From: Pyrinomonadaceae bacterium
GTDB taxonomy: Bacteria; Acidobacteriota; Blastocatellia; Pyrinomonadales; Pyrinomonadaceae
Length of the DNA: 64,000 nt
NCBI GenBank assembly: GCA_021228405.1
Contig: JAJQRF010000002.1
Location: 682,001-746,000 of the forward strand
Direction: 5' to 3'
Position numbers and translations under genes: made by a program. Positions 1 through 64,000 of this stretch are shown here, one piece after another. Position 1 is the first letter of the stretch. The number at the start of each line of letters is the position of its first letter. Below the pieces are notes generated by a model. That model was not told the origin of the DNA. It saw only the letters and a program-made list of their open reading frames with translations, and did not search any database.

Positions 1-86
1 AAGAAAAACTCAAAGCGCAAATGAACGCGGAAAAAGACGCGCAGCTTGTCAAAGCAAATATTCAGCAAATCGGAGGTTTGAACTAA
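1..86 (+). CDS. atpF: ATP synthase F0 subunit b, C-terminal fragment
   Basis: The window opens inside this gene; only about 27 codons remain, ending in IQQIGGLN and a TAA at 84-86. The charged, Lys/Glu/Gln-rich sequence fits the C-terminal end of the b-subunit stator stalk. The assignment rests mainly on position: atpH begins one base after the stop, as in the usual B-E-F-H-A-G-D-C order. The fragment alone is too short to identify the family. Confidence 0.75.
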   Translation, partial: EKLKAQMNAEKDAQLVKANIQQIGGLN

Positions 87-87
87 A

Positions 88-630
88 ATGAGTAACGAAA
101 CAGTTGCCCGCCGTTATGCGTCCGCGCTGGCTGATGTCGTCATCAAAAGCGGCGAAACCGAAAATGTCAGAAACGAACTGAAAACCTGGGAAGAAATGGC
201 GGAAACTAACGGCGATCTGCTCAATGCTTTTCGCAATCCGGCGATTCCGCATCTGAGCAAGGAAAAGGTTTTGGAAAGTCTGCTTGCCAAAGCAAATCCT
301 TCAAAAACGACCGCAAACTTTCTGCGTATTCTGCTTCGCAACAGCCGCTTGACCGATCTACGTGAGATAAACGAAAAATTCGCTTCGGTTCTGGAAGAAA
401 GAAGCGGTGTCGTTTCGGCAAACATCACCTCGGCTCGCGGACTTTCCGACGCGGAAAAAGCGGAACTCCAAACGAAATTGGAAAAACTGACGGGCAAAAA
501 AGTAAATTTAAATTTTGATATTAAAGAAGAAATTATCGGCGGAGTCGTCACGCGCATCGGTTCGACGGTTTACGACGGCTCGGTAAAAACGCAATTAGAG
601 AATTTAAAACAACAATTGATTGGAAATTAG
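88..630 (+). CDS. atpH: ATP synthase F1 subunit delta
   Basis: The delta subunit (OSCP homologue) joins the F1 head to the peripheral stalk at the inner membrane. The protein has 180 residues, normal for the family. It begins with the usual helical N-domain (VARRYASALADV) and ends with the beta-rich C-domain containing EEIIGGVVTRIGSTVYDGSVKTQL, the conserved GG...R(I)G...YDGSV signature. The ATG at 88 follows a GGAGG at 72-76, 11 bases upstream. The gene lies one base after atpF and should be cotranscribed with it. Its TAG stop is the first word of a heptanucleotide palindrome (629-698) that fills the gap to atpA. Confidence 0.95.
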   Translation: MSNETVARRYASALADVVIKSGETENVRNELKTWEEMAETNGDLLNAFRNPAIPHLSKEKVLESLLAKANPSKTTANFLRILLRNSRLTDLREINEKFASVLEERSGVVSANITSARGLSDAEKAELQTKLEKLTGKKVNLNFDIKEEIIGGVVTRIGSTVYDGSVKTQLENLKQQLIGN

Positions 631-698
631 TGGATAACTGATAGTGGATAACTGATAACTTTCACTATCCACTATCAGTTATCAGTTATCAACTAAAT
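629..698. repeat. Heptanucleotide inverted repeat between atpH and atpA
   Basis: The left half is built of 7-mers around GATA (GTGGATA, ACTGATA), the right half of their complements (TATCCAC, TATCAGT). Every GATA/TATC core keeps a 7-base step, and the two halves can pair into a long imperfect hairpin with a short TTTCAC loop. The repeat starts at the atpH stop and ends four bases before the atpA ATG, so atpA has no Shine-Dalgarno sequence. The same word family recurs at 49652-49798. Confidence 0.9.
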
Positions 699-701
699 TA
701 T

Positions 702-2237
702 ATGGAAGCAATTAAAGCCAACGAAATTAACGAAATTATTCGTCAACAGATTGAAAATTTTGACGCTGGAATGACCGTTGCGGAAGTCGGCACGGTTATC
801 AAAGTCGGCGACGGTATCGCGGAAATTCACGGACTCGAAAAGGTTATGGCGGGCGAATTGCTCGAATTTCCGCACGAAGTTCGCGGACTCGCGCTCAACC
901 TTGAAGAAGATAAGGTCGGATGCGTGCTTTTCGGCGATTTCCAGAAGATCAAAGAAGGCGACGAAGTTAAGCGCACCAAACGCATTATGAGCGTTCCGGT
1001 CGGCGACGCGATGATCGGTCGCGTGGTTGACGCGCTCGGAAACGCGATCGACGGAAAAGGCGACATCATTACCGACACGTTTAATCCGGTCGAGAAGATC
1101 GCGCCCGGCATTATCGACCGTCAGCCCGTTAAAGAACCGCTTCAGACCGGTTTGAAGGCAATCGACGCGATGGTTCCTATCGGTCGCGGACAGCGCGAGC
1201 TTATCATCGGCGACCGTCAGACGGGTAAAACCGCCGTCGCAATCGATACGATCATCAATCAGAAAGGCAAAGACGTTATCTGTATTTATGTGGCGATCGG
1301 TCAGAAAGCTTCGACCGTGGCTCAGGTTGTGAAAAAACTCGAAGATTACGGCGCAATGGATTACACCATCGTTGTTTCGGCGACGGCTTCCGACCCGGCG
1401 GCGATGCAGTTTTTGGCTCCGTATTCGGGCGTTGCGATCGGCGAATATTTCCGTGATAACGGTCGTCACGCATTGACCATTTACGACGATCTTTCAAAAC
1501 AAGCGGCGGCATACCGCGAAATTTCTCTGCTTCTGCGCCGTCCGCCGGGTCGTGAGGCTTACCCGGGCGACGTTTTTTATCTCCACTCAAGACTTCTCGA
1601 ACGTGCGGCGAAAATGTCGGATGCACGCGGCGGCGGTTCTTTGACCAGCTTGCCGATCATCGAAACGCAGGCGGGCGACATTTCGGCTTACATTCCGACG
1701 AACGTGATTTCGATCACCGACGGGCAGATTTTCCTTGAATCCGACCTTTTCAACTCGGGTGTTCGTCCGGCGATCAACGTCGGAAACTCGGTTTCGCGCG
1801 TCGGCGGTTCGGCTCAGATCAAAGCGATGAAGCAGGTCGCTGGAACGCTCCGTATCGACCTTGCGCAGTTCCGCGAATTGGCGGCTTTCGCGCAGTTCGG
1901 TTCGGATTTGGACAAATCGACGCAATCGCAACTCGAACGCGGTCGCCGTTTGACCGAGATTCTGAAACAAGGTCAATATCAGCCGCTCGAAGTCGAAAAA
2001 CAGGTTTTCGTGATCTGGGCAGTCTCGAACGGTTTGGCTGACGATGTAGCGGTAGAAGATGTCCGCAGTTTTGAAAACGAATTGGTTGCCTTTGTCGAAA
2101 ATTCGCATCCGGCAGTTTTGGAAACGATTCGCACGAAAAAATCGATTGACGACGATCTGAAAACTTCGATGAGAGAAGCGGTCGAAGATTTCAAAGCGAC
2201 TCGCTGGAACAACAAAGCGGTTTCGGCAGGCGTTTAG
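702..2237 (+). CDS. atpA: ATP synthase F1 subunit alpha
   Basis: This is the non-catalytic nucleotide-binding subunit of the F1 hexamer. The protein has 511 residues, standard length. The P-loop GDRQTGKT lies at residues 170-177, and the ATP synthase alpha/beta signature appears downstream as [17 protein letters not shown]. No residue looks abnormal. The ATG at 702 has no ribosome-binding site because the heptanucleotide palindrome runs to within four bases of it; translation may depend on coupling to atpH or on the hairpin. A terminator-like hairpin follows the stop at 2243-2272, and atpG comes only after an inserted methyltransferase gene. Confidence 0.98.
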
Positions 2238-2242
2238 TTCGG

Positions 2243-2272
2243 AAAAGAGGAGAGCTTAAGTTCTCCTCTTTT
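2243..2272 (+). terminator. Terminator-like hairpin after atpA
   Basis: Arms AAAAGAGGAGAGCTT (2243-2257) and AAGTTCTCCTCTTTT (2258-2272) pair at 14 of 15 positions with no separate loop, followed by a T-rich tract. It lies inside the atp gene run, between atpA and the methyltransferase gene, so it may attenuate transcription reaching atpG. Confidence 0.65.
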
Positions 2273-2307
2273 CATCATATTTTTATTACGAGCGGTTTTT
2301 AATTTTA

Positions 2308-3087
2308 ATGTCGCAAAACGGTTTATCGGAAGAGATAGCGAAATTTCAGAATCTTTGGGAAGGCGGATATTACGAAGGCGACCCGTTGGTTCCTTTAACC
2401 AAGTCGAGTTACAGCAATTTCGGTTATATTTCGACTCTTTACGCGACATATTTGCGCTGTATCCGCCCGTATATCAACGCGGAAACGGTCGCTCTCGAAA
2501 TCGGTCCCGGGCGCGGAACGTGGACGAAAGGTTTGCTCGGCGCAAAAGAGATTTGGACGCTCGACGCGCTTTCGGCGGAACACAACAAGTTCTTTGAATA
2601 TCTGAATCATCCGAAAAACGTGAATTACATTCAGGTCGAAGATTTTGAATGTAAACAGCTTCCCGAAAATCATTTCAACTATATGTTTTCGTTCGGCTGT
2701 CTGTGTCACATTCCGTTTGAAGGCGTGAGCGAATATGCGAAAAACATTTTCGGCAAGCTTCAACCGGGCAGTAATTGTTTCTGGATGATCGCGGATAAAG
2801 ATCAATACGAGCTTTTTAAGAAGAATGCGGAAAAGCTCGACATCTGGAAACAGCTTTCGCCGAAACGGTCGAAATTGGCGGCGATCAAACCGCTTTTCGA
2901 GCTGTTTTCCAAAAAGATGATGCCGGCTTTTATGAAAGTTGACGATTTCAGCGAAGAGCAGGGCAGATGGCATCACGCGGGCACGGACAGAACCTGCGAA
3001 ATGCTCGAAAAGATCGGTTACAAGATTATCGAAAAGAATGTCGGAACGGTTCCGCGTGACCCGATCATTCATTTTATCAAACCGTAG
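2308..3087 (+). CDS. Class I SAM-dependent methyltransferase inserted in the atp operon
   Basis: A soluble protein of 259 residues. The SAM-binding glycine loop LEIGPGRGTW is at residues 63-72, followed by an acidic residue after the next strand (WTLDAL) and a later motif region around FSFGCLCHIPFEG. These features place it among class I Rossmann methyltransferases; the substrate cannot be read from the sequence. It begins 70 bases after atpA and ends 28 bases before atpG, on the same strand. No good ribosome-binding site precedes the ATG. A methyltransferase at this place in an atp operon is unusual. It could modify an ATP synthase subunit or be an unrelated passenger; nothing here decides that. 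Confidence 0.85.
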   Translation: MSQNGLSEEIAKFQNLWEGGYYEGDPLVPLTKSSYSNFGYISTLYATYLRCIRPYINAETVALEIGPGRGTWTKGLLGAKEIWTLDALSAEHNKFFEYLNHPKNVNYIQVEDFECKQLPENHFNYMFSFGCLCHIPFEGVSEYAKNIFGKLQPGSNCFWMIADKDQYELFKKNAEKLDIWKQLSPKRSKLAAIKPLFELFSKKMMPAFMKVDDFSEEQGRWHHAGTDRTCEMLEKIGYKIIEKNVGTVPRDPIIHFIKP

Positions 3088-3115
3088 TTTTAAGACAGAA
3101 TTATTTAATAATTTT

Positions 3116-3991
3116 ATGGCTAGTTTACTGGATATGCGCCGACGCATTAAGTCGGTCAAAAACACACAGCAGATCACCAAAGCGATGAAAATGGTCGCGG
3201 CGGCGAAACTCAAACGCGCCCAGGATCGCGTCACGGCGGCGCGTCCGTTTGCGCAGAAAATGAGCGATATTCTCGGCAGTTTGAGTGCCAAGATCGGCGA
3301 CGAATTTTCGCATCCGTTGCTCGACGAACGCGGTGACGAACGTTATTTGATCGTCCACGTCAGCGCAGATAAAGGTTTATGCGGCGGTTTTAATACGAAC
3401 ATCAATAAAGTCGCGCAAAACTTCATCATCGAAAATCAAAGCAAAGAGATCGAGATGATCGCGGTCGGCAGAAAAGGACGCGATTTCTTCAAACGCCGAG
3501 GCGCAAATATCACCGAAGAATATGTCGGCTTGACCAATTCGGGCAGTGCAAATTTTGCGGACGCTTCGGAAATTGCGAAAAATCTGATTAAAACTTTTAC
3601 GGAAAACGAAAATATCGACAAGGTTTTCCTCGTTTATACCGAATTCAAAACGGTTCTTTCGCAGAAGCCGATCATCGAACAGCTTTTGCCGATTCCGCGC
3701 ACTGTCACGGAAGAAGATACGACCGCGACGGCACAGGCTGAATATATTTACGAGCAGACACCTGCCGAGATTTTCGGAAAGCTTTTGCCGAAACAGGTCG
3801 AAACACAGGTTTACAAAGCAATGCTCGAATCGGTTGCTTCCGAGCAAGGTTCGCGGATGACGGCAATGGACAGCGCATCGAAAAACGCGGGCGAGCTGAT
3901 CGACTCGCTGACCTTGAATATGAACCGTATTCGCCAAGCCGCGATTACGAAAGAAATCATCGAAGTCGTTTCCGGCGCGGCGGCGTTGTAA
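3116..3991 (+). CDS. atpG: ATP synthase F1 subunit gamma
   Basis: The gamma subunit is the central rotor shaft of F1. The start is the ATG at 3116: from there the protein reads MASLLDMRRRIKSVKNTQQI, the usual gamma N-terminus, whereas the open frame upstream overlaps the methyltransferase gene. The 291-residue protein ends with the conserved C-terminal helix (NAGELIDSLTLNMNRIRQAAITKEI). GLCGGFN and the paired N- and C-terminal helices of the coiled coil are present. No ribosome-binding site is obvious. A strong terminator follows, and atpD and atpC are not downstream, so the F1 genes are split between at least two loci. Confidence 0.97.
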   Translation: MASLLDMRRRIKSVKNTQQITKAMKMVAAAKLKRAQDRVTAARPFAQKMSDILGSLSAKIGDEFSHPLLDERGDERYLIVHVSADKGLCGGFNTNINKVAQNFIIENQSKEIEMIAVGRKGRDFFKRRGANITEEYVGLTNSGSANFADASEIAKNLIKTFTENENIDKVFLVYTEFKTVLSQKPIIEQLLPIPRTVTEEDTTATAQAEYIYEQTPAEIFGKLLPKQVETQVYKAMLESVASEQGSRMTAMDSASKNAGELIDSLTLNMNRIRQAAITKEIIEVVSGAAAL

Positions 3992-4017
3992 AATAAACTC
4001 TTTAATTCATTCATTTC

Positions 4018-4052
4018 AAAAGACACGATTTGCAAATCGTGTCTTTTCTTTT
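4018..4052 (+). terminator. Intrinsic terminator after atpG
   Basis: Perfect 14-bp stem (4018-4031 with 4034-4047), a two-base loop, then CTTTTCTTTTT. It closes the atp transcription unit. Confidence 0.9.
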
Positions 4053-4095
4053 TAAATAATTTTCCCGAAACGCTTTAATTTATTGCCGAAAATCA

Positions 4096-4124
4096 TTGAC
4101 ACACGGCACAGACAAGCGTAATGT
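4096..4124 (+). promoter_or_regulatory. Predicted sigma-70 promoter for the CHRD/FG-GAP gene
   Basis: TTGACA at 4096-4101, a 17-base spacer, and TAATGT at 4119-4124. It lies about 100 bases upstream of the next gene, after the atpG terminator. The match to the housekeeping consensus is close. Confidence 0.6.
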
Positions 4125-4226
4125 CGAATAATCTAATAATAAAAATTAAGTTTGAGTGCAGTTTCTTTAGATCAAACTTACATTGGGTCAACAGCTTAGA
4201 ATTACTTTTAGGAGGGAAAAGTGAAA

Positions 4227-5600
4227 ATGTCTTTGCGGAGTTTTTTTTACGTAGCGATCCTTGTCTTTGCTTTTTCGTCTGCCGCGAGAGCGGAAACTTT
4301 TTATGCGTATTTGAGCGGCGCACAGGAAGTTCCGGCGGTTTCGACGACGGCGACAGGATATGCGAGGGTAGTGTTGAATGAATCGGCAGGCACGATCTCG
4401 TTCACGGTTGTTTTCAGCGGATTGTCGAGCAATCAGGTTGCCTCGCACATCCACGCGCCGGCATCAATCGGTGCCAACACGGGCGTTGCCATTAATTTCG
4501 GCGCGGTCGGCGGCACTTCCGGCACGATCACGGGCACTGCCGCGATCACCCCGACGCAGATCGCCCAGCTTCGGGCGCATCAGGGGTATGTTAATGTTCA
4601 TTCGGCAAATTTTTCGGGCGGGGAGATTCGCGGGCAGTTAGGCACGCGCCGACCTGTCGATTTCGACGGCGACGGTAAAAGCGATCTCAGCGTTCTGCGT
4701 TTTCCGTCGGTCACACCGCCGGGAACAGCACAGATAACTTATTTAAATCTGAACAGCACGAGCGGTTTTCAGTCTGCCCCGTGGGGCGATGCAAACACGG
4801 ATTTTCCGGTTCCGGGCGATTACGACAATGACGGGAAGGACGATCTCGCGCTTTACCGCGCAGGCGCAACGGTGGGAGCGCAGAGTCTTTATCTGATTCT
4901 GCAAAGCTCGAACAACACGGCGCAGTTCGTTCCGTGGGGGCTTAACGGCGATCAGGCGGTCAACCGCGATTACGACGGCGACGGCATCACCGATATTGCC
5001 GTCTTCAGAAAGGGCGCGTCCTCCGGAGCTCAGGCTTTCTGGTATATCCGGCAAAGTTCCAACGGTGCGTTCAGGTCTGTTCCGTTCGGCACGACGGGTG
5101 TCGGCACGACAAGCGGCGACACACCCGTTCCGGGCGATTATGACGGCGACGGAAAGTTCGACGTGGCGGTTTACCGTTTCGGCGGACTTGCTCCGAATAA
5201 TTCGTTCATCGTTCTGCGAAGCTCGGACAGTGCTCTGGCAGTTGCGCAATGGGGTAATTTTACGACCGATTACGTGCTTCCGGGCGATTATGACGGCGAC
5301 GGAAAATATGACTACGCCGTTGCCCGCACGGGCGCGACGGGAACAGTGCCGATGACCTGGTTCATTCTGCAAAGTTCCAACAGTCAATTGCGCTCGCTTC
5401 AATTCGGCTTGTCTTCGGATATTCCGGCGCAGGGCGATTACGACGGCGATGCGCGAACCGACGTTGCCGTTTACAGAGCCGGTGCAAACACGTCATCGCC
5501 GAGCACTTTCTGGGTTTTCAGAAGTTTTGACAACACAATTTTGGGAACCAATTGGGGACTTGGCGGAGATTTTGCCGTCAATACCTTTGACACACGATGA
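4227..5600 (+). CDS. Exported CHRD-domain protein with FG-GAP/VCBS repeats
   Basis: A secreted protein of about 457 residues. The signal peptide has a hydrophobic core and an ARA cleavage site near residue 22. It is followed by a CHRD domain (about 23-140, AYLSGAQEVPAVSTTATG ... HIHAP ... GYVNVHSANFSGGEIRGQL). Six or so FG-GAP-type repeats follow, each with a DYDGDGK-type calcium-binding loop and a DIAVYR-type strand, predicting a propeller. A GGAGGG at 4211-4216 is well spaced from the ATG at 4227; a GTG at 4221 is in frame but too close. It shares its repeat type with four other proteins in this window. The function is unknown; adhesion or matrix binding is only a guess. Confidence 0.85.
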   Translation: MSLRSFFYVAILVFAFSSAARAETFYAYLSGAQEVPAVSTTATGYARVVLNESAGTISFTVVFSGLSSNQVASHIHAPASIGANTGVAINFGAVGGTSGTITGTAAITPTQIAQLRAHQGYVNVHSANFSGGEIRGQLGTRRPVDFDGDGKSDLSVLRFPSVTPPGTAQITYLNLNSTSGFQSAPWGDANTDFPVPGDYDNDGKDDLALYRAGATVGAQSLYLILQSSNNTAQFVPWGLNGDQAVNRDYDGDGITDIAVFRKGASSGAQAFWYIRQSSNGAFRSVPFGTTGVGTTSGDTPVPGDYDGDGKFDVAVYRFGGLAPNNSFIVLRSSDSALAVAQWGNFTTDYVLPGDYDGDGKYDYAVARTGATGTVPMTWFILQSSNSQLRSLQFGLSSDIPAQGDYDGDARTDVAVYRAGANTSSPSTFWVFRSFDNTILGTNWGLGGDFAVNTFDTR

Positions 5601-5603
5601 TTT

Positions 5604-5670
5604 GATTTTGGATTTTGGATTGAATTGAAAATCTAACAATTTGGAATCTGAATTTGGAATCTGGAATTCG
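5604..5670. repeat. Heptanucleotide word repeat (GATTTTG and GAATCTG families)
   Basis: Directly after the preceding stop codon, the DNA reads GATTTTG, GATTTTG, GATTGAA and, from 5644, GAATCTG, AATTTG, GAATCTG, GAATTCG. Most units step by 7 bases, with one 6-base unit. It is not a clean palindrome. Related words recur inside a coding sequence at 14348-14382 and at 22919-22953. Confidence 0.75.
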
Positions 5671-5672
5671 CC

Positions 5673-5728
5673 GCAAGCAAAGATATTTGAAATAAAAACT
5701 ATTTTCATATATTCTTTGCTTGCTTTTT
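5673..5728 (+). terminator. Intrinsic terminator
   Basis: GCAAGCAAAGA (5673-5683) pairs with TCTTTGCTTGC (5713-5723) across an AT-rich loop, followed by TTTTT. It ends the CHRD/FG-GAP gene. Confidence 0.75.
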
Positions 5729-5759
5729 CGATCTACAAATAAAACTTGGAGGAAACTTT

Positions 5760-6014
5760 ATGGTATTAGGTGTTGGTGGATTATTGATGTTAATTTCTAT
5801 CGTTTGGTTTATTGTTCTGAGCTTTCAGCTCGGCGGAAGCACGGGGGAAAAGGTCATCTGGGCAATTGTCAACTTTTTGTTTCAGCCGATCGCGGGAATA
5901 ATTTTCTTTTTCGTGAAAAAAGCCGGATTGGTTCCGATGATCTTAGGGATTATCGGGGTGGTTTTCTACGGCTACGGAATGTTTACATCTTTAGGGGACG
6001 TGTTGCCCAGATAA
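5760..6014 (+). CDS. Small integral membrane protein
   Basis: An 84-residue hydrophobic protein with an N-terminal membrane helix (about 1-24) and one or two more between residues 33 and 78, joined by short charged loops. It carries no motif I can assign. The ATG is well supported by GGAGG about 8 bases upstream. It stands six bases before the VanZ-like gene and probably shares its transcript. It may be a subunit or assembly partner of that protein, but only adjacency suggests this. Confidence 0.75.
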   Translation: MVLGVGGLLMLISIVWFIVLSFQLGGSTGEKVIWAIVNFLFQPIAGIIFFFVKKAGLVPMILGIIGVVFYGYGMFTSLGDVLPR

Positions 6015-6020
6015 TTTTTG

Positions 6021-6485
6021 ATGACTGTTTTGGAAAAGTCGAAATGGCGCGGACGCATTTTACGTTACGCGCCTTTAATTTTGTGGGCGGGCGCGGTTTT
6101 TCTGGCTTCTTCGACAACGGGTTCGATGTCGAACACCTCGCGCATCATTCGCCCTTTGCTCGAATGGCTGTTCCCGCACACGCCCGAAGACGTGCTCACC
6201 GTTTACCACGGCTATATACGCAAATTCGCGCATTTCTTTGAATATGCCGTTCTCGCCTTTCTTGCTTCACGCGCTTTTCGGGGTTCGTCGGTCGGTTTAT
6301 TGCAAAGATTCTGGACGGTTCTCGCTTTCTTCGTCGTGCTGACGATCGCCTCGATCGACGAATACAATCAAAGCTTCAACCCGGCGCGAACAGGCTCGGT
6401 CTATGACATCTTGCTCGACTGTGCAGGCGGTTTGGCGATGATTCTGTCGATTTTGATATACAAAAATAAAACAGCAAAGAAATAA
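6021..6485 (+). CDS. VanZ-like family membrane protein
   Basis: 154 residues with three to four membrane helices. It carries the VanZ-family pattern: R-K-x-A-H-F-F-E-Y in a helix, then IDEYNQSFNPARTGSVYDILLD, matching the DE(x)xQ(x)F...R(x)(x)S...D signature. VanZ proteins are named for low-level teicoplanin resistance, but most family members have no known activity. The ATG at 6021 is preferred to a TTG at 6018. A 21-bp repeat array starts two bases after its stop codon. Confidence 0.85.
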   Translation: MTVLEKSKWRGRILRYAPLILWAGAVFLASSTTGSMSNTSRIIRPLLEWLFPHTPEDVLTVYHGYIRKFAHFFEYAVLAFLASRAFRGSSVGLLQRFWTVLAFFVVLTIASIDEYNQSFNPARTGSVYDILLDCAGGLAMILSILIYKNKTAKK

Positions 6486-6487
6486 AG

Positions 6488-6865
6488 GTTAAATCGCAAC
6501 TCAAAGCAGTAAAAAGCCGGCTTGAAGAGGCGGAAAGCCTACTCAAAAGGGTTGAAACGCAACTTGAAGAGGTTGAAACGTAACTCGAAGGCGTTGAAAG
6601 ATAACTTGAAGAGGTTGGAACGTAACTCGAAGGCGTTGAAAGATAACTTGAAGGGGTTGAAACGTAACTCGAAGGTGTTGAAAGATAACTTGAAGGGGTT
6701 GGAACGTATCCCGAACCCGTTGGAACGCATCCCGAAACAGTTGAAAGCAATCCGCTAGGCGTTGGAATCGATCCGCTAACAGTTAAATTGCATCCGCTAG
6801 GCGTTGAAACGTTTCCGCTACCCGTTGGAAGGCATCCGTTACCCCTTGAAATGTTTCCGCCCGAA
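6488..6865. repeat. Degenerate 21-bp tandem array A
   Basis: About 18 units of 21 bp. The GTTGAAA-type start recurs at 6551, 6572, 6593, 6614 and every 21 bases to 6845 without one indel; weaker units at 6488, 6509 and 6530 keep the phase. A typical unit is GTTGAAACGTAACTCGAAGG plus one base. GAA triplets fall about every 10-11 bases. It starts two bases after the VanZ stop. Reading frames through it are open on both strands for part of its length only. The remaining gap to 7000 holds nothing else I recognise apart from a ribosome-binding site near the next start. Confidence 0.95.
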
Positions 6866-7000
6866 GATGCACAAGTAATTAAGGCAAAAAGATCGATTGG
6901 AGTTTGTCACAAATACAAATCATTGGCTGAAAACTTCCATTTATCGAAACTTTATGCGATATTTTATCGTTAGGAATACCTAGAAAGGAGACTAAACAAA

Positions 7001-8158
7001 ATGAGTTTTTTCGACAAAGTAAAAGAAGCGGCATTTAATCAGTTTATCGAGGTCATCGAGTGGCTCGACAACTCGGGCGACACGATTCTCTACCGCTTTC
7101 CGGTTTACCAACAGGAAATTAAAAACGGTGCACAACTTATCGTGCGCGAATCGCAAGCGGCGGTTTTCGTCTTTGAAGGACAGGTTGCCGACGTTTTCAC
7201 GCCCGGTCGCTACACGATCGACGGCGGAAATACGCCGATTCTTTCAAAGCTCGGCGCGTGGAAATACGGTTTCAATTCGCCGATGAAATCGGAAGTTTAT
7301 TTCGTCAATACGAAACAATTTACCGATATGAAATGGGGAACTTCCAACCCGATTATGCTCCGCGACGCTGATTTCGGCATCGTTCGCCTGCGCGCTTTCG
7401 GCGCATACAGTCTGCGCGTTGCCGATCCTGCAATGTTCATCAAGGAAGTCGCAGGAACGAACGCCCATTTCCAAACCGAAGACATTGACGAACAACTCAA
7501 ACGCGGCATCGTCACCGAATTTTCCGACGCGATCGGCGAAATGAAAATTCCCGCGCTCGATCTCGCCGCCCAATACAAGGAATTAGGCGAAGCGATCCGC
7601 GCCAAGATCAACGAAGATTTCAGCACTTACGGTTTACAGGTCACGAAATTCTACGTCGAAAACATTTCACTTCCGCCCGAAGTCGAAGCCGCAATGGACA
7701 AACGCGCTTCGATGGGTGCACTCGGAAACGTGGACAACTATATGAAGTTCCAAGCCGCTGACGCGCTTCGCGATGCCGCTCAAAACGAAGGCGGCGGCGC
7801 AGGTTTAGGCGCAGGTTTAGGCGCAGGTTTCGCGGTCGGCAACCAGATGGCAAACGCTTTCGGCGGAATGCAGGGCGGTCAGGGACAGCAGGGCGGCGGA
7901 CAGCAGACACAAACCGTTCCGTGTCCGTCTTGCGGAAAACAAAACGCCGTCGGTACAAAATTCTGCGGCGATTGCGGAAGCAAGATGGAAGTTGCCAAAG
8001 TTCCCTGCGTAAAATGCGGCGCGGAACTGCGTGAAGGCGCAAAGTTCTGTTCGGAATGCGGTTCCTCGCAGGAAAAACAAAAATGCGCCAACTGCCAAGC
8101 CGAACTCAATCCCGGTGCAAAATTCTGCAACGAATGCGGCACGAAGGTTGAAAGTTAA
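7001..8158 (+). CDS. SPFH/Band-7 domain protein with C-terminal zinc ribbons
   Basis: A cytoplasmic 385-residue protein without signal peptide or membrane helix. Residues about 20-245 form an SPFH (stomatin/prohibitin/flotillin) domain of the bacterial virion-core-protein-like or YdjI type (VPxPGRYTIDGGNTP-like start, later YGLQVTKFYVENISLPPEVEAAMDKR). A Gly-rich linker leads into three zinc-ribbon units from about residue 307 (CPSC...CGDC, CVKC...CSEC, CANC...CNEC). Homologues probably form scaffold or membrane-associated assemblies; B. subtilis YdjI is of this type, from memory. AAAGGAG precedes the ATG. It sits alone between the 21-bp array and a bidirectional terminator. Confidence 0.88.
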   Translation: MSFFDKVKEAAFNQFIEVIEWLDNSGDTILYRFPVYQQEIKNGAQLIVRESQAAVFVFEGQVADVFTPGRYTIDGGNTPILSKLGAWKYGFNSPMKSEVYFVNTKQFTDMKWGTSNPIMLRDADFGIVRLRAFGAYSLRVADPAMFIKEVAGTNAHFQTEDIDEQLKRGIVTEFSDAIGEMKIPALDLAAQYKELGEAIRAKINEDFSTYGLQVTKFYVENISLPPEVEAAMDKRASMGALGNVDNYMKFQAADALRDAAQNEGGGAGLGAGLGAGFAVGNQMANAFGGMQGGQGQQGGGQQTQTVPCPSCGKQNAVGTKFCGDCGSKMEVAKVPCVKCGAELREGAKFCSECGSSQEKQKCANCQAELNPGAKFCNECGTKVES

Positions 8159-8182
8159 AACATTTGAATCTAAGGTGTAGAG

Positions 8183-8216
8183 AGATGCGGATCGTTAACG
8201 ATTCGCATCTTTTTTA
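8183..8216. terminator. Bidirectional terminator
   Basis: AGATGCGGATCGTT (8183-8196) pairs with AACGATTCGCATCT (8197-8210) with one mismatch; T-run on the plus side. It separates the SPFH gene from the convergent DUF4440-like pseudogene. Confidence 0.8.
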
Positions 8217-8701
8217 TTTGGTTTGGGTTTTCCCGTCCGCAAGTAAAGTTTCGCGTGACGCGATCCATTTCCATTTCTTTTTCGTTTTCTGCCAAACATC
8301 GAAAACCCTGGTTTTTACGACATTGGTTTCGCCTTTTGAATCGAATTCGGTATCGGTAACGGTACAGATCACGACTGCCGTTTTGCCGTAAAAATAAATC
8401 TCGAAATCGCCCGGAACGGAAAAGCTTTCCCTGACGGATTCATCTTTTTTCGTCCAAAAGGCGATCAACTGTTTTTTGTCGTAAACCTTATTCCCGACGC
8501 TGTATAAAATCAGCTTATCATCCATCAAACGGTCGAGCGTCGCCGCGTCGCGCATTTCGGAAGCCCGGGAAACTTCGTCAAGCGAATCAATTCGTTTCTT
8601 TCACGCTCGTTCTGCGCCGCAGATATTTGCACAGAAACGACAAATAAATAAACCAGAAAAAACAAAAACTTCAAACGGTCGGAATGTCCTGTAATTTTCA
8701 T
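8214..8701 (-). pseudogene. DUF4440/SnoaL-like (NTF2 fold) exported protein, frameshifted
   Basis: Read leftward from the ATG at 8701 there is a clear signal peptide (MKITGHSDRLKFLFFLVYLF..., cleavage after ISA), but that frame runs into unrelated residues and stops near 8533. The rest of the protein is in another frame: LDEVSRASEMRDAATLDRLMDD, then a YDKKQLIAFW segment and a WKWIASRETLL end, typical of DUF4440-like NTF2 folds. A single-base change between about 8585 and 8603, near A-rich sequence, would join the frames. It is either a real pseudogene or a sequencing error. A downstream ATG at 8555 gives only a leaderless fragment. Confidence 0.75.
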
Positions 8702-8786
8702 AAATTTTTCCCTGACAATGAATGATAAACCTTTCGACGGTAATCACTGATCGGATAATTTCCTGAATTTTAATGGTTTTATTAAA

Positions 8787-8813
8787 AAAGCGCGAACATT
8801 TCGCCCGCGCTTT
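8787..8813 (-). terminator. Terminator for the leftward P-domain/FG-GAP gene
   Basis: CGCGCTTT (8806-8813) and AAAGCGCG (8787-8794) form a stem; on the minus strand a T-run follows. Confidence 0.7.
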
Positions 8814-8835
8814 CTCAAAGGGTTATTTTTCAGGT

Positions 8836-10425
8836 TTATCTGACCTGAAGCTCATAAGATACGAGCCGATCTGTCGAGAGTCCGAACATAAGGCTCGTTG
8901 GCGAACCGCCATTGGTGTAGAAAATTCTGGTATCTCTGCGCCACACGGCTTGATCGCTTCGCCCGTCGCCGTCATAATCCCCGGGAACCGGATAATCTGG
9001 CGAAAACGGGGTTCCGCCGAGTCCGAACGGAACGCCGCTGACCAGATTGCTGCGGCTGTTTATCCAAAACCAGCTTCCTGATCCCGCACCGACGGTAAGA
9101 CCACGCCAGACGGCGAAATCCGTCACGCCGTCGCCGTCAAAATCCGAGGGGATGATATAGTCGGTCGAAAAGTTTCCGAAATCGGCTACTTTTACCGAAC
9201 GACTCGAACTTTTCTGGACGATGAACGTGTCTAAACTGGTTCCGCTTGTGCGGTAAACTGCCGGGTCTGCTTTTCCGTCGCCGTCATAATCACCGCGTAT
9301 CGCAATATCTCCCAGAGTCGATTTCCCGAAATTTTCGACGCGTATCGCGCCGCCGCTTGCGCTTTGACGGATATACCAAAAAAGGTCTGTGCCTTGAGTG
9401 CGGACGATTGCCGGATCAGCAATTCCGTCGCCGTCGAAATCCTGCACCAGACGCGCATCATCGCCCACCATTCCCCAGGGAATAATCATATTGCCGCCGG
9501 ACGTATCGGCAACGAAATAAGAGGCTGCGATGCTTCCTGAACGCGCTCCCCAAACAGCAATGTCGGTTCGTCCGTCGCCGTTGTAATCGGCGGGAACGAT
9601 CGAATCACCGTTAATGCCCCATTCGAGCGACATAAAACCGAGCGTCGTGCGTTGAATATACCATTGAAGCCGACCGCCGACATTTCTGACAACGGCATAA
9701 TCGGTTCTTCCGTCGCCGTCAAAATCCAGAACTTTAGCAGCGCGATTTGCCGGGGCGGTCTTTATTTCCAATCTCCACCCGGCGGAAATAGCACCGCTTG
9801 CGCCCGGTGTATCGTCCATAACATAAAGCCGCCAAATGCCGTTCGGATCGCTTCCGTTCAGAACATTCAATTCGGTTTCTCCTGAAAACGGAGGCGCAGG
9901 TGCGGCGTAAAAGTCTGCCCCTTCGCCCGGGTCAGTGTAAACGCTCGGCTTGAAAATTCCGTTTACGGGAGCCGAAAAAAGCGGTATCCGATTCGGTGCG
10001 GAATCATCGAAAGCAATACTCAAATTCGTCACGTTTGCCGGGCTGTAATCAACGTCCGACAGAAAAACGAGATTTTTTCCGCCGGGACTGACAAGCATTA
10101 TATCGAGGTTATTGAACGATGTGTGATTAATGTTATAAAGCGAGATGTTTACATCGGTAATTGTTCCCGTCAGCCCGCTGACATTTATCGTTGACGGATA
10201 AATGCCCGCCGCTCCCGAACTAAATATTGGAATATTGTCGAAACTATCAAAAGCCGCACTCGGCATAAGCGAATCCGAAACGCGTCCTTCGATCGGCGGT
10301 CGCAATTCCGATAAGTTTTTTTCTTCGGTAAATTTTGTGTCATCCGATTGTGCAAATGTTCCGAATGCGCTGAAAGACATCAATAAGACCAACTCGAAAA
10401 TTGATAAAAATAATTTCTTTTTCAT
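8836..10425 (-). CDS. Exported P-domain-like protein with FG-GAP/VCBS repeats
   Basis: 529 residues. A signal peptide (cleavage near FAQ, about residue 26) precedes a proprotein-convertase P-domain-like beta-sandwich (about 75-225: INVSGLTGTITDVNISLYNI, LDIMLVSPGGKNLVFLSD, DPNGIWRLYVMDDTPGASG). About six FG-GAP/VCBS repeats with DxDGDG calcium loops follow. The same two-module layout recurs in the 42801-45782 protein. It is probably secreted or surface-exposed; the target is unknown. It stands 38 bases downstream of the leftward Ig-like gene and may be cotranscribed with it. GGAG precedes the start. Confidence 0.85.
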   Translation of the reverse strand: MKKKLFLSIFELVLLMSFSAFGTFAQSDDTKFTEEKNLSELRPPIEGRVSDSLMPSAAFDSFDNIPIFSSGAAGIYPSTINVSGLTGTITDVNISLYNINHTSFNNLDIMLVSPGGKNLVFLSDVDYSPANVTNLSIAFDDSAPNRIPLFSAPVNGIFKPSVYTDPGEGADFYAAPAPPFSGETELNVLNGSDPNGIWRLYVMDDTPGASGAISAGWRLEIKTAPANRAAKVLDFDGDGRTDYAVVRNVGGRLQWYIQRTTLGFMSLEWGINGDSIVPADYNGDGRTDIAVWGARSGSIAASYFVADTSGGNMIIPWGMVGDDARLVQDFDGDGIADPAIVRTQGTDLFWYIRQSASGGAIRVENFGKSTLGDIAIRGDYDGDGKADPAVYRTSGTSLDTFIVQKSSSRSVKVADFGNFSTDYIIPSDFDGDGVTDFAVWRGLTVGAGSGSWFWINSRSNLVSGVPFGLGGTPFSPDYPVPGDYDGDGRSDQAVWRRDTRIFYTNGGSPTSLMFGLSTDRLVSYELQVR

Positions 10426-10463
10426 AACTTTATCTCCTTTTTTGCAAATTCTTCAATGAATGC

Positions 10464-11042
10464 TTAGTACTTTCCTCCGGCTGAATCTTCCACCTCCGGC
10501 GCGAAAGTGTGCCGACGGATGAAATCGGAAAACGGGAAGCTGTATCCAATCACATCGGATCGATACAAACTCCGCCCATGATTTACCTTTCCGTCGAACA
10601 AGTTTTCGTTTGAAGCCGCTGATTGTGTGCAAACCAATTTGAATTCGGCTTTGTTTGAAAAAAGGCTGTTCGGCGAAAGAATCTGAATTTGCTGCCAGCC
10701 GTGATAGTTCGGCAGGACGGAAAAATCGCCCAAAGTCCACGTAGTCGAAACATATCTGACTCCGGCTCCGGCAAAATCCACATATTCGACCGGAAGCGTT
10801 GCGCCGTCATTACGAAGCCACGTATATTTCACACGCCCTTTGCCGTTTGCTTTGATCGCGCCCGTAAACTTGATCGTTCCCGGACATCTTCCGTAATACT
10901 CCGACGGCGATGCTTCGACATTTACGCTCTCGACGTTAAAAACAGACTGCGCAAATGTATGCGATGCTGATAATGTGATCATTCCCGTAAGACAGCCGAC
11001 GAATAAAACTGTCCAAATCATTAAACCAATTTGTTTTTTCAT
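10464..11042 (-). CDS. Exported protein of unknown function, Ig-like fold suspected
   Basis: 192 residues from the ATG at 11042, which has GGAG nearby; a longer frame upstream lacks that support and would bury the signal peptide. The signal peptide (MKKQIGLMIWTVLFVGCLTG, cleavage near FAQ) is followed by a beta-rich region, including CPGTIKFTGAIKANGKGRV and KYTWLRNDGA, that looks like one immunoglobulin-like sandwich. I do not recognise the family with certainty. The first gene of a leftward pair with the P-domain/FG-GAP protein, divergent from the winged-helix/PD40 regulator. Confidence 0.7.
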   Translation of the reverse strand: MKKQIGLMIWTVLFVGCLTGMITLSASHTFAQSVFNVESVNVEASPSEYYGRCPGTIKFTGAIKANGKGRVKYTWLRNDGATLPVEYVDFAGAGVRYVSTTWTLGDFSVLPNYHGWQQIQILSPNSLFSNKAEFKLVCTQSAASNENLFDGKVNHGRSLYRSDVIGYSFPFSDFIRRHTFAPEVEDSAGGKY

Positions 11043-11185
11043 AATATTTTCTCCATTTTTCTCTTCTAAGTTTTCTTGCCCGCCGGGAAACAAACGGCTA
11101 AAATACTTTTGTTCACTTAACAATTCAGCAAACGTTTTTCCCCCGGCAGTTCGTTTGACCAAATTTATATTCGGAGTTTGCGGAA

Positions 11186-13423
11186 GTGTCATCGGATTTA
11201 AATTCAATTCAATCTCAATTTAATATCAATCCCGGCAACTCCAGTGCGGGTAACACTTACGAGTTTGAAGATTTTCGGCTCGATGCCTCTTTATTAATGC
11301 TTTACAGGAAAAAAGAAACGATTTCGCTCGCTCCGAAGGTCGTCGAAACTCTGCTTGCGCTCATCGAACGGCGGGGCGAGATCGTTTCAAAACGTGAATT
11401 GATGAAACGTCTGTGGGCGGATTCTTTTGTTGAAGATTCAAATCTGACGCAGAACATTTATCTTTTGCGGAAAACACTCGGCAAAGGCACGGACGGACGC
11501 GAGTTGATAGAAACTTTTCGGCGGCGCGGCTATCGTTTTACGGGCGAAATAAAAAAACGGACGGCAAGCGGAGAAATAGAGAATGAAAGCAGATCGGAGA
11601 TTTTAACTCCAGAAACCGAAGAGATCGGAAGCGAAAATAAAAATCATCTCATTAAAAAAAATCCAAATGAATCAGACCGCAAGACTTTCTGGAAGAAAAG
11701 GATTTTTCCGTTAGTTACTGTGCTGCTTATTTTATCAATCGTGATTGTCGGCATCTTTCAGTTATATAAAATCAAAAGCGGCGAAAATTTTCGACCTGTA
11801 AACGTTCAGCTCAAACGTCTGACTCCCGACCAAAGCACCTTTAATCCGGCGATTTCGCCTGACGGAAAATATATTGCATATGCTTTGTTGGAAGAAAAAG
11901 GAAGCCTGTCGCTCTGGTTGCGTGATATGCAAAGCGGAGAAATCAAAAGACTTTTGCCGCCTTTCGCAAAGGCTTATATGGGATTACAGTTTTCGCCCGA
12001 CAGTAAGCAACTTTACTACCTGACTTACAACGGAATTGAACCTATTCTTTCGAGCATCGATCTTGAAAACGGTCAAACGCGCGAAGTTGCCGGAAATGTT
12101 TCGGTTTGGTTCGGTTTGTCGCCTGATGGCACTCAAGTCGCTTTCGTGCGCGATATGGATTTGGTCGTTGCCGCAACCGACGGGAGCCGTGAAGAACGGG
12201 TTATTGCCAAACGCGACGGAAAATCAAAGTGGTTCGCTTCGCAGACTGCCCAACCCGCCTGGTCGCCCGACGGCAAAAAGATCGTTGTTTCCGGCGGTTA
12301 TGCCGATCGGGACAAAAAATATTCCGAGCTTCTCGAAATTAATGTTAACGACGGTGCAGAGAAAAAAATTCAAACGCCGTTCTGGGAAAAGATCGGAAGT
12401 GTCGTTTGGACGAAGGACGATTCGGGTTTATACGTTACAGCCCGCGAAGCGGCTAATCAGCCGAATCAAATATTTTTCCTGTCTTTTGAAAATAGCGGAG
12501 TTCAGCGAATAACCAATGATCTGCACAATTACAATTCGCTGAGTTTGACCACGGATTCACGCTCTTTAGTAACTGAACAGGTCGCCGGAAAATCCGATAT
12601 TTGGATTGCCGAAGGAAGTGACTTAAATCAGATCAGGCGAATCACGTTTGAAGACGAAGAAACCACGGGAGTAAACGGTTTGGCATTTATGCCTGACGGA
12701 AGAATCGTCTATACCAGCCCGCGAAGCGGAAATCTCGATCTCTGGATAATGAATGCCGACGGAACGAACCAAAAACAATTAACCTCAAATATGAGCGGCT
12801 GGAACATTCGTCCGCGTCCGACGGCTGACGGTAAATATATTGTTTTTCAGTCCTTTTATAATAATCGAAATCAGATTTTACGAATGGACGCTGACGGTAA
12901 AAATATTATCCAGTTGACTAACGACAACGAAAGTTACAGTTTTCCCGATGTTTCGCCTGATGGACAGTGGGTTTACTGCACTATGAACAAAGAGGAAGAA
13001 ACGTCGATTTGGAAGGTTTCGATAAACGGCGGCACAACAGTTCGGTTTGCTGAAGAAAATAAAATTTTAGGCGCATCGATTTCGCCAAACGGCAAACTCA
13101 TTGCCGCAAATTACGAATGGAATCAAGATTCGTCCCTAAAAGTCGTGATACTTTCCGCCGAAAACGGAAAAATACTCAAACGGTTTGATATTGCCGCTTT
13201 TCGGCGAATATTGAAATGGTCGCCTGATTCAAAATCAATAATTTACATCCAGAGAAACTCGGCGAACCTTTATGAGCAACCGATCAAAGGTGGCGAACCG
13301 CGTCAATTAACAAAATTCGACCTCGAACAAACCTGGAATTTCGCCTTTTCGTTCGACCATCAACAAACCGCTTTCGTGCGCGGAACGATCAACACGGAAT
13401 CCGTTTTAATAAATCTGAAATAG
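11186..13423 (+). CDS. Winged-helix transmembrane regulator with PD40/TolB-like propeller
   Basis: 745 residues. An OmpR/PhoB-type winged helix (Trans_reg_C, about 25-118: FRLDASLLML...APKVVETLLALIERRGEIVSKRELMKRLW...LRKTLG...ETFRRRGYRFTGEI) is followed by a charged linker, one membrane helix (about 173-195) and a periplasmic PD40/TolB-type propeller (FNPAISPDGKYIAYAL, FSPDSKQLYYL, FPDVSPDGQWVYC). The layout resembles CadC-type one-component regulators that sense outside and bind DNA inside. This architecture is expanded in Acidobacteriota, from memory. Translation starts at GTG 11186. It is divergent from the leftward exported-protein operon, a possible target. No receiver domain is present. 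Confidence 0.88.
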   Translation: MSSDLNSIQSQFNINPGNSSAGNTYEFEDFRLDASLLMLYRKKETISLAPKVVETLLALIERRGEIVSKRELMKRLWADSFVEDSNLTQNIYLLRKTLGKGTDGRELIETFRRRGYRFTGEIKKRTASGEIENESRSEILTPETEEIGSENKNHLIKKNPNESDRKTFWKKRIFPLVTVLLILSIVIVGIFQLYKIKSGENFRPVNVQLKRLTPDQSTFNPAISPDGKYIAYALLEEKGSLSLWLRDMQSGEIKRLLPPFAKAYMGLQFSPDSKQLYYLTYNGIEPILSSIDLENGQTREVAGNVSVWFGLSPDGTQVAFVRDMDLVVAATDGSREERVIAKRDGKSKWFASQTAQPAWSPDGKKIVVSGGYADRDKKYSELLEINVNDGAEKKIQTPFWEKIGSVVWTKDDSGLYVTAREAANQPNQIFFLSFENSGVQRITNDLHNYNSLSLTTDSRSLVTEQVAGKSDIWIAEGSDLNQIRRITFEDEETTGVNGLAFMPDGRIVYTSPRSGNLDLWIMNADGTNQKQLTSNMSGWNIRPRPTADGKYIVFQSFYNNRNQILRMDADGKNIIQLTNDNESYSFPDVSPDGQWVYCTMNKEEETSIWKVSINGGTTVRFAEENKILGASISPNGKLIAANYEWNQDSSLKVVILSAENGKILKRFDIAAFRRILKWSPDSKSIIYIQRNSANLYEQPIKGGEPRQLTKFDLEQTWNFAFSFDHQQTAFVRGTINTESVLINLK

Positions 13424-13530
13424 CGGCGATTTACGTTTTTTCAGGTTTCCGAAGTAAATTTCGATCACATATACTACAATTTTACCGAACTTCACGCTAA
13501 AATCTTCAAGTAGAAACTTTTGGAGAAAAT

Positions 13531-13707
13531 ATGGCAATCAGTCCCGAACTTTTAGAAATTTTGCGTTGTCCGAAATGCAAATCAACCGTTAAGATCAAAG
13601 ACGATCAAAGCGGCTTGAAATGCACAAATCCCGAATGCTCGCTCGTTTACCCGATTCGTGACGAAATTCCCGTGATGCTTGTCGAAGAAGCCAAAGCGGA
13701 AAAATAG
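13531..13707 (+). CDS. Trm112-like zinc-binding protein
   Basis: A 58-residue protein. It starts MAISPELLEILRCPKCK and carries CPKC near residues 13-16, a second cysteine pair as CTNPEC (31-36), and the closing YPIRDEIPVML. This is the Trm112/UPF0434 (YcaR) family pattern. Eukaryotic Trm112 activates methyltransferases; bacterial members are poorly studied. TGGAG stands upstream of the ATG. It lies between the winged-helix/PD40 gene and the GT9 glycosyltransferase; YcaR-type genes are often near lipid A or cell-envelope sugar genes, which fits. Confidence 0.88.
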   Translation: MAISPELLEILRCPKCKSTVKIKDDQSGLKCTNPECSLVYPIRDEIPVMLVEEAKAEK

Positions 13708-13719
13708 AAGTCTTTTTTT

Positions 13720-13795
13720 GAAACAACGATTTGCGCGGATCGGCACGGATTATCTTTTTATATTGATCGGTGAAATCTGCGCAAATCGTTGTTTC
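13720..13795. repeat. Inverted repeat overlapping the glycosyltransferase start
   Basis: Perfect 17-bp arms, GAAACAACGATTTGCGC (13720-13736) and its complement (13779-13795), with a 42-base centre. The proposed GTG start at 13770 lies in the centre, so the right arm codes for the first residues or the true start is further down. Confidence 0.85.
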
Positions 13796-14867
13796 TTTCT
13801 CAAATTTGAAACCGCAAAATTCACAAATAGATTGGAAAAATGTAAACCGCGTTCTTATCATTCGCCTGAAATCCATCGGCGACACGGTGTTGACCACGCC
13901 TTCCCTGACCGCTTTACGCAGGTTTTTGCCCGAAGCGCAGATCGATGTTTTGCTCGAAGATTGGGCGGCACCGGTTTTAGACGGATTTGAAGCGATTGAT
14001 AATGTTATTTCATTCAAAAAAGACGACTTAAAATCGCGTCTTGCGACGGCTTGGCAACTTCGGCGAAATAAATACGATGTCGTTTTCAATCTTCACGGCG
14101 GCACGACTTCGGGTTTTTTTGTGCGTGCAACGGGTGCACCTCACCGCGTCGGCTATTCGCATTATCGTTACATATTTTTTCATAATCGATTACTTTCGTC
14201 GTCAGCCGATTTTTGGAATAAAAAAACGACGCACTCCGCCGAACAACAGCTCGCGCTTTTGGGATTCGCCGGAATTCCCGTCGAAGACAAACCGAAAAGT
14301 AAATTAAATATAACCGAAAAAGCTGAAAACTCGGTTGAAGAAAAACTAAAATCCGAAATCCAAAATCCGAAACGCGAAATCGCTTTGATTCATCCCGTAG
14401 CCGCATTTGATACGAAACAATGGGCAACGGAAAATTTTGCGCGTATCGCCGCCTATTTAAGCGAAAAAGGCTTTGAAATCGTTGCCGTTGCAACGAAAAA
14501 AGAGCGTGAAGTTTTAGAAGCGCTCAAAAAACTTTCTCAGGTTTCGATCACGGCTTTTGACGATCTGACCTTACCTGAAATCACGGCTTTGGCGGCAAAA
14601 GCGAAAATTTTTATCGGAAACGATTCGGGAATCGCGCATATCGCGGCGGCGGTTCAGACTCCTTCGATTGTCATTTTCGGCTCGTCAAACCGCGATCATT
14701 GGCGACCGTGGACTGATGCACCGCACGAGATCGTTTACGAAAAATTCGATTGTCAGCCGTGTGCCGGATATTTTTGCAAACAATTTTCCGAACCGAAATG
14801 TATTTTGAGCGTTAAAACGGAAAGCGTTATCGAAGCAATCGAAAGAGTTTTGAGTTCGGAGAAATGA
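13770..14867 (+). CDS. Glycosyltransferase family 9 (ADP-heptose:LPS heptosyltransferase-like)
   Basis: Up to 365 residues. It has the GT9 pattern: VLIIRLKSIGDTVLTTPSL at the start of the N-terminal Rossmann domain, an IALIHPVA strand opening the C-terminal domain, and the nucleotide-sugar region FIGNDSGIAHIAAAVQTPSIVIFG. It is cytoplasmic and expected to transfer a sugar during lipopolysaccharide core or related glycan assembly. The start is uncertain: GTG 13770 lies in an inverted repeat, and TTG 13806 is an alternative. The linker between the domains contains five 7-bp words (14348-14382), encoding a KSEIQNPKREI-type insertion. It is followed at four bases by the YdjM-like gene. Confidence 0.85.
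   Translation: MKSAQIVVSFSNLKPQNSQIDWKNVNRVLIIRLKSIGDTVLTTPSLTALRRFLPEAQIDVLLEDWAAPVLDGFEAIDNVISFKKDDLKSRLATAWQLRRNKYDVVFNLHGGTTSGFFVRATGAPHRVGYSHYRYIFFHNRLLSSSADFWNKKTTHSAEQQLALLGFAGIPVEDKPKSKLNITEKAENSVEEKLKSEIQNPKREIALIHPVAAFDTKQWATENFARIAAYLSEKGFEIVAVATKKEREVLEALKKLSQVSITAFDDLTLPEITALAAKAKIFIGNDSGIAHIAAAVQTPSIVIFGSSNRDHWRPWTDAPHEIVYEKFDCQPCAGYFCKQFSEPKCILSVKTESVIEAIERVLSSEK
14348..14382 (+). repeat. In-frame heptanucleotide insertion in the GT9 gene
   Basis: Five consecutive 7-mers (AAAATCC, GAAATCC, AAAATCC, GAAACGC, GAAATCG) inside the coding sequence, in the linker between the two Rossmann domains. Complementary words occur between genes at 5604-5617. Confidence 0.75.
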
Positions 14868-14871
14868 AAGA

Positions 14872-15408
14872 ATGCCAACCATCATCACACACGGATTCGT
14901 TGGATTGATCGGCGGAAAAATATTTTCCGAAAAGGAAAAATTAAAGTTTTGGGTTTTGTCGGCATTGATCCCGATGATTCCCGATGCCGACGTGATCGCT
15001 TTCAGATTCGGCATTCCTTACGAATCGATGCTCGGACACAGAGGCTTTTCACATTCGATAATTTTTGCATTGATTATCGCGTTAATCTTAATGTTCGCGG
15101 CGTTTCGGGAAATGAAATTCGGCGAAAAAAGATGGTTTCAATATTTCGCATTTTTCTTTCTGATCGCGCTTTCGCACCCGATCTTGGACGCATTTACAAA
15201 CGGCGGTTTGGGTGTTGGATTGGTCATTCCGATTGAAGAAAGCAGATATTTTGCACCGTTTCGCCCGATCGAAGTTTCTCCGATAGGCATCAGACGATTT
15301 CTGGACGGCTCGGCATTTTATGTTTTGTGGAGCGAATTTCTCTGGGTTTGGATTCCGCTAATAACATTTTATTTATTCAAAATCGCTTTTATAAAGTTCA
15401 AAAAATAA
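14872..15408 (+). CDS. YdjM/DUF457-type membrane-bound metal-dependent hydrolase
   Basis: 178 residues with four or so membrane helices. Conserved metal-ligand candidates are HGFVG near the N-terminus, PDADV, GHRGFSHS, and HPILDAFTNGG. These match the YdjM/DUF457 family of inner-membrane hydrolases; E. coli YdjM is LexA-regulated, but no LexA box is visible here. It follows the GT9 gene by four bases and probably shares its transcript. A convergent terminator follows. The substrate is not known. Confidence 0.85.
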   Translation: MPTIITHGFVGLIGGKIFSEKEKLKFWVLSALIPMIPDADVIAFRFGIPYESMLGHRGFSHSIIFALIIALILMFAAFREMKFGEKRWFQYFAFFFLIALSHPILDAFTNGGLGVGLVIPIEESRYFAPFRPIEVSPIGIRRFLDGSAFYVLWSEFLWVWIPLITFYLFKIAFIKFKK

Positions 15409-15414
15409 AATCAA

Positions 15415-15453
15415 AAAGGCATACAAAATGAGTTTTGTATGCCTTTCGTTTCT
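15415..15453. terminator. Bidirectional terminator
   Basis: AAAGGCATACAAAA (15415-15428) pairs perfectly with 15433-15446; T-rich on both exits. It separates the convergent YdjM-like and UbiB-like genes. Confidence 0.9.
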
Positions 15454-15454
15454 T

Positions 15455-17197
15455 TTACTTGTTCGTATTGAAAACCGTCTTAAATGCCATTTTTGCAAGT
15501 TTCCAGGTTCGGTCGAGATCGATCTTCCCGTCGGGTGTGTCGCGTCCGAGCAGTTTATCGGTCAGCAATTTCCGCAAATCTTTACCTTCGCGTTTGAGCA
15601 TAAATTCCTTGGCGTAGGGCTTTGCGGTTTCAAAGAAATTGAACTCGGGATCGGTAATGATTCCGATGCCTTCGAGCGTCATCAGCGCGCGCATAATGTA
15701 TGTAAAATTCGACGGCAGACGGAACGGATAATCATACATCACGTCGGCAAGATCGTATGTAAGCTCTTTGAACTTAACGTCTTTCAGTTTCAGATCGAGA
15801 TGCAGCGCAAACATTTTAATAACGACTTCCTTGATTTTCGTTTCGTCCGCGCCGGGCTTTAAGAAATCGAGATCGATCAAATCCTGCGCGATTCCTGCCG
15901 GGTCTTTGGCGACGACGTGGAAAAACGCGTCGATCATTTTTGCCTGCAATTTCGGCGTGATTCTGCCGACCATTCCGAAATCGAAAAACGCCAAACGTCC
16001 ATCAGGCATCACGAGCAGGTTGCCCGGATGCGGGTCGGCGTGGAAAAATCCGTCTTCGAGCAGTTGCTTGAGGTAAGTTTTTATCAGCAAACGGTTTACT
16101 TTTTCGGGCGAAACGTTTCTTGCGCGCAGTTTGTCGAGTTCGACGACCTTATCGCCGTGAATAAATTCCATCGTGATAACTTTTGAGGTCGTCGCGTTCC
16201 AGTAAATTTTCGGAACGTGAACATTCGTCCAATCCTTAAAATTCGCACTAAACCGTTCGGCGTTGCGACCTTCAGACGAATAATCCATTTCTTCGTGAAT
16301 CGTTTCGTCGAATTCGCGAAGCATTCCCGCCCAATCCGCATTTTCGTTCAAAGCCGGAAAACGTTCGGCGAATTTGGCAACTTTCCGCAAAATTTCGATG
16401 TCGCCTTTAATAATTCCCGCCAGATTCGGACGCTGAACTTTGACGGCAACTTCTTCACCCGTAAAGAGTTTGGCACGGTAAACTTGACCGAGCGATGCCG
16501 CTGCGATCGGTTCGACATCAAATTCGGCATAAACCTGATTGATCTTCTTTTCCAATTCTTTTTCGATTCGCGCAAAAGCAATTTCGTTCGGAAAAGACGG
16601 AACGGAATCCTGCAATTCGCCGAGAGCCTTCACAAAAGGAAGCGGTAAAAGATCGGCGCGGGTTCCGAGCGATTGCCCGATCTTAATAAAAGTCGGTCCG
16701 AGTTCGATCAGATTTTCCTTCAGCCAAACGGCTTGTTTTTCGTGATTTAACTCTTTATTTGCTTCAGTTCCGAGAAACCACCATTTCAGCAGAAGCATAA
16801 ATTGATGGAAAAACCAAAGCCTGACCTTATAAAATTTCTCGCCTAAGATCGCAAACCACGTCAAACGACGGGCAGTTTCGAGCCGGGCTTCGGCTTGTTT
16901 CAAATGCTGTGTGTGGTGCATCTCGTATTGATCGAGATACAAATAAAGCGCGAGCATTCCGATAACTTTTGAAACCTTGAAAAGCCGCAAATATCCGCGA
17001 AAGCCCTCGTAATTTTTCTCGACCTCGGTTTCCCGCTCGATCAAAGCCCGTTCTTCGGCGATCAGTTGTTCATTTGAAATTTGCTTTGCGATCGGCAGAT
17101 TTTTCGTCGGCAAAAGCGCGTGATTGCCGTTGCCGTTTGCCGAAATCGGTGAGTCCGTTTTTTCCAGTAAAGCCAGTTCCTGCTTGTTTTCCGTCAT
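15455..17197 (-). CDS. ABC1/UbiB-family atypical protein kinase (AarF-like)
   Basis: About 580 residues. The family motifs are present: the KxGQ element as FIKIGQSLGTRADLLP, the Ala-rich loop AAASLGQVYRAKL, the lysine in VAVKVQRP, the HADPHPGNLL catalytic segment and the FFDFGMVG metal-binding motif. UbiB/ADCK proteins are membrane-associated ATPases required for isoprenoid-quinone synthesis in many bacteria. The ATG at 17197 is preferred because AAGGA lies seven bases upstream; an in-frame ATG at 17236 has weaker support. A hydrophobic C-terminal end, usual for UbiB, is not obvious. Confidence 0.9.
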   Translation of the reverse strand: MTENKQELALLEKTDSPISANGNGNHALLPTKNLPIAKQISNEQLIAEERALIERETEVEKNYEGFRGYLRLFKVSKVIGMLALYLYLDQYEMHHTQHLKQAEARLETARRLTWFAILGEKFYKVRLWFFHQFMLLLKWWFLGTEANKELNHEKQAVWLKENLIELGPTFIKIGQSLGTRADLLPLPFVKALGELQDSVPSFPNEIAFARIEKELEKKINQVYAEFDVEPIAAASLGQVYRAKLFTGEEVAVKVQRPNLAGIIKGDIEILRKVAKFAERFPALNENADWAGMLREFDETIHEEMDYSSEGRNAERFSANFKDWTNVHVPKIYWNATTSKVITMEFIHGDKVVELDKLRARNVSPEKVNRLLIKTYLKQLLEDGFFHADPHPGNLLVMPDGRLAFFDFGMVGRITPKLQAKMIDAFFHVVAKDPAGIAQDLIDLDFLKPGADETKIKEVVIKMFALHLDLKLKDVKFKELTYDLADVMYDYPFRLPSNFTYIMRALMTLEGIGIITDPEFNFFETAKPYAKEFMLKREGKDLRKLLTDKLLGRDTPDGKIDLDRTWKLAKMAFKTVFNTNK

Positions 17198-17387
17198 TTG
17201 CAAATCCTTTTCTAACAAAATTCCCTCAAAATTCATCTTACCAAATCCAATACGAAATTAAATTCAGTTAGATTTATTTTTTTGAGTTTGCTTTGTCCGA
17301 AAGATTTTAAATAGCAGAAGTCCGCACGTCGGTAAGGGTGAAAAATATTCAACTTTACCGCTCTTACTATCGTGTCGGCTTTTGTGC

Positions 17388-18605
17388 TCAATTTACATTC
17401 GCAGAGGATTTATGCTCAAGTTCCTTTCCGTTTTCGTCGACGGCGACGATCTTCCATTTTAGTTGTTTGGACACGGCAAGCTGACGAATAAAGGACGGCA
17501 GTTGGTATTGTTTGACGGTCGGCAAAACTATGGCGGAAAAGATTTTTTTATTCGTTTCATCTTCGATCTCGACGCGGTAAAATCTGGCGTTTTCGCTTAG
17601 ATTCCAACGTAAAATGATCGGCAAAAGGTGATTTTCAGCCTCATTTGCGCCGAAATTTGTTTGCGTGATCTGCCGGATTTCCGTGTTGCTTGAATTGCCG
17701 ACGTAATAACGCAAAGTCGGCATCGAAAATCCGGCAACCGCACCGGTCGGAATCGTATTTCCGCCGATATTTGAAGACGAGTTCGGCGCGTCGGACGCTT
17801 CGACGCGAAACAGTAAAATATACATTCCCTCGATGGTTTTATCGATTCGCCAATTTTCGGGTCCGGGCAAAACATATTTTCCGCCCGGCGGCAGATTGAC
17901 GTTGAAACGGCTCAAAAGCGTATAACGCCGTTGCATTCCGCGTTCTTCGGGCGTGAGTGCGGCTTCGCTCAAAAGATCGCGGCTGTCGGGCAATTCTTCG
18001 CCCGGTTTGACGATTTCCCAGCGTCCCTTCAATCTTCCCGTTCCCGTGTAGCGAATTTCCGCCGTGATCTTCGGCAGTTTTTCGTTCGATTTGATAAACG
18101 GCACGACCTTTTCGCCGTCCTGCCAATTCAGTTTAACGGTCGTCAGCGAAAACGGAACACCCGCACCGTTTCCGCTCAGACGAATCGTGACGGGCACGAA
18201 TTGATCGGGATTTCCGTTCGTGCCGATAAAATGTTTGACGTAGAAAAAGCGCGAATCATTGCCGTTTACCGCGTCCGTGTAAGCGCGTCGCGCTACGGTC
18301 GGCGTGATCGACATAATATCAGTGTAGCGCGTCCCGTTTAATCTCGATTGGTCGTAACGCGAAGGAAGAACGCCGAAAATCGTCGCCGGATCGCACCGAA
18401 AACCGAGTTGCGGCGCGGCGGAAACGATTTCACCGCACCACGTCGCGTCGGTAGGCTGTAAATCGACGATGTTGCCGAACGTCAGATACGCGCTCGTCGC
18501 GCCCTGCGAGTAAGCCGTGATATTATCGGGCGCAACCGTTACTTGCGCTGATGAAAACAGCGAAAAAGTTAAGACAAAAAATGCGATTGAAATAATTTTG
18601 TTCAT
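17388..18605 (-). CDS. Exported beta-rich protein of unknown function
   Basis: 405 residues with a signal peptide (cleavage near SSAQ, about residue 20). The mature protein is rich in predicted beta strands; the C-terminal part (LLPIILRWNLSENARFYRVEIED ... QLKWKIVAVDENGKELE) reads like a fibronectin III-like module. Two cysteines (WCGEIV, FRCDP) could form a disulphide. I do not recognise the family. It is the last gene of the leftward operon of the CHAT cluster, separated from the beta-barrel gene by a 107-base gap holding an inverted repeat. Confidence 0.7.
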   Translation of the reverse strand: MNKIISIAFFVLTFSLFSSAQVTVAPDNITAYSQGATSAYLTFGNIVDLQPTDATWCGEIVSAAPQLGFRCDPATIFGVLPSRYDQSRLNGTRYTDIMSITPTVARRAYTDAVNGNDSRFFYVKHFIGTNGNPDQFVPVTIRLSGNGAGVPFSLTTVKLNWQDGEKVVPFIKSNEKLPKITAEIRYTGTGRLKGRWEIVKPGEELPDSRDLLSEAALTPEERGMQRRYTLLSRFNVNLPPGGKYVLPGPENWRIDKTIEGMYILLFRVEASDAPNSSSNIGGNTIPTGAVAGFSMPTLRYYVGNSSNTEIRQITQTNFGANEAENHLLPIILRWNLSENARFYRVEIEDETNKKIFSAIVLPTVKQYQLPSFIRQLAVSKQLKWKIVAVDENGKELEHKSSANVN

Positions 18606-18622
18606 AAAACATAAACCCGATC

Positions 18623-18707
18623 GGAACGCGGATTAGGCATATGTTCAGTGATCTGTTTATGCGGATTTATCCCTGTAAATTCGCCCGATCTGCTAAATCC
18701 GCGTTCC
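18623..18707. repeat. Inverted repeat in the leftward operon of the CHAT cluster
   Basis: Arms GGAACGCGGATT (18623-18634) and AATCCGCGTTCC (18696-18707), 12 bp, perfect, with a 61-base centre that repeats short GATCTG and CGGATTTA words. It fills the gap between the beta-barrel gene and the exported-protein gene. Confidence 0.8.
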
Positions 18708-18712
18708 AATTC

Positions 18713-20974
18713 CTAAAAGAAATTAAAAGTCATTCCCGCCGTCATAATTCGCGTTTGCGTGCGTAAATTCAACTCGTTGACAAAGTCACGGTTTCGCGCA
18801 AAAGTGTCGGCAAAACGCGCAAAAGCCTGCATTCCGAATTTTCTGAATTTGCTTTTTTCGACGCTGAAATTATAGGCAAACTGCACATCGTAATTGACGT
18901 TTCGATTGCTGTTCGTCCGCGCCTTATCGTTTGCGAGAGAGTTTGAAAAATTTCCCGCAAACGTCGCGCCTTTGAACGGTTGCCAGTTTGCACCGAACGT
19001 TAAAGTCTGGTTTTGATTGATCGTATTTTGCTCGAAATTGCGCTGGCTGTCGAAATTTATTCCGACGTTGAAACTTAGTATTTCCAAAGGATTTACGCCA
19101 AAAGTTAAGCCGTGAACCCAGCCGAGTTGATCGGCATTTTCGCTTCCTGTTTGGCGGTTGTCGGCAAACGAGCGGTTGTATGTATATTCAGCCGTAAATT
19201 TTTTGAATTGCCACGCCGAACTGAAAGTTTGATTTGCGCTGACGAGATCGGGAATCGTCGAAATATCGATCTCAAAACCGCCGCCGACAGGAATTCCCGC
19301 GCCGAAATTTCGCGTGCGGTCAAAGCTGTAGCCGATGCGCGGCAAAAACGGTGACGGCTTTTCACTTTTTTTCAGCAAAGCCGCGATCGGGAAAGCGACC
19401 GAAAAACGATTTGAGCGGGTCAGCGATTTAAGAATCGACGGCACGTTTCGCAAATTGTCGTTTGAACGTGCGTGTCCGGCTTGAAAAGTGACCTCGCCGA
19501 TTGAACCGTCGAGTGAATAATCGTGCGAAAATTTATCCGCATTTGCCGACGCGCCGAGCGACCTGTAAAGCGGTTCGACAAATTCGTATTTAAAGGTGAA
19601 TGTTAGATTTAAGTTATTTGTTTCCGACAATTTCAAATCCCTGAACATCTGATAACTCGCTTCCGCATAATGCGCCGAACGCGTCGTTGCAGAAAGCGCG
19701 ATGGCGTTTCCGTCGGGGTCGAGCGTCGTGTCCTGCGGATTAAAAAATTGGCTCAAAGCATAGCCGAATTCGAGTTTGAAACGTTCGGATTTGTCGCTCG
19801 TTAAAAAGCGCAGACCGAACCCTCGGCTTTGTTCGGCATCGACTATGCGTCCCTCGGAAACGCCGTTCAAAGCCTGCAAATATCCGTTAAAACCCGAAAT
19901 TTCGAGCCGCATTGCGCTTTGCCTTTTCGGGAAAAATTCGATTCCGAGCGTTGCGCCTTGCATCTGGTGACGAATTTTTCCGAGTCCGAAAAAATTGCCG
20001 AAACCGAGAATACTCGTTCCGTTCAAAATTCCCGCCGTCACGTCAAAGCGTTTATTTATCGGAATGTTGAACGACAAACCGCGGCTCGAAAAACTGCTGA
20101 CAAGATGCCGATTGTTGCCGAAGGAAGTGTGTCCGAGCGAAAACTTCGCATTTCCGACCTGAAAATTTGCGAGGTAACTCGAAAGATCGATGTCGTGAGC
20201 TTTTCTGCCTAAAGTGCCGAACTGCAAAGTTTCAGGTTTGAACGAAGAACCGGCGAAATCGAAATTCGATTCGCTACTGAAATTTTTGAATTTGACTTCG
20301 TTTTTGAGCGAACCTGCAAATGTCCAATCATTAAAAGTTGCGCGTTCGTCCGGACGCGCTTCGATTGGAAAACTCGACTGAAAAGGTTGTGACTTCATCG
20401 AAATAGTAAACGACGGCAGAAAATTGAAAACATTGGTTTTCGCAGTTTCTTGCGATGTTTCGGAAGATTGTTCGTCGGGTTTTGAAGTTTCGGTTTCTTT
20501 TTTTACTGAACTGTTTGAATTTTCGGAGTTTAACCCATCTGCCGCCGCCGGTTCTGACTTTGGGTTTTCAGAGTTTAATTCAGCCGCTGGTGTCGGTAGT
20601 TCTAAAACTAATGAAAAACGCGCCAGTTCATTCCAATTTCCGTTCGGCTCGACGGAAAAAACAGTCAGAGTTGAATTTCCAGACGGTAAAGGTAAAAGTT
20701 TTGAATTATAAACGAAGCGGTTTCCGTTTTGCGCGAGAAGATTGGAAACGTCCGTTTCATCAATTGTCACGGAAATTTTTTCGGTCGGTTTCAAATCCCT
20801 GTTTATCAGCAATTCGATTGCTGTTGTCGGAGAAACGGCTTTATCCGCCCGGAAGTTTGCAGTCACTTTCAGAGTTTCGTCCGCCGTTTGTGCAAAGGAA
20901 ATATTCTGCCGCGCAAATGCCGTGAAAATTAGCAGAACAAGTAGACCGCTCGAAATTTTCCAAATGCTTTTCAT
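18713..20974 (-). CDS. Outer-membrane beta-barrel protein with periplasmic N-domain
   Basis: 753 residues. A signal peptide (cleavage near SFAQ, about residue 29) is followed by a small beta-sandwich (about 30-130, LKVTANFRADKAVSPTTAIELLI ... ISVTIDETD), a Ser/Glu/Pro-rich linker (about 135-180) and a long C-terminal region of alternating aromatic strands. It ends in MTAGMTFNFF; a terminal phenylalanine is the usual barrel assembly signal. It has no TonB box or plug, so it is more likely a porin-like or secretion barrel than a TonB receptor. It follows the 208-residue gene by 23 bases and is probably cotranscribed. It is the only evident outer-membrane component of the CHAT cluster. Confidence 0.75.
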   Translation of the reverse strand: MKSIWKISSGLLVLLIFTAFARQNISFAQTADETLKVTANFRADKAVSPTTAIELLINRDLKPTEKISVTIDETDVSNLLAQNGNRFVYNSKLLPLPSGNSTLTVFSVEPNGNWNELARFSLVLELPTPAAELNSENPKSEPAAADGLNSENSNSSVKKETETSKPDEQSSETSQETAKTNVFNFLPSFTISMKSQPFQSSFPIEARPDERATFNDWTFAGSLKNEVKFKNFSSESNFDFAGSSFKPETLQFGTLGRKAHDIDLSSYLANFQVGNAKFSLGHTSFGNNRHLVSSFSSRGLSFNIPINKRFDVTAGILNGTSILGFGNFFGLGKIRHQMQGATLGIEFFPKRQSAMRLEISGFNGYLQALNGVSEGRIVDAEQSRGFGLRFLTSDKSERFKLEFGYALSQFFNPQDTTLDPDGNAIALSATTRSAHYAEASYQMFRDLKLSETNNLNLTFTFKYEFVEPLYRSLGASANADKFSHDYSLDGSIGEVTFQAGHARSNDNLRNVPSILKSLTRSNRFSVAFPIAALLKKSEKPSPFLPRIGYSFDRTRNFGAGIPVGGGFEIDISTIPDLVSANQTFSSAWQFKKFTAEYTYNRSFADNRQTGSENADQLGWVHGLTFGVNPLEILSFNVGINFDSQRNFEQNTINQNQTLTFGANWQPFKGATFAGNFSNSLANDKARTNSNRNVNYDVQFAYNFSVEKSKFRKFGMQAFARFADTFARNRDFVNELNLRTQTRIMTAGMTFNFF

Positions 20975-20997
20975 CGCTTTTACCCTTCTTAGAAACT

Positions 20998-21624
20998 TTA
21001 TTTTGAGATCGTCAGCTTGTATTCAAATTTATTTACGACGCTGTCGGCATCGATGCGAACCTGCACGAGATGACCTTTTACGCCCGTCACCGTTTTCGTG
21101 ATTTCCTGTCCTTCGTTGTCGTTTCCTTTATCGAATTCGACCTGCGCGAGCTTGGTCGTTTTCCCTTTTTCGTCAACTTTGCAAATAATCACGTCGGCTT
21201 GCGCCTTTCCTTCTATTTTTTTGACTTTGACGGTCACGTTGTCTTTATCGATGGGTGCGGCGGAAATGAAAACGCGGCTGAAGGCGCTGACGACCGAACC
21301 GCTTTGAGCCTTTCCCCATTCGATGCGCCGCGGTCCGATCGTCCAGCGTCCGTTGTCGGCATTGGCATTGAAAAACTTGACCATCGCTTCGGCGGCTTCC
21401 GCATATTTTCCGGCGTTTTTGATGCAGGTCAGCGTTGCGGGCAATGCCACGCCGCCCGTGCCGGCGTTTACGCCGACGACACAGCCCGTCGCAATCGCAA
21501 CTTCACCCCATTTTTTATAAAGATCGCCGAAAACCTGTGCGCCTGACTTGCAATTATCTTGCGCGAAAATGCGCGAACACAGCGCAAACATAAAAAACAT
21601 CGTCATTAAAGATTTGATTTTCAT
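20998..21624 (-). CDS. Exported protein, paralogue of its upstream neighbour
   Basis: 208 residues with a signal peptide (cleavage near IFAQ). The C-terminal half is clearly related to that of the next gene upstream: IDKDNVTVKVKKIEG, CKVDEKGKTTKLAQVEFDKG, VTGVKGHLVQVRIDADSVV, KFEYKLTISK align with VDKDSVKIELNKLDG, CTVDENGTMKRLGTINFDEN, VTGVQGKILRIDIHSFGGV, KFKYTLKTS. It resembles a small beta-sandwich such as a pre-peptidase C-terminal domain. The N-terminal half is helical and Gly/Ala-rich with three or four cysteines. The function is unknown. It sits directly upstream of the barrel gene. Confidence 0.75.
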   Translation of the reverse strand: MKIKSLMTMFFMFALCSRIFAQDNCKSGAQVFGDLYKKWGEVAIATGCVVGVNAGTGGVALPATLTCIKNAGKYAEAAEAMVKFFNANADNGRWTIGPRRIEWGKAQSGSVVSAFSRVFISAAPIDKDNVTVKVKKIEGKAQADVIICKVDEKGKTTKLAQVEFDKGNDNEGQEITKTVTGVKGHLVQVRIDADSVVNKFEYKLTISK

Positions 21625-21660
21625 CGTTTTTTCTTCTTCTATTTATTGAAAATCGAAAAG

Positions 21661-21702
21661 AAAAAGCGCGGATTTTGATTATTGACGGCATCCGCGCTTT
21701 TT
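21661..21702 (-). terminator. Terminator hairpin between the paralogue genes
   Basis: Perfect 13-bp arms, 21661-21673 with 21690-21702 (core AAAAAGCGCGGAT), T-run on the minus strand. It lies inside the leftward run and would uncouple the upstream two genes from the barrel genes, or attenuate them. Confidence 0.75.
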
Positions 21703-21713
21703 GTCGGCTGTCC

Positions 21714-22322
21714 TTAGCTCGTTTTGAGAGTGTATTTAAATTTCTTCGCCACACCACCGAAGCTATGAATGTCGATTCGCAGAATCTTGCCCTGAACGCC
21801 CGTGACGGTCGCGTTTTTCGCGCCTGTGTCGTTGTTTTCATCAAAGTTGATCGTGCCGAGGCGTTTCATCGTTCCGTTTTCGTCAACCGTGCAGATTTTA
21901 ACCAGCGCACCGTTTCCGCCATCGAGCTTATTGAGTTCGATCTTCACTGAATCTTTATCGACCGGCGCGCCCGTTTGAAATCCGCGATTTGCTCCTGCGA
22001 CGAGATTTCCGTTTTGCGTTTCACCGACAAATAAAATGCGATCGCCCGGTCCGAAACGATTATCTTTTCCGAGGGCTTTCATAATCGGCAGAATTTTGTT
22101 GTAAGTATTTGAAATAAAACACGCTTTGCGTTGCTCGGTGCCATCGGAAAGCTGTTTTTTGCATTGTTCGTCAAAGGCTTCAAACGCCTTTTTGATGCCC
22201 GGCAAATTGTCCGATTCGCACTCTGCACACGAAGCCGAACGCTCCATTGACGGAATAAATCCGAAACCTGAAGCGACCGCCATCGCTAAACCGAAGATTG
22301 ATGTAATTACTAATTTTTTCAT
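21714..22322 (-). CDS. Exported cysteine-containing protein, paralogue of its downstream neighbour
   Basis: 202 residues with a signal peptide. The N-terminal half has several cysteines (SCAECES, EQCKKQL, KACFIS) and is probably helical; the C-terminal beta-sandwich-like half is homologous to that of the 20998-21624 protein. AAGGAG stands upstream of the ATG. The tandem pair, alike only in the C-terminal domain, suggests a shared binding module with different N-terminal partners. It is followed by a strong terminator hairpin. Confidence 0.75.
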   Translation of the reverse strand: MKKLVITSIFGLAMAVASGFGFIPSMERSASCAECESDNLPGIKKAFEAFDEQCKKQLSDGTEQRKACFISNTYNKILPIMKALGKDNRFGPGDRILFVGETQNGNLVAGANRGFQTGAPVDKDSVKIELNKLDGGNGALVKICTVDENGTMKRLGTINFDENNDTGAKNATVTGVQGKILRIDIHSFGGVAKKFKYTLKTS

Positions 22323-22335
22323 TTTTATATGCTCC

Positions 22336-22737
22336 TTAAATTGTTTGTTTTGATTGTCTTGAAAGAACGGCAGAAACCTTTGCGCTTATTTTTTTGATCG
22401 AAGCCGAAGGGTGATTGCCGACGGTTTTGACGGACGGAATCTCGACCCGAACGGAAACCGAATTTTTTACAGCAGTCCGTTTTTCGTTCAAAACCGTTCC
22501 GTCCGCATAAACCGCAGAAATAAACAGATTGAAAGATTCTATTTTTTCCTTTTGAAGCGGATCGACGCGCCAGAGAATCTCGATCACCGTTTTCGATTCG
22601 TCGCGGTCGGAAAGTCCTATTTCCCTTATCTCAATAACCTCGACCGGAATATCCAAAGCGGTTTTGGCATTGGCGCGGGTTTGATTTATGGTTAATAGCA
22701 ACCCGCACAAACAGAAATAAAATAAAATTTTTCGCAT
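22336..22737 (-). CDS. Exported small beta-rich protein
   Basis: 133 residues from the ATG at 22737, which is preceded by AAGGA; a longer upstream frame lacks a signal peptide at its start. Signal peptide with cleavage near ANA. The mature part (IPVEVIEIREIGLSDRDESKTVIEIL, FNLFISAVYADGTVLNEKRT) looks like one beta-sandwich domain. The family is not recognised. It is the first gene of the leftward operon, 13 bases before the next, and divergent from the gene at 22949. Confidence 0.7.
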   Translation of the reverse strand: MRKILFYFCLCGLLLTINQTRANAKTALDIPVEVIEIREIGLSDRDESKTVIEILWRVDPLQKEKIESFNLFISAVYADGTVLNEKRTAVKNSVSVRVEIPSVKTVGNHPSASIKKISAKVSAVLSRQSKQTI

Positions 22738-22918
22738 CGTATTTTTCCTTACAAAATTGCCGCTGAATTTTGCAGTCGGCTTTGTCGAACAGTTTCGAGT
22801 TTGCCGCAAGGAAAAAAACGTTTGCGTGTGATTTTGTGAATTCCGAAAATGCCACGCTGAAAATTTAGAATTTTAACTACTATGTTTTTAGAGGGTTTCG
22901 GGTTTTTGCACTTACGCT

Positions 22919-22953
22919 GAGTCTGGAATTTGGAATCTGAAATCTGGAATGAT
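22919..22953. repeat. Heptanucleotide word repeat containing a start codon
   Basis: GAGTCTG, GAATTTG, GAATCTG, AAATCTG, GAATGAT in unbroken 7-base steps. The ATG at 22949 is part of the fifth word, and there is no Shine-Dalgarno sequence. The same words occur at 5644-5670. Confidence 0.8.
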
Positions 22954-25069
22954 GATGGCGCAGGAAAATTTCAAAGATGAATGGCTCGATCGTGCATTTC
23001 GGCTCGCTTTTTTCCTGCACGGCAACCGCGAAACGGCGAAAAAAATCGCCGCGAGCGCGATGTCGAAGCTCGAAGCGGCTTCAAACGCGCAATTCAAACG
23101 CTATTACTATAACCCGACGGGACGCGCCGAAAATTCACGTGCTGCGCGAAGCCGCGTTTCGTTAAACGATTTGCAGCTTTTACAGCGTTTGGTTTTTGTC
23201 GAATCGGAAATTTTCGAGCGCGAAAATGAAGCGAGCGAACAAAATCTGCTGAAGTTTTTCATTAAACATCTCGTGCGCATCTCACTGAAAAGAAATTCGT
23301 TTTACGTCGCGCTCGGCGTTTCGCGCATTTTGCACAATTATGGAACGGCTGACGCGATGGAGATTTACAACGTCATCATTCAAGACCCGGAACGCGTTCA
23401 CGACGATTATTATTACCGTTCGCGCAAAGGCGTTTTGATGAAGGAATTAAAAGCGCGTTTCGGAGAGATTTTGCAGATCGTCAAAGTAAATCGCGGCGAA
23501 GAACGCTTTGAAGCAAAAACCGACAATGAAAATCTGCGCGAAATCGCTTATGAATCGCTGAAAACATTCATTCCCTGGAACAGTTCCTGCGCGATTCCCG
23601 ACAAATTCAACCCTTTTAACGACATCATTAAGGCTTTTTATTTCGACAAAAAAGACCCTGACGAAGAACATCGGATCGAAGTTAACCGGATTCACGCCGC
23701 GCTCGATCCCGAATGTTTTGCGCGTCTAATAAATTCCTTGAATTTGCCTGCATCTGAAGAAAAAATGGAGATTCCCAAATTTATGCTGACCGAAAATCAA
23801 ACGAATTTTGACGAAAACGATTGGCACGATCCGCCAAGTCTGCAAACCGACGAATTGAAGCAAATAAAGGAAATTCTTGCCTCGCAAGCGGAAAGCCGCA
23901 AGGCAATGAGCGCGGGATTTTTGCGCGTCGTCACTGACGGAGAAACGCTTTCGGAAATAAATCTCGCCAAAACCGGTTCGGTCAGTTTAAGTTTGGACGA
24001 ATCGGCGGAAGTGATCGAGGTTTACAGTCAAAACGAAACGCTTCTTGCCGCGCATCTTTTGAGTTTTGCGGAGCTGCAAAACGGCGATTTTTCCGATTCT
24101 CTAACGCTCGAAAAAGGTCAAAAAATAACTTTCAGTTTCGCGCCTGTTTTGAACAGATACGGCGAACCCGAAAAAGTAAATCTGGTCGTAAGCTATGCTG
24201 AAACACAAATTTTCAGACGTTTCGCACTCAAGTTGCTTCGCGCCAAATTTGCTTTCGGCAATTTATTAAACCGACCGTTTCTGAAACCTGTGCCGGCATT
24301 CGGTTTGATCTTGCTTATGCTGACTTTCGGATGGCTCGTTTTCAGAAATTCAGCCGAAAAACGTGAACAATTCGCGGCGAATCCACCGAAAGCGGAAATG
24401 CCCGAAAATAATTTCCCGCAAGATAAATTACCGAAAAGTGAAGAGCAAATTGTTGCACCAAATACAAATTCCGCGCCGAAAAATGATAAACCGGTCTTGC
24501 CGAAACAGGAAAAACAAGTTGATTTTGCAGTAAACAGATCACCGAAACGCGAATCGAAAAAAGAAATTCCTGTGAAGGAACCGCAAACGCAAATTGCAAA
24601 CAACAATCTGCGCAAGGAGGAAACCGACGAAAACGGAATTTTGCGGCTTCCGCTGCGGGAAAAAGTAAGATCGGAATCTCAGCAAAGGATTTACGGCGAC
24701 AGAAACGGCGATAAAAAACTGACCGGTCTGACGCTGAATGAAATAACTTCGATCTACATTGACATTTCAGGCGATGAAAATTTAAGTAAAGAAATCATCG
24801 AAAAAGTTTCCGCCGAATTTGCGAAATCGGGAAAATTTACGGTTGTTAACGATAAGGAAACAGCCGACGGAAGATTGAAAATTCAGATTCGCCGTGAAAC
24901 CGAAGGTGAGATGAGTGAAGCGAGTGTCACAGCGGTCGTGCGTTTGATAAATGCGAAAGGTTTTGTCGTTTATCCGAACCGGAAAGGGATTTCGGGTTGG
25001 AAATATGTCGGCGCGGTCGGAAAAATTCCGGCGCGAATCGCTTCCGATCTGTCGAAAGCGAAAAAATAA
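22949..25069 (+). CDS. Membrane-anchored protein with faintly sigma-like N-terminus, CHAT-cluster partner
   Basis: 706 residues with no signal peptide. The N-terminal 270 residues are cytoplasmic and helical; LDRAFRLAFFLHGNRETAKK resembles ECF sigma region 2, but the promoter-binding half is not recognisable. About 315-420 looks like a beta-sandwich. One membrane helix follows at about 450-466 (FGLILLMLTFGWLVF), then a Pro/Lys/Glu-rich linker and a C-terminal domain (about 610-706: LSKEIIEKVSAEFAKSGKFTVVNDKETADGRLKIQI) like periplasmic CsgG/DUF4136-type domains. Three ATGs start in a row at 22949, 22952 and 22955, in a heptanucleotide repeat with no ribosome-binding site. It is divergent from the exported-protein operon and followed by the CHAT gene. 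It could link a periplasmic signal to the cytoplasm; that is inference. Confidence 0.75.
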   Translation: MMMAQENFKDEWLDRAFRLAFFLHGNRETAKKIAASAMSKLEAASNAQFKRYYYNPTGRAENSRAARSRVSLNDLQLLQRLVFVESEIFERENEASEQNLLKFFIKHLVRISLKRNSFYVALGVSRILHNYGTADAMEIYNVIIQDPERVHDDYYYRSRKGVLMKELKARFGEILQIVKVNRGEERFEAKTDNENLREIAYESLKTFIPWNSSCAIPDKFNPFNDIIKAFYFDKKDPDEEHRIEVNRIHAALDPECFARLINSLNLPASEEKMEIPKFMLTENQTNFDENDWHDPPSLQTDELKQIKEILASQAESRKAMSAGFLRVVTDGETLSEINLAKTGSVSLSLDESAEVIEVYSQNETLLAAHLLSFAELQNGDFSDSLTLEKGQKITFSFAPVLNRYGEPEKVNLVVSYAETQIFRRFALKLLRAKFAFGNLLNRPFLKPVPAFGLILLMLTFGWLVFRNSAEKREQFAANPPKAEMPENNFPQDKLPKSEEQIVAPNTNSAPKNDKPVLPKQEKQVDFAVNRSPKRESKKEIPVKEPQTQIANNNLRKEETDENGILRLPLREKVRSESQQRIYGDRNGDKKLTGLTLNEITSIYIDISGDENLSKEIIEKVSAEFAKSGKFTVVNDKETADGRLKIQIRRETEGEMSEASVTAVVRLINAKGFVVYPNRKGISGWKYVGAVGKIPARIASDLSKAKK

Positions 25070-25072
25070 ATT

Positions 25073-25116
25073 CGCTTTCATAATTTTTTCAGAAAAATCT
25101 CAGGATTTTCTAAAGA
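25073..25116 (-). promoter_or_regulatory. 11-bp-phased operator, site 1 (CHAT promoter)
   Basis: Read on the minus strand: TCTTTAGAAAA, TCCTGAGATTT, TTCTGAAAAAA, TTATGAAAGCG in exact 11-base steps, the last three with TGA at positions 4-6. The same first unit and phasing occur at 52782-52836 and 54730-54784. It lies 70 bases upstream of the CHAT start. Confidence 0.75.
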
Positions 25117-25186
25117 TTAGAGAAGGTTTTTTTCATTAAGCTAATTTCATCGATGCGGTAAAGTTCGCCGTTTAAGGAGTTTAGAG

Positions 25187-28100
25187 ATGAAAAAAATTTT
25201 AAGATTTTCCGTTTACAGTTTTTTTATTATTTTGTTTGTCAGTTTTCGGATTTCTGCGCAAACACACAATCCCACGGCTTCGGCGCAAAATAGTGAGATT
25301 CCTTTGCTCGTTTCCGGGCAAACGTTTGAAAAGGAAATCTCAAACGGCGAGAAGCATTTATACAAACTTAGTCTGAAACAAAACCAATTCGTCAAGATCG
25401 AAGTTTTGCAGACCGGGTGCGACGTGATGCTTTCATTGCAATCGCCTGAAAAAATAAATGTTTTTGAATTCAAGAACGAAAACGAACCGAATGGCGCGGA
25501 GTTTCAAACGGCGGCGGTCGAAACCGCAGGCGATTATGAACTGCGTGTGATAAATTTCGACGAATCGGGCAAAAAAGGAAAATACGCGCTCCGCATTGCC
25601 GAAACGCGTGAAGCGACCGAAAAGGAACTCAGCCAAACTTCCGCTTTTAAGATCGTCAACGGGCTGGCGAAAAACGTCAAATCCGGAACTGCAACCGCCG
25701 AACAGATTTTGAAAGTTATCGGCGATTTTGAAACGGCACTGGAAAAATTTCGTTTTGCCGGAAATCAAAAATACGAAGCGATGACGCTCTCTTCGATGGG
25801 CAGTTTTTACACGCGCATCGGAAACTGGAACAAAGCCGTCGAATTACAGAAAAGATCGATCGAAATTAATCGTAAGATCGGCGCGGAAGACAACATTTCC
25901 TTGCTTTTGACCAATCTCGGCACGAGTTATTTACGCCGGAACGAACCGCAAAAGGCGTTGGAAGTTTTTCACGAATCGATAAAAATTTCCGAAAAACGCG
26001 AAGACATTTTCAACGAAATTCGCACGCTGAATATGCTCGGCAATACCTACGAAGAACTCGGCGACACGGTGCGCGCGCACGAATATCAAACGCGGGCTTT
26101 GGAGAAAGCCGAAACGGAAAAAGAAGATTCCTTTTCGACGCAAATCTTCGGCGATCTCGGCAGATTGAACGCCAATCTCGGCGAAAATCGAAAAGCGGTC
26201 GAATATTTTCAAAAAGCCATCGAAGCGGCGCAGAAATCGAACAATAAACGGCTCGAAGCAAGCGCGGTCGGCAATCTGGGGGTGACGTTTTTCGGACTCG
26301 GTGAAAAGGTTAAGGCTTTTGAACTATTAAATCGGTCGCTCGAAATAAACCGCAGTTTGACGGACAAATTCGGCGAAGCGGCGGCTTTGAAAAAGATCGG
26401 AAATCTTTACCTGAAGCTCGGCGAAAACGACAAAGCGATTGAAAACATCGATAAATCTCTGGAAATTTACCGCTCGCTCGAGGATACGCAAAATCTTGCC
26501 GAAACGCTTTTGCTTTCAGCCAAAACCGAATCGCAAAATCTCGAAGCGGCGCAAAGCAAGAGTGAGGAAGCGATCTCTTTGATCGAAAAAATTCGTCTGC
26601 GCGTCAATGTCGCCGAACTGCGCGACTCTTTTTCGGCAAATTTGCAGGATTTTTACTCGTTTTATATCGAAACTTTGATGAAACGGCACAGAGCCGAACC
26701 GAACAAAAATTTTGCCGCACTCGCCCTGCAAGCAAGCGAACGCGCCCGTGCCCGCGGTTTGCTCAATCTTCTGGCGGAATCGAACACCGACATCAGACAG
26801 GGAATTGACGAAAAGTTGATCGGAAAAGAGCAAGAAACGCAAAACTTTTTGACGGCGCGGCTGGAAAATCTGACCAAGGTTTTAAACGGGAAAGCCAAAT
26901 CCGAAGAGATCGAAAATCTGAAACAGGAAATCACTAAAATCCGTGCCGATTATGAACAGATTCAACTGCAAATCCGCACCGCAAGCCCGCACTATTCGTC
27001 GCTGACACAGCCGAAAACACTTGATCTGACGGAAATTCAAACGCAGGTTTTGGATGAAAACACGGTTCTGCTCGAATACGTTTTGGGCGAAAGACAAAGC
27101 TATCTCTGGATCGTCGGCAAAAGCGATTTTCGCGCAATCGAGCTTCCTGCAAAGTTTGAGATCGAACAACCGGCGCGTGAGTTTTACGAAGCATTAACGG
27201 CACGAAACAAGCAGATAAAATTTGAAACCGATGAAGAACGCGAAATCCGCATTGCACAGAAAGATGCCGATCTGCGAAACACGTCCGACGAATTGAGCGC
27301 GAAAATTCTTGCGCCGGCGATGCCTTTTTTGAATGGGAAAAGTCTTTTGATCGTCGCTGACGGTGCGTTGCAATACGTTCCTTTCGCGGCTTTGAGATCG
27401 AAAAAGGATTCGTTTCTGGTCGAAACGAACGAGATCGTCAATCTGCCGTCGGCTTCGGTTTTGGTACTTTTGCGGCAAGAATTCGGCAAACGTGCGCCTG
27501 CGCCGAAAACGCTCGCGGTTTTGGCTGATCCGATCTTTGATAAAACCGACGAAAGATTTCAGGCGATTGCGGGAAACAGATCGATGAAAGAAGTAAAACC
27601 CGAGCTTATTGCCGTTTCGGGTAAACGCACGCGCGATGGGGGAAATTTCGATAGACGCGACGGTTTTGAGCTTCAACGCCTGCCTTTCACGCGTTTTGAA
27701 GCGGAAAAGATCGGCACGTTCGTTCCCGAAAATCAACGGGAAAAACTGCTCGATTTCGCCGCCAGCCGCCGTTCGGCGATGTCGCCCGAACTCGCCAATT
27801 ATCGTTTCGTCCATTTTGCGACGCACGGAATTTTAAGTAATGAAAATCCCGAACTTTCGGGTATCGCATTTTCGATGATCGACGAAAAAGGCAGGGAACA
27901 GGACGGATTTTTGCGCGTCGGTGATATTTATAATTTAAAGTTTCCGGCAGAAATGGTCGTCCTGAGCGGCTGTAAGACGGGTTTGGGACGCGAAATAAAA
28001 GGCGAAGGTTTGGTCGGTCTGACGCGCGGCTTTATGTATGCGGGTGCAAAACGCGTGACGGTCAGTTTGTGGGATGTGAACGACGAAGCGACTTCCGAAT

Positions 28101-28252
28101 TGATGGCGGGGCTTTACAAAGAAATGCTCGGCGCAAACAAATTAACGCCCGCCGTCGCATTACGCCGCGCACAGATTTCGATGCTCAAAGACAAACGCTG
28201 GCAAAATCCTTATTTCTGGTCAACTTTCATTTTGCAAGGCGAGCCGAAGTAG
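25187..28252 (+). CDS. Exported TPR-CHAT (caspase-like) protease
   Basis: 1021 residues. Signal peptide (cleavage near SAQ, about residue 25); a pre-peptidase C-terminal-like beta-sandwich (about 45-145: KEISNGEKHLYKLSLKQNQF ... AGDYELRVINFDESGKKGKYAL); six or so TPR repeats (about 190-460); a coiled-coil region (about 540-600); and a C-terminal CHAT domain (about 700-1021). The catalytic dyad is His880 in HFATHG and Cys929 in LSGCKTG. CHAT proteases are clan CD peptidases that usually cut after a basic or other specific residue in partner proteins. The signal peptide puts this one outside the cytoplasm, unlike CHAT proteins of phage-defence systems. An 11-bp operator precedes it. Confidence 0.9.
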   Translation: MKKILRFSVYSFFIILFVSFRISAQTHNPTASAQNSEIPLLVSGQTFEKEISNGEKHLYKLSLKQNQFVKIEVLQTGCDVMLSLQSPEKINVFEFKNENEPNGAEFQTAAVETAGDYELRVINFDESGKKGKYALRIAETREATEKELSQTSAFKIVNGLAKNVKSGTATAEQILKVIGDFETALEKFRFAGNQKYEAMTLSSMGSFYTRIGNWNKAVELQKRSIEINRKIGAEDNISLLLTNLGTSYLRRNEPQKALEVFHESIKISEKREDIFNEIRTLNMLGNTYEELGDTVRAHEYQTRALEKAETEKEDSFSTQIFGDLGRLNANLGENRKAVEYFQKAIEAAQKSNNKRLEASAVGNLGVTFFGLGEKVKAFELLNRSLEINRSLTDKFGEAAALKKIGNLYLKLGENDKAIENIDKSLEIYRSLEDTQNLAETLLLSAKTESQNLEAAQSKSEEAISLIEKIRLRVNVAELRDSFSANLQDFYSFYIETLMKRHRAEPNKNFAALALQASERARARGLLNLLAESNTDIRQGIDEKLIGKEQETQNFLTARLENLTKVLNGKAKSEEIENLKQEITKIRADYEQIQLQIRTASPHYSSLTQPKTLDLTEIQTQVLDENTVLLEYVLGERQSYLWIVGKSDFRAIELPAKFEIEQPAREFYEALTARNKQIKFETDEEREIRIAQKDADLRNTSDELSAKILAPAMPFLNGKSLLIVADGALQYVPFAALRSKKDSFLVETNEIVNLPSASVLVLLRQEFGKRAPAPKTLAVLADPIFDKTDERFQAIAGNRSMKEVKPELIAVSGKRTRDGGNFDRRDGFELQRLPFTRFEAEKIGTFVPENQREKLLDFAASRRSAMSPELANYRFVHFATHGILSNENPELSGIAFSMIDEKGREQDGFLRVGDIYNLKFPAEMVVLSGCKTGLGREIKGEGLVGLTRGFMYAGAKRVTVSLWDVNDEATSELMAGLYKEMLGANKLTPAVALRRAQISMLKDKRWQNPYFWSTFILQGEPK

Positions 28253-28292
28253 AAGTAAATTGTCTGCGAAATAAACGAAAAAATCGAAAAAA

Positions 28293-28420
28293 GGAAGGAT
28301 TTGCCCGCGAAAAAAACGCGAAAAAGCACGAAAATAAAACAAAAATGAGAAGAAAGTAGAAACAATTTGTGAAACTTCTTCTCTCTTCCTTTTTTCGCGT
28401 TTTTTCACGGGCAAACCTCT
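28293..28420. repeat. Imperfect inverted repeat between convergent CHAT and ribF genes
   Basis: The left arm (about 28296-28325, with TTTGCCCGCGAAAAAAACG-like sequence) pairs with 28389-28418 (TTTTTTCACGGGCAAACCTC) with few mismatches; an inner hairpin (GAGAAGAAAG with CTTCTTCTC) lies between. It probably terminates both transcripts. Confidence 0.7.
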
Positions 28421-28421
28421 C

Positions 28422-29375
28422 TTAAATTATTTCCAGCGAATTATTTACGCCCTGACGTTTGAAATATAAGAGCGCGTGTTTCGTGTCGCGTTCGATTTGC
28501 GTCTTTAGTTCTTCGATGCCGTTGAATTTGCGCTCATCTCTGATGCGGTGCAGAAAGCGGACGCGCAGAACGTCGCCGTAGAGATCGCCGTCGAAATCAA
28601 AAACGTAAGTTTCGATAGACGGCGCGGTTTCGTCTTCAAAGGTTGGTCGCACACCGACGTTTGTAATGCTTTTGCGCCATTCGTTATTTATCAGCGTGGC
28701 GGTCGCATAAACCCCGAATTTCGGAATCACACGGTTTTGTGGTTTCAGATTCGCGGTCGGAAAACCGATCGTGCGTCCGCGCTCGAAACCGTGAACGATC
28801 TGTCCTTCGACACCGTAAGGACGACCGAGCATCCGCCGCACGAGATTGACTCTTCCTTCCGCCAAAAGATGCCTGATTTTCGATGATGAAATACGCGTCC
28901 CGCGCAAAGTTACTTCGGAAACTTCGTCGGCGAAAAATCCCAATTCCCTGCTCATTTTTCGTAAAAGCACAATATTTCCGCCGCGATTTTTGCCGAAGAA
29001 AAAGCCTTTTCCGAGATAAACTTCCTTTGCCTGCAAACGTTCGTGAACGATGTCGTGCAGAAAAGTTTCGGCATTCTGTGCGGCAAATGCCTTGTCGAAA
29101 CGAATGACAATCGCCTGTTCGATGCCGAGAAACTCGAAATTTGCCAGACGCTGATCGAGTGTTTGCAGTAGCGGCGGTGCGTTTTCGGGATGCAAAACGG
29201 CGCGCGGATGCGGATCGAAAGTAATTGCCGTCGGCACTGCACCGATCGCTTCGGCGCGGTCGACGACCTTTTCCATAATCCGCTGATGCCCGAGATGCAG
29301 ACCGTCAAAAACGCCGAGCGTCAAAACCGTTCCGCGCAGAATGCTGGCATTGTCCGTTCCGTGAAAAATTCTCAT
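28422..29375 (-). CDS. ribF: Bifunctional riboflavin kinase / FAD synthetase
   Basis: 317 residues from the ATG at 29375; the frame is open for 11 more codons but the family begins here. The FAD synthetase domain has LGVFDGLHLGHQRIM (the HxGH nucleotidyltransferase motif), and the riboflavin kinase domain begins around MLGRPYGVEGQIVHGFERGRTIGFPTANL. It converts riboflavin to FMN and then FAD in the cytoplasm. A small hairpin with a T-run lies in its leader. It is third in a leftward run with the metallo-hydrolase and DUF1844 genes. Confidence 0.95.
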   Translation of the reverse strand: MRIFHGTDNASILRGTVLTLGVFDGLHLGHQRIMEKVVDRAEAIGAVPTAITFDPHPRAVLHPENAPPLLQTLDQRLANFEFLGIEQAIVIRFDKAFAAQNAETFLHDIVHERLQAKEVYLGKGFFFGKNRGGNIVLLRKMSRELGFFADEVSEVTLRGTRISSSKIRHLLAEGRVNLVRRMLGRPYGVEGQIVHGFERGRTIGFPTANLKPQNRVIPKFGVYATATLINNEWRKSITNVGVRPTFEDETAPSIETYVFDFDGDLYGDVLRVRFLHRIRDERKFNGIEELKTQIERDTKHALLYFKRQGVNNSLEII

Positions 29376-29380
29376 AAATA

Positions 29381-29407
29381 AGAAAACGCCGTCATTCTGC
29401 GACGGCA
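29381..29407 (-). terminator. Terminator or attenuator in the ribF leader
   Basis: On the minus strand GCCGTC and GACGGC (29401-29406 and 29388-29393) form a stem followed by GTTTTCTT. It lies 12 bases upstream of ribF and 150 bases after the metallo-hydrolase stop. No FMN riboswitch is recognisable. Confidence 0.5.
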
Positions 29408-29556
29408 ACCCGCTTTATTTACAACCTCTAAACCACAGTTTATTATACCGATTTTTCCTGCACGATGCTTTGACGGACATTTCAAAAAAAATAAAAATAT
29501 CCACCTCAAAACTTTCTCACTGAAACATTTTCACCGCGCATCGGAAAGATACAGTG

Positions 29557-30321
29557 TTAAACCTCGATAACCAATTCATCATAAGCCAGCCGGACATTTT
29601 CAGGCAGGATTTTAGATTCGCGTTCGTGCAGAATGTCGTGATTTAAATGTGTGAGAAATGTCTTTTTCGGTTTCAAATCTTCGACGATCGCCAAAGCTTC
29701 TTCCAGACATAAATGCGTCGAATGCGGTTTCAGCCGGACGCAATCCAAGACCAGAACTTCAAGCTCGCGCAAGCCGTCCAGCGAATCTGCGGGAATCGTT
29801 TTCAGATCGGTCGCATAGGCAAAGTCGTTGAAGCGATAAGCGATAACGGGAAGTTTTCCGTGAATGACTTCGAGCGGCGTAACTTCGATTTCACTGCCGA
29901 GCATAAAAGGTGCGTTGTGCGCGACCGTGTGCGGAATAAGTTGCGGAAGTCCGCCGCCGATATGAGTCGGTTTAAAAATGTATTGGAAAATGCGTTTTAA
30001 GTCCGTCCACGCGATCTCGTTGGCGTAAATGCCCATCGCGCCGTAGCGAAAATTGAGCGGGCGAATGTCGTCAAGCCCGAAAACGTGGTCAACGTGGCAA
30101 TGCGTAATAAAAACCGCGTCGAGATAACTGATCTTGGCGCGCAGGGCTTGCTGACGGAAATCTATCGAGGTATCGACGAGAATTTTTTTCCCCGCGTGCT
30201 CGACGAGAATCGAAACGCGCAGACGCTTATCGCGCGGATTATCTGAAAGACAGGTTTCACATTCGCAACCAATCGACGGAACGCCCGTCGAAGTGCCTGT
30301 GCCGAGGAAGGTTATTTTCAT
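29557..30321 (-). CDS. Metallo-beta-lactamase-fold hydrolase, PhnP-like
   Basis: 254 residues. MKITFLGTGTSTGVPSIGC opens the fold; THCHVDHVFGLDD supplies the HxHxDH zinc-binding motif; FAYATDLKTIP and FLTHLNHDI carry later metal ligands. CECETCLS near the N-terminus is a cysteine pair typical of PhnP-type cyclic phosphodiesterases. The substrate is likely a cyclic nucleotide or phosphoribosyl species, but not certain. The start codon is directly bordered by heptanucleotide repeats, leaving no ribosome-binding site. It lies downstream of the DUF1844 gene on the same strand. Confidence 0.88.
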   Translation of the reverse strand: MKITFLGTGTSTGVPSIGCECETCLSDNPRDKRLRVSILVEHAGKKILVDTSIDFRQQALRAKISYLDAVFITHCHVDHVFGLDDIRPLNFRYGAMGIYANEIAWTDLKRIFQYIFKPTHIGGGLPQLIPHTVAHNAPFMLGSEIEVTPLEVIHGKLPVIAYRFNDFAYATDLKTIPADSLDGLRELEVLVLDCVRLKPHSTHLCLEEALAIVEDLKPKKTFLTHLNHDILHERESKILPENVRLAYDELVIEV

Positions 30322-30324
30322 TTT

Positions 30325-30409
30325 CGATTTTAGATTTGCGATTTGCGATTTGAAAATCGGATTAAGTCCTTATCCAATCGCAAATCGGCAATTGTAAATC
30401 GCAAATTGG
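30325..30409. repeat. Heptanucleotide inverted repeat between DUF1844 and metallo-hydrolase genes
   Basis: Left words CGATTTT, AGATTTG, CGATTTG, CGATTTG (30325-30352); right words CCAATCG, CAAATCG, GCAATTG, TAAATCG, CAAATTG (30374-30408). The halves can pair. The repeat starts three bases from the metallo-hydrolase start codon and ends one base from the DUF1844 stop. Similar words interrupt the ABC transporter gene at 38245-38286. Confidence 0.85.
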
Positions 30410-30410
30410 A

Positions 30411-30983
30411 TTATTTTTTTCCTAAAATATCGTTTGCCGAAAACTTTTGTGCGGCTTGTTGTTTTAATCTTTCTTCCGTGACGCGGATGAGTTGGACATA
30501 TTGCATTCGCAGATCGCCGAGAAGTCCGTCCAGAAGACGCGCTTCCTGCGGGTGCAGATTTCCCTGCGTTTTTTCACGAAGCATTCCGAGAATGTCGAGC
30601 CAATATTTTCCCGTGTCCAAATCCAAACTCCGCTGTCCGGTCACGGGATGCGGCATCGCGCCGAGCGCGGCGGCGGCATTCGTTGCCAAGGTCGAAAGAA
30701 AATTCACGAAACTTGCCGGGTCTTCTGCGCCGGGAATTTCCTGGTTTTCGTCAAATTCGTCCGTTTCGGGAATCTCTTCTATTTGCGGCGTTGTTTCTGC
30801 TTCCCTGGCAACAGGCGCGTTTTCGTAGGTTTTAACCGTTTCTTCGGTCGGTTCGTAGATCGGCGTTTCTTCCTTCGGTTTAGCCGCTTCGATCTCCACG
30901 CCTTCACGCAAACTTCCGTCAAGATTGAACTTGCGTTTGTCAGTGACTTTAATTTCCGGTTGTTCTTCTTCTCTTTCCATCAT
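30411..30983 (-). CDS. DUF1844 family protein
   Basis: 190 residues. An acidic, Glu/Pro-rich, probably disordered N-terminal half (about 1-95) is followed by the DUF1844 core: DPASFVNFLSTLATNAAAALGAMPHP, then LDLDTGKYWLDILGMLREKTQGNL and LLDGLLGDLRMQYVQL. The domain is short, helical and cytoplasmic, with no established function. MM at the start leaves 30983 or 30980 possible. It is first in the leftward run toward the metallo-hydrolase and ribF, and divergent from mazG. Confidence 0.85.
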   Translation of the reverse strand: MMEREEEQPEIKVTDKRKFNLDGSLREGVEIEAAKPKEETPIYEPTEETVKTYENAPVAREAETTPQIEEIPETDEFDENQEIPGAEDPASFVNFLSTLATNAAAALGAMPHPVTGQRSLDLDTGKYWLDILGMLREKTQGNLHPQEARLLDGLLGDLRMQYVQLIRVTEERLKQQAAQKFSANDILGKK

Positions 30984-31062
30984 TTCGTTTCCTGCTAAAG
31001 ATTTTTAAATTAATACATCGATAGTAGCATTTTGGCGAAAAAGAATTCAAAATCAATAAAAA

Positions 31063-31166
31063 GTCTTTGATCTTTGGTCTTTGGTCTTCGGAATATTTCT
31101 GATGATAAATTTTGTAATTTTTAAATTTATCTATAACCGAAGACCAAAAGACAAAGACCAAAAACC
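31063..31166. repeat. Heptanucleotide inverted repeat upstream of mazG
   Basis: Left words GTCTTTG, ATCTTTG, GTCTTTG, GTCTTCG (31063-31090); right words CCGAAGA, CCAAAAG, ACAAAGA, CCAAAAA (31137-31164), which can pair with the left. The repeat ends nine bases before the mazG ATG. The GGTCTTT word also interrupts the SBBP gene at 52370-52404. Confidence 0.85.
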
Positions 31167-31174
31167 ATTTTCAT

Positions 31175-31975
31175 ATGTCAAAAAATTTCGATGAATTAAC
31201 TTCGGTGATGGCGCGCTTGCGTGCGCCGGGCGGCTGTCCGTGGGACAGAGAGCAAACTTACGAATCGCTCTCACAATATCTTTTGGAAGAATGCTACGAA
31301 ACCTTTGACGCGATTCAGGAAGCGACCGCCACGGGCGAAACTCATAATCTCGTCGAAGAACTCGGCGACGTTCTTCTGCAAGTCGTTTTTCATTCGACGA
31401 TCGCGGCGGAAAAAGGCGATTTTACCATTGATGAAGTGGTGCAGGGCGTGACGGAAAAGTTGATTTTGCGGCATCCGCACGTTTTCGGCGAAAAGGAATT
31501 GGAAACGGCGCAGGACGTTTTAAATAATTGGGACGAACTGAAAAAGGCTCAACAAAAGGCTTCGGGCAAGATCGAAAAACAAAAGGAATCGATCCTCGAC
31601 GATGTTCCGGTTCATTTTCCTGCGCTGTTGGAAGGTCAAAAACTGACAAAAAAAGCCGCGAAGGTAAAATTTGACTGGGAGAACGTCAATCAGATTTTCG
31701 ATAAATTGACGGAAGAAACCGAAGAACTAAAGGAAGCCATCGAAAAAAACGAGAGCAACGGAAATATCGAAGAGGAGATCGGCGATCTGCTTTTCGTGGT
31801 TTTGAATCTGGCGCGAAAATTAGAAGTTGACGCGGAAACGGCTTTGAAGAAAACGAATCGCAAATTTAGAAAGCGTTTCAAGTTTATCGAAACCGAACTT
31901 CAGAAACAAAATAAATCCCTGACAGATTCAACGCTTGAAGAGATGGATTCGCTTTGGAATCAATCAAAAAGCTAA
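31175..31975 (+). CDS. mazG: Nucleoside triphosphate pyrophosphohydrolase MazG
   Basis: 266 residues with the two-domain MazG layout: LRAPGGCPWDREQTYESLSQYLLEECYE and LVEELGDVLLQVVFH in the first domain, TEELKEAIEKN and NIEEEIGDLLFVVLNLARKL in the second. The ExxE and ExxD magnesium ligands are present in each. It hydrolyses NTPs to NMP and pyrophosphate, with roles in nucleotide-pool cleaning and (p)ppGpp control. The leader lacks a Shine-Dalgarno sequence because a heptanucleotide repeat fills it. Confidence 0.95.
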   Translation: MSKNFDELTSVMARLRAPGGCPWDREQTYESLSQYLLEECYETFDAIQEATATGETHNLVEELGDVLLQVVFHSTIAAEKGDFTIDEVVQGVTEKLILRHPHVFGEKELETAQDVLNNWDELKKAQQKASGKIEKQKESILDDVPVHFPALLEGQKLTKKAAKVKFDWENVNQIFDKLTEETEELKEAIEKNESNGNIEEEIGDLLFVVLNLARKLEVDAETALKKTNRKFRKRFKFIETELQKQNKSLTDSTLEEMDSLWNQSKS

Positions 31976-32121
31976 AAATTTCATTGTTTTTTCACCTGAT
32001 AAGTCATTTTTTTGTATTTTTTCACAAAAATCTTTGACTTTTTATACTAATTGAAGTTAGATTTAATGCTTAAATTAACCATTACCTAAATTTCAATTTT
32101 TCAAAGGAGCATGCTATTCAG

Positions 32122-32673
32122 ATGATAAAAAAACAATTTTCAGGGCTTCGAAGCGTCGTCGCCGTTTGTCTTTTATTTTCCGTTTTCCTAACTTCCTCAA
32201 TGGTCGTGTTGGCAAAATCGGGAAATCAGCCTTTATCCGCTGAAATTACTTTTTCAAATAATATTCAGACTGAAGATTCTTCGGTAAAACTGAACGGTGA
32301 AAGTATTGTCAGCGGGCGCACCTTTTTCTCAGGCGGTTTGATCTCGACCTCTGCAAATTCGGGCGCAACCGTTAATCTCGGAAAACTCGGATACCTAACT
32401 TTAGCTCCTAACACGGTATTGAATCTTGAATTTTCCGAAAACAAGATCGCCGGAACTGTTTCAGCCGGAAATGTCGATGTTTTTAATACCGAAAACGTCG
32501 AAGTCAATCTTGAAACTGCCGGAAATGCTTCGGTTAAATCAGGAAAACAATCGGGCAGTAACTCGGGTAATGTGGTCGTCCCTGCTATCATTTTCGCGGC
32601 TATCGTCGGCGGTGTAATTATTTACACTTTGACCAACGGCGACAATGATACTTCGATCAGCACCGTCAGATAG
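32122..32673 (+). CDS. Exported FecR-like protein with C-terminal membrane helix
   Basis: 183 residues. A signal peptide (cleavage near VLA) precedes a beta-helical region (SSVKLNGESIVSGRTFFSGGLISTSANSG and NLGKLGYLTLAPNTVLNLEF) that resembles a FecR-type domain. A Ser/Gly linker leads to a membrane helix near residues 150-170 (VVVPAIIFAAIVGGVIIYTL). It is therefore probably periplasmic and anchored at its C-terminal end. AAAGGAG precedes the start. It stands alone, with its own terminator. No FecI-type sigma factor is adjacent, so a signalling role is unproven. Confidence 0.7.
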   Translation: MIKKQFSGLRSVVAVCLLFSVFLTSSMVVLAKSGNQPLSAEITFSNNIQTEDSSVKLNGESIVSGRTFFSGGLISTSANSGATVNLGKLGYLTLAPNTVLNLEFSENKIAGTVSAGNVDVFNTENVEVNLETAGNASVKSGKQSGSNSGNVVVPAIIFAAIVGGVIIYTLTNGDNDTSISTVR

Positions 32674-32704
32674 CAGAGAATTTCGTCATAATTTAACTTC
32701 CCCG

Positions 32705-32736
32705 AAAGCGCGAATTTCAGATTCGCGCTTTTTCTT
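32705..32736 (+). terminator. Intrinsic terminator after the FecR-like gene
   Basis: AAAGCGCGAAT (32705-32715) pairs with ATTCGCGCTTT (32721-32731); T-run follows. Confidence 0.85.
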
Positions 32737-32863
32737 TGCTTGAAAATGTATCATTTTTAGAACATATTCTGTTCAACTTCGATACAAAACAATAATCGAA
32801 CTCATCTCATAGGAAATTTCTTTTCTTCACGTAAATGAATGAATAACTAAACTTATTCGATAT

Positions 32864-32878
32864 TGGCACAGTCATTGC
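32864..32878 (+). promoter_or_regulatory. Candidate sigma-54 promoter
   Basis: TGGCAC (32864-32869), five bases, TTGC (32875-32878): a full match to the -24/-12 element. It lies 64 bases upstream of the ATG at 32942. The gap 32674-32941 otherwise holds only the preceding terminator. No enhancer site was identified and rpoN is outside the window. Confidence 0.6.
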
Positions 32879-32941
32879 GGATTCACCCTAGCAAGATGAG
32901 TGATTTATCGCTCTAAAAAATTTATTTGGATGGAGATTTAT

Positions 32942-33892
32942 ATGAAAAGCAAAAATTTATTAAAACTGAGCGGCGGACTAGCTCTTTCATTAGTTTTTTC
33001 TGGAGCGGCAATTGCACAAAATGCCCCGGTAACGACTACAACAACAACAAAAACAGAGGTTGTTCAAAATTCCGACGGATCATATTCGGTAATTGAATAC
33101 CCCGTCGGAAAGGAAGTTTCGGTAAGTTTGACTCCATATGCGATTAAAGATGCGAGCGGAAATGCGCGCGTTTTACGCACGGCAGACGGCACAAAGATAT
33201 GGCTCGATCTGGCAAATGTAACAGGCGACACGAGCAGTTTTTACGCTTACGCGGTTGACGCGATGGGAATGCCGACGCTTTTGGGTCCCGTAATGATCGA
33301 GAACGGAGCGGCGAAAGCCGAGTTTTCAACGCCGATGAATCAGTTTATGCTGGTTCTTTCGCCGACCGAAGGTTTGAGTACGATAGATTCTTCGACCGCA
33401 GTTGTTTTCCGCAGTAACGTTCCGACGGGATATGCAATTGTTCCGCGCGGAGATACTTTGAACGGTAAAGAAGCCAAGGAAAAACAAGTTGCGACCACGG
33501 CAGAAGTTGCTTCGACCTACAACGTTCCGCTTTTGAACGTTCCGAGTTTCGATAACAAAACGACTGAAATCAGAATCAACTTCAACGGCGAATTGCAGGG
33601 ATTAAAAGGAAAAGCTTACATCGATCCGCGCAAGGACGGTGCCACGCAAATCAAAATGCGCTTTGACGATATGAAAATGGCTCCGAAAGAAAAACGCTTC
33701 GTGCTTTGGGCTTCGTCGCCTGACGGAAAATATACAAAGCTCGGTCAGGTAATCAATTCCGGCAAACGTCAGGAATCGGAAATCCGCAGTGAAACGGCAC
33801 TTAAAGACTTTGGTTTGTTTGTCACGATGGAAGAAACGGATGTAACCAACCCGACCGGAAAAGTCTATTCTGTATTCAGCTTATCAGAATAA
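32942..33892 (+). CDS. Exported protein of unknown function under a candidate sigma-54 promoter
   Basis: 316 residues from the ATG at 32942, preceded by GGAG; upstream in-frame codons would bury the signal peptide (MKSKNLLKLSGGLALSLVFS, cleavage near AIA). A Thr-rich stretch follows, then mixed beta-rich sequence with no cysteine and no motif I can assign (LTPYAIKDASGNARVLR, RINFNGELQGLKGKAYIDP, KRFVLWASSPDGKYTKLG). The KRFVLWASSPDG segment recalls anti-sigma C-terminal domains of the RskA type, which is weak evidence. A terminator follows. Confidence 0.7.
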   Translation: MKSKNLLKLSGGLALSLVFSGAAIAQNAPVTTTTTTKTEVVQNSDGSYSVIEYPVGKEVSVSLTPYAIKDASGNARVLRTADGTKIWLDLANVTGDTSSFYAYAVDAMGMPTLLGPVMIENGAAKAEFSTPMNQFMLVLSPTEGLSTIDSSTAVVFRSNVPTGYAIVPRGDTLNGKEAKEKQVATTAEVASTYNVPLLNVPSFDNKTTEIRINFNGELQGLKGKAYIDPRKDGATQIKMRFDDMKMAPKEKRFVLWASSPDGKYTKLGQVINSGKRQESEIRSETALKDFGLFVTMEETDVTNPTGKVYSVFSLSE

Positions 33893-33914
33893 TTCTCCGG
33901 TTTAATTAAAAAGA

Positions 33915-33948
33915 AAAACGAGGTATTTAGTGCCTCGTTTTCTTTTTT
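33915..33948 (+). terminator. Intrinsic terminator
   Basis: AAAACGAGG (33915-33923) pairs with CCTCGTTTT (33933-33941), followed by CTTTTTTT. Confidence 0.85.
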
Positions 33949-34001
33949 TAATTTACCGCTTTATTTTTCCTTACTCGCTTTATGGTAAAATTTTCTCAGC
34001 T

Positions 34002-35570
34002 ATGCAGTCGTTTGAGTTATCCGAATTACGCCGAAAATTTCCTCTTTTGATCGAAAATCTTGCATATTTACCCGACCGCGAGGCTCATCTTAAACGCATC
34101 TGGGAAATAGAAAACCGCTGGAATTCCTTCCGTGAAAATCCGGATAAATTTGAAGAATCCGTATTTTTTAATTCTGCTCCAAAAGATGCTGATGCAACGG
34201 GCGAAGAATTTGAAATTATCTATGCAGGCGGAACGTTGGGCTTGCTTCACGCGGCATTGATGGCATTGAAATATAACCGCAAAGTGTTGGTTTTCGATAC
34301 ACATAAGGTAGGGAAAACGCATCGTGACTGGAATATTTCCGATGATGAATTGCAGGAATTTGTCCGCGCCGGACTTTTTACGCCCGAAGAGATAGAAAGA
34401 GCGGTCGTAAATCGTTATAAAACCGGTTTCGTAAAATTTTTCGATAAAAATTCCAAAATAAAAACGCCGCCGCTTTTTATGGACAATGTTTTGGACGTGG
34501 CGATCGAAGCGGATATTTTGCTCGAAATTGCAGTTAAAAAGCTCGAAAAGACCGACTCTAAAATTATCAATAACCTGCGTTTCAGCCGTGTTTTCGTGCG
34601 CAAAGAAAAAGTTTTGGTCGAATGCGAAGATGTCAGAACCTCAAAACGGAAACTTTACGGCGCGAAACTTTTCGTTGATGCGACGGGAACTAATTCGCTC
34701 GTTTCACGGCAGTTGAATGCGGGAAAATCGATCACGCACGTTTGTCCGACGGTCGGCACGGTGGCGAAGGGATTTCGGCACGGGGAAGCGGAAAAGCAAG
34801 TCGATTTTTCGGTCGGTGAAATTCTCGTTTCGACCGAGGACGCGACCGATTCACGGCAGTTGATCTGGGAAGGTTTCGCCGGAAATCCGTCCAAGGATGA
34901 ATACACGACTTATCTTTTTTTCTACGATTCGGTCGAATCGAAAGCCGACAAATCGCTCTTCCGATTGTTTGAGGAATATTTTGAAAAGTTGCCGACTTAT
35001 AAGGAAAAAAATGGCGCGTGGCGCGTCGTCAAGCCCGTTTACGGCTACATTCCGAGCATCCATCATCACGGGTGGGACAATATCAAAAAGACTGCCGCCG
35101 AAAGGGTTTTGCTGATCGGCGATGCCGCCGGATTGTCTTCGCCGCTGACGTTTTGCGGTTTCGGTTCGCACGTCCGAAATCTGCAAAAGTTGACCGGATT
35201 GACTGAAAATGCGCTCAAGGAAAACGATTTTTCCGAGAATTTCTTATCGAAAATCAATGCTTACGAACCGCGTGTTTCACAAATGGCGAGTCTTGCCGAA
35301 TTTATGCGCCCGATGGAAAAAAGCGATTCGTTTGTCGTTAATGAAACGATGAACGCCGTGATGTCGGCTTTGAGCAGTTTGAACATAGAGATCAGCCGCG
35401 AAATGTTCCAAGACCGGATTTCGTTTGCGTCATTCCGCAAGGTTTTGCTGAAAACCGCCAAAATTCATCCGAAAGTTTTTAAATTGATGTTTGAACATCT
35501 CGGTTTCAAAGGTGCTTTCTGGTGGGTTACAAATATTGCCGAGGCAGCCTTACGGGAAAAGAAGAAATGA
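34002..35570 (+). CDS. FAD-dependent CruA/CruP-like lycopene cyclase homologue
   Basis: 522 residues from the ATG at 34002. It has a dinucleotide-binding motif IIYAGGTLGLLHAALMAL, then VLVFDTHKVGKTHRDWNIS, which matches the GGTLG...(G)xxxxWNIS pattern of CruA/CruP lycopene cyclases. A second flavin motif LLIGDAAGLSSPLTFCGFG follows. The expected reaction is cyclisation of lycopene ends, with FAD as a structural or redox cofactor. No other carotenoid gene is nearby, so the role in this organism is uncertain and a related flavoprotein reaction is possible. A convergent terminator follows. Confidence 0.75.
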   Translation: MQSFELSELRRKFPLLIENLAYLPDREAHLKRIWEIENRWNSFRENPDKFEESVFFNSAPKDADATGEEFEIIYAGGTLGLLHAALMALKYNRKVLVFDTHKVGKTHRDWNISDDELQEFVRAGLFTPEEIERAVVNRYKTGFVKFFDKNSKIKTPPLFMDNVLDVAIEADILLEIAVKKLEKTDSKIINNLRFSRVFVRKEKVLVECEDVRTSKRKLYGAKLFVDATGTNSLVSRQLNAGKSITHVCPTVGTVAKGFRHGEAEKQVDFSVGEILVSTEDATDSRQLIWEGFAGNPSKDEYTTYLFFYDSVESKADKSLFRLFEEYFEKLPTYKEKNGAWRVVKPVYGYIPSIHHHGWDNIKKTAAERVLLIGDAAGLSSPLTFCGFGSHVRNLQKLTGLTENALKENDFSENFLSKINAYEPRVSQMASLAEFMRPMEKSDSFVVNETMNAVMSALSSLNIEISREMFQDRISFASFRKVLLKTAKIHPKVFKLMFEHLGFKGAFWWVTNIAEAALREKKK

Positions 35571-35575
35571 AAAAA

Positions 35576-35609
35576 AAGAAATGCCGTCAGATCGACGGCG
35601 TTTCTTTCT
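35576..35609. terminator. Bidirectional terminator
   Basis: AAAGAAATGCCGTC (35576-35589) pairs with GACGGCGTTTCTTT (35594-35607), one mismatch. It lies between convergent genes. Confidence 0.85.
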
Positions 35610-35623
35610 GTCTTTGCAAATGT

Positions 35624-36151
35624 TTATGGCATTGCCGCCAGCGTGTCGGACAATTTTTCGACAACTAAAAGCAGAGTTTTGCCGGAATCGGTAAATCTGC
35701 CCGCAACCGCGAGGTCTTCGGCTTGTCCGCTAATATCGGTCACGCCCTGAATCTGTAAAAGATACGGTTTCAAAACCGGCTTCGTGCGAAACTCGACTTC
35801 GAGAGCCGCTAAACCCGCCCGCAGATTTCTGATACTCGAAATGACATTTTTCTTGTTCGTTTCGTTCTGGCTGACCGCCGTGCGCGAAAATTTTCCGCTT
35901 TTTGAATCTTTGTCAATATCTTCGATGTTGCGGGCAATGCCGCCCAAAAGATAAATAAATTTCGTCAGATTTTTGATCTGCGTCGAAACTTTTTCCGCTC
36001 CGGCTTTTATTTCAAACGTATTAGGCGCAGGTTTTGCGGCGGTTGTCTTTCTCGCCGGACTTTTTCGCCTTTGCGCGTAAGTCGTTGATTGCAAACCGAT
36101 AATCGCTAAAACTAATGCCAAAACTACTAATATTTTTCTGTTAAATTTCAT
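35624..36151 (-). CDS. Exported helical protein of unknown function
   Basis: 175 residues. A signal peptide (cleavage near TYAQ) is followed by a basic, Pro/Ala-rich stretch (RRKSPARKTTAAKP) and a largely helical region with regular hydrophobic spacing (VSTQIKNLTKFIYLLGGIARNIEDI, IRNLRAGLAALEVEF). No known domain is recognised. It lies between the CruA-like gene (convergent) and lipB (divergent). Confidence 0.65.
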   Translation of the reverse strand: MKFNRKILVVLALVLAIIGLQSTTYAQRRKSPARKTTAAKPAPNTFEIKAGAEKVSTQIKNLTKFIYLLGGIARNIEDIDKDSKSGKFSRTAVSQNETNKKNVISSIRNLRAGLAALEVEFRTKPVLKPYLLQIQGVTDISGQAEDLAVAGRFTDSGKTLLLVVEKLSDTLAAMP

Positions 36152-36201
36152 ATTTTAATTCCCACTAGGAAATTCTTTCCTAAAATTTTATCATAAAAGA
36201 G

Positions 36202-36879
36202 ATGCTAAAAAGACTTTTAGAAGTTTGCCGTCTTGGTCGTTTGGGTTACGCCGAAGGGCTGGAGTTGCAAAAATCGCTCGAAACGGAAGTGATCGCCAGA
36301 CGCGAACGCGATTATCTTTTACTGCTCGAACATCCGCATACTTTTACGATCGGCAGACGCGCGAAATCCGACGGAGTGCTCGCGACGGCGGAAATCTTAA
36401 AGACCATCGGCGCGGAAGTTTTTGAAATAAACCGCGGCGGAAAAGTGACTTATCACGGACTCGGTCAGCTTGTCGGCTATCCGGTTATCAATCTGAGTTC
36501 GTATAAGGAAGACGTGCATCTTTACGTCCGCAATCTGGAAGAGGTTTTGATGCGGACGATGGCGGATTTCGGCATTGAAACCTTTCGGATGGAAGGTTTA
36601 ACGGGAGTTCACACGACCGAAGGAAAGATTGCCGCGATCGGCGTTCACATCAAGCGATGGGTCACGACGCACGGTTTTGCGCTTAATGTAAACACCGATC
36701 TGAGCTATTTTAACTGGATCATCGCGTGTGAAGGCGAACCCGTTACTTCGATGGAAAAAATCCTCGGACGCGAAGTCGATTTTTCCGAAGTCGAAGAAAA
36801 GATCGTCAAACATTTCGCCGAGGTTTTTGAATTTAGGGAAATCGAAGAATCGTCGAAAGCGGTTTCGGCGCAGGTTTAA
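36202..36879 (+). CDS. lipB: Octanoyltransferase LipB
   Basis: 225 residues. It carries LLLEHPHTFTIGRRA, the NRGGKVTYHGLGQLVGYPVI signature, EGKIAAIGVHIKRWVTTHGFALNV with the catalytic lysine, and IIACEG with the catalytic cysteine at residue 176. It moves octanoyl groups from acyl carrier protein to lipoyl domains, the first step of lipoate synthesis. lipA is not in the window. No strong ribosome-binding site is seen. Confidence 0.96.
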   Translation: MLKRLLEVCRLGRLGYAEGLELQKSLETEVIARRERDYLLLLEHPHTFTIGRRAKSDGVLATAEILKTIGAEVFEINRGGKVTYHGLGQLVGYPVINLSSYKEDVHLYVRNLEEVLMRTMADFGIETFRMEGLTGVHTTEGKIAAIGVHIKRWVTTHGFALNVNTDLSYFNWIIACEGEPVTSMEKILGREVDFSEVEEKIVKHFAEVFEFREIEESSKAVSAQV

Positions 36880-36978
36880 TTGATATTTTTCGGTATAAAA
36901 CTTGAACTTGGGCAGGATTTCTTTTAACCTCACATAATCATACATTTTTATTAAATATCTTTATTGGAGCAATTTTAT

Positions 36979-37716
36979 ATGCGACGTGATACAACTTCGT
37001 GGTATAGCCACAATTTGAATATGGAAATGCCGCTCGTGGCTTACGGGCACGCCGGCTATCCGCTTTTGATGTTTCCGACGGCGGCGGCTGATTATCTTGA
37101 ATATGAAAGATTTCATTTGATCGACGCGATCAGTTATTTTCTCGAAAACGGTCTGATCCGGGCTTATTCGATCAATTCGGTCAATAAATACAGTCTTTTG
37201 AATCGTGAATCGCATCCGGGCTGGAAGGTCGAAATGCTTTCGCGCTATGACAATTATATAATGGAAGAAGTCTTGCCGTTGATTCGCAACGAATGCGGAC
37301 AGGACGCAAGACCCCTGACGACGGGCGCAAGCCTCGGCGCGTTGCTCGCGGCAAATACTTATTTCAAACATTCGGACAATTTTCGCGGAACGATTGCAAT
37401 GAGCGGAAGTTACGACATCTATAACTATCTGGAAAGTTATTACGATGATAACGTTTATTTCAATAATCCGATGATGTATCTTAAAAATTTGAACGACGAT
37501 TATCATCTGCCGCGTTTGCGCCAAGCCGATGCGATAGTCATTTCAACCGGGCAGGGAAACTACGAAGCTCCCGACCGCAGCCGCGATCTTTCCCGCGTTC
37601 TTCATTCAAAGGGAATTCCGCACTGGCTCGACGTTTGGGGACACGACGTTGCACACGATTGGGTCTGGTGGCGTAAGATGCTGCCTTATTATTTAGGTAA
37701 ACTTACCCAGGCGTAA
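36979..37716 (+). CDS. Esterase-family alpha/beta hydrolase
   Basis: 245 residues from the ATG at 36979, which has GGAG nine bases upstream; a TTG at 36964 is less likely. No signal peptide. The nucleophile elbow is TGASLGALLA, and WGHDVAHDW near the end offers the catalytic histidine. MPLVAYGHAGYPLLMFPTAAAD resembles the putative esterase (PF00756) family; family members include feruloyl esterases and mycolyltransferases, but the substrate here is unknown. A strong terminator follows. Confidence 0.85.
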   Translation: MRRDTTSWYSHNLNMEMPLVAYGHAGYPLLMFPTAAADYLEYERFHLIDAISYFLENGLIRAYSINSVNKYSLLNRESHPGWKVEMLSRYDNYIMEEVLPLIRNECGQDARPLTTGASLGALLAANTYFKHSDNFRGTIAMSGSYDIYNYLESYYDDNVYFNNPMMYLKNLNDDYHLPRLRQADAIVISTGQGNYEAPDRSRDLSRVLHSKGIPHWLDVWGHDVAHDWVWWRKMLPYYLGKLTQA

Positions 37717-37736
37717 AACAACTTTATCGCTTAGAG

Positions 37737-37776
37737 AGGCGGACGGACAATCCCGATTGTCCGTCCGCCTGATTTT
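37737..37776 (+). terminator. Intrinsic terminator
   Basis: Perfect 15-bp stem (37737-37751 with 37756-37770), CCCG loop; the T-tract is short. Confidence 0.8.
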
Positions 37777-37812
37777 GGCGTTATCATTCGCAGAATCGAT
37801 TTTAATTACTCT

Positions 37813-39651
37813 TTATTCGGTTGCTTCCAGTTCTTCTTCCAAGAGCTGTCTTTCGTAAAGATCGGAGTATTCGCCGCCTAAATCGATCAATTCTTCGTGC
37901 GTTCCGCGTTCGATGATCTTTCCGTCGTGCAGAACGCAGATCAGATCGGCATCGCGGATGGTCGAAATGCGGTGCGAAACGATGAGCGTCGTGCGGTCGG
38001 TGCGCACGTCGCGCAAACCGCTCAAAATCTTTTCTTCCGTGTAAGTATCGACCGCGGAAAGCGAATCGTCGAGAATCAAAATGCGCGGATTCCGCATGAC
38101 AGCGCGGGCAATTGCGGTGCGCTGTTTTTGTCCGCCCGAAAGCGTGATGCCGCGCTCGCCGACAAGCTGTTCGTATTTATACGGAAATTCCTCGATGTCG
38201 CCCGCAAGTCCCGCAATTTCGGCGGCTTGTTCGACGGTTATCTGCGATTTTACATTGGCAGTTTGCGATTGATTGCCATTTGTCTGAACGATTTTCTCTT
38301 TCTCCGTATCGCCGTTTCTCCGCATCACCGCATCGCTTTCGATGCCGAACGCGATATTATCAGCAATGCTGTCGGAAAAAAGAAATGTTTCCTGCGGGAC
38401 GAAACCGATGGATTTTCTGAGTTGTTCGAGTTTGTAATGACGAAGCGGAATACCGTCGAGCAGAATCGTTCCTTCGGGCGCGTCGAGCAGACGCGGAACG
38501 AGCGAAACGAGCGTCGATTTTCCGCTTCCGGTTTTGCCGACGAACGCAACCGTTTTGCCTTTATCGATCCTGAGGTCAATATTTTTCAAGACGGGTTTGC
38601 CGTTGTAACCGAAAGTCAGATTTTTGAATTCGATCTTTCCTGTGATCGAGGGCTGTTCGTGGGCTTCGGGCGTGTCTTTGATCGCCGGAACGATTTCCAG
38701 AATTTCGTTAAATCGTTTCAAACTCGCCGTTCCGCGCTGATACAGATTGACGACGTAGCCGAGAGCGATGAGATACCAGATCATTCTCTGCAAATAGAGA
38801 ATGTAAGCCGTAAAGTCGCCCGCCGTAATGTCACCGCGAACCGCCATCGGCACACCGACCGCGACGATAATGACGAATCCCAACCCGATAAAGAAATACA
38901 AAAGCGGACGCATCGCCGCACTGTATTTGACCAGTTTCAGATTGCGCGAAGCATATTCGCGGTTCAATTCCTGAAATTTTTCGATCTCCGAATCTTCCTG
39001 TGCGTAGGCGCGGATGACGCGCACGCCCGTCAGATTTTCCTGCGCTCTTGCCGTGATGCCCGAAAAATATTCCTGAATCTTCTCGAACCGAAGGTGAATC
39101 TGATTGCCGAGATATTTCACCGTCAGACTGACGAGCGGCATCGGGATCAGCATCAAAAGCGTTAGTTTGACCGAAGTATTCAGCAGGATCGGCAAAACGA
39201 TGATAAATGCGAAAATTGCCTGAAACGAGTAAAGGATCATCGGTCCGACGATCTGCCGAACCGCGCCGAGATCGTTCGTCGCCCGCGCCATCAGATCGCC
39301 GACACGGTTGTTTTGAAAATAATCGAGCGGCTGATTGACGAGTACGGCGTAAAAATCCTGCCGCATATCATATTCGATATGCCGCGAAGTATTTATCAGA
39401 AGCCGCCGCTGCCAGAAAAGAAAAAACGCGCTTATCAGGCTCACCCCAAGAATCACCAAAACGTGAATAGTAATCTTTCCGAGCGTCAAACTCCCGTTAA
39501 AAAGGCTGATCTTTATATCGTCAACCGCGTTTCCGACCAGATAAGGCACGTAAAGACCGAACAACATCCCGAAAAAAATAAACACGATCCCGGCGATGAT
39601 CTGCCATTTGTAAGGGCTGAAATATCGGACAAATTTTTTTAACTCTTCCAT
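37813..39651 (-). CDS. ABC exporter, fused permease/ATPase (MsbA-type)
   Basis: 612 residues. Six membrane helices (about 15-310), then an ATPase with Walker [10 protein letters not shown]-loop [10 protein letters not shown], signature [15 protein letters not shown] and Walker [13 protein letters not shown], and a switch histidine in IVSHR. It should export a lipid or drug-like substrate as a homodimer. It is odd in carrying some 35 extra residues between Q-loop and signature, encoded by octanucleotide and heptanucleotide repeats (38245-38335); homologues are usually about 580 residues. The gap to the upstream lipoprotein gene is short, so the two may be cotranscribed. Confidence 0.92.
38245..38335. 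repeat. Heptad and octad repeats inside the ABC exporter gene
   Basis: On the plus strand, six 7-mers (CGATTTT, ACATTGG, CAGTTTG, CGATTGA, TTGCCAT, TTGTCTG; 38245-38286) and four 8-mers (CCGTATCG, CCGTTTCT, CCGCATCA, CCGCATCG; 38304-38335). They keep the frame open and add a loop to the ATPase domain. The first set shares its vocabulary with the intergenic repeat at 30325-30409. Confidence 0.75.
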
Positions 39652-39714
39652 AAAACCTGCAAATTCTGAATCCTGAGTCGCGCGTCAGGAAACAATTTTG
39701 GAAATTCCTTTTTC

Positions 39715-40425
39715 CTATTCATCTTTACCGATCCGGCTCCGCAATTCTTCCGCCGAAACCTTCTTGAAATCATTCGGAACGGCAAACAAATTCTCGTTCG
39801 TCTGCAATTTCAAATTCCTGATCTCAAACGTAAAAAGCAATGTTTTTCTGTCACCATTGACGCTGAAAAATTCCTGTTTGACAGGCATTTGCAACGATTC
39901 GTCTATATATACGAGTATTTCGGAAGCATTTTTCCCATCGAGCAAAACTCGATATTTCGTCAGATTTTCAACCGTTTCGAGTTTTTCAAAATTCGCTTCG
40001 GTTCGCTCGTTAAGCCATTCGGTCGTCAAAAAATCGGTCTTTTCGTCAAAGGCGGCAACACCCGTCGGCGAAACGTCTTCAGCATAAATTTTTTGTTTCG
40101 GTAAGATCAGATAACGCTTGTCGGTCTGCAAAAATGTGATTTCGTTTTCCGTCCCGGAATTGTAGTCGAAACGGCGGTTTACACCGTTGCGGGCTTTGAA
40201 GATTTTACGTTCGGTTTCATTTGCCGTCGTGACAAATTCGGCTTGAAAAACATCGGGTTCTTTGGTCGAAAAAGGAATTTGGCTTTTGATCTCTTCAAAA
40301 CTCTCGGGCGTTGGAGTCGGCGTGCCGTTTCCGCGATCTTGCCAGAAACGGCACGCCGAAGCAGTCGAAACGATCAGCACGCAAACCGCGATTTTTTTGA
40401 TAACGCCGGAAGAAAACATCTGCAA
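39715..40425 (-). CDS. Putative lipoprotein, LolA-like fold suspected
   Basis: 236 residues. The signal sequence ends in STASAC with cysteine near residue 25, a plausible though not ideal lipobox, followed by a Pro/Thr-rich linker. The rest (VFQAEFVTTANETERKIFKARNG, YRVLLDGKNASEILVYIDESLQMPVKQEFFS) resembles the half-barrel fold of LolA or DUF4412 proteins. It is probably periplasmic and lipid-anchored. It stands upstream of the ABC exporter on the same strand, and the two could act together in lipid transport; this is inference. Confidence 0.7.
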   Translation of the reverse strand: MQMFSSGVIKKIAVCVLIVSTASACRFWQDRGNGTPTPTPESFEEIKSQIPFSTKEPDVFQAEFVTTANETERKIFKARNGVNRRFDYNSGTENEITFLQTDKRYLILPKQKIYAEDVSPTGVAAFDEKTDFLTTEWLNERTEANFEKLETVENLTKYRVLLDGKNASEILVYIDESLQMPVKQEFFSVNGDRKTLLFTFEIRNLKLQTNENLFAVPNDFKKVSAEELRSRIGKDE

Positions 40426-40480
40426 AATTAAATTTTAACATACGCAAAAAAAAACGGTAGAATACAATTATTTTCTTGAT

Positions 40481-41230
40481 ATGAATTTACTTATCTGGCA
40501 GGCGATCTATATTTTCAGTGCGGTCTTGCTGATTCCCGCGGCACCGTTTCTTTATCTGCAAGGTCAATATATTCGCCGTAAAATCGGCGTTTTGCCCGAC
40601 GCGCAAGGCGAACGGCGAGGAAGAACGGGAAACTTTAAAGAAAGCGTAAAAATGCTCGTCATCGGCGAATCAACCGTCGCAGGACTCGGCGCACGAACTC
40701 ACGAAACGGCATTGGCGGGACAATTCGCAAAATTTTTGAGCGAAAAGCTCGGTAAAACTATCGAATGGCACGTCATCGGCAAAAACGGCGTGACGGCAAA
40801 ACGCACCATCGAACTGCTCGTGCCGCAAATTCCCACAGATGAAAAATTCGATTTCATAATGCTCGGCGTTGGCGGAAACGACGTTTTAAAACTGAGCAGT
40901 CCGCGAAAATGGCGGCGCGACGCGACCCGCTTGATCGGGATTATGCGTGAAAAATATCCCGAATCGGTGATCTTTATGACCAATGCGCCCGCCGTTCATC
41001 TTTCGCCCGTTCTGCCTCAGCCGGTCAAATTCATTCTCGGAAATCTTTCCGCTTTGCACGACAAGAACAGCCGCGAATTTCTGCCGAAAATAAAAAATGT
41101 CTATTATTTTCACCGTCCCGACGAAATCACCGAAGGATTTTTTGCCGACGGCATTCATCCTTCGGAGAAAGGCTACACCGATTGGTCGAAACGAATGATC
41201 GAATTTTTCGAGCAGAAATACGGGTTTTGA
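40481..41230 (+). CDS. SGNH/GDSL-family hydrolase
   Basis: 249 residues. A hydrophobic N-terminal segment (about 5-28) anchors it or acts as an uncleaved signal. The blocks are VIGESTVAGLGAR (Ser nucleophile), KNGVTA, MLGVGGNDVL and DGIHPSEKGY (catalytic Asp and His). It is probably an esterase, lipase or deacetylase acting at the envelope. It is followed at five bases by the nuclease gene. Confidence 0.88.
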   Translation: MNLLIWQAIYIFSAVLLIPAAPFLYLQGQYIRRKIGVLPDAQGERRGRTGNFKESVKMLVIGESTVAGLGARTHETALAGQFAKFLSEKLGKTIEWHVIGKNGVTAKRTIELLVPQIPTDEKFDFIMLGVGGNDVLKLSSPRKWRRDATRLIGIMREKYPESVIFMTNAPAVHLSPVLPQPVKFILGNLSALHDKNSREFLPKIKNVYYFHRPDEITEGFFADGIHPSEKGYTDWSKRMIEFFEQKYGF

Positions 41231-41235
41231 AAAAA

Positions 41236-42690
41236 ATGGAAGACATCCGGAACCTCATCGATTCACACCGCGAATGGCTTTTGATAACCGCGACAGGCAG
41301 AAGTTTCCCGCTCAAAAACGATGAACTCGAACTCGAAATTTTCCCGCACAAAACGCTTTTCAGTTTTCTCGACGACAAAGGTTTTCAAACGTGGCGCGTC
41401 AAGGAAATTCAGACCTCGAACGGCGAAATAATTTTGCATTTATCGCGCAATTTTGAAAGGGAAAAAGCAAAGATCAGGCTCGTTCCGCGCATTTCGGCGC
41501 AGGATTTGGGCGATTCGGTCGAGCTGGCAAGGCTGGAAAAAGTTAATCGGATCGCCGAAATCATTAAAAAGAATCTTCCGCGCGCAAAACTCGTGCGCGT
41601 CGACTTAAACAAAGACAACGGGCGATTCGGACAGATAATTTTTGAAACTCCAAACGGCAAACAAATTGCTGTTTTAACCGGTGTTTCCGACAATCTAACG
41701 CCCGAAATCCTGCTTTCGACGGCGATTATGTGGCAAACAAAACTTTCTTCACGGCTAAAAAATCCGATTGAAAATGTCTGGATTTTGGCGGAAAGGAAGC
41801 GCGCAAAAAATCTGCAAAAACTTCACGCGTTGTTACGCGAAAATTGGAAGAAGCGAGTTTTAATCAAAGAGTTTTCGTTTTCGGATTCGGAAAATGAAAA
41901 TTCCCTCAAAGATTTGCCCGCATTGGAGATTTCACAGCTTTGGCGCAGGAAAAAAAGGGAAACCAAGCGATTTACAGAAACGCAGATCAGCGAAACGGCA
42001 AAAAAGATCGTTCAGTTTGCGCCGGCTGAGATCGATGTCGTTTTTGCGAGAAACGGCGAAACTTTGCGGTTTAACGGGTTGCCTTTTGCGCGTGTCAGAA
42101 AAATTTTCGATAGGGAACAGATTTGGCTCGGCGTTGAAAAGGAAAAGCGGGTTTTATCGGAAAACGTTTTCAGAGAAGCGCGGAAATCGATCGAAAATTT
42201 AAAGGAAATCCGCTGTTTCGAGTCGTCGAACAAACGCCACGAAATTTATCGTTCACTGCCCGAAGCGTGGCTTGAATCGGTTTTGCGGAAAAACATTAAC
42301 CTGCTCGATGCAAATCTGATTCTTTCACCCGTTTATCATCAATTTCGCGCCGAACGCGACAAGATCGATCTGCTCGGATTACGCAAGGACGGCAGATTGG
42401 TCATCATCGAGCTGAAAGTTTCGCCTGACCGCGAAGTTATTTTTCAGGTGATCGACTATTGGCGCAAGCTCGAAAACGAACGCCGTGCCGGAAATCTGCA
42501 AAAAGCGAAGCTGTTCGGTGATTTGGAAATCAAAAACGCACCCGCGATTTGTTATCTGGTCGCACCGACTTTCAGCTTTCATCCCGAATTCGATTTTTTA
42601 CGGCAAACCGTCGCACCCGAAATTGAAATTTACCGTTTTAATTTAGCCGAAAACTGGCGCGAAAATTTCAAGGTTTTGGAAAGAATTTAA
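41236..42690 (+). CDS. PD-(D/E)XK nuclease-domain protein
   Basis: 484 residues from the ATG at 41236; the frame is open upstream but overlaps the SGNH gene. The first 330 residues match nothing I know. The C-terminal part has a PD-(D/E)XK core: D378 in KIDLLGLRKDG, then E392-x-K394 in LVIIELKVS, followed by a QVIDYWRKLENERRA helix, like NucS/DUF91-type endonucleases. No methyltransferase or other defence gene is adjacent, so a repair or RNA/DNA-cleaning role is as likely as restriction. It lies five bases after the SGNH gene. Confidence 0.75.
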   Translation: MEDIRNLIDSHREWLLITATGRSFPLKNDELELEIFPHKTLFSFLDDKGFQTWRVKEIQTSNGEIILHLSRNFEREKAKIRLVPRISAQDLGDSVELARLEKVNRIAEIIKKNLPRAKLVRVDLNKDNGRFGQIIFETPNGKQIAVLTGVSDNLTPEILLSTAIMWQTKLSSRLKNPIENVWILAERKRAKNLQKLHALLRENWKKRVLIKEFSFSDSENENSLKDLPALEISQLWRRKKRETKRFTETQISETAKKIVQFAPAEIDVVFARNGETLRFNGLPFARVRKIFDREQIWLGVEKEKRVLSENVFREARKSIENLKEIRCFESSNKRHEIYRSLPEAWLESVLRKNINLLDANLILSPVYHQFRAERDKIDLLGLRKDGRLVIIELKVSPDREVIFQVIDYWRKLENERRAGNLQKAKLFGDLEIKNAPAICYLVAPTFSFHPEFDFLRQTVAPEIEIYRFNLAENWRENFKVLERI

Positions 42691-42706
42691 GCCGTGAAAA
42701 AAAATC

Positions 42707-42736
42707 TTGTCTTAAAAGCGGAAAGAGTGTTATGCT
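42707..42736 (+). promoter_or_regulatory. Predicted sigma-70 promoter for the double P-domain/FG-GAP gene
   Basis: TTGTCT (42707-42712), 18 bases, TATGCT (42731-42736), about 65 bases upstream of the ATG at 42801. Confidence 0.45.
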
Positions 42737-42800
42737 GTCTGCAAAACTTTCGCAAAACAGCTAATCTTCCATTACTTTTTTCTATTTCCAGAGGTTTATA

Positions 42801-45782
42801 ATGATAAAAAAATCTTTACGTGCCGTATTTGTAATCTTTCAGATTACAGCCTTCTTCTTTGCGTTTATTCCGAAAAGTTATGCAGTCGATAATTCGGTAA
42901 AAACGCCTCAAACTGTTTTTTCAAATCCGCAAAGCATCGCCATCAACACCGCGTCGGGAGTAACCGCGCCGACCAAAGCGACGCTCTATCCGTCACCGAT
43001 CGAGGTTTCGGGAATGACCGGAAATATCACGAATCTTTCCGTGACGTTGAAAGGCATAACACATCAAAATCTGCCCGACATCGATATGCTTTTGGTCGGA
43101 CCGACCGGTGTAAAATATATTCTCGTGTCGGACGGCTTGGGCAACGGTCAGCCCTCGATCGATGACAAGATCGTGACGCTGACGAACGGGGTTAATATCG
43201 CCCAAGACTCCGACACGTTTCCGTCGCCTGCACCTGCCGCGCCTTATCTGACACCGCCGACAACTACTTTAAATGCGGCTTTTACGGGCACGAATCCGAA
43301 CGGAACGTGGTCGCTATACATCGTTGACGACCGTTTGAACGTTGCGGGAAACATCAATTCGGGATGGTCTTTGACCGTTACGACCGACGGTGCACCGACG
43401 ACTTTTGCAAATCCTAACTACATCGGCTTGAACGATATTATAGAATCGTCTGCACCATACGGTTCGGCGGTCAGCGTTTCGGGTCTTTCGGGCGTAATTT
43501 CAAATGTTACCTTAACGCTTAACGGTCTTTCGCACACTTCTTTGGCGGACGTAGACATCCTTCTGGTAAGTCCGAACGGAAAAGCCGCAGTCGTGATGTC
43601 CGACGTTAGTTCTGTCACCGCACCCGATAATATAAACATTACGCTCGATGACAACAGTCCAAACACTTTTCTGCCGACGGTCGTTTCCGGCACTTATCGC
43701 ACGCTCAATAACGGCGATTCAAACGGAGCGGACTTTTTCCCGAATCCCGCACCGCTTCGACCATACGATGTCATCGGATTGGAAAGTTTCAGAGGCTTTA
43801 ACCCGAACGGCGATTGGCGGCTTTATGTGGTTGACGACGCACAAACTAATTCGGGGACGATTGCGGGCGGTTGGAGTTTGGATATAACGACCGTGCCGCC
43901 GCCGCCGCCGCCATCGGGCGGATGTGCCGCTCCGAGCTTTACGCCGTCAAGTTTTTCGACGGGAACGAATCCGACCAATCTTGCCGTCGCGGATTTTAAT
44001 AATGACAACAAACAAGATGTTGCCGCGACGAATCAGGTTTCAAACGACGTTTCGATCTTGTTAGGAAACGGCGACGGCACTTTCGCGGCGCAGACTTTAC
44101 TTGCGGCAGGTTCGAGCCCGTATGCGCTCGTTGCCGGAAAATTCAATGCCGATAACAATGTCGATCTGGCGGTGGCAAATTCGGCATCGAACAACGTTTC
44201 AATATTTCTGGGCAACGGCAACGGAACTTTTTCCGCCGCCGCCAATTTCTTTGCCGGCGCGAATCCGATCTCGATCGCCTCGGGCGATTTGAACAATAAC
44301 GGCACGGAAGATTTGGTCGTGGCAAATTTCGGCGGCTTTTTCTCGGGTTCGGTTTCGGTTTTGCTCGGCAACGGAAGCGGCGGTTTTACTTCGGGAACTT
44401 CGATCCGCACCCGCACACAACCTTCCTTTGTCGCCGTTGCAAACCTTAACGCCGATTCAAACAAAGATGTCATTATCGCCAATTTCGGTTCGGACAGCGT
44501 GACGACATTTTTCGGTTCGGGCACGGGAACATTTCAACTGAATCAAAACATCACGACCGGAGCCGGACCCGTCGCAATCGAATTGTTCGATTCCAACGGA
44601 AACGGAATTTCCGATCTGTCGGTCGCCAATTACAATGCAGATTCGATTACATCCTGCACCGGCAATTCAAACGGAAATTTTACGAACTGCAATGTTTCTT
44701 CCGGCGGCGGTGCAAATCCGATCTCGCTGACTTCGGCGGATTTCGTCGGAAACGGAACGAAAAATCTGGCGACGGCTTTGAGCGGTTCCAATATCATCAA
44801 GGTCTTGACCAGCAACGTTGCCGTCGGGCAATTTCCGAATGCGGTCAAAGCCGCCGATTTCAACGGCGACGGAAAAGCCGATCTCGTTTCGGCAAATTCG
44901 GGCTCGAACGATATTTCGGTATTAATCAACAGTTGTCTGACATCGAAGGGAAATCTTTTTGATTTCAACGGCGACCGACGCACGGACTATACGATATTCC
45001 GTCCGGGCAATTCCAATTGGTATACATTGTTTTCGATTCAGAACACGTTTACGAACAGAGAATTTGCCCGACCGACCGACAAAGTTTTGTCTGCCGATTT
45101 CGACGGCGACGGTTTAGCGGATTTTGCTTATTACCGTCCCGAAACAGGACTTTGGTCGGTCATCGGAAATAATAGCCGTCCGCTTTATTTTCTCGGCTTC
45201 GGACTTCCCAACGACATTCCCGTTCCGGCTGATTACGACGGCGACGGCAAAGCCGACATTGCCGTTTTCCGCCCGTCAAACGGAACCTGGTATATCCGGC
45301 GGACTTCCGACAGCGGCTTGCAATCGGTCAATTTCGGAATGAACGGCGACAGTCCGCTGGCGGGCGATTTTGACGGCGACGGCAAAGACGACGTTGCAGT
45401 ATTTCGTCCTTCGACCGGGCTCTGGGCGATCTTGAAGAGCTCGGATGGTCAACCGATCCTGACGACCTTCGGAATGAGCGGCGATAAAGCCGTGCCTGCC
45501 GATTACGACGGCGACAGTAAATTCGATATTGCGGTTTATCGTCCGTCGGAAGGGGCGTGGTATATCCTGCAATCGACCGCCGGATTTCGTGCCGTGACGT
45601 GGGGCAACAGCACCGATATTCCCGTCAGGGGCGATTTCGAGGGTGACGGCAAATACGATGTCGGCATTTTCCGTCCGTCCGACGGAACGTGGTATATCCT
45701 CAAGAGTTCGGACAACGGCGGATTGTTTACGTCGTGGGGAACTGCAACCGATACGCCGATTCCCTCGATTTATGTTCGCTAG
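42801..45782 (+). CDS. Large exported protein: two P-domain-like modules and FG-GAP/VCBS repeats
   Basis: 993 residues. A signal peptide (cleavage near YA, about residue 29) is followed by two proprotein-convertase P-domain-like modules (about 45-195 and 205-370, each ending in an NPNGxWxLYxVDD segment). A poly-proline linker follows, then a first propeller of VCBS repeats (VADFNNDNKQDVAATNQVSNDVSILLGNGDG) and a second set in the DYDGDGKADIAVFRP style. The calcium loops DxDGDG are many. It is probably secreted or surface-bound. The second set is closely related to the repeats of 4227-5600, 8836-10425, 49796-52714 and 53020-54240. A terminator follows. Confidence 0.88.
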   Translation: MIKKSLRAVFVIFQITAFFFAFIPKSYAVDNSVKTPQTVFSNPQSIAINTASGVTAPTKATLYPSPIEVSGMTGNITNLSVTLKGITHQNLPDIDMLLVGPTGVKYILVSDGLGNGQPSIDDKIVTLTNGVNIAQDSDTFPSPAPAAPYLTPPTTTLNAAFTGTNPNGTWSLYIVDDRLNVAGNINSGWSLTVTTDGAPTTFANPNYIGLNDIIESSAPYGSAVSVSGLSGVISNVTLTLNGLSHTSLADVDILLVSPNGKAAVVMSDVSSVTAPDNINITLDDNSPNTFLPTVVSGTYRTLNNGDSNGADFFPNPAPLRPYDVIGLESFRGFNPNGDWRLYVVDDAQTNSGTIAGGWSLDITTVPPPPPPSGGCAAPSFTPSSFSTGTNPTNLAVADFNNDNKQDVAATNQVSNDVSILLGNGDGTFAAQTLLAAGSSPYALVAGKFNADNNVDLAVANSASNNVSIFLGNGNGTFSAAANFFAGANPISIASGDLNNNGTEDLVVANFGGFFSGSVSVLLGNGSGGFTSGTSIRTRTQPSFVAVANLNADSNKDVIIANFGSDSVTTFFGSGTGTFQLNQNITTGAGPVAIELFDSNGNGISDLSVANYNADSITSCTGNSNGNFTNCNVSSGGGANPISLTSADFVGNGTKNLATALSGSNIIKVLTSNVAVGQFPNAVKAADFNGDGKADLVSANSGSNDISVLINSCLTSKGNLFDFNGDRRTDYTIFRPGNSNWYTLFSIQNTFTNREFARPTDKVLSADFDGDGLADFAYYRPETGLWSVIGNNSRPLYFLGFGLPNDIPVPADYDGDGKADIAVFRPSNGTWYIRRTSDSGLQSVNFGMNGDSPLAGDFDGDGKDDVAVFRPSTGLWAILKSSDGQPILTTFGMSGDKAVPADYDGDSKFDIAVYRPSEGAWYILQSTAGFRAVTWGNSTDIPVRGDFEGDGKYDVGIFRPSDGTWYILKSSDNGGLFTSWGTATDTPIPSIYVR

Positions 45783-45806
45783 AACTTGAAAACCGAATAA
45801 AACGAG

Positions 45807-45846
45807 AAGCCGAAAAGTTGAATTTACTTTTCGGCTTTTTTCTTTT
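45807..45846 (+). terminator. Intrinsic terminator
   Basis: AAGCCGAAAAGT (45807-45818) pairs perfectly with 45826-45837; TTTTTTC follows. Confidence 0.9.
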
Positions 45847-45962
45847 TGATCGTGTGATTGACCGTTCGTTTATGCTTTCCGACCGCTCATTAAAAACTAT
45901 TGGCTGACGGTCTGAATAGTTCTTTAAACTGTGGCATTGATAATTTTCCGAAAATTAAAACA

Positions 45963-48212
45963 ATGAACATTATAAAGACACTGGCTTTTATATTTATTTT
46001 TTCTTTCGCGGCTTTCGCGCAGACGGGCAGGATTTCGGGTAACGTTTCCTACGGCGACAACACGGCTCTGCACGATGCTTCGGTGCAGATCGTGCAGTTG
46101 AAAAGGACGGTTTTGACGGACGACGCGGGTAATTATTCCTTTGAAAATGTTCCGTTCGGGCGTTATACGATTCTGGTTCACATCGACGGTTTTGCGGATG
46201 CCACGAAAATCGTTCAGCTTTCGGTGGGAACGGCAGCGTTGACGCAGGATTTTCAATTACAGATTTCTTCGCTGAAGGAACAAGTCACGGTGACGGCGAG
46301 CGGCACGGAGCAATCGACGTTCGATTCGTTTCAGACGGTAAGCTCGGTCGGTTCGACGAAGATCGCGGAACGTGCTTCGACCTCGCTCGGCGAGGTTCTG
46401 GAATCGGAAACGGGCGTGAGCAAGCGTTCGTTCGGGGTCGGCTCGTCGCGCCCGGTGATTCGCGGTTTCGACGGCGACCGCGTTCTGGTTTTGCAGGACG
46501 GCGTTCGTAACGGTTCGATCGGTTCGCAATCGGGCGATCACGGTGAAACGGCTGACCCGTTGAGCGCGGAACGCATCGAGGTCGTCAAAGGTCCGGGAAC
46601 TTTGCTTTACGGTTCAAACGCGATCGGCGGTGTCGTCAACGTCATCGGCAACGACGAGAATCGTTCGCACGACGGTTTTCGCGGATTTTTAACGGGTGTC
46701 GGCGGCACGGCTGACCGTCAGGGCGGCGTTTCGGGCGGTTTGGAATACGGTTACAAAAACTGGCTGTTTCGCGGGAATGTGAGCGCACAGCGGACGGGCG
46801 ATTACAATACGCCGATCGGAAGAGTCGAAAATTCGGCTTCGCGGTCGAACACGGAATCGTTCGGTGTCGGTTACTATGCCAATAAGTTTTGGCTGAACGG
46901 CAATTACGGCTTGGACATTCGCCGTTACGGGATTCCCTACGCGGCGATCTTCGAGGGCGGCGGAGAAGAAGTTCGTGCGGCGTTCGGAATCCTGCCGACG
47001 GTCGATGACGACATCGATCTGCGCCAACGCCGTCATAATTTCCGCATCAACGGCGGTTTCCGCGATCTGAACAATCCGTTTCTGAGCGGCGTTCAATACA
47101 ATCTCGACTACACGGACTACCGCCATAAAGAAATTGAAATCGCCGACGGCATTGCCGAAACGGGAACGATTTTCGATAACAAAACCTTTTCGTATCGTTC
47201 GCTTTTCGAGCAGACGAAATACAAAAAGCTGACGGGACGTTTCGGTTTCGAGGGCTTTAACCGCGATTACGAGGTGAACGGCGCGGAGCAGTTGGTCGTC
47301 GGAAAGATCAGGCAGAATGCGTTTTCGGCGTTTACTTTGCAGGAATTGGGCTTTGAAAGAGTCAAGTTTCAATTCGGCGGACGCATCGAGAATAACCGCT
47401 ATCGCCCCGACAATACGAATTATTCAGAGCGTGATTTTACGGGCTTTTCAGGCGCGGTCGGGATGAACGTCGGGCTGTGGCAGGGCGGCGCGTTTATCGT
47501 TAATTACTCGAATTCGTATCGTGCGCCCGCGCTCGAAGAGCTTTACAACAACGGTCCGCACATCGGGACGGTGACGTTCGAGATCGGCAATCAGAATCTG
47601 CGCAACGAACGCGCGAACGGCATCGATTTTTCGCTTCGTCATCAGTCGGACAGGTTCCGCATCACGGGCGATGTTTATTATTACCGCATCAATGATTTCG
47701 TCTTTTTCCAGTATCAGGACGAAGACGGCGACGGCGAAATCGACATCGAAGACGGTTTGCCCGTTGCCCGTTACGAACAGGCGGACGCGAGTTATTTCGG
47801 CGCGGAAGTCAGTGCTGACGTGACGTTTCACAAATACGTCGGCGGATTTTTGAATTTCGACACGGTGCGCGCCAAATTGATCGATAACGAGCAAAACATT
47901 CCGCGCATTCCGCCGACGCGCCTGAGAACGGGATTGGATTTCCGCTACAAGGATTTGAGCATCCGCCCCGAAGCCGTTTTCGTTGCCGACCAGGATAAAA
48001 CCGCGCCGCTCGAAACGCGCACGGCTGGCTACGGAATCGTGAATGTCGCGGGTTCATACACCATCGGCAGACAGCACACGGCGCATATTTTCTCGGTCAA
48101 CGCCTACAATCTGACGGACAGACTTTATCGCAATCATTTGTCGTTCATTAAAGAATTGACTCCCGAAATCGGGCGCGGAATCCGCTTCGGCTACACGCTC
48201 AGATTCTTTTAA
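45963..48212 (+). CDS. TonB-dependent outer-membrane receptor with carboxypeptidase-regulatory-like domain
   Basis: 749 residues from the ATG at 45963. Signal peptide (cleavage near FAQ); a CarboxypepD_reg-like domain (about 20-105, GRISGNVSYGDNTALHDASVQI ... YTILVHIDGFADATKIVQLS); a plug domain with RPVIRGFDGDRVLVLQDGV and ERIEVVKGPGTLLYGSNAIGGVVNV; then a 22-strand-type barrel ending in YTLRFF. It imports a metal chelate or other substrate by TonB energy. A DEDGDGEIDIEDG loop in the barrel could bind calcium or another divalent metal. No tonB or exbBD is adjacent. Confidence 0.93.
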   Translation: MNIIKTLAFIFIFSFAAFAQTGRISGNVSYGDNTALHDASVQIVQLKRTVLTDDAGNYSFENVPFGRYTILVHIDGFADATKIVQLSVGTAALTQDFQLQISSLKEQVTVTASGTEQSTFDSFQTVSSVGSTKIAERASTSLGEVLESETGVSKRSFGVGSSRPVIRGFDGDRVLVLQDGVRNGSIGSQSGDHGETADPLSAERIEVVKGPGTLLYGSNAIGGVVNVIGNDENRSHDGFRGFLTGVGGTADRQGGVSGGLEYGYKNWLFRGNVSAQRTGDYNTPIGRVENSASRSNTESFGVGYYANKFWLNGNYGLDIRRYGIPYAAIFEGGGEEVRAAFGILPTVDDDIDLRQRRHNFRINGGFRDLNNPFLSGVQYNLDYTDYRHKEIEIADGIAETGTIFDNKTFSYRSLFEQTKYKKLTGRFGFEGFNRDYEVNGAEQLVVGKIRQNAFSAFTLQELGFERVKFQFGGRIENNRYRPDNTNYSERDFTGFSGAVGMNVGLWQGGAFIVNYSNSYRAPALEELYNNGPHIGTVTFEIGNQNLRNERANGIDFSLRHQSDRFRITGDVYYYRINDFVFFQYQDEDGDGEIDIEDGLPVARYEQADASYFGAEVSADVTFHKYVGGFLNFDTVRAKLIDNEQNIPRIPPTRLRTGLDFRYKDLSIRPEAVFVADQDKTAPLETRTAGYGIVNVAGSYTIGRQHTAHIFSVNAYNLTDRLYRNHLSFIKELTPEIGRGIRFGYTLRFF

Positions 48213-48245
48213 TAAGCAGGGTGAAATGATAAGGGTAAGTGAACA

Positions 48246-48398
48246 AAAAAAACTCCCCTCCTTGAAAAAGGAGGGGTGGCGCGAAGCGGCGGGGTGGTTG
48301 GTTCACGTTTAATGATTCGACTGATTAATCTTGAGATTTAACCACCCCGTCCGCGAAGCGCGTCCACCCCTCCTTTTTAAGGAGGGGAGTTTTTTTTT
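48246..48398. repeat. Long CCCCTCC/GGAGGGG palindromic element
   Basis: The left arm (48246-48300) begins with A6CTCCCCTCC and ends in GGGGTGGTT; the right arm (48340-48398) is its near complement, starting AACCACCCC and ending in GGAGGGGAG plus a T-run. Each arm has its own small palindrome (CTCC...GGAG), and the 39-base centre is unrelated. It has no transposase gene. It resembles a mobile palindrome and may also terminate the TonB-receptor transcript. Confidence 0.85.
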
Positions 48399-48477
48399 GT
48401 TTGATTTTGCTTGTAAGGATACGGGGGCACGAAGGTTTTCATATTTTCTTCGTGCCTTTGTGTTTTTTACTGATTGA

Positions 48478-48730
48478 TAACTATTTCCCGTGCGGTCGTT
48501 TGAACCGCCGATGCGGTCATTTGAACTTCCCGCACATCGATTTGAATTGCCGATGCGTTCATTTCCACTTCCGATACGGGCATTTGAACTCACGATACAT
48601 CCGTTTGAACCGCCGACACATTCATTTGAACTTCCGACACATTCATTTGAATCGGCGATACGTCCGTTTGAACTTCCCGCACGTCCATTTGAACCGGCGG
48701 GACACTATCGGTAAAGCGCGGGACACTATC
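48478..48730. repeat. Degenerate 21-bp tandem array B
   Basis: TTTGAAC or a variant recurs at 48499, 48520, 48541, 48562, 48583, 48604, 48625, 48646, 48667 and 48688: exact 21-base steps. At the right end GGGACACTATC occurs at 48699 and 48720, again 21 apart, and the second copy contains the TAG stop of the leftward gene. The array is thus the 3' region of that gene. It has no spacers and is not CRISPR. Confidence 0.95.
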
Positions 48731-49496
48731 CTTTATTTTTCCGGCGCGGCGCAGGTTCAAACTCCAGCCCGCGTATTTGTTCGTATTGCGGGCTGTCCGT
48801 CCCGTATGCGGAGATGGTGTAATCTTTGAACGCCTTCCATATCTCGTAGAGCGAATCTTCGGCGAGATAAAAGATTTCATCGCGTTCGTCGAGCTTGTTG
48901 TCAACGGGAATAAAGGTTTGCGTAACGGCTTCGGTTTTAGCCTTCAAACCGTCGGAATAGGTTTGCATCGCCGTCGGTTTGAGGTCGGCTTCGTTCGGGT
49001 TAAAGCCGTATTCTTCGGCAATGGCGATTGCCGAATCGAGATTTTCGATGCGGTTCGTGCGGCTCATTTGCGAAGTCGAATGACTTTTTTCGGGAACTTC
49101 GAGCGTTGCCGCCGAATTTTTAGGTTTACTCGCTCCTTTGACCTTGCGCGTGTATGTCTTCAAATCTTCGACCGCCGAATCAGCCGCGCCCGACGCTTTG
49201 AAACCGCGTTCAAAGCGCGTCACGAGCGGCGAAAGTTCGTCAAACGCATCTTCCGCCGCGCTTGCCGCGACGCGATACGGAGCGCGGACTTCGATCAATC
49301 CGTCCCTGACGGTTTCGGCATCGGTAATTCTCTGTGCAATAAAATTGATTTTCAGGATCGGGTTGGTCGAATTGAACGATGCACCCCAACTTTGTCCGTA
49401 ACCGTGCATTTTCCTGATGGTTTCGACGTTTTTGGCGTGTCCTCTTTCCTCGGTCGAACGCTTCAAAGGCGTGTTATTCGGTGTATCTTCGGGCAT
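48726..49496 (-). CDS. Conserved hypothetical protein (Bacteroidetes-type family suspected)
   Basis: 256 residues from the ATG at 49496, with GGAGG upstream; the frame is open for 13 more codons. It has no signal peptide. Helical throughout: HGYGQSWGASFNSTNPILKINFI, RAPYRVAASAAEDAFDELSPL, TSQMSRTNRIENLDSAIAIAEEYGFNPNEADLK, LYEIWKAFKDYTISAYGTDSPQYEQIRGLEF. I remember proteins of this pattern mainly from Bacteroidetes, so transfer is possible but unchecked. Its stop codon lies inside the 21-bp array B. The function is unknown. Confidence 0.7.
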   Translation of the reverse strand: MPEDTPNNTPLKRSTEERGHAKNVETIRKMHGYGQSWGASFNSTNPILKINFIAQRITDAETVRDGLIEVRAPYRVAASAAEDAFDELSPLVTRFERGFKASGAADSAVEDLKTYTRKVKGASKPKNSAATLEVPEKSHSTSQMSRTNRIENLDSAIAIAEEYGFNPNEADLKPTAMQTYSDGLKAKTEAVTQTFIPVDNKLDERDEIFYLAEDSLYEIWKAFKDYTISAYGTDSPQYEQIRGLEFEPAPRRKNKG

Positions 49497-49651
49497 ACTT
49501 TGATTTTTCCTCCGTGTCCGGGGGGAATTTATCAAACAACGCCAAAAGATTTAGTTGTTATCCTAAAAACGCACCGGATAATTAGTAAATTGTTTTTAAC
49601 ATTTGCGAAAATCATAATACGACAAGACCTTTTGTAATGTAAAGAAAAAAA

Positions 49652-49798
49652 ATAAGTGAGAACGGATAAGTGATAAGTGATAACGGATAACGGATAACTG
49701 ATAACTGATAACGAAAAACATTTCAATATCAGTTATCCACTATCAACTATCAGTTATTCGTTATCCGTTATCAGTTATCCACTATCAACTATCAGTTA
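49652..49798. repeat. Heptanucleotide GATAACT-family inverted repeat at the SBBP gene end
   Basis: The left half (49652-49713) is made of 7-mers such as CGGATAA, GTGATAA, CTGATAA; the right half (49727-49798) of TATCAGT, TATCCAC, TATCAAC, TATCCGT. All keep a 7-base step. The right half contains the TAA stop of the SBBP gene (49796-49798). Same word family as 629-698. The gap 49497-49795 otherwise holds only an AT-rich stretch. Confidence 0.92.
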
Positions 49799-52714
49799 CG
49801 GCAGCGGTTTGCCGTCCCAGTCGCCGGCGATGGGTTGGTCGGTCGGTTGTCCGAACGGAAAGGCGGTTGCCAAACCTGCGTTGTCGTTGGTGATGAAAAA
49901 CGTGTTGACGGACGGGCGGAAGACGCTGATCGTGTCGATGCCGTCGCCATTGAAATCGCCCGCAAAAGGCAAATCTTCCGCGACACCGAAGATCGCCGTG
50001 ACATCGACCGACGCGTTGAAATCGTTGGTGTTGGTCAAAAAGAAATTGCCTAAACTCGGACGGTAAACGCCGACCGTATCGATGCCGTCGCCGTTCCAAT
50101 CGCCCGCGACGGGAAGATCGCCGTTTTGTCCGAACGTGACGGTGAAATCGACGGGAGGATTGGCAACGAGCGAATTCGTCGCAAAAAATTGTCCTGCCGA
50201 CGGACGGAAAACCGCAATCGTGTCGATGCCGTCGCCGTTCCAATCGCCGACGACGGGCAAATCTCCCGCTTGTCCGAATGTGACGGTGAAAAAGCCGAGC
50301 GGTGCGGGAAGATTGATGATCGGGAAATTGGAATTGCGAAGCTTCCAAGTTCCGTTCGTAAAAGAACCGATGCTGTCGAGCCCGTCGCCGTCGAAATCGC
50401 CCGAAACGCCGCGCTGTCCTGCGATCGGACTCGTAAACGTCGCGTTTTGTGCGATGACGTTCGTGATCGACTGCGTTAAAGAAAACGTCGTGTTCGGGCG
50501 GAAAATGCCGACCGATTCAAGACGCGTGTCGAGAATTTTCGCAACGAAGCCGTCGGGATTGGTCGCGCTCGCGTTCGAGGTCGGTTTGATTACGCCGTTG
50601 GTCGTTAAAAGGTTGTTCGATTGCGTTTCACCTGCAACGTAGATCAGATTTCCTTTGACGGCGATTCCCTTGCCGAAATCGTTGCCGTTGCCACCGATAA
50701 AACTCGACGAAATAACGCCGCGACCGAACCGCACTTTGCTTACGAAAGCATCGCGAACGCCGCGCCGCGTCGGTTGAAACGGAAGCGCGACGGGAAAATC
50801 ATTAGAAAGCGTTCTGCCCGTGACGTAGATCGAACCCGCTTTATCGACTGCAATGTTAAAGCCTTCTTCCTGATCCGCGCCGCCGAGAAAGCTGGAACCG
50901 ACGAGCGCGGTTCCGCTTGTATTTACCATCGTGACAAAGGCTTCGTTGATCTGATTGGTCGTGTCGAAGGCATTGACGAGCGGGAAATTTGCCGAACCCG
51001 TGATGCCCGTGATGTATGCCTGACCGACCGAATCGACGGCGATATTTTTCGCGCTTTCGGTGCCGCTTCCGCCGAGATAGCTCGAATAGATCAACGACGC
51101 TTCGCCGCTTGCCGCCGGATTGAATTTTGCGACCCAAGCATCGTCACCGCCGCCGCTCGCGGGCTGAAAAGCGTTTTTGGTCGGGAAGTTTTCGCCTTTC
51201 GTAAATCCCGCGACATAAGCATTGTTCGCGGAATCGACCGCAACGCCGAACGCCTGATCTTCGACCAGCGCACCGCCGATGCAGGTCGAATAGGTCAGAT
51301 CGCTGCCCGACGCATTAATAACGGTCAGAAATCCGTCGTGGCTGTTGTAATAACCGTAGCCGCAGCCCTGATAGCGGTTTCTTTGCGGAAAAGTGATTCC
51401 TGAATTCGTATCGCCGACCACGTAAGCCTTGCCCGCCGAATCGACCGCGATGTCGAACCCGGTATCTGCCGCCGATGTTCCGCCGATATACGTTGCGTAA
51501 ACAAGATTGCCGTTCCCATCCAGTTTAGCCGCGAAAGCGTCGAAAAAATTGATTCCCGTCACGGTGCTGAACGCGCCCGGCGTGGTCGGGAAACCGTGCG
51601 ACGCAAAGCCGGAAACGTAGGCGTTATTAGCGGCATCGAGCGCGATGCCGAAACCGCCGTCGTCGTTATTTCCTTCCAAAAACGTCAGGTAGACAAAATC
51701 CGTTCCATCAGCGTTGAGCTTGGCGACGAAAACGCCGTCTTTATCGTTGTCGTCCCTGGTTTGCCCGTGAAAATTGAGCGAGGCAGTATCGCCGACGATA
51801 TAAGCGTTGCCCTGTTCGTCAGCCGCAACTTCGTTGATCCTGTCCAACGCCGTGCCGCCGATGTATGTCCAATATTCCAAAACCGGATCGATAATTAAAG
51901 TTTGGGATTTGTCATAATTTCCGAGTGAAAAAGAAACTTTGTTCGTCGTTCGTTGTTCGTGGTTCGTTGATAATTTGTAGCCGACGGCGACTTCTTTTCT
52001 TTCGCCGTTGATGATTTGATACGCGACGGGTTTTTGCTGGACGAGTTCGGCGTTTTCGGTTTTGGCAATCAAATCGCCGTTTTCGTCGAGTTTTAATTCT
52101 TTTGCACCGTCGAAATTCAAGGTTATTTGATCTGCGTCCGCGTTCGGTGCAATCTTGAAATCGTATTCGAGTTGATTATTTTTATTTCCGTAAAAAACCG
52201 CGTCGATTCCGTGGTAAAGACCGTTGTAATTGATTTGGCGGTAGTTCGCCAGATTCTCGAAACGCTTTTTGCCGATGTAATAATTCGTTTTCGTGACGGC
52301 TTCCGACTCGCCCGAAATGTGCGGTTTTTTGTTTGCGCCGACGAACTGCATTTTCAGATTTTCTGAAAAGGTCTTTGGTCTTTGGTCTTTGGTCTTTGGT
52401 TCTTTAAATGAAATTTCTTCGGTTTCGTCGGTTTGATTTACCTTTAGCGAAAAAACGGCTTCCGATTCAGCCAGATACAGCGTGTAGCCTTTGCCGCGTG
52501 AAACGAATTTTGCGCGGCTGTCGGTTTGACCTTTGTTTTCTTCAAAAAGTAAGGACATTTTGCCGTAATCTTTTTGAATTGATTGGTTTGCGTCCGAAAC
52601 GGTCGGCGTTTCGTTCGTTTCTGCCGAAACATTCGGAACGAGCGTCGAAAAAAATAAACTGCTCAAAACAGCGAGCGCGGCGAAAAATTTTGCGTTGGAA
52701 TTCTCTTTTAACAT
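49796..52714 (-). CDS. Exported SBBP beta-propeller protein with C-terminal FG-GAP/VCBS repeats
   Basis: 972 residues. A signal peptide (cleavage near SAE) leads into a beta-sandwich domain (about 45-270, LLFEENKGQTDSRAKFVSRGKGYTLYL ... NYRQINYNGLYHGIDAVFYG), a long SBBP propeller (WTYIGGTALDRINEVAADEQGNAYIVGDT-type repeats, about 285-700) and FG-GAP/VCBS repeats (about 760-972). Two heptanucleotide insertions (51941-51975 and 52370-52404) add NHEQRTTNK- and EPKTKDQRPKT-like stretches within the N-terminal domain. Its stop codon is supplied by another heptanucleotide repeat. An 11-bp operator lies 70-120 bases upstream of the start. Confidence 0.88.
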   Translation of the reverse strand: MLKENSNAKFFAALAVLSSLFFSTLVPNVSAETNETPTVSDANQSIQKDYGKMSLLFEENKGQTDSRAKFVSRGKGYTLYLAESEAVFSLKVNQTDETEEISFKEPKTKDQRPKTFSENLKMQFVGANKKPHISGESEAVTKTNYYIGKKRFENLANYRQINYNGLYHGIDAVFYGNKNNQLEYDFKIAPNADADQITLNFDGAKELKLDENGDLIAKTENAELVQQKPVAYQIINGERKEVAVGYKLSTNHEQRTTNKVSFSLGNYDKSQTLIIDPVLEYWTYIGGTALDRINEVAADEQGNAYIVGDTASLNFHGQTRDDNDKDGVFVAKLNADGTDFVYLTFLEGNNDDGGFGIALDAANNAYVSGFASHGFPTTPGAFSTVTGINFFDAFAAKLDGNGNLVYATYIGGTSAADTGFDIAVDSAGKAYVVGDTNSGITFPQRNRYQGCGYGYYNSHDGFLTVINASGSDLTYSTCIGGALVEDQAFGVAVDSANNAYVAGFTKGENFPTKNAFQPASGGGDDAWVAKFNPAASGEASLIYSSYLGGSGTESAKNIAVDSVGQAYITGITGSANFPLVNAFDTTNQINEAFVTMVNTSGTALVGSSFLGGADQEEGFNIAVDKAGSIYVTGRTLSNDFPVALPFQPTRRGVRDAFVSKVRFGRGVISSSFIGGNGNDFGKGIAVKGNLIYVAGETQSNNLLTTNGVIKPTSNASATNPDGFVAKILDTRLESVGIFRPNTTFSLTQSITNVIAQNATFTSPIAGQRGVSGDFDGDGLDSIGSFTNGTWKLRNSNFPIINLPAPLGFFTVTFGQAGDLPVVGDWNGDGIDTIAVFRPSAGQFFATNSLVANPPVDFTVTFGQNGDLPVAGDWNGDGIDTVGVYRPSLGNFFLTNTNDFNASVDVTAIFGVAEDLPFAGDFNGDGIDTISVFRPSVNTFFITNDNAGLATAFPFGQPTDQPIAGDWDGKPLP
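51941..51975. repeat. In-frame heptanucleotide insertion (GTTCGTT words) in the SBBP gene
   Basis: GTTCGTC, GTTCGTT, GTTCGTG, GTTCGTT, GATAATT in 7-base steps inside the coding sequence. Confidence 0.75.
52370..52404. repeat. In-frame heptanucleotide insertion (GGTCTTT words) in the SBBP gene
   Basis: Four perfect GGTCTTT copies and one GGTTCTT in 7-base steps inside the coding sequence. The same word forms the intergenic repeat at 31063-31166. Confidence 0.85.
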
Positions 52715-52781
52715 TTGCGATTCTCTCCTGATAAATAAACTTTTGGGATGGTTCGATTAAAGCGTGGAAGAATGCGTAAAA

Positions 52782-52836
52782 TCTTTAGAAAAACCTGAAA
52801 TTCGGGTGAGAGTTTTCTGAAAGAAATATTTGAAAA
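52782..52836 (+). promoter_or_regulatory. 11-bp-phased operator, site 2 (SBBP promoter)
   Basis: Plus strand: TCTTTAGAAAA, ACCTGAAATTC, GGGTGAGAGTT, TTCTGAAAGAA, ATATTTGAAAA in exact 11-base steps, TGA at positions 4-6 in the middle three. It lies 68-122 bases upstream of the SBBP start. The gap 52715-53019 holds this site and, at 52974-52999, a terminator for the next leftward gene. Confidence 0.75.
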
Positions 52837-52969
52837 AGCGAAGTGAACAAGGAAGATTTTTGCCCGAAAGCGCGTTCGCACAAAAACCTTGCTTACGGCA
52901 ATGGAGTCAATCCATTGTTAATTTGAGGGAGTTTTCAAATGACAAAGATTTCATTGCTTCAAAAAATGG

Positions 52970-52999
52970 AAAAGGACGATTCTTTATTGAAAACCGTCC
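52970..52999 (-). terminator. Terminator for the leftward FG-GAP gene
   Basis: On the minus strand GAGGACGG and CGTCCTTTT-type arms (52995-52999 with 52974-52978 at the core) are followed by T-rich sequence. Confidence 0.65.
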
Positions 53000-53019
53000 T
53001 CTCGGGGGCAGAATTAATT

Positions 53020-54240
53020 TTATTGCGGTGACGCACCGATCGGGATGTCGCCGTTTGAACCCCATTGCGCTGACTGGAATTGCCCGTCGGAGCTTCGCAG
53101 GATGAAATAGCTTCCGAGCGACGGACGAAAAACCGAAATGTCCGTTTTGCCGTCTTTGTCGTAATCGCCCGGAGTCGGTCTGTCGCCGTTCTGCCCGAAG
53201 CCGACGGCGGAAAACGCGCCGTTTGAACTGTTTAATCTGAACCACGAGCCGGTCGAAGGACGAAAAACGGTAATGTCCGCCCGCGAATCGCCGTCGAAAT
53301 CGCCGTCAACGGGAACGTCGCCGTTTTGTCCGAATCCGAGTGCCGTAAGCGTGTTCGAGCCGCTGTTGAGGATAAACCACGCGCCCGTCGAAGGACGGAA
53401 GATCGCCGTGTCGGAAGTTCCGTCGCCGTCGAAATCCGATGAATGAAATTCACGCGCTCGCGGTTCACCGTAAATGAAATCGTCCATCGCAACCAGATCG
53501 TTGCTCGTTCCGTTGTCTGTAATTCCGTTCGATAAAACTTCGTTTCCGCTGACGATCTCGACACGGGCAACGCGTTCGCCCGCATTGAACGAAACGCCGA
53601 CGAAGGAAAGTCCATTGTTGGCGACGGGCGCATTTTGAAAGCCGATCAATTTGCCGTTCACGCCGTAATATTTGATGTAAGTCGGTCCGTTTTGGTCAAC
53701 GTCCGTAAAGACGACACCGAAACCGCCGACGGTCGCGGGAATACTCGTGCCGGGAATAAAGAAATTGACGACAGTGACGTTATTGACCCGCGCCGTAAAA
53801 AGTCTTTCCGCCGAAAAGGTCGTGAAAATGCCCGAATAACTCGTATCGATGTCGGCAAAGCGAACGGGCGTGGTCGTCGGATTCGACGAATCCGCGCTGA
53901 CGATAAATGCCGCCGTGTCGCCGAAAGTCGTTTTTGAACCGAAAACCACGCCGCGCGGACTGTTCACGTTAAAAAAATCGACGGGCAGAAAGTTCGGCGC
54001 GGAAAAAGCGTCGGGAACGCCGTCCCAGTTTATCTCGCGTCTGCCGTTTACAAACGAACCGCCGACACCGTTGTTACTGCCGAGATCGGCACGAAATTGA
54101 TCGACCGTCGCCTGAATCGCCGCCGCGTTTGCGCCCGCCGCCGTGCGCGAAACCTGTGCCGCCAGGATCGGGCTGATCGCCAAAAGCATTGCGAAGATGC
54201 CCGTAGATATATTTTTTATCGTTTTTGCTGTATTTTTCAT
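53020..54240 (-). CDS. Exported protein with FG-GAP/VCBS repeats
   Basis: 406 residues. A signal peptide (cleavage near ILA, about residue 27) precedes a beta-rich N-domain of about 230 residues (INWDGVPDAFSAPNFLPVDFFNVNSPRGVVF, VGGFGVVFTDVDQNGPTYIKYYGVNG), then three or four DFDGDGTSDTAIFRPSTGAW-type repeats. The N-domain pattern occurs in other predicted secreted proteins, with no known function. It lies between the SBBP gene and a small gene on the same strand. Confidence 0.8.
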   Translation of the reverse strand: MKNTAKTIKNISTGIFAMLLAISPILAAQVSRTAAGANAAAIQATVDQFRADLGSNNGVGGSFVNGRREINWDGVPDAFSAPNFLPVDFFNVNSPRGVVFGSKTTFGDTAAFIVSADSSNPTTTPVRFADIDTSYSGIFTTFSAERLFTARVNNVTVVNFFIPGTSIPATVGGFGVVFTDVDQNGPTYIKYYGVNGKLIGFQNAPVANNGLSFVGVSFNAGERVARVEIVSGNEVLSNGITDNGTSNDLVAMDDFIYGEPRAREFHSSDFDGDGTSDTAIFRPSTGAWFILNSGSNTLTALGFGQNGDVPVDGDFDGDSRADITVFRPSTGSWFRLNSSNGAFSAVGFGQNGDRPTPGDYDKDGKTDISVFRPSLGSYFILRSSDGQFQSAQWGSNGDIPIGASPQ

Positions 54241-54328
54241 TTTAATTTGATTCCTTATCTAAAATTTTTCTAAATTCGTTTTTTGATTATTTCCGAAACG
54301 CATTTTTCTTAGCGTGTAATTTTCGGAA

Positions 54329-54598
54329 CTAATAAATTTGCAAATTTGTGCTTCCGGCGATGATCGAATTCAGACAAAACATCGTGTCCGCCTCTTCGTT
54401 GCCGAAAAAATGCAATCCTTCCTTTCTGATCTGCACACCTTGATCGCGAATCGCGCTTATCAATCCGACGGCTTCGTTTTTCGTGATAAATTCCGCTTCC
54501 GCCTGACAGCTTTCGCACCATAAATGCTTATTGTGGTTAAAATTCGTCGTGATTCTCACGCGGTCGATTTCAATGGTCAGAGTTCTTTTTACCTTCAC
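54329..54598 (-). CDS. Small conserved protein with CxxC motif
   Basis: 89 residues. MKVKRTLTIEIDRVRITTN leads to LWCESCQAEAEFITKNEAVGLIS and a GLHFFGNEEADTMFCLNSI end. The WCxxC...FIT...EA pattern resembles small acidobacterial proteins I recall as CPxCG...VT.EEA...GVSxRxIYRxVExGxxHF; here the helical middle is altered. One CxxC pair is too little for a classical zinc ribbon. It is cytoplasmic, and divergent from the winged-helix/cyclase gene, with an 11-bp operator between them. Confidence 0.65.
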   Translation of the reverse strand: MKVKRTLTIEIDRVRITTNFNHNKHLWCESCQAEAEFITKNEAVGLISAIRDQGVQIRKEGLHFFGNEEADTMFCLNSIIAGSTNLQIY

Positions 54599-54729
54599 GT
54601 TCGTTTTCCTAAATGAAATTTTTACGTTTGCTCTTTTAATTTTTTGGGTTAAAATGCGCTTGAATCTTTCCGTTATTCAAGGCTTTTTTCCCGCCGTGCT
54701 TTAACCATAGCCAAAGGTGAAAGACAAAA

Positions 54730-54784
54730 TCTTTAGAAAACCGTGAGAGTTTTCTGAGAAAATTCTGAAAAAATTCTGAAAAAT
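54730..54784 (+). promoter_or_regulatory. 11-bp-phased operator, site 3 (winged-helix/cyclase leader)
   Basis: TCTTTAGAAAA, CCGTGAGAGTT, TTCTGAGAAAA, TTCTGAAAAAA, TTCTGAAAAAT in exact 11-base steps, TGA at positions 4-6 in the last four. It ends three bases before the ATG of a gene that itself encodes an OmpR/PhoB-type winged helix, suggesting autoregulation. Confidence 0.8.
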
Positions 54785-54787
54785 TTT

Positions 54788-56590
54788 ATGAAAGAGGTTC
54801 CCGGTCAGATTTATAAATTCGGAAAATTTACCGTCGATGCCGCCGAACGTTTGCTGTTTGACGGAAAACAGACGATTTCCCTAACGCCGAAAGCGTTCGA
54901 CACATTGCTTCTGCTGATCGAAAACGGCGGTCACGTTCTCTCGAAAGAAGAGATTATGGAAAAGGTTTGGGCGGATAGTTTTGTCGAGGAAAACAATCTC
55001 GCGCAGAATATTTCCGCGCTCCGCCGCGCACTTGGCGAAGGCGTTGACGGCGCGAAATTTATCGAAACGGTTTCCAAACGCGGTTATCGCTTCATCGCAC
55101 CTGTCGAAACGGGTGAAGCCGAAAAAAACTCGATAATTATCGAAAAAATACACGCAACGGTCGTGATCGAAGAAGAGATCGACACGGACGTTTATCCCGT
55201 TCTCGAGCCGCCGGTGCATAAAAGTTTGCCTCCGAATCAGCCGAATTTAATTTTGAATTCCTTTACGCCCGAAACGCGTTACGCGCAAAACGGCGACGTA
55301 AATATCGCTTATCAGGTCATCGGCGACGGCGATCTCGACATCGTTTTCGTGATGGGCTGGATTTCGCATCTCGAATATTTCTGGAAACATCCGTCGTTCG
55401 CTTCGTTTCTGAATCGGCTTGCGTCTTTTTCGCGTTTGATACTTTTCGATAAACGCGGAACGGGACTTTCCGACCGAGTTCCGAACAAGGATTTGCCGAC
55501 GCTCGAACAGCGTATGGAAGACGTGCACACGGTGATGAACGCCGTCGGTTCGGAAAACGCGGTGCTGATCGGCGTTTCCGAAGGCGGTCCGATGTGTTCG
55601 CTCTTTGCCGCAACTTATCCCGACCGCACGACCGCACTCGTGATGATCGGAACTTATGCGAAACGCATCAAGGACGAAGATTATCCGTGGGGCGTATCAA
55701 TGGAAGACCGCGAAGCGTTTTTCGAGATGATGTATCGTGATTGGGGCAAGCCCGTCGGCATCGAAGAACGTGCGCCTTCGATGGCTTCGGACGAAGAATT
55801 CCGCAATTGGTGGGCGACATATTTGAGAATGGGCGCAAGTCCGGGCGCGGCGGTCGCGCTGACGAAAATGAACGCGGAGATCGATGTGCGAAACGTTTTG
55901 CCTTCGATTCGCGTGCCGACGCTCGTGATTCACCGCAGCGGCGATATGTGTCTGAAGGTCGAAGAAGGCAGATTTGTCGCGTCTTTGATTCCCGCTTGCA
56001 AATACGTTGAACTCGGCGGCATCGACCATTTGCCGTTCGTCGGCGATTCCGAAGAGATTCTCGAAGAGATCGAGGAATTTCTGACGGGCGTTCGGCAAAA
56101 TGCCGATTACGACCGCGTTTTGGCAACCGTGATGAATATTAAAATCGTTAATCCGCAAGCCGAAGCCGACGAGCGCGGCGCGGAAGATTGGCAGGAATTG
56201 CTCGAACGTTCGCACGTTTACGTTCAGCGTCAGCTTCAGCTTTTCAAGGGAAAGGAAGTTTCGTATGACGAAAACGGCGTGCTCGCAACTTTCGACGGAC
56301 CGGCGCGGGCGATTCGTTGCGCGGTTGCGATCACAAACTCGGCAAGACGGCTCGGCGTGCGCGTGAAAACGGGCGTTCACACGGGCGAATGCGACGTTTT
56401 CGACGGGAAATACAGCGGAATCGCGGTCGAAATCGCCCAGAAAATCGCCGAAGAATCCGCCTTGGGCGAAATTCTCGCCTCACGAACCGTCAAGGATTTG
56501 GTCGCGGGTTCGGGCATCAATTTTGAAGAACGCGGCAAAAAACAATTCTCCGAACTCGCGGGCGAATGGCGGCTTTTCACGGTCAAATAA
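54788..56590 (+). CDS. Winged-helix / alpha-beta hydrolase / degenerate adenylate-cyclase fusion
   Basis: 600 residues, cytoplasmic. Winged helix Trans_reg_C at about 8-105 (FGKFTVDAAERLLFDGKQTISLTPKAFDTLL ... ALRRALGEGVDG ... TVSKRGYRFIAPV). Alpha/beta hydrolase at about 160-440, with Ser264 in GVSEGG and a likely His in GGIDHLPF. Class III cyclase-like domain at about 445-600 (GPARAIRCAVAI, KTGVHTGECDV, ASRTVKDLVAGSG, GEWRLFTV). Both metal-binding sites are lost: the usual FTDIV aspartate is Lys452 in MNIKIVN, and the usual GDG loop is ENG at 495-497. The cyclase is therefore probably a ligand or dimerisation domain. An 11-bp operator abuts its start; a 21-bp array follows its stop. Confidence 0.9.
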   Translation: MKEVPGQIYKFGKFTVDAAERLLFDGKQTISLTPKAFDTLLLLIENGGHVLSKEEIMEKVWADSFVEENNLAQNISALRRALGEGVDGAKFIETVSKRGYRFIAPVETGEAEKNSIIIEKIHATVVIEEEIDTDVYPVLEPPVHKSLPPNQPNLILNSFTPETRYAQNGDVNIAYQVIGDGDLDIVFVMGWISHLEYFWKHPSFASFLNRLASFSRLILFDKRGTGLSDRVPNKDLPTLEQRMEDVHTVMNAVGSENAVLIGVSEGGPMCSLFAATYPDRTTALVMIGTYAKRIKDEDYPWGVSMEDREAFFEMMYRDWGKPVGIEERAPSMASDEEFRNWWATYLRMGASPGAAVALTKMNAEIDVRNVLPSIRVPTLVIHRSGDMCLKVEEGRFVASLIPACKYVELGGIDHLPFVGDSEEILEEIEEFLTGVRQNADYDRVLATVMNIKIVNPQAEADERGAEDWQELLERSHVYVQRQLQLFKGKEVSYDENGVLATFDGPARAIRCAVAITNSARRLGVRVKTGVHTGECDVFDGKYSGIAVEIAQKIAEESALGEILASRTVKDLVAGSGINFEERGKKQFSELAGEWRLFTVK

Positions 56591-56594
56591 AACA

Positions 56595-56893
56595 TTTTCC
56601 GAACGTAGGAAATCAATTTCTAAAAGCAGAAAAACATTTTCCGAACGTAGGAAATCAATTTCTGAACGCAGAAATTCTTTTCCTGAACGTAGAAATTCAG
56701 TTTCCGAACGCAGGAAATCAATTTCTGAGCACAAGAAAACATTTTCCGAACACAGGAAATCAATTTCTGAACTCAAAAAATCAATTTCTGAATACAGGAA
56801 ATGTTTTCCGAACGCAGGAAATGTTTTTCTGAACTCTGAAAAATTCTTTCTGAACTCTGAAAAATTCTTTCTGAACTCGGAAAATGCTTTGAA
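56595..56893. repeat. Degenerate 21-bp tandem array C
   Basis: CGAAC/TGAAC cores recur at 56600, 56621 (degenerate), 56642, 56663, 56684, 56705, 56726, 56747, 56768 and 56789 in exact 21-base steps; one unit near 56800 is one base short, then the step resumes to about 56893. Each unit holds a TTTCC...GGAAA hairpin-like pair. It starts four bases after the winged-helix/cyclase stop. A terminator at 56899-56932 completes the 362-base gap. Confidence 0.95.
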
Positions 56894-56898
56894 ATCAA

Positions 56899-56937
56899 AA
56901 AGCGGTCTTAAATTTTCGTTTAAGACCGCTTTAATTT
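56899..56937. terminator. Bidirectional terminator
   Basis: AAAGCGGTCTTAAA (56899-56912) pairs perfectly with 56919-56932; T-rich exit. It lies between convergent genes. Confidence 0.9.
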
Positions 56938-56952
56938 TTGACGAGTTTCAAA

Positions 56953-59900
56953 CTAATTCGTCTTGACAGGTGCGGGCGGACGAGCGGGAAGTTTTGACGG
57001 ATTTGACGACATCTTTTTCATCACTTCTTCGACCGCTTTTTCTAACTGCGGGTCTTTCCCTGCGATGACCGAGCGCGGATCGTTATCGATCTCGATGTCG
57101 GGATCAACGCCGTAACCTTCGATCACCCATTCGCCCTTTAAGTTTGCAAGCGAAAATTCGGGCACGTTGACCACGCCGCCGTCGATCAGATTACCGCGAT
57201 TGGTGATACCGACGACACCGCCCCAGGAACGTTTGCCGACGAGCGTTCCGAGTCCTGCCTGACGAAACATATACGGGAAAATATCGCCGTCCGAAGCCGA
57301 ATTTTCATTTAGTATGGCGACCATTGCACCGTTGAAAGCACCGTCGGGATAAGTCGTCGGGCTGTCGACGGTTCGTGCAAAATTTACGCCTAAAACCTTC
57401 CGGCGCAAGCGTTCGATCAGCATCCGTGAAACGTTTCCGCCGCCGTTTGCGCGCACATCAATGACCAAACCTTCTTTGTCCAATTGCGGATAATACCATT
57501 TGATAAATTCACGGATTCCGTTCGCGCCCATATCTGGAATATGGATGTATCCGACGCGTCCGTTCGTCATTTCCGAAACGCGGTTGCGGTTTTTCGTGAT
57601 CCAATCGAGATAAATTAAATTGCCTTCGTCGAGGATCGGGCGATACGAAATCTGCCGCGAACCCGTAAGGCTCGGCGATGAATTGACCGTCAAAATCACG
57701 GGCGCATCGGCTTTGTTTCGCAGATATTCAAAAATATCGCGGTCTGCCGTCACGTCTTCGCCGTTGATCTGCAAAATATAATCGCCGACTTCCGCATTTA
57801 CGCCGACTTCCGTCAGTGGCGAACGATAAATGTCCTCTTCGTTCTGACCTTCAAAAATGCGCGAAATCTTATAACGGTTTGCCGCTTTGTCAATTTCAAA
57901 TCTTGCTCCGGCAAGCGCGACACGCGGACGCGGCGGATTATTATAATCGCCGCCGTCGATGTAGGCGTGTTGCACCGTCAGTTCGGAGATCATCTCCGAA
58001 ATCACATAATTCAGGTCGGAACGATGCGCGACATACGGAAGCCACGTTTTATATTGTTCGCGCAATTTCACCCAATCCTGACCGTGCATATTCGTGACAT
58101 AAAACCAATCGCGGTAACGCCGCCAGACCTCGTTGAAAATCTGATTCCATTCTTCGACGGGTTTTACTTCCGTCACCAAACCTGCGGTCGAAACCGCTTT
58201 GCGCGAAACCGCGCCGTTCGGCACGGCATCCATTAAAGAAAAACCTCCGCCTTGTCCGATGATGAGCTTTGAACCGTCAGCCGACAGCGAATAAGAATTT
58301 ACGCCTTCCAGAAGCGTCGTTTCCTTGCGGTCGCGCATTGAGAAAATTCTGAGCGTCGTCGGTCGGTCGGATTGTCTGCCGTAATAAAACGCCGAACCGA
58401 CGAAATAAACCAAATGCCCTGTTTTTGCCGTCAAACCGCCGTAATTTTCGGGCGGCAGCGGAACTTTCGTAACGCGTGACGTGATGCCGTCGAAATCGAT
58501 CGTTTCGGGTTTGGCGGACGAAACATTTACTTTCGTCGCGGTTGCGTTCGGCGTTCCCTGCGGTGTCGGCTGTGCGCTCGGGTTCGGTTGTTTTTCGTCA
58601 ACGGGTTTCGGCATCGGCGGCGGATTCAGTTTATCGTCAACGGTCGGTTTCGGTTCGGGCGTGATCGCTACTTCGTCCGATTCGGGCGGAAAAGGATTTT
58701 TCACGTCTTTGCGAAGCGCGGCGGCGTAAATAAGCGTCGAACGGTTCGTCGCATAATTGAATTCGACACCCGAAATCTGCGGCGCAAATTCGCGGTCGCT
58801 CAGATAATAAAGATAATCGCCCGACGGATCGAAGGCAGGATTGTAAGCATTGAAATTCGGGTCGGTCACACGGTTGAGCTTCGCGTTTACCGTATCATAA
58901 ACGTAAACCGAATTATATCCGCCGATGTTTGAACCCGCTCTGCCCGTCATACTGAAGGCAAGATAATTTCCCTTCGGCGACCATTCGTAATCCGAAACTT
59001 GTCCACCCGGCGAATCGGCGATCATCGTCAGTTTTTTATCGGCAAGCGTCAAAATATAAACCTTTCCGTCTTTATCGGAAAACGCGATCTTTTTGCCATC
59101 GCTCGACCATTCGGGCGAGTAACGTTGCGCCGAACCGCCGAAAGTCAATTGTTCGGCGGGCGACATTCCGTCCTGCGCTTCGATCCAGACTTCTTCTTCG
59201 CCCGTGCGGTCTGAAATATACGCGACCTTGGAACCGTCAGGCGACCAGCGCGGAAATTTGTCGTGCGCGTTTGAAGATTTGGTCAGATTTCGCGTGCCGC
59301 CTTTTTCGACCGGCGCGGAAAAAATATCGCCGCGCGCACCGAAAAGAACGCGTTCGCCTTTCGGTGCAAGCGCGACGTTTTGCAGATATTGTGCCGCGTT
59401 CACGGTTCGGGCGCGTTTATAAACGCCGTCGTCGGGCACGTTGATGTTTAATTTGGTCGGTTTGTTCGAGCGCGTGTCGAAAACTTCGAGTTCGCCGTTG
59501 CGTTCGTAAATTATCTTCGATTGATCGTCCGAACTTGCCCAACGTACGTCCCAATCTTTGAAGTTTGTCGCTTGCGTAGTTTTGCCGTTTGCGGTGTCGT
59601 AAACGAAAAGATTAAATTTTCCGTCGCGGTCGGAGTTGTAGTAAATCTTGTCGCCGATCCACATTGCATCACGTGCCGCACGCGGATTTTCGGAGATTTT
59701 TTTCGCGTCGTTCGTTTGCAGATCGTAAATATAAAGCGTGTTCGCCTGTCCGCCGCCGTAACGTTTTTCCGAACGGAAATCGCGCGTGCGCGGCGAATAA
59801 ACCATTTTCGTGCCGTCCGGCGAATAATCGCCCGAACCCGCTTCGGGCATCGGCAAAGCCTCAGCCGCGCCGCCGTTCGCCGAAACCTTGTAAAGTTTGC

Positions 59901-60333
59901 TTTCGGGCAGCGTCCACGAATCGCGCTGTGAACGGAAAATGACGGATTGCCCGTCGTTCGTCCAGCCCATCACCTGATTATCGTAACCCCAACGCGGCGC
60001 AAGCGGACCTTTGGCAGGATAAAAAGTCAGTTGTTTCGGTTCGCCGCCCGAAGCGGAAACGACGTAAACCTGTTCGTCGCCGTCATATTGTCCCGTAAAA
60101 GCGATCCATTTTCCGTCGGGCGAAAACTTGGCGAAAAGCTCCATTCCCGGATGCGCGGTCAAACGCGTTGCCGTTCCGCCGTTTGCCGAAGCCGTCCACA
60201 GGTCGCTCGCGTAACTGAACACCACGCGGTCGCCGTAAATGTCGGGAAAACGCAAAAGTTTGGTTTGCGCGCAGATCGAAAGTGTAAATAATACGAAGAT
60301 AAACGCACAAGACGTTAGAATTTTTGAAAACAT
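56953..60333 (-). CDS. Tricorn-type protease with PD40 propellers, PDZ and S41-like domain
   Basis: 1126 residues. A signal peptide (cleavage near CAQ, about residue 22) puts it in the periplasm. PD40/TolB-like repeats (about 40-560) build one or two propellers; a Pro-rich stretch (about 555-600) follows; then the tricorn C1 region with His789 in QHAYIDGGDY, a PDZ domain (about 830-900, VGVNAEVGDYILQINGEDV) and an S41-like catalytic core with Ser1014-Asp1015 in NENSASDGDIFPYMF. It should degrade peptides, with the propellers feeding substrate. Archaeal tricorn is cytoplasmic and about 1070 residues; exported homologues are common in bacteria. Palindrome and promoter sequences lie upstream. 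Confidence 0.93.
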   Translation of the reverse strand: MFSKILTSCAFIFVLFTLSICAQTKLLRFPDIYGDRVVFSYASDLWTASANGGTATRLTAHPGMELFAKFSPDGKWIAFTGQYDGDEQVYVVSASGGEPKQLTFYPAKGPLAPRWGYDNQVMGWTNDGQSVIFRSQRDSWTLPESKLYKVSANGGAAEALPMPEAGSGDYSPDGTKMVYSPRTRDFRSEKRYGGGQANTLYIYDLQTNDAKKISENPRAARDAMWIGDKIYYNSDRDGKFNLFVYDTANGKTTQATNFKDWDVRWASSDDQSKIIYERNGELEVFDTRSNKPTKLNINVPDDGVYKRARTVNAAQYLQNVALAPKGERVLFGARGDIFSAPVEKGGTRNLTKSSNAHDKFPRWSPDGSKVAYISDRTGEEEVWIEAQDGMSPAEQLTFGGSAQRYSPEWSSDGKKIAFSDKDGKVYILTLADKKLTMIADSPGGQVSDYEWSPKGNYLAFSMTGRAGSNIGGYNSVYVYDTVNAKLNRVTDPNFNAYNPAFDPSGDYLYYLSDREFAPQISGVEFNYATNRSTLIYAAALRKDVKNPFPPESDEVAITPEPKPTVDDKLNPPPMPKPVDEKQPNPSAQPTPQGTPNATATKVNVSSAKPETIDFDGITSRVTKVPLPPENYGGLTAKTGHLVYFVGSAFYYGRQSDRPTTLRIFSMRDRKETTLLEGVNSYSLSADGSKLIIGQGGGFSLMDAVPNGAVSRKAVSTAGLVTEVKPVEEWNQIFNEVWRRYRDWFYVTNMHGQDWVKLREQYKTWLPYVAHRSDLNYVISEMISELTVQHAYIDGGDYNNPPRPRVALAGARFEIDKAANRYKISRIFEGQNEEDIYRSPLTEVGVNAEVGDYILQINGEDVTADRDIFEYLRNKADAPVILTVNSSPSLTGSRQISYRPILDEGNLIYLDWITKNRNRVSEMTNGRVGYIHIPDMGANGIREFIKWYYPQLDKEGLVIDVRANGGGNVSRMLIERLRRKVLGVNFARTVDSPTTYPDGAFNGAMVAILNENSASDGDIFPYMFRQAGLGTLVGKRSWGGVVGITNRGNLIDGGVVNVPEFSLANLKGEWVIEGYGVDPDIEIDNDPRSVIAGKDPQLEKAVEEVMKKMSSNPSKLPARPPAPVKTN

Positions 60334-60459
60334 TAAAAGATTCTCCGAAAAGTTGATGACAGAATTTTTAGAACTAAATTATCATTGCAGAACCGAACAA
60401 AAGCAAACGTTTATCGTTTTTATGAAAGACAGGATAAATCTTTTCTGCAACTTTTTTTA

Positions 60460-60473
60460 TTAACGCGTGTTAA
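60460..60473. promoter_or_regulatory. Possible palindromic operator between divergent genes
   Basis: TTAACGCGTGTTAA: 5-bp arms TTAAC/GTTAA with a GCGT centre, and a TATAAT-like hexamer 24 bases downstream. It lies midway in the 269-base gap between the tricorn and ECF sigma genes. Nothing else is recognised in the gap. Confidence 0.3.
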
Positions 60474-60602
60474 CACTTTTTTGTTTCGCTTCGTCTATAT
60501 AATCGGCAAAACATTTTGAGCCGAAAAGATGAACGGCGAAAATTTTATAATTCGTTTCATATTTTTTTATATTCATTCATTTTGCCGTTCATCGAAAATA
60601 AA

Positions 60603-61175
60603 ATGCCCGAACAGGAAATGACCGCCAATATGTTTCTATTTACGAACGCGTCCGCCGCGACCAAGATCAAGGCGGAAGCGCGGCTCGTCGAACGTATCTG
60701 TGCGGGCGATGAAGACGCTTTCGGCGAATTATACAAAATGTTTGCGCCGCTCGTTCACGGAGTTTTGCTGGCGCGGGTGCCTTTTGACGAAGTGGACGAT
60801 CTCGTGCAGGAAGTTTTTATTTCGGCTTATAAAAATATTTCCAATCTGCGCGAAAAAAACGCCGTCGGCGCGTGGCTTGCGATGATCGCCCGAAATCGGG
60901 CGGCGGAATTTTATCGGAATGCGCGACCGACCGAAGAGCTTTCGGAAGAAATTTGTCATTACGACCGACCGCTGGCGGAAGCAAACGAAATTTTAACGGC
61001 GATCCGCGCATTGCCCGAAAGTTACCGCGAAACTCTGGTTTTGCGTCTGGTCGAAGGAATGACGGGCGCGGAAATCGCCGAGCAGACGAATTTAACGCCC
61101 GAATCGGTGCGCGTCAATCTACATCGCGGAATGAAACTTTTACGCCAAAAACTCGGCATCGAGGAACACAAATGA
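60603..61175 (+). CDS. ECF RNA polymerase sigma factor
   Basis: About 190 residues from the ATG at 60603; the frame is open farther upstream and an ATG at 60621 is also possible. Region 2 is LVERICAGDEDAFGELYKMFAPLVHGVLL ... VDDLVQEVFISAYKNISNLR; region 4 is ALPESYRETLVLRLVEGMTGAEIAEQTNLTPESVRVNLHRGMKLLRQKLG. It directs transcription of a small regulon, probably including its own operon. Its stop codon overlaps the start of the next gene in ATGA, so the two are translationally coupled. Confidence 0.93.
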   Translation: MPEQEMTANMFLFTNASAATKIKAEARLVERICAGDEDAFGELYKMFAPLVHGVLLARVPFDEVDDLVQEVFISAYKNISNLREKNAVGAWLAMIARNRAAEFYRNARPTEELSEEICHYDRPLAEANEILTAIRALPESYRETLVLRLVEGMTGAEIAEQTNLTPESVRVNLHRGMKLLRQKLGIEEHK

Positions 61176-61771
61176 ACGAAGAATATCTGTGGAACAAAAC
61201 GGGCGAAGACGCTGAAACAGAAAAACTCGAAAATGCGCTGAAAGCCTTTCGCTACCGGGAAACCGCGCCGCCTGTGGTTCACGCGAAACAAGCGGTTTTT
61301 GAAGAAGAACTGCCGCGCCGCCGCTGGTTTCCGTTCGTTTTTGCCTTTGCATCTTCGGCGGCTTTGATCTTGCTTGCGTTCGTTTTTCTCTTTAACTTTT
61401 CGACGAAGCAGGTTGAAGAAGCGAAAACCTCCAACGAAATTGTAACGCCCAAACTTGAAGAAAAAACAACGGCGGAAATTCCGGTCGAACCAACAAAAAT
61501 TGCACCGACTGAAAAAATCGAAACGGCAAAAACGAACGTTCAGCCAAAGACCGTTAAAGTTCGCCAAATTGTTCAGTTAACAAAATCTGCGACCAAAAAC
61601 CCTGCGCGAAAAACCGAAGCGAAAAAGCCATTCGTCAAATTAACCGACGAAGAAAAATATGCTTACGATCAATTGATGCTCGCGCTTTCGATCACGGGTT
61701 CAAAATTAAAGATCGTGCAGGACAAGATTCAAAATATTGACGAAACAAATGTTTCCAAAACAGAACGCTAA
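61172..61771 (+). CDS. Putative membrane anti-sigma factor
   Basis: 199 residues. A cytoplasmic N-terminal segment (about 1-45), one membrane helix (about 53-73, PFVFAFASSAALILLAFVFLFNF) and a Lys/Glu/Thr-rich periplasmic part. Overlap of its ATG with the sigma factor stop and the topology point to an anti-sigma factor. The usual HxxxCxxC zinc motif is absent, so the N-terminal domain would bind sigma in another way. Its stop codon overlaps the left arm of a perfect inverted repeat. Confidence 0.75.
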   Translation: MNEEYLWNKTGEDAETEKLENALKAFRYRETAPPVVHAKQAVFEEELPRRRWFPFVFAFASSAALILLAFVFLFNFSTKQVEEAKTSNEIVTPKLEEKTTAEIPVEPTKIAPTEKIETAKTNVQPKTVKVRQIVQLTKSATKNPARKTEAKKPFVKLTDEEKYAYDQLMLALSITGSKLKIVQDKIQNIDETNVSKTER

Positions 61772-61840
61772 AGTTTAGAGTCCCGCCTTCAGGCGGCAAG
61801 TCGCTACGAAAAGCCGCCTGAAGGCGGGACTCTAAACTTT
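61770..61840. repeat. Perfect 28-bp inverted repeat
   Basis: Arms 61770-61797 and 61813-61840 are perfect complements over 28 bases (starting AAAGTTTAGAGTCCCGCC), with a 15-base loop; an inner CCGCCTTCAGGCGG palindrome lies in each arm. It overlaps the anti-sigma stop codon and ends 27 bases before the next ATG. It looks like a REP-like element. The T-run is too short for a good terminator. Confidence 0.9.
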
Positions 61841-61866
61841 AAACCGAATTTTAAGGAGAAGTTATT

Positions 61867-62418
61867 ATGAAATTATCAAATCGTTTATTAAATTTTCTAT
61901 TGTTTGCGTTTATGGCGTTTTCCGCGATTGCCGCAAACGCCCAGGATGCGCGGATTCAGTTTGAAAGATTGGATTATCTGGAAACAAAAGCGCGCGATGT
62001 GGTCGAAGTAAATCTCGACGGGAAAATGCTCGAACTGGCAAAACGCGCACTGGCAAAATCCAACGCTCAGAACACGAAAAAGATCAGCGACGCGATCAGC
62101 GGGCTGAAAGGCGTTTACGTTCGGGTTTACAATTTCGAGAACGAAAACGAATATAATGTCGCCGATATTGACGGCATTCGGGCGAGTTTGCAATCGCCGG
62201 GCTGGGAAAAACTGGTGAATGTCCGCAGTAAGAAAAACAATCAGAAGGTTGACGTTTACACGATGTTTTCGGGCGATTTAATGAGCGGTTTGGGAGTCGT
62301 CGTTTCCGAGTCGAAAAGCGTTGCCGTCATTAATGTTATCGGCACGATCGACATTGAATCGCTTGCCGAATTGAGCGGAAAATTCAACATTCCGAAGATC
62401 GACATCGAAAAGGAGTAA
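61867..62418 (+). CDS. Exported DUF4252 family protein
   Basis: 183 residues with a signal peptide (cleavage near ANAQ). The mature part has ARIQFERLDYLETKARDVVEVNLDGKMLEL, KISDAISGLKGVYVRVYNFE and VISESKSVAVINVIGTIDIESLAELSGKF-like segments, the DUF4252 pattern. These proteins have no known function but are often encoded after ECF sigma and anti-sigma genes, as here. AAGGAG stands upstream. It lies eight bases before a second, related gene. Confidence 0.85.
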   Translation: MKLSNRLLNFLLFAFMAFSAIAANAQDARIQFERLDYLETKARDVVEVNLDGKMLELAKRALAKSNAQNTKKISDAISGLKGVYVRVYNFENENEYNVADIDGIRASLQSPGWEKLVNVRSKKNNQKVDVYTMFSGDLMSGLGVVVSESKSVAVINVIGTIDIESLAELSGKFNIPKIDIEKE

Positions 62419-62425
62419 AGGCTTT

Positions 62426-62974
62426 ATGACAAAGAAAAATAAACTGTTTCTCGCGTTGACGTTATTATTTTTGGTCTTTACTTTCAGCGCACCGCAAATT
62501 CAGGCAAAAGGCAACGAATATAAATCGGTCGTCAAACATCTGAAAACGAAATATAAAGCCAAAAAAGTGAAAATTCCCTTTATGTGGCTGGCGCGTTTTG
62601 CCGTCAAAGTCGTGCGTCCGGCGGGCGTGAAAAGTTTCAGTATGACGATTTTTGAAGACCTGAATTTTTCACGCGACACGCTCGACGCGGAAATGCAGGC
62701 GGTGATGCGAAACTCGTTAAGCGCGGAATGGAGTCCGATCTTTCGCGTGCGTTCGCGCGAAGGACAGCAGGCGTATATGTATATGCGCGAAGCGGGCGAT
62801 GATGTGCGGATTATGCTCGTCACGATCGAAAATAACCAAGCCGCCGTCATCCGCGCCAAATTCGATCCCGAAAAACTGATCGAATTTATCGATAATCCGA
62901 AAATTCTCGGCGTTTCGCTAGATGACGACAAGAAAATTGAAAAAGCCGAAACGGAAAAGCCTGTAAATCAGTGA
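62426..62974 (+). CDS. Exported DUF4252-like protein
   Basis: 182 residues with a signal peptide (cleavage near IQA). The mature part (FAVKVVRPAGVKSFSMTIFEDLNFSRD, SREGQQAYMYMREAGDDVRIMLVTIENNQAAVIRAKFDPEKLIEFIDNP) is related to its neighbour in fold pattern, with the catalytic-free VTIENNQAAVIRAKFDPEKL end typical of DUF4252. AAAGGAG within the previous gene end serves as the ribosome-binding site. It is the last gene of the sigma operon; a terminator follows. Confidence 0.8.
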   Translation: MTKKNKLFLALTLLFLVFTFSAPQIQAKGNEYKSVVKHLKTKYKAKKVKIPFMWLARFAVKVVRPAGVKSFSMTIFEDLNFSRDTLDAEMQAVMRNSLSAEWSPIFRVRSREGQQAYMYMREAGDDVRIMLVTIENNQAAVIRAKFDPEKLIEFIDNPKILGVSLDDDKKIEKAETEKPVNQ

Positions 62975-62990
62975 TAATTTTCAAAAAACA

Positions 62991-63022
62991 AAAAAGCGGA
63001 ATTATCTTCCGCTTTTTATTTT
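62991..63022. terminator. Bidirectional terminator
   Basis: AAAAAGCGGAA (62991-63001) pairs perfectly with TTCCGCTTTTT (63007-63017). It lies between the DUF4252-like gene and the convergent chemotaxis receptor. Confidence 0.9.
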
Positions 63023-63052
63023 TCGACCGACAATAATTTCTATCAGGAAAGT

Positions 63053-64000
63053 CTAAAAAGTCATTGCCGAAGAATTAATTACGTTTGTCTTCATCGGTGC
63101 GAAATGTGCGCTTGCGGGCGGTTTGTTCAGGCGGTAGGTGGCGATCAGATCGAGCATATCCTGAGATTGCCCGGCAAGCTCTTCCGAGGCTCCGGCGGAT
63201 TCTTCCGAATTGGCAGCGGTTTTTTGGGTGACGAGATTAAGCTGTTCGATGGCGTTGTTGATCTGTCTGACACCCAGATTTTGCTGGTCACTGGCATTGG
63301 CAATTTCACCGACCACAACATTTACCTTGTCGATCACCTGATTTATCTCTTCGAGTTTGGCTAACACTTCCGAATTTACACTCACGCCTTCGTCCGTGTT
63401 TCTGACCGATTCCTCGATCATCGAAGCCGTGCTTCGTGCCGCTTCTGCCGAACGCATCGCGAGATTTCTGACTTCTTCGGCGACGACCGCAAAACCTTTT
63501 CCCGCATCTCCGGCGCGTGCGGCTTCGACGGCGGCGTTCAGTGCGAGCAAGTTCGTCTGAAACGCGATCTCTTCGATGGTTTTGACGATTCGTGCGGTCG
63601 AATCGGACGAACTTTTAATTTTTTCGATAGCTTCTGTCAATCTTTGCATACTCTTCATACCGGCGGCGGCGGATTGTTTGGCACTGCTCGAAAGGGAACG
63701 CGCTTCGTGCGAATTGACCGTATTTTGTTGTGTCATCGCGGAAATTTCCTGCAAATTGGCGTGAACTTCTTCGACGGTTGAGGCTTGTTCGGAAGAAACT
63801 TGCGCCATTTCCTGACTTCCCGCGCTGATCTGTCTGGCGGCGATCGCTACTTGTTCGGTGCTGACGACAAACTTCTGAAAACCCGCTTCGATGCTTTTTG
63901 TGGCTTTATTGAGCGAAGTTTTTATCTTGGAAAATGCCCCGTCATAATCGCCTTTCATCTGCACGGTCAGATCGTGTTCGGCGATTTTTTCCAACACGTC
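63053..64000 (-). CDS. Methyl-accepting chemotaxis protein, C-terminal part
   Basis: The gene runs off the right edge; about 315 C-terminal residues are present, beginning in or just after a HAMP domain ([20 protein letters not shown]). The signalling hairpin [23 protein letters not shown] and the following [20 protein letters not shown] are intact. Flanking coiled coils contain glutamine/alanine-rich methylation-type sites. It couples to CheA/CheW at the inner membrane. The C-terminal tail ([16 protein letters not shown]...) lacks a CheR/CheB-binding pentapeptide. Confidence 0.95.

Follow-up and report, generated by a model that had tools for sequence, protein, structure and literature searches.

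The spacer between a VanZ-family gene and an SPFH/Band 7 gene in a Pyrinomonadaceae bacterium contains a tandem array, hereafter array A, that is best read as a genuine intergenic minisatellite belonging to a class of repeats whose unit spans two turns of the DNA helix, a class apparently restricted to this lineage. We hold with moderate confidence the whole explanation that array A grew by local duplication with its period set by helical phase. The window, by which we mean the entire 64,000-nucleotide stretch analyzed, contains three further period-21 arrays in addition to array A (Table 1).

Architecture of array A and its locus

The original prediction of eighteen 21-bp units without an indel at 6488–6865 was borne out by lag identity, a Markov null and profile alignment. 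Self-identity reached 0.678 at lag 21 and 0.735 at lag 42, against a maximum of 0.387 at any lag from 5 to 99 among 2000 Markov sequences with the dinucleotide make-up of the array, and a profile alignment of 6488–6865 in which indels were allowed placed none. The ends are sharp, with flanking 21-mers scoring at or below chance in every phase, and the predicted start two bases past a stop codon is confirmed by the VanZ TAA at 6483–6485. Identity at lag 7 (0.26) is at background level, revealing no 7-bp sub-period in array A. We rejected a CRISPR array, as the units abut without spacers and drift.

Within the core, units two apart are identical at 19–21 of 21 positions, and the outer units are more diverged than these near-identical dimers. 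GAA triplets, which had been predicted to recur at each helical turn, fall in unit columns 3/4 and 15 in 25 of 26 copies, so that successive gaps are mainly 9–12 bp (19 of 25). This part of the prediction is thus only roughly right, and it fails toward the end of the array, where the GAA of the second half-unit is replaced by CCGCTA in most of the last units.

Table 1. Features of the vanZ–SPFH locus and the other period-21 arrays of the window.
Feature	Position	Strand	Description
VanZ-family gene (PF04892)	6018–6485	+	E 4.9e-14; stop codon 2 bp ahead of array A
Array A	6488–6865	+	18 head-to-tail 21-bp units; family consensus over four loci GTTGAAACGCAACTCGAAGGC
Homogenized core of array A	6572–6697	+	three 42-bp dimers, units alternating GTTG(A/G)AACGTAACTCGAAGG(C/T) / GTTGAAAGATAACTTGAAG(A/G)G
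Diverged part of array A	6698–6865	+	CCCGAA/CCGCTA variants
Spacer remainder after array A	6866–7000	+	135 bp; aligns with relatives near its 3' end
SPFH/Band 7 protein, double zinc ribbon (PF13421, PF12773)	7001–8158	+	domain matches
Period-21 array	48491–48730 (wider extent 48470–48749)		consensus unit TACATTCATTTGAACTGCCGA; hairpin not formed
Heptamer array (ATAACTG)n, then inverted complement	49652–49798 (wider extent 49594–49845)		also period 21; strong hairpin
Period-21 array	56589–56884 (wider extent 56541–56931)		TTTCTGAACGCAGGAAA-type dyad-symmetric unit; strongly folding; one 1-bp deletion

Array A is one of a sequence family of four loci, the A family, with sister arrays at C4:573k, C4:1178k and C12:117k. 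Unit variants are common to these arrays, their flanks are unrelated, and they occur in both orientations relative to genes; the unit GTTGAAACGTTTCCGCTACCC at 6803, for example, has an exact copy in the sister at C4:1178k. A separate array of 25–26 bp units (GGAAAGGGCTTTGCCCGCTGATATGC), at L067:5636–5906 (G000:C4:573636–573906), adjoins the A-family sister there.

The vanZ–SPFH spacer here measures 515 bp (2 bp, the 378 bp of array A, and 135 bp). The gene pair is kept in relatives, where the spacer is 76–241 bp in most of the 20 measured loci with both genes and 1.3–3.5 kb in four, two of these on the same contig, and most orthologous spacers in other genera have no array. Several relatives (L003–L006, L043) share the block GAAACTTTATGCGATATTTTATCGTTAGG at 6946–6974 ahead of their SPFH gene; its conserved part reads GAAACTTT...CGTTAG, and AAAGGAG, a ribosome-binding site, follows on its 3' side. 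This block resembles, and may be, an ECF-sigma promoter. As the conserved promoter-like block lies within the 135-bp remainder, array A is an expansion of the spacer on the far side of the block. An Rfam search over 6000–7100 returned one sub-threshold chance match and nothing else.

The most similar SPFH protein found, that of relative L003 (92% identity over the 192 residues available), has a short, degenerate period-21 signal in its vanZ–SPFH spacer with units that differ from those of array A, and in relatives L004, L043 and L058 this spacer is occupied by repeats of 7 or 9 bp. Taken together, these sequences make the spacer seem prone to such arrays.

A genome-wide class with units of two helical turns

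The genome comprises 5.72 Mb in 20 contigs, of which our scan covered 1.6 Mb (28%), with genes called by our own hexamer model. At a threshold of at least 60% identity over 105 bp, we identified 34 arrays of period 21 in this 1.6 Mb and none of period 19, 22 or 23, while lag 20 gave seven matches corresponding to six separate arrays and one overlap. A weaker scan at 50% yielded 46 intergenic matches at lag 21, 14 at lag 20 and 4 at lag 22, with one each at lags 18 and 19 and none at 23 or 24. TRF agrees with the period-21 preference in this genome and additionally reports 76 heptamer arrays in 1.6 Mb, a type that is also found in relatives. Across 780 kb from four relatives there were only 4 lag-21 matches, at least two of them heptamer-based. 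No period-21 arrays were found near the orthologues of the genes flanking five other arrays in the L003 genome (G142), a comparison that covered the spacers other than that of match L211, which lies at a contig end. The literature searched contained no description of such a class of period-20/21 arrays.

Thirty of the 34 period-21 arrays are intergenic, against 12–16% non-coding DNA (p ~1e-21), and these lie in 17 tandem and 13 convergent contexts and in no divergent one, where 23% would be expected (p = 3e-4). The gene contexts have no evident common theme, and a start just past a stop codon does not extend from array A to the class as a rule (10 of 17 tandem-gene arrays lie nearer the stop, p = 0.31). 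From one locus to another the units are for the most part unrelated, the A family being the exception. REP-type transposases (PF01797) were considered as a lineage-specific cause and discarded; they have 9 matches here but are common in relatives too.

Contigs C7 and C4 also carry numerous hairpins between genes, with arms built of 9- or 10-bp direct repeats (CACAGATGAA..., ACACGAAA...), among them C4:227987–228128 and C7:492256–492384, and these are perhaps a common gene-end element of the lineage.

Growth of the arrays by local duplication

Across the class, unit identity falls from 0.685 at a unit distance of 2 to 0.589 at distances of at least 5 (p = 2e-6), and edge units are less conserved than inner ones (p = 3e-5); within array A, unit identity drops from 0.74 to about 0.5 with unit distance. 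The decay of similarity with distance and the least-conserved edges support a model in which local duplication or unequal exchange extends the arrays, and together with the 42-bp dimers they uphold the suggestion that repeated unequal exchange shaped array A.

Small indels are rare in these arrays. Counting substitutions as minimal spanning-tree lengths, we found that 36 arrays held 6 small indels and 1378 minimal substitutions, and TRF-defined arrays 2 and 895. The heptamer arrays of this genome are equally free of them (0 against 81), which indicates that a scarcity of indels does not set period 21 apart. Moreover, loops of 1–3 nt are those best removed by mismatch repair (PMC4060949), providing a neutral reason for the rarity of small indels.

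Helical phase and conserved columns

Column conservation in 30 period-21 arrays has a 10.5-bp power of 0.206 versus 0.1 (permutation p < 0.001), rising to 0.239 in the nine non-hairpin arrays, and the six period-20 arrays show a power of 0.407 at 10 bp. The 10.5-bp signal is in part smooth variation along the unit; the comparison of h2 with h1 over all arrays gave p = 0.088, and h1 to h3 were all raised in a second period-21 set. In the A family alone the signal reaches p = 0.08 at 10.5 bp and p = 0.02 at 5.25 bp. The proposal that one face of the helix presents the same bases throughout thus survives as a class-wide rhythm, weakened by its smooth component and by the A-family value. Selection on spacing, which had been read from strict phase despite drift, agrees with the 20–21 bp preference and the 10.5-bp rhythm but gains nothing from an unspecific indel-poverty, and so is possible rather than established.

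Across the 64 units of the four A-family loci, changes per column number 0 at C12, 2 at A17 and 3 at G0, compared with 20–25 in the other columns (chi2 p = 8.5e-11 for unevenness). The quiet columns (0–2, 5–6, 11–13 and 16–17) recur every half turn. Uneven column rates of this kind fit sequence-specific constraint better than neutral drift; the substitution pattern by unit position, put forward earlier as a check, is therefore strongly uneven in this family, although its 10.5-bp periodicity there falls short as given above.

These observations raise the possibility, in our judgment a rather unlikely one, that array A is a set of helically phased sites for a protein binding one DNA face, nucleoid-associated or regulatory, with selection maintaining both the 21-bp step and the few bases contacted (GTT, the invariant C, and AA). 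Such sites would account for the uneven changes and the quiet columns at each half turn, as well as for the class-wide rhythm, and the occurrence of the family in both orientations relative to genes suits an architectural role. However, most orthologous spacers in relatives are array-free, the gene contexts lack an evident common theme, and mutational context can also give uneven rates. Furthermore, as the units of the other arrays are unrelated, a single sequence-specific reader cannot serve the class.

The original prediction had also named DNA shape. Predicted intrinsic curvature exceeded that of column-permuted arrays, but the excess disappeared against dinucleotide-preserving shuffles, and relative to dinucleotide-matched units the class mean z was −0.01 and that of array A −0.61. 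Shape in the form of intrinsic curvature is thus unsupported once dinucleotides are held constant.

Coding and folding potential

A decayed coding repeat, in which 21 bp would correspond to one coiled-coil heptad, is a very unlikely origin for array A. The start of its frame 1 reads VKSQLKA VKSRLEE AESLLKR VETQLEE, this frame is heptad-like over the first 4–7 units in arrays A and L067, and fully open frames in the class number 55 where 43.5 ± 5.0 are expected (p = 0.015); in array A one reverse frame is open throughout. Frame 1, by contrast, has stops, with an in-frame TAA in each of the six units that follow the heptad-like start. We detected no third-position pattern of change (in the family the three codon positions give 0.90, 1.21 and 1.06 bits; for the class, p = 0.93), and the heptads have no match outside A-family arrays in 1.6 Mb. 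The class also includes arrays of period 20, which is not a multiple of three, and this speaks against a codon-frame cause.

The most improbable reading makes array A a hairpin-type extragenic element, REP- or terminator-like, that works at the RNA level where genes end. In its favor, 24 of 34 class arrays fold better than their own column-permuted versions (p ≤ 0.05), 45% of array consensus units against 4% of random post-stop 21-mers have a dyad z above 2, and convergent gene ends are over-represented among class arrays. Array A, however, is less stable when folded than most of its shuffles, with z of +1.9 and +1.3 on the two strands, and does no better than its periodic null (p = 0.35). Its unit has no dyad symmetry (p = 0.31), no terminator-like site (a GC-rich stem and then a T run) occurs in 6400–7050, and the dyad units of the class lack compensatory covariation.

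Comparison with known repeats

The VNTR loci of one genome generally have mixed periods, whereas a single period (20–21 bp) dominates this genome, with units that are mostly unrelated between loci. In other respects the arrays, mostly intergenic, resemble bacterial minisatellites/VNTR used in MLVA typing (PMC3689786, PMC1853098), which are likewise head-to-tail with units of tens of bp; the likeness extends to the signs of local duplication, to edge decay, and to an array A unit of more than 9 bp. Heptameric repeats (STRR) of cyanobacteria and Xanthomonas (PMC4692102) are similarly intergenic tandem arrays with one preferred unit length, but the array A unit is 21 bp without a 7-bp sub-period. 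REP/BIME elements (PMC3733652, PMC3116915) are short and extragenic too, and many class arrays, array A not among them, likewise have dyad units and fold strongly; in contrast to REP/BIME, the class is strictly head-to-tail at 21 bp with mostly locus-specific sequences, and array A lacks a palindromic unit. Helically phased A-tracts and curved DNA (PMC3940949) also repeat features at the helical period, yet the curvature predicted here does not exceed that of dinucleotide-matched units.

Discussion

Our preferred explanation, a minisatellite of the two-turn class, has three steps. In the first, which is supported, array A would grow and stay homogeneous as one or two whole units (21 or 42 bp) are duplicated locally through replication slippage or unequal exchange, with point mutations diversifying the units and the edges decaying. 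In the second, also supported, it would belong to a genome-wide class with a two-turn unit (usually 21 bp, less commonly 20), located in spacers away from divergent promoters, with the A sequence family at four loci of unrelated flanks. In the third, which we infer from statistics, the common period would be imposed by helical phase. Since slippage by itself would favor no particular unit length, a step of this kind is needed: it may be that only those duplications are fixed or tolerated which stay in register with a factor attached to one DNA face, or the duplicating machinery may itself measure two turns.

A more speculative and doubtful extension is that the arrays form an architectural system of the lineage's own, in which they differ in sequence, the unit is held at two turns, and helical phase is recognized instead of sequence; the reader of such a system would be a protein, or its maker an enzyme, sensing one face of the duplex.

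Bacterial tandem repeats are normally put down to slippage, without a favorite unit length. A genome with many arrays of unrelated sequence at 20–21 bp suggests either that duplication itself gauges two turns of the helix or that helical phase is under selection, and the interesting question is why this bacterium makes repeats exactly two DNA turns long.
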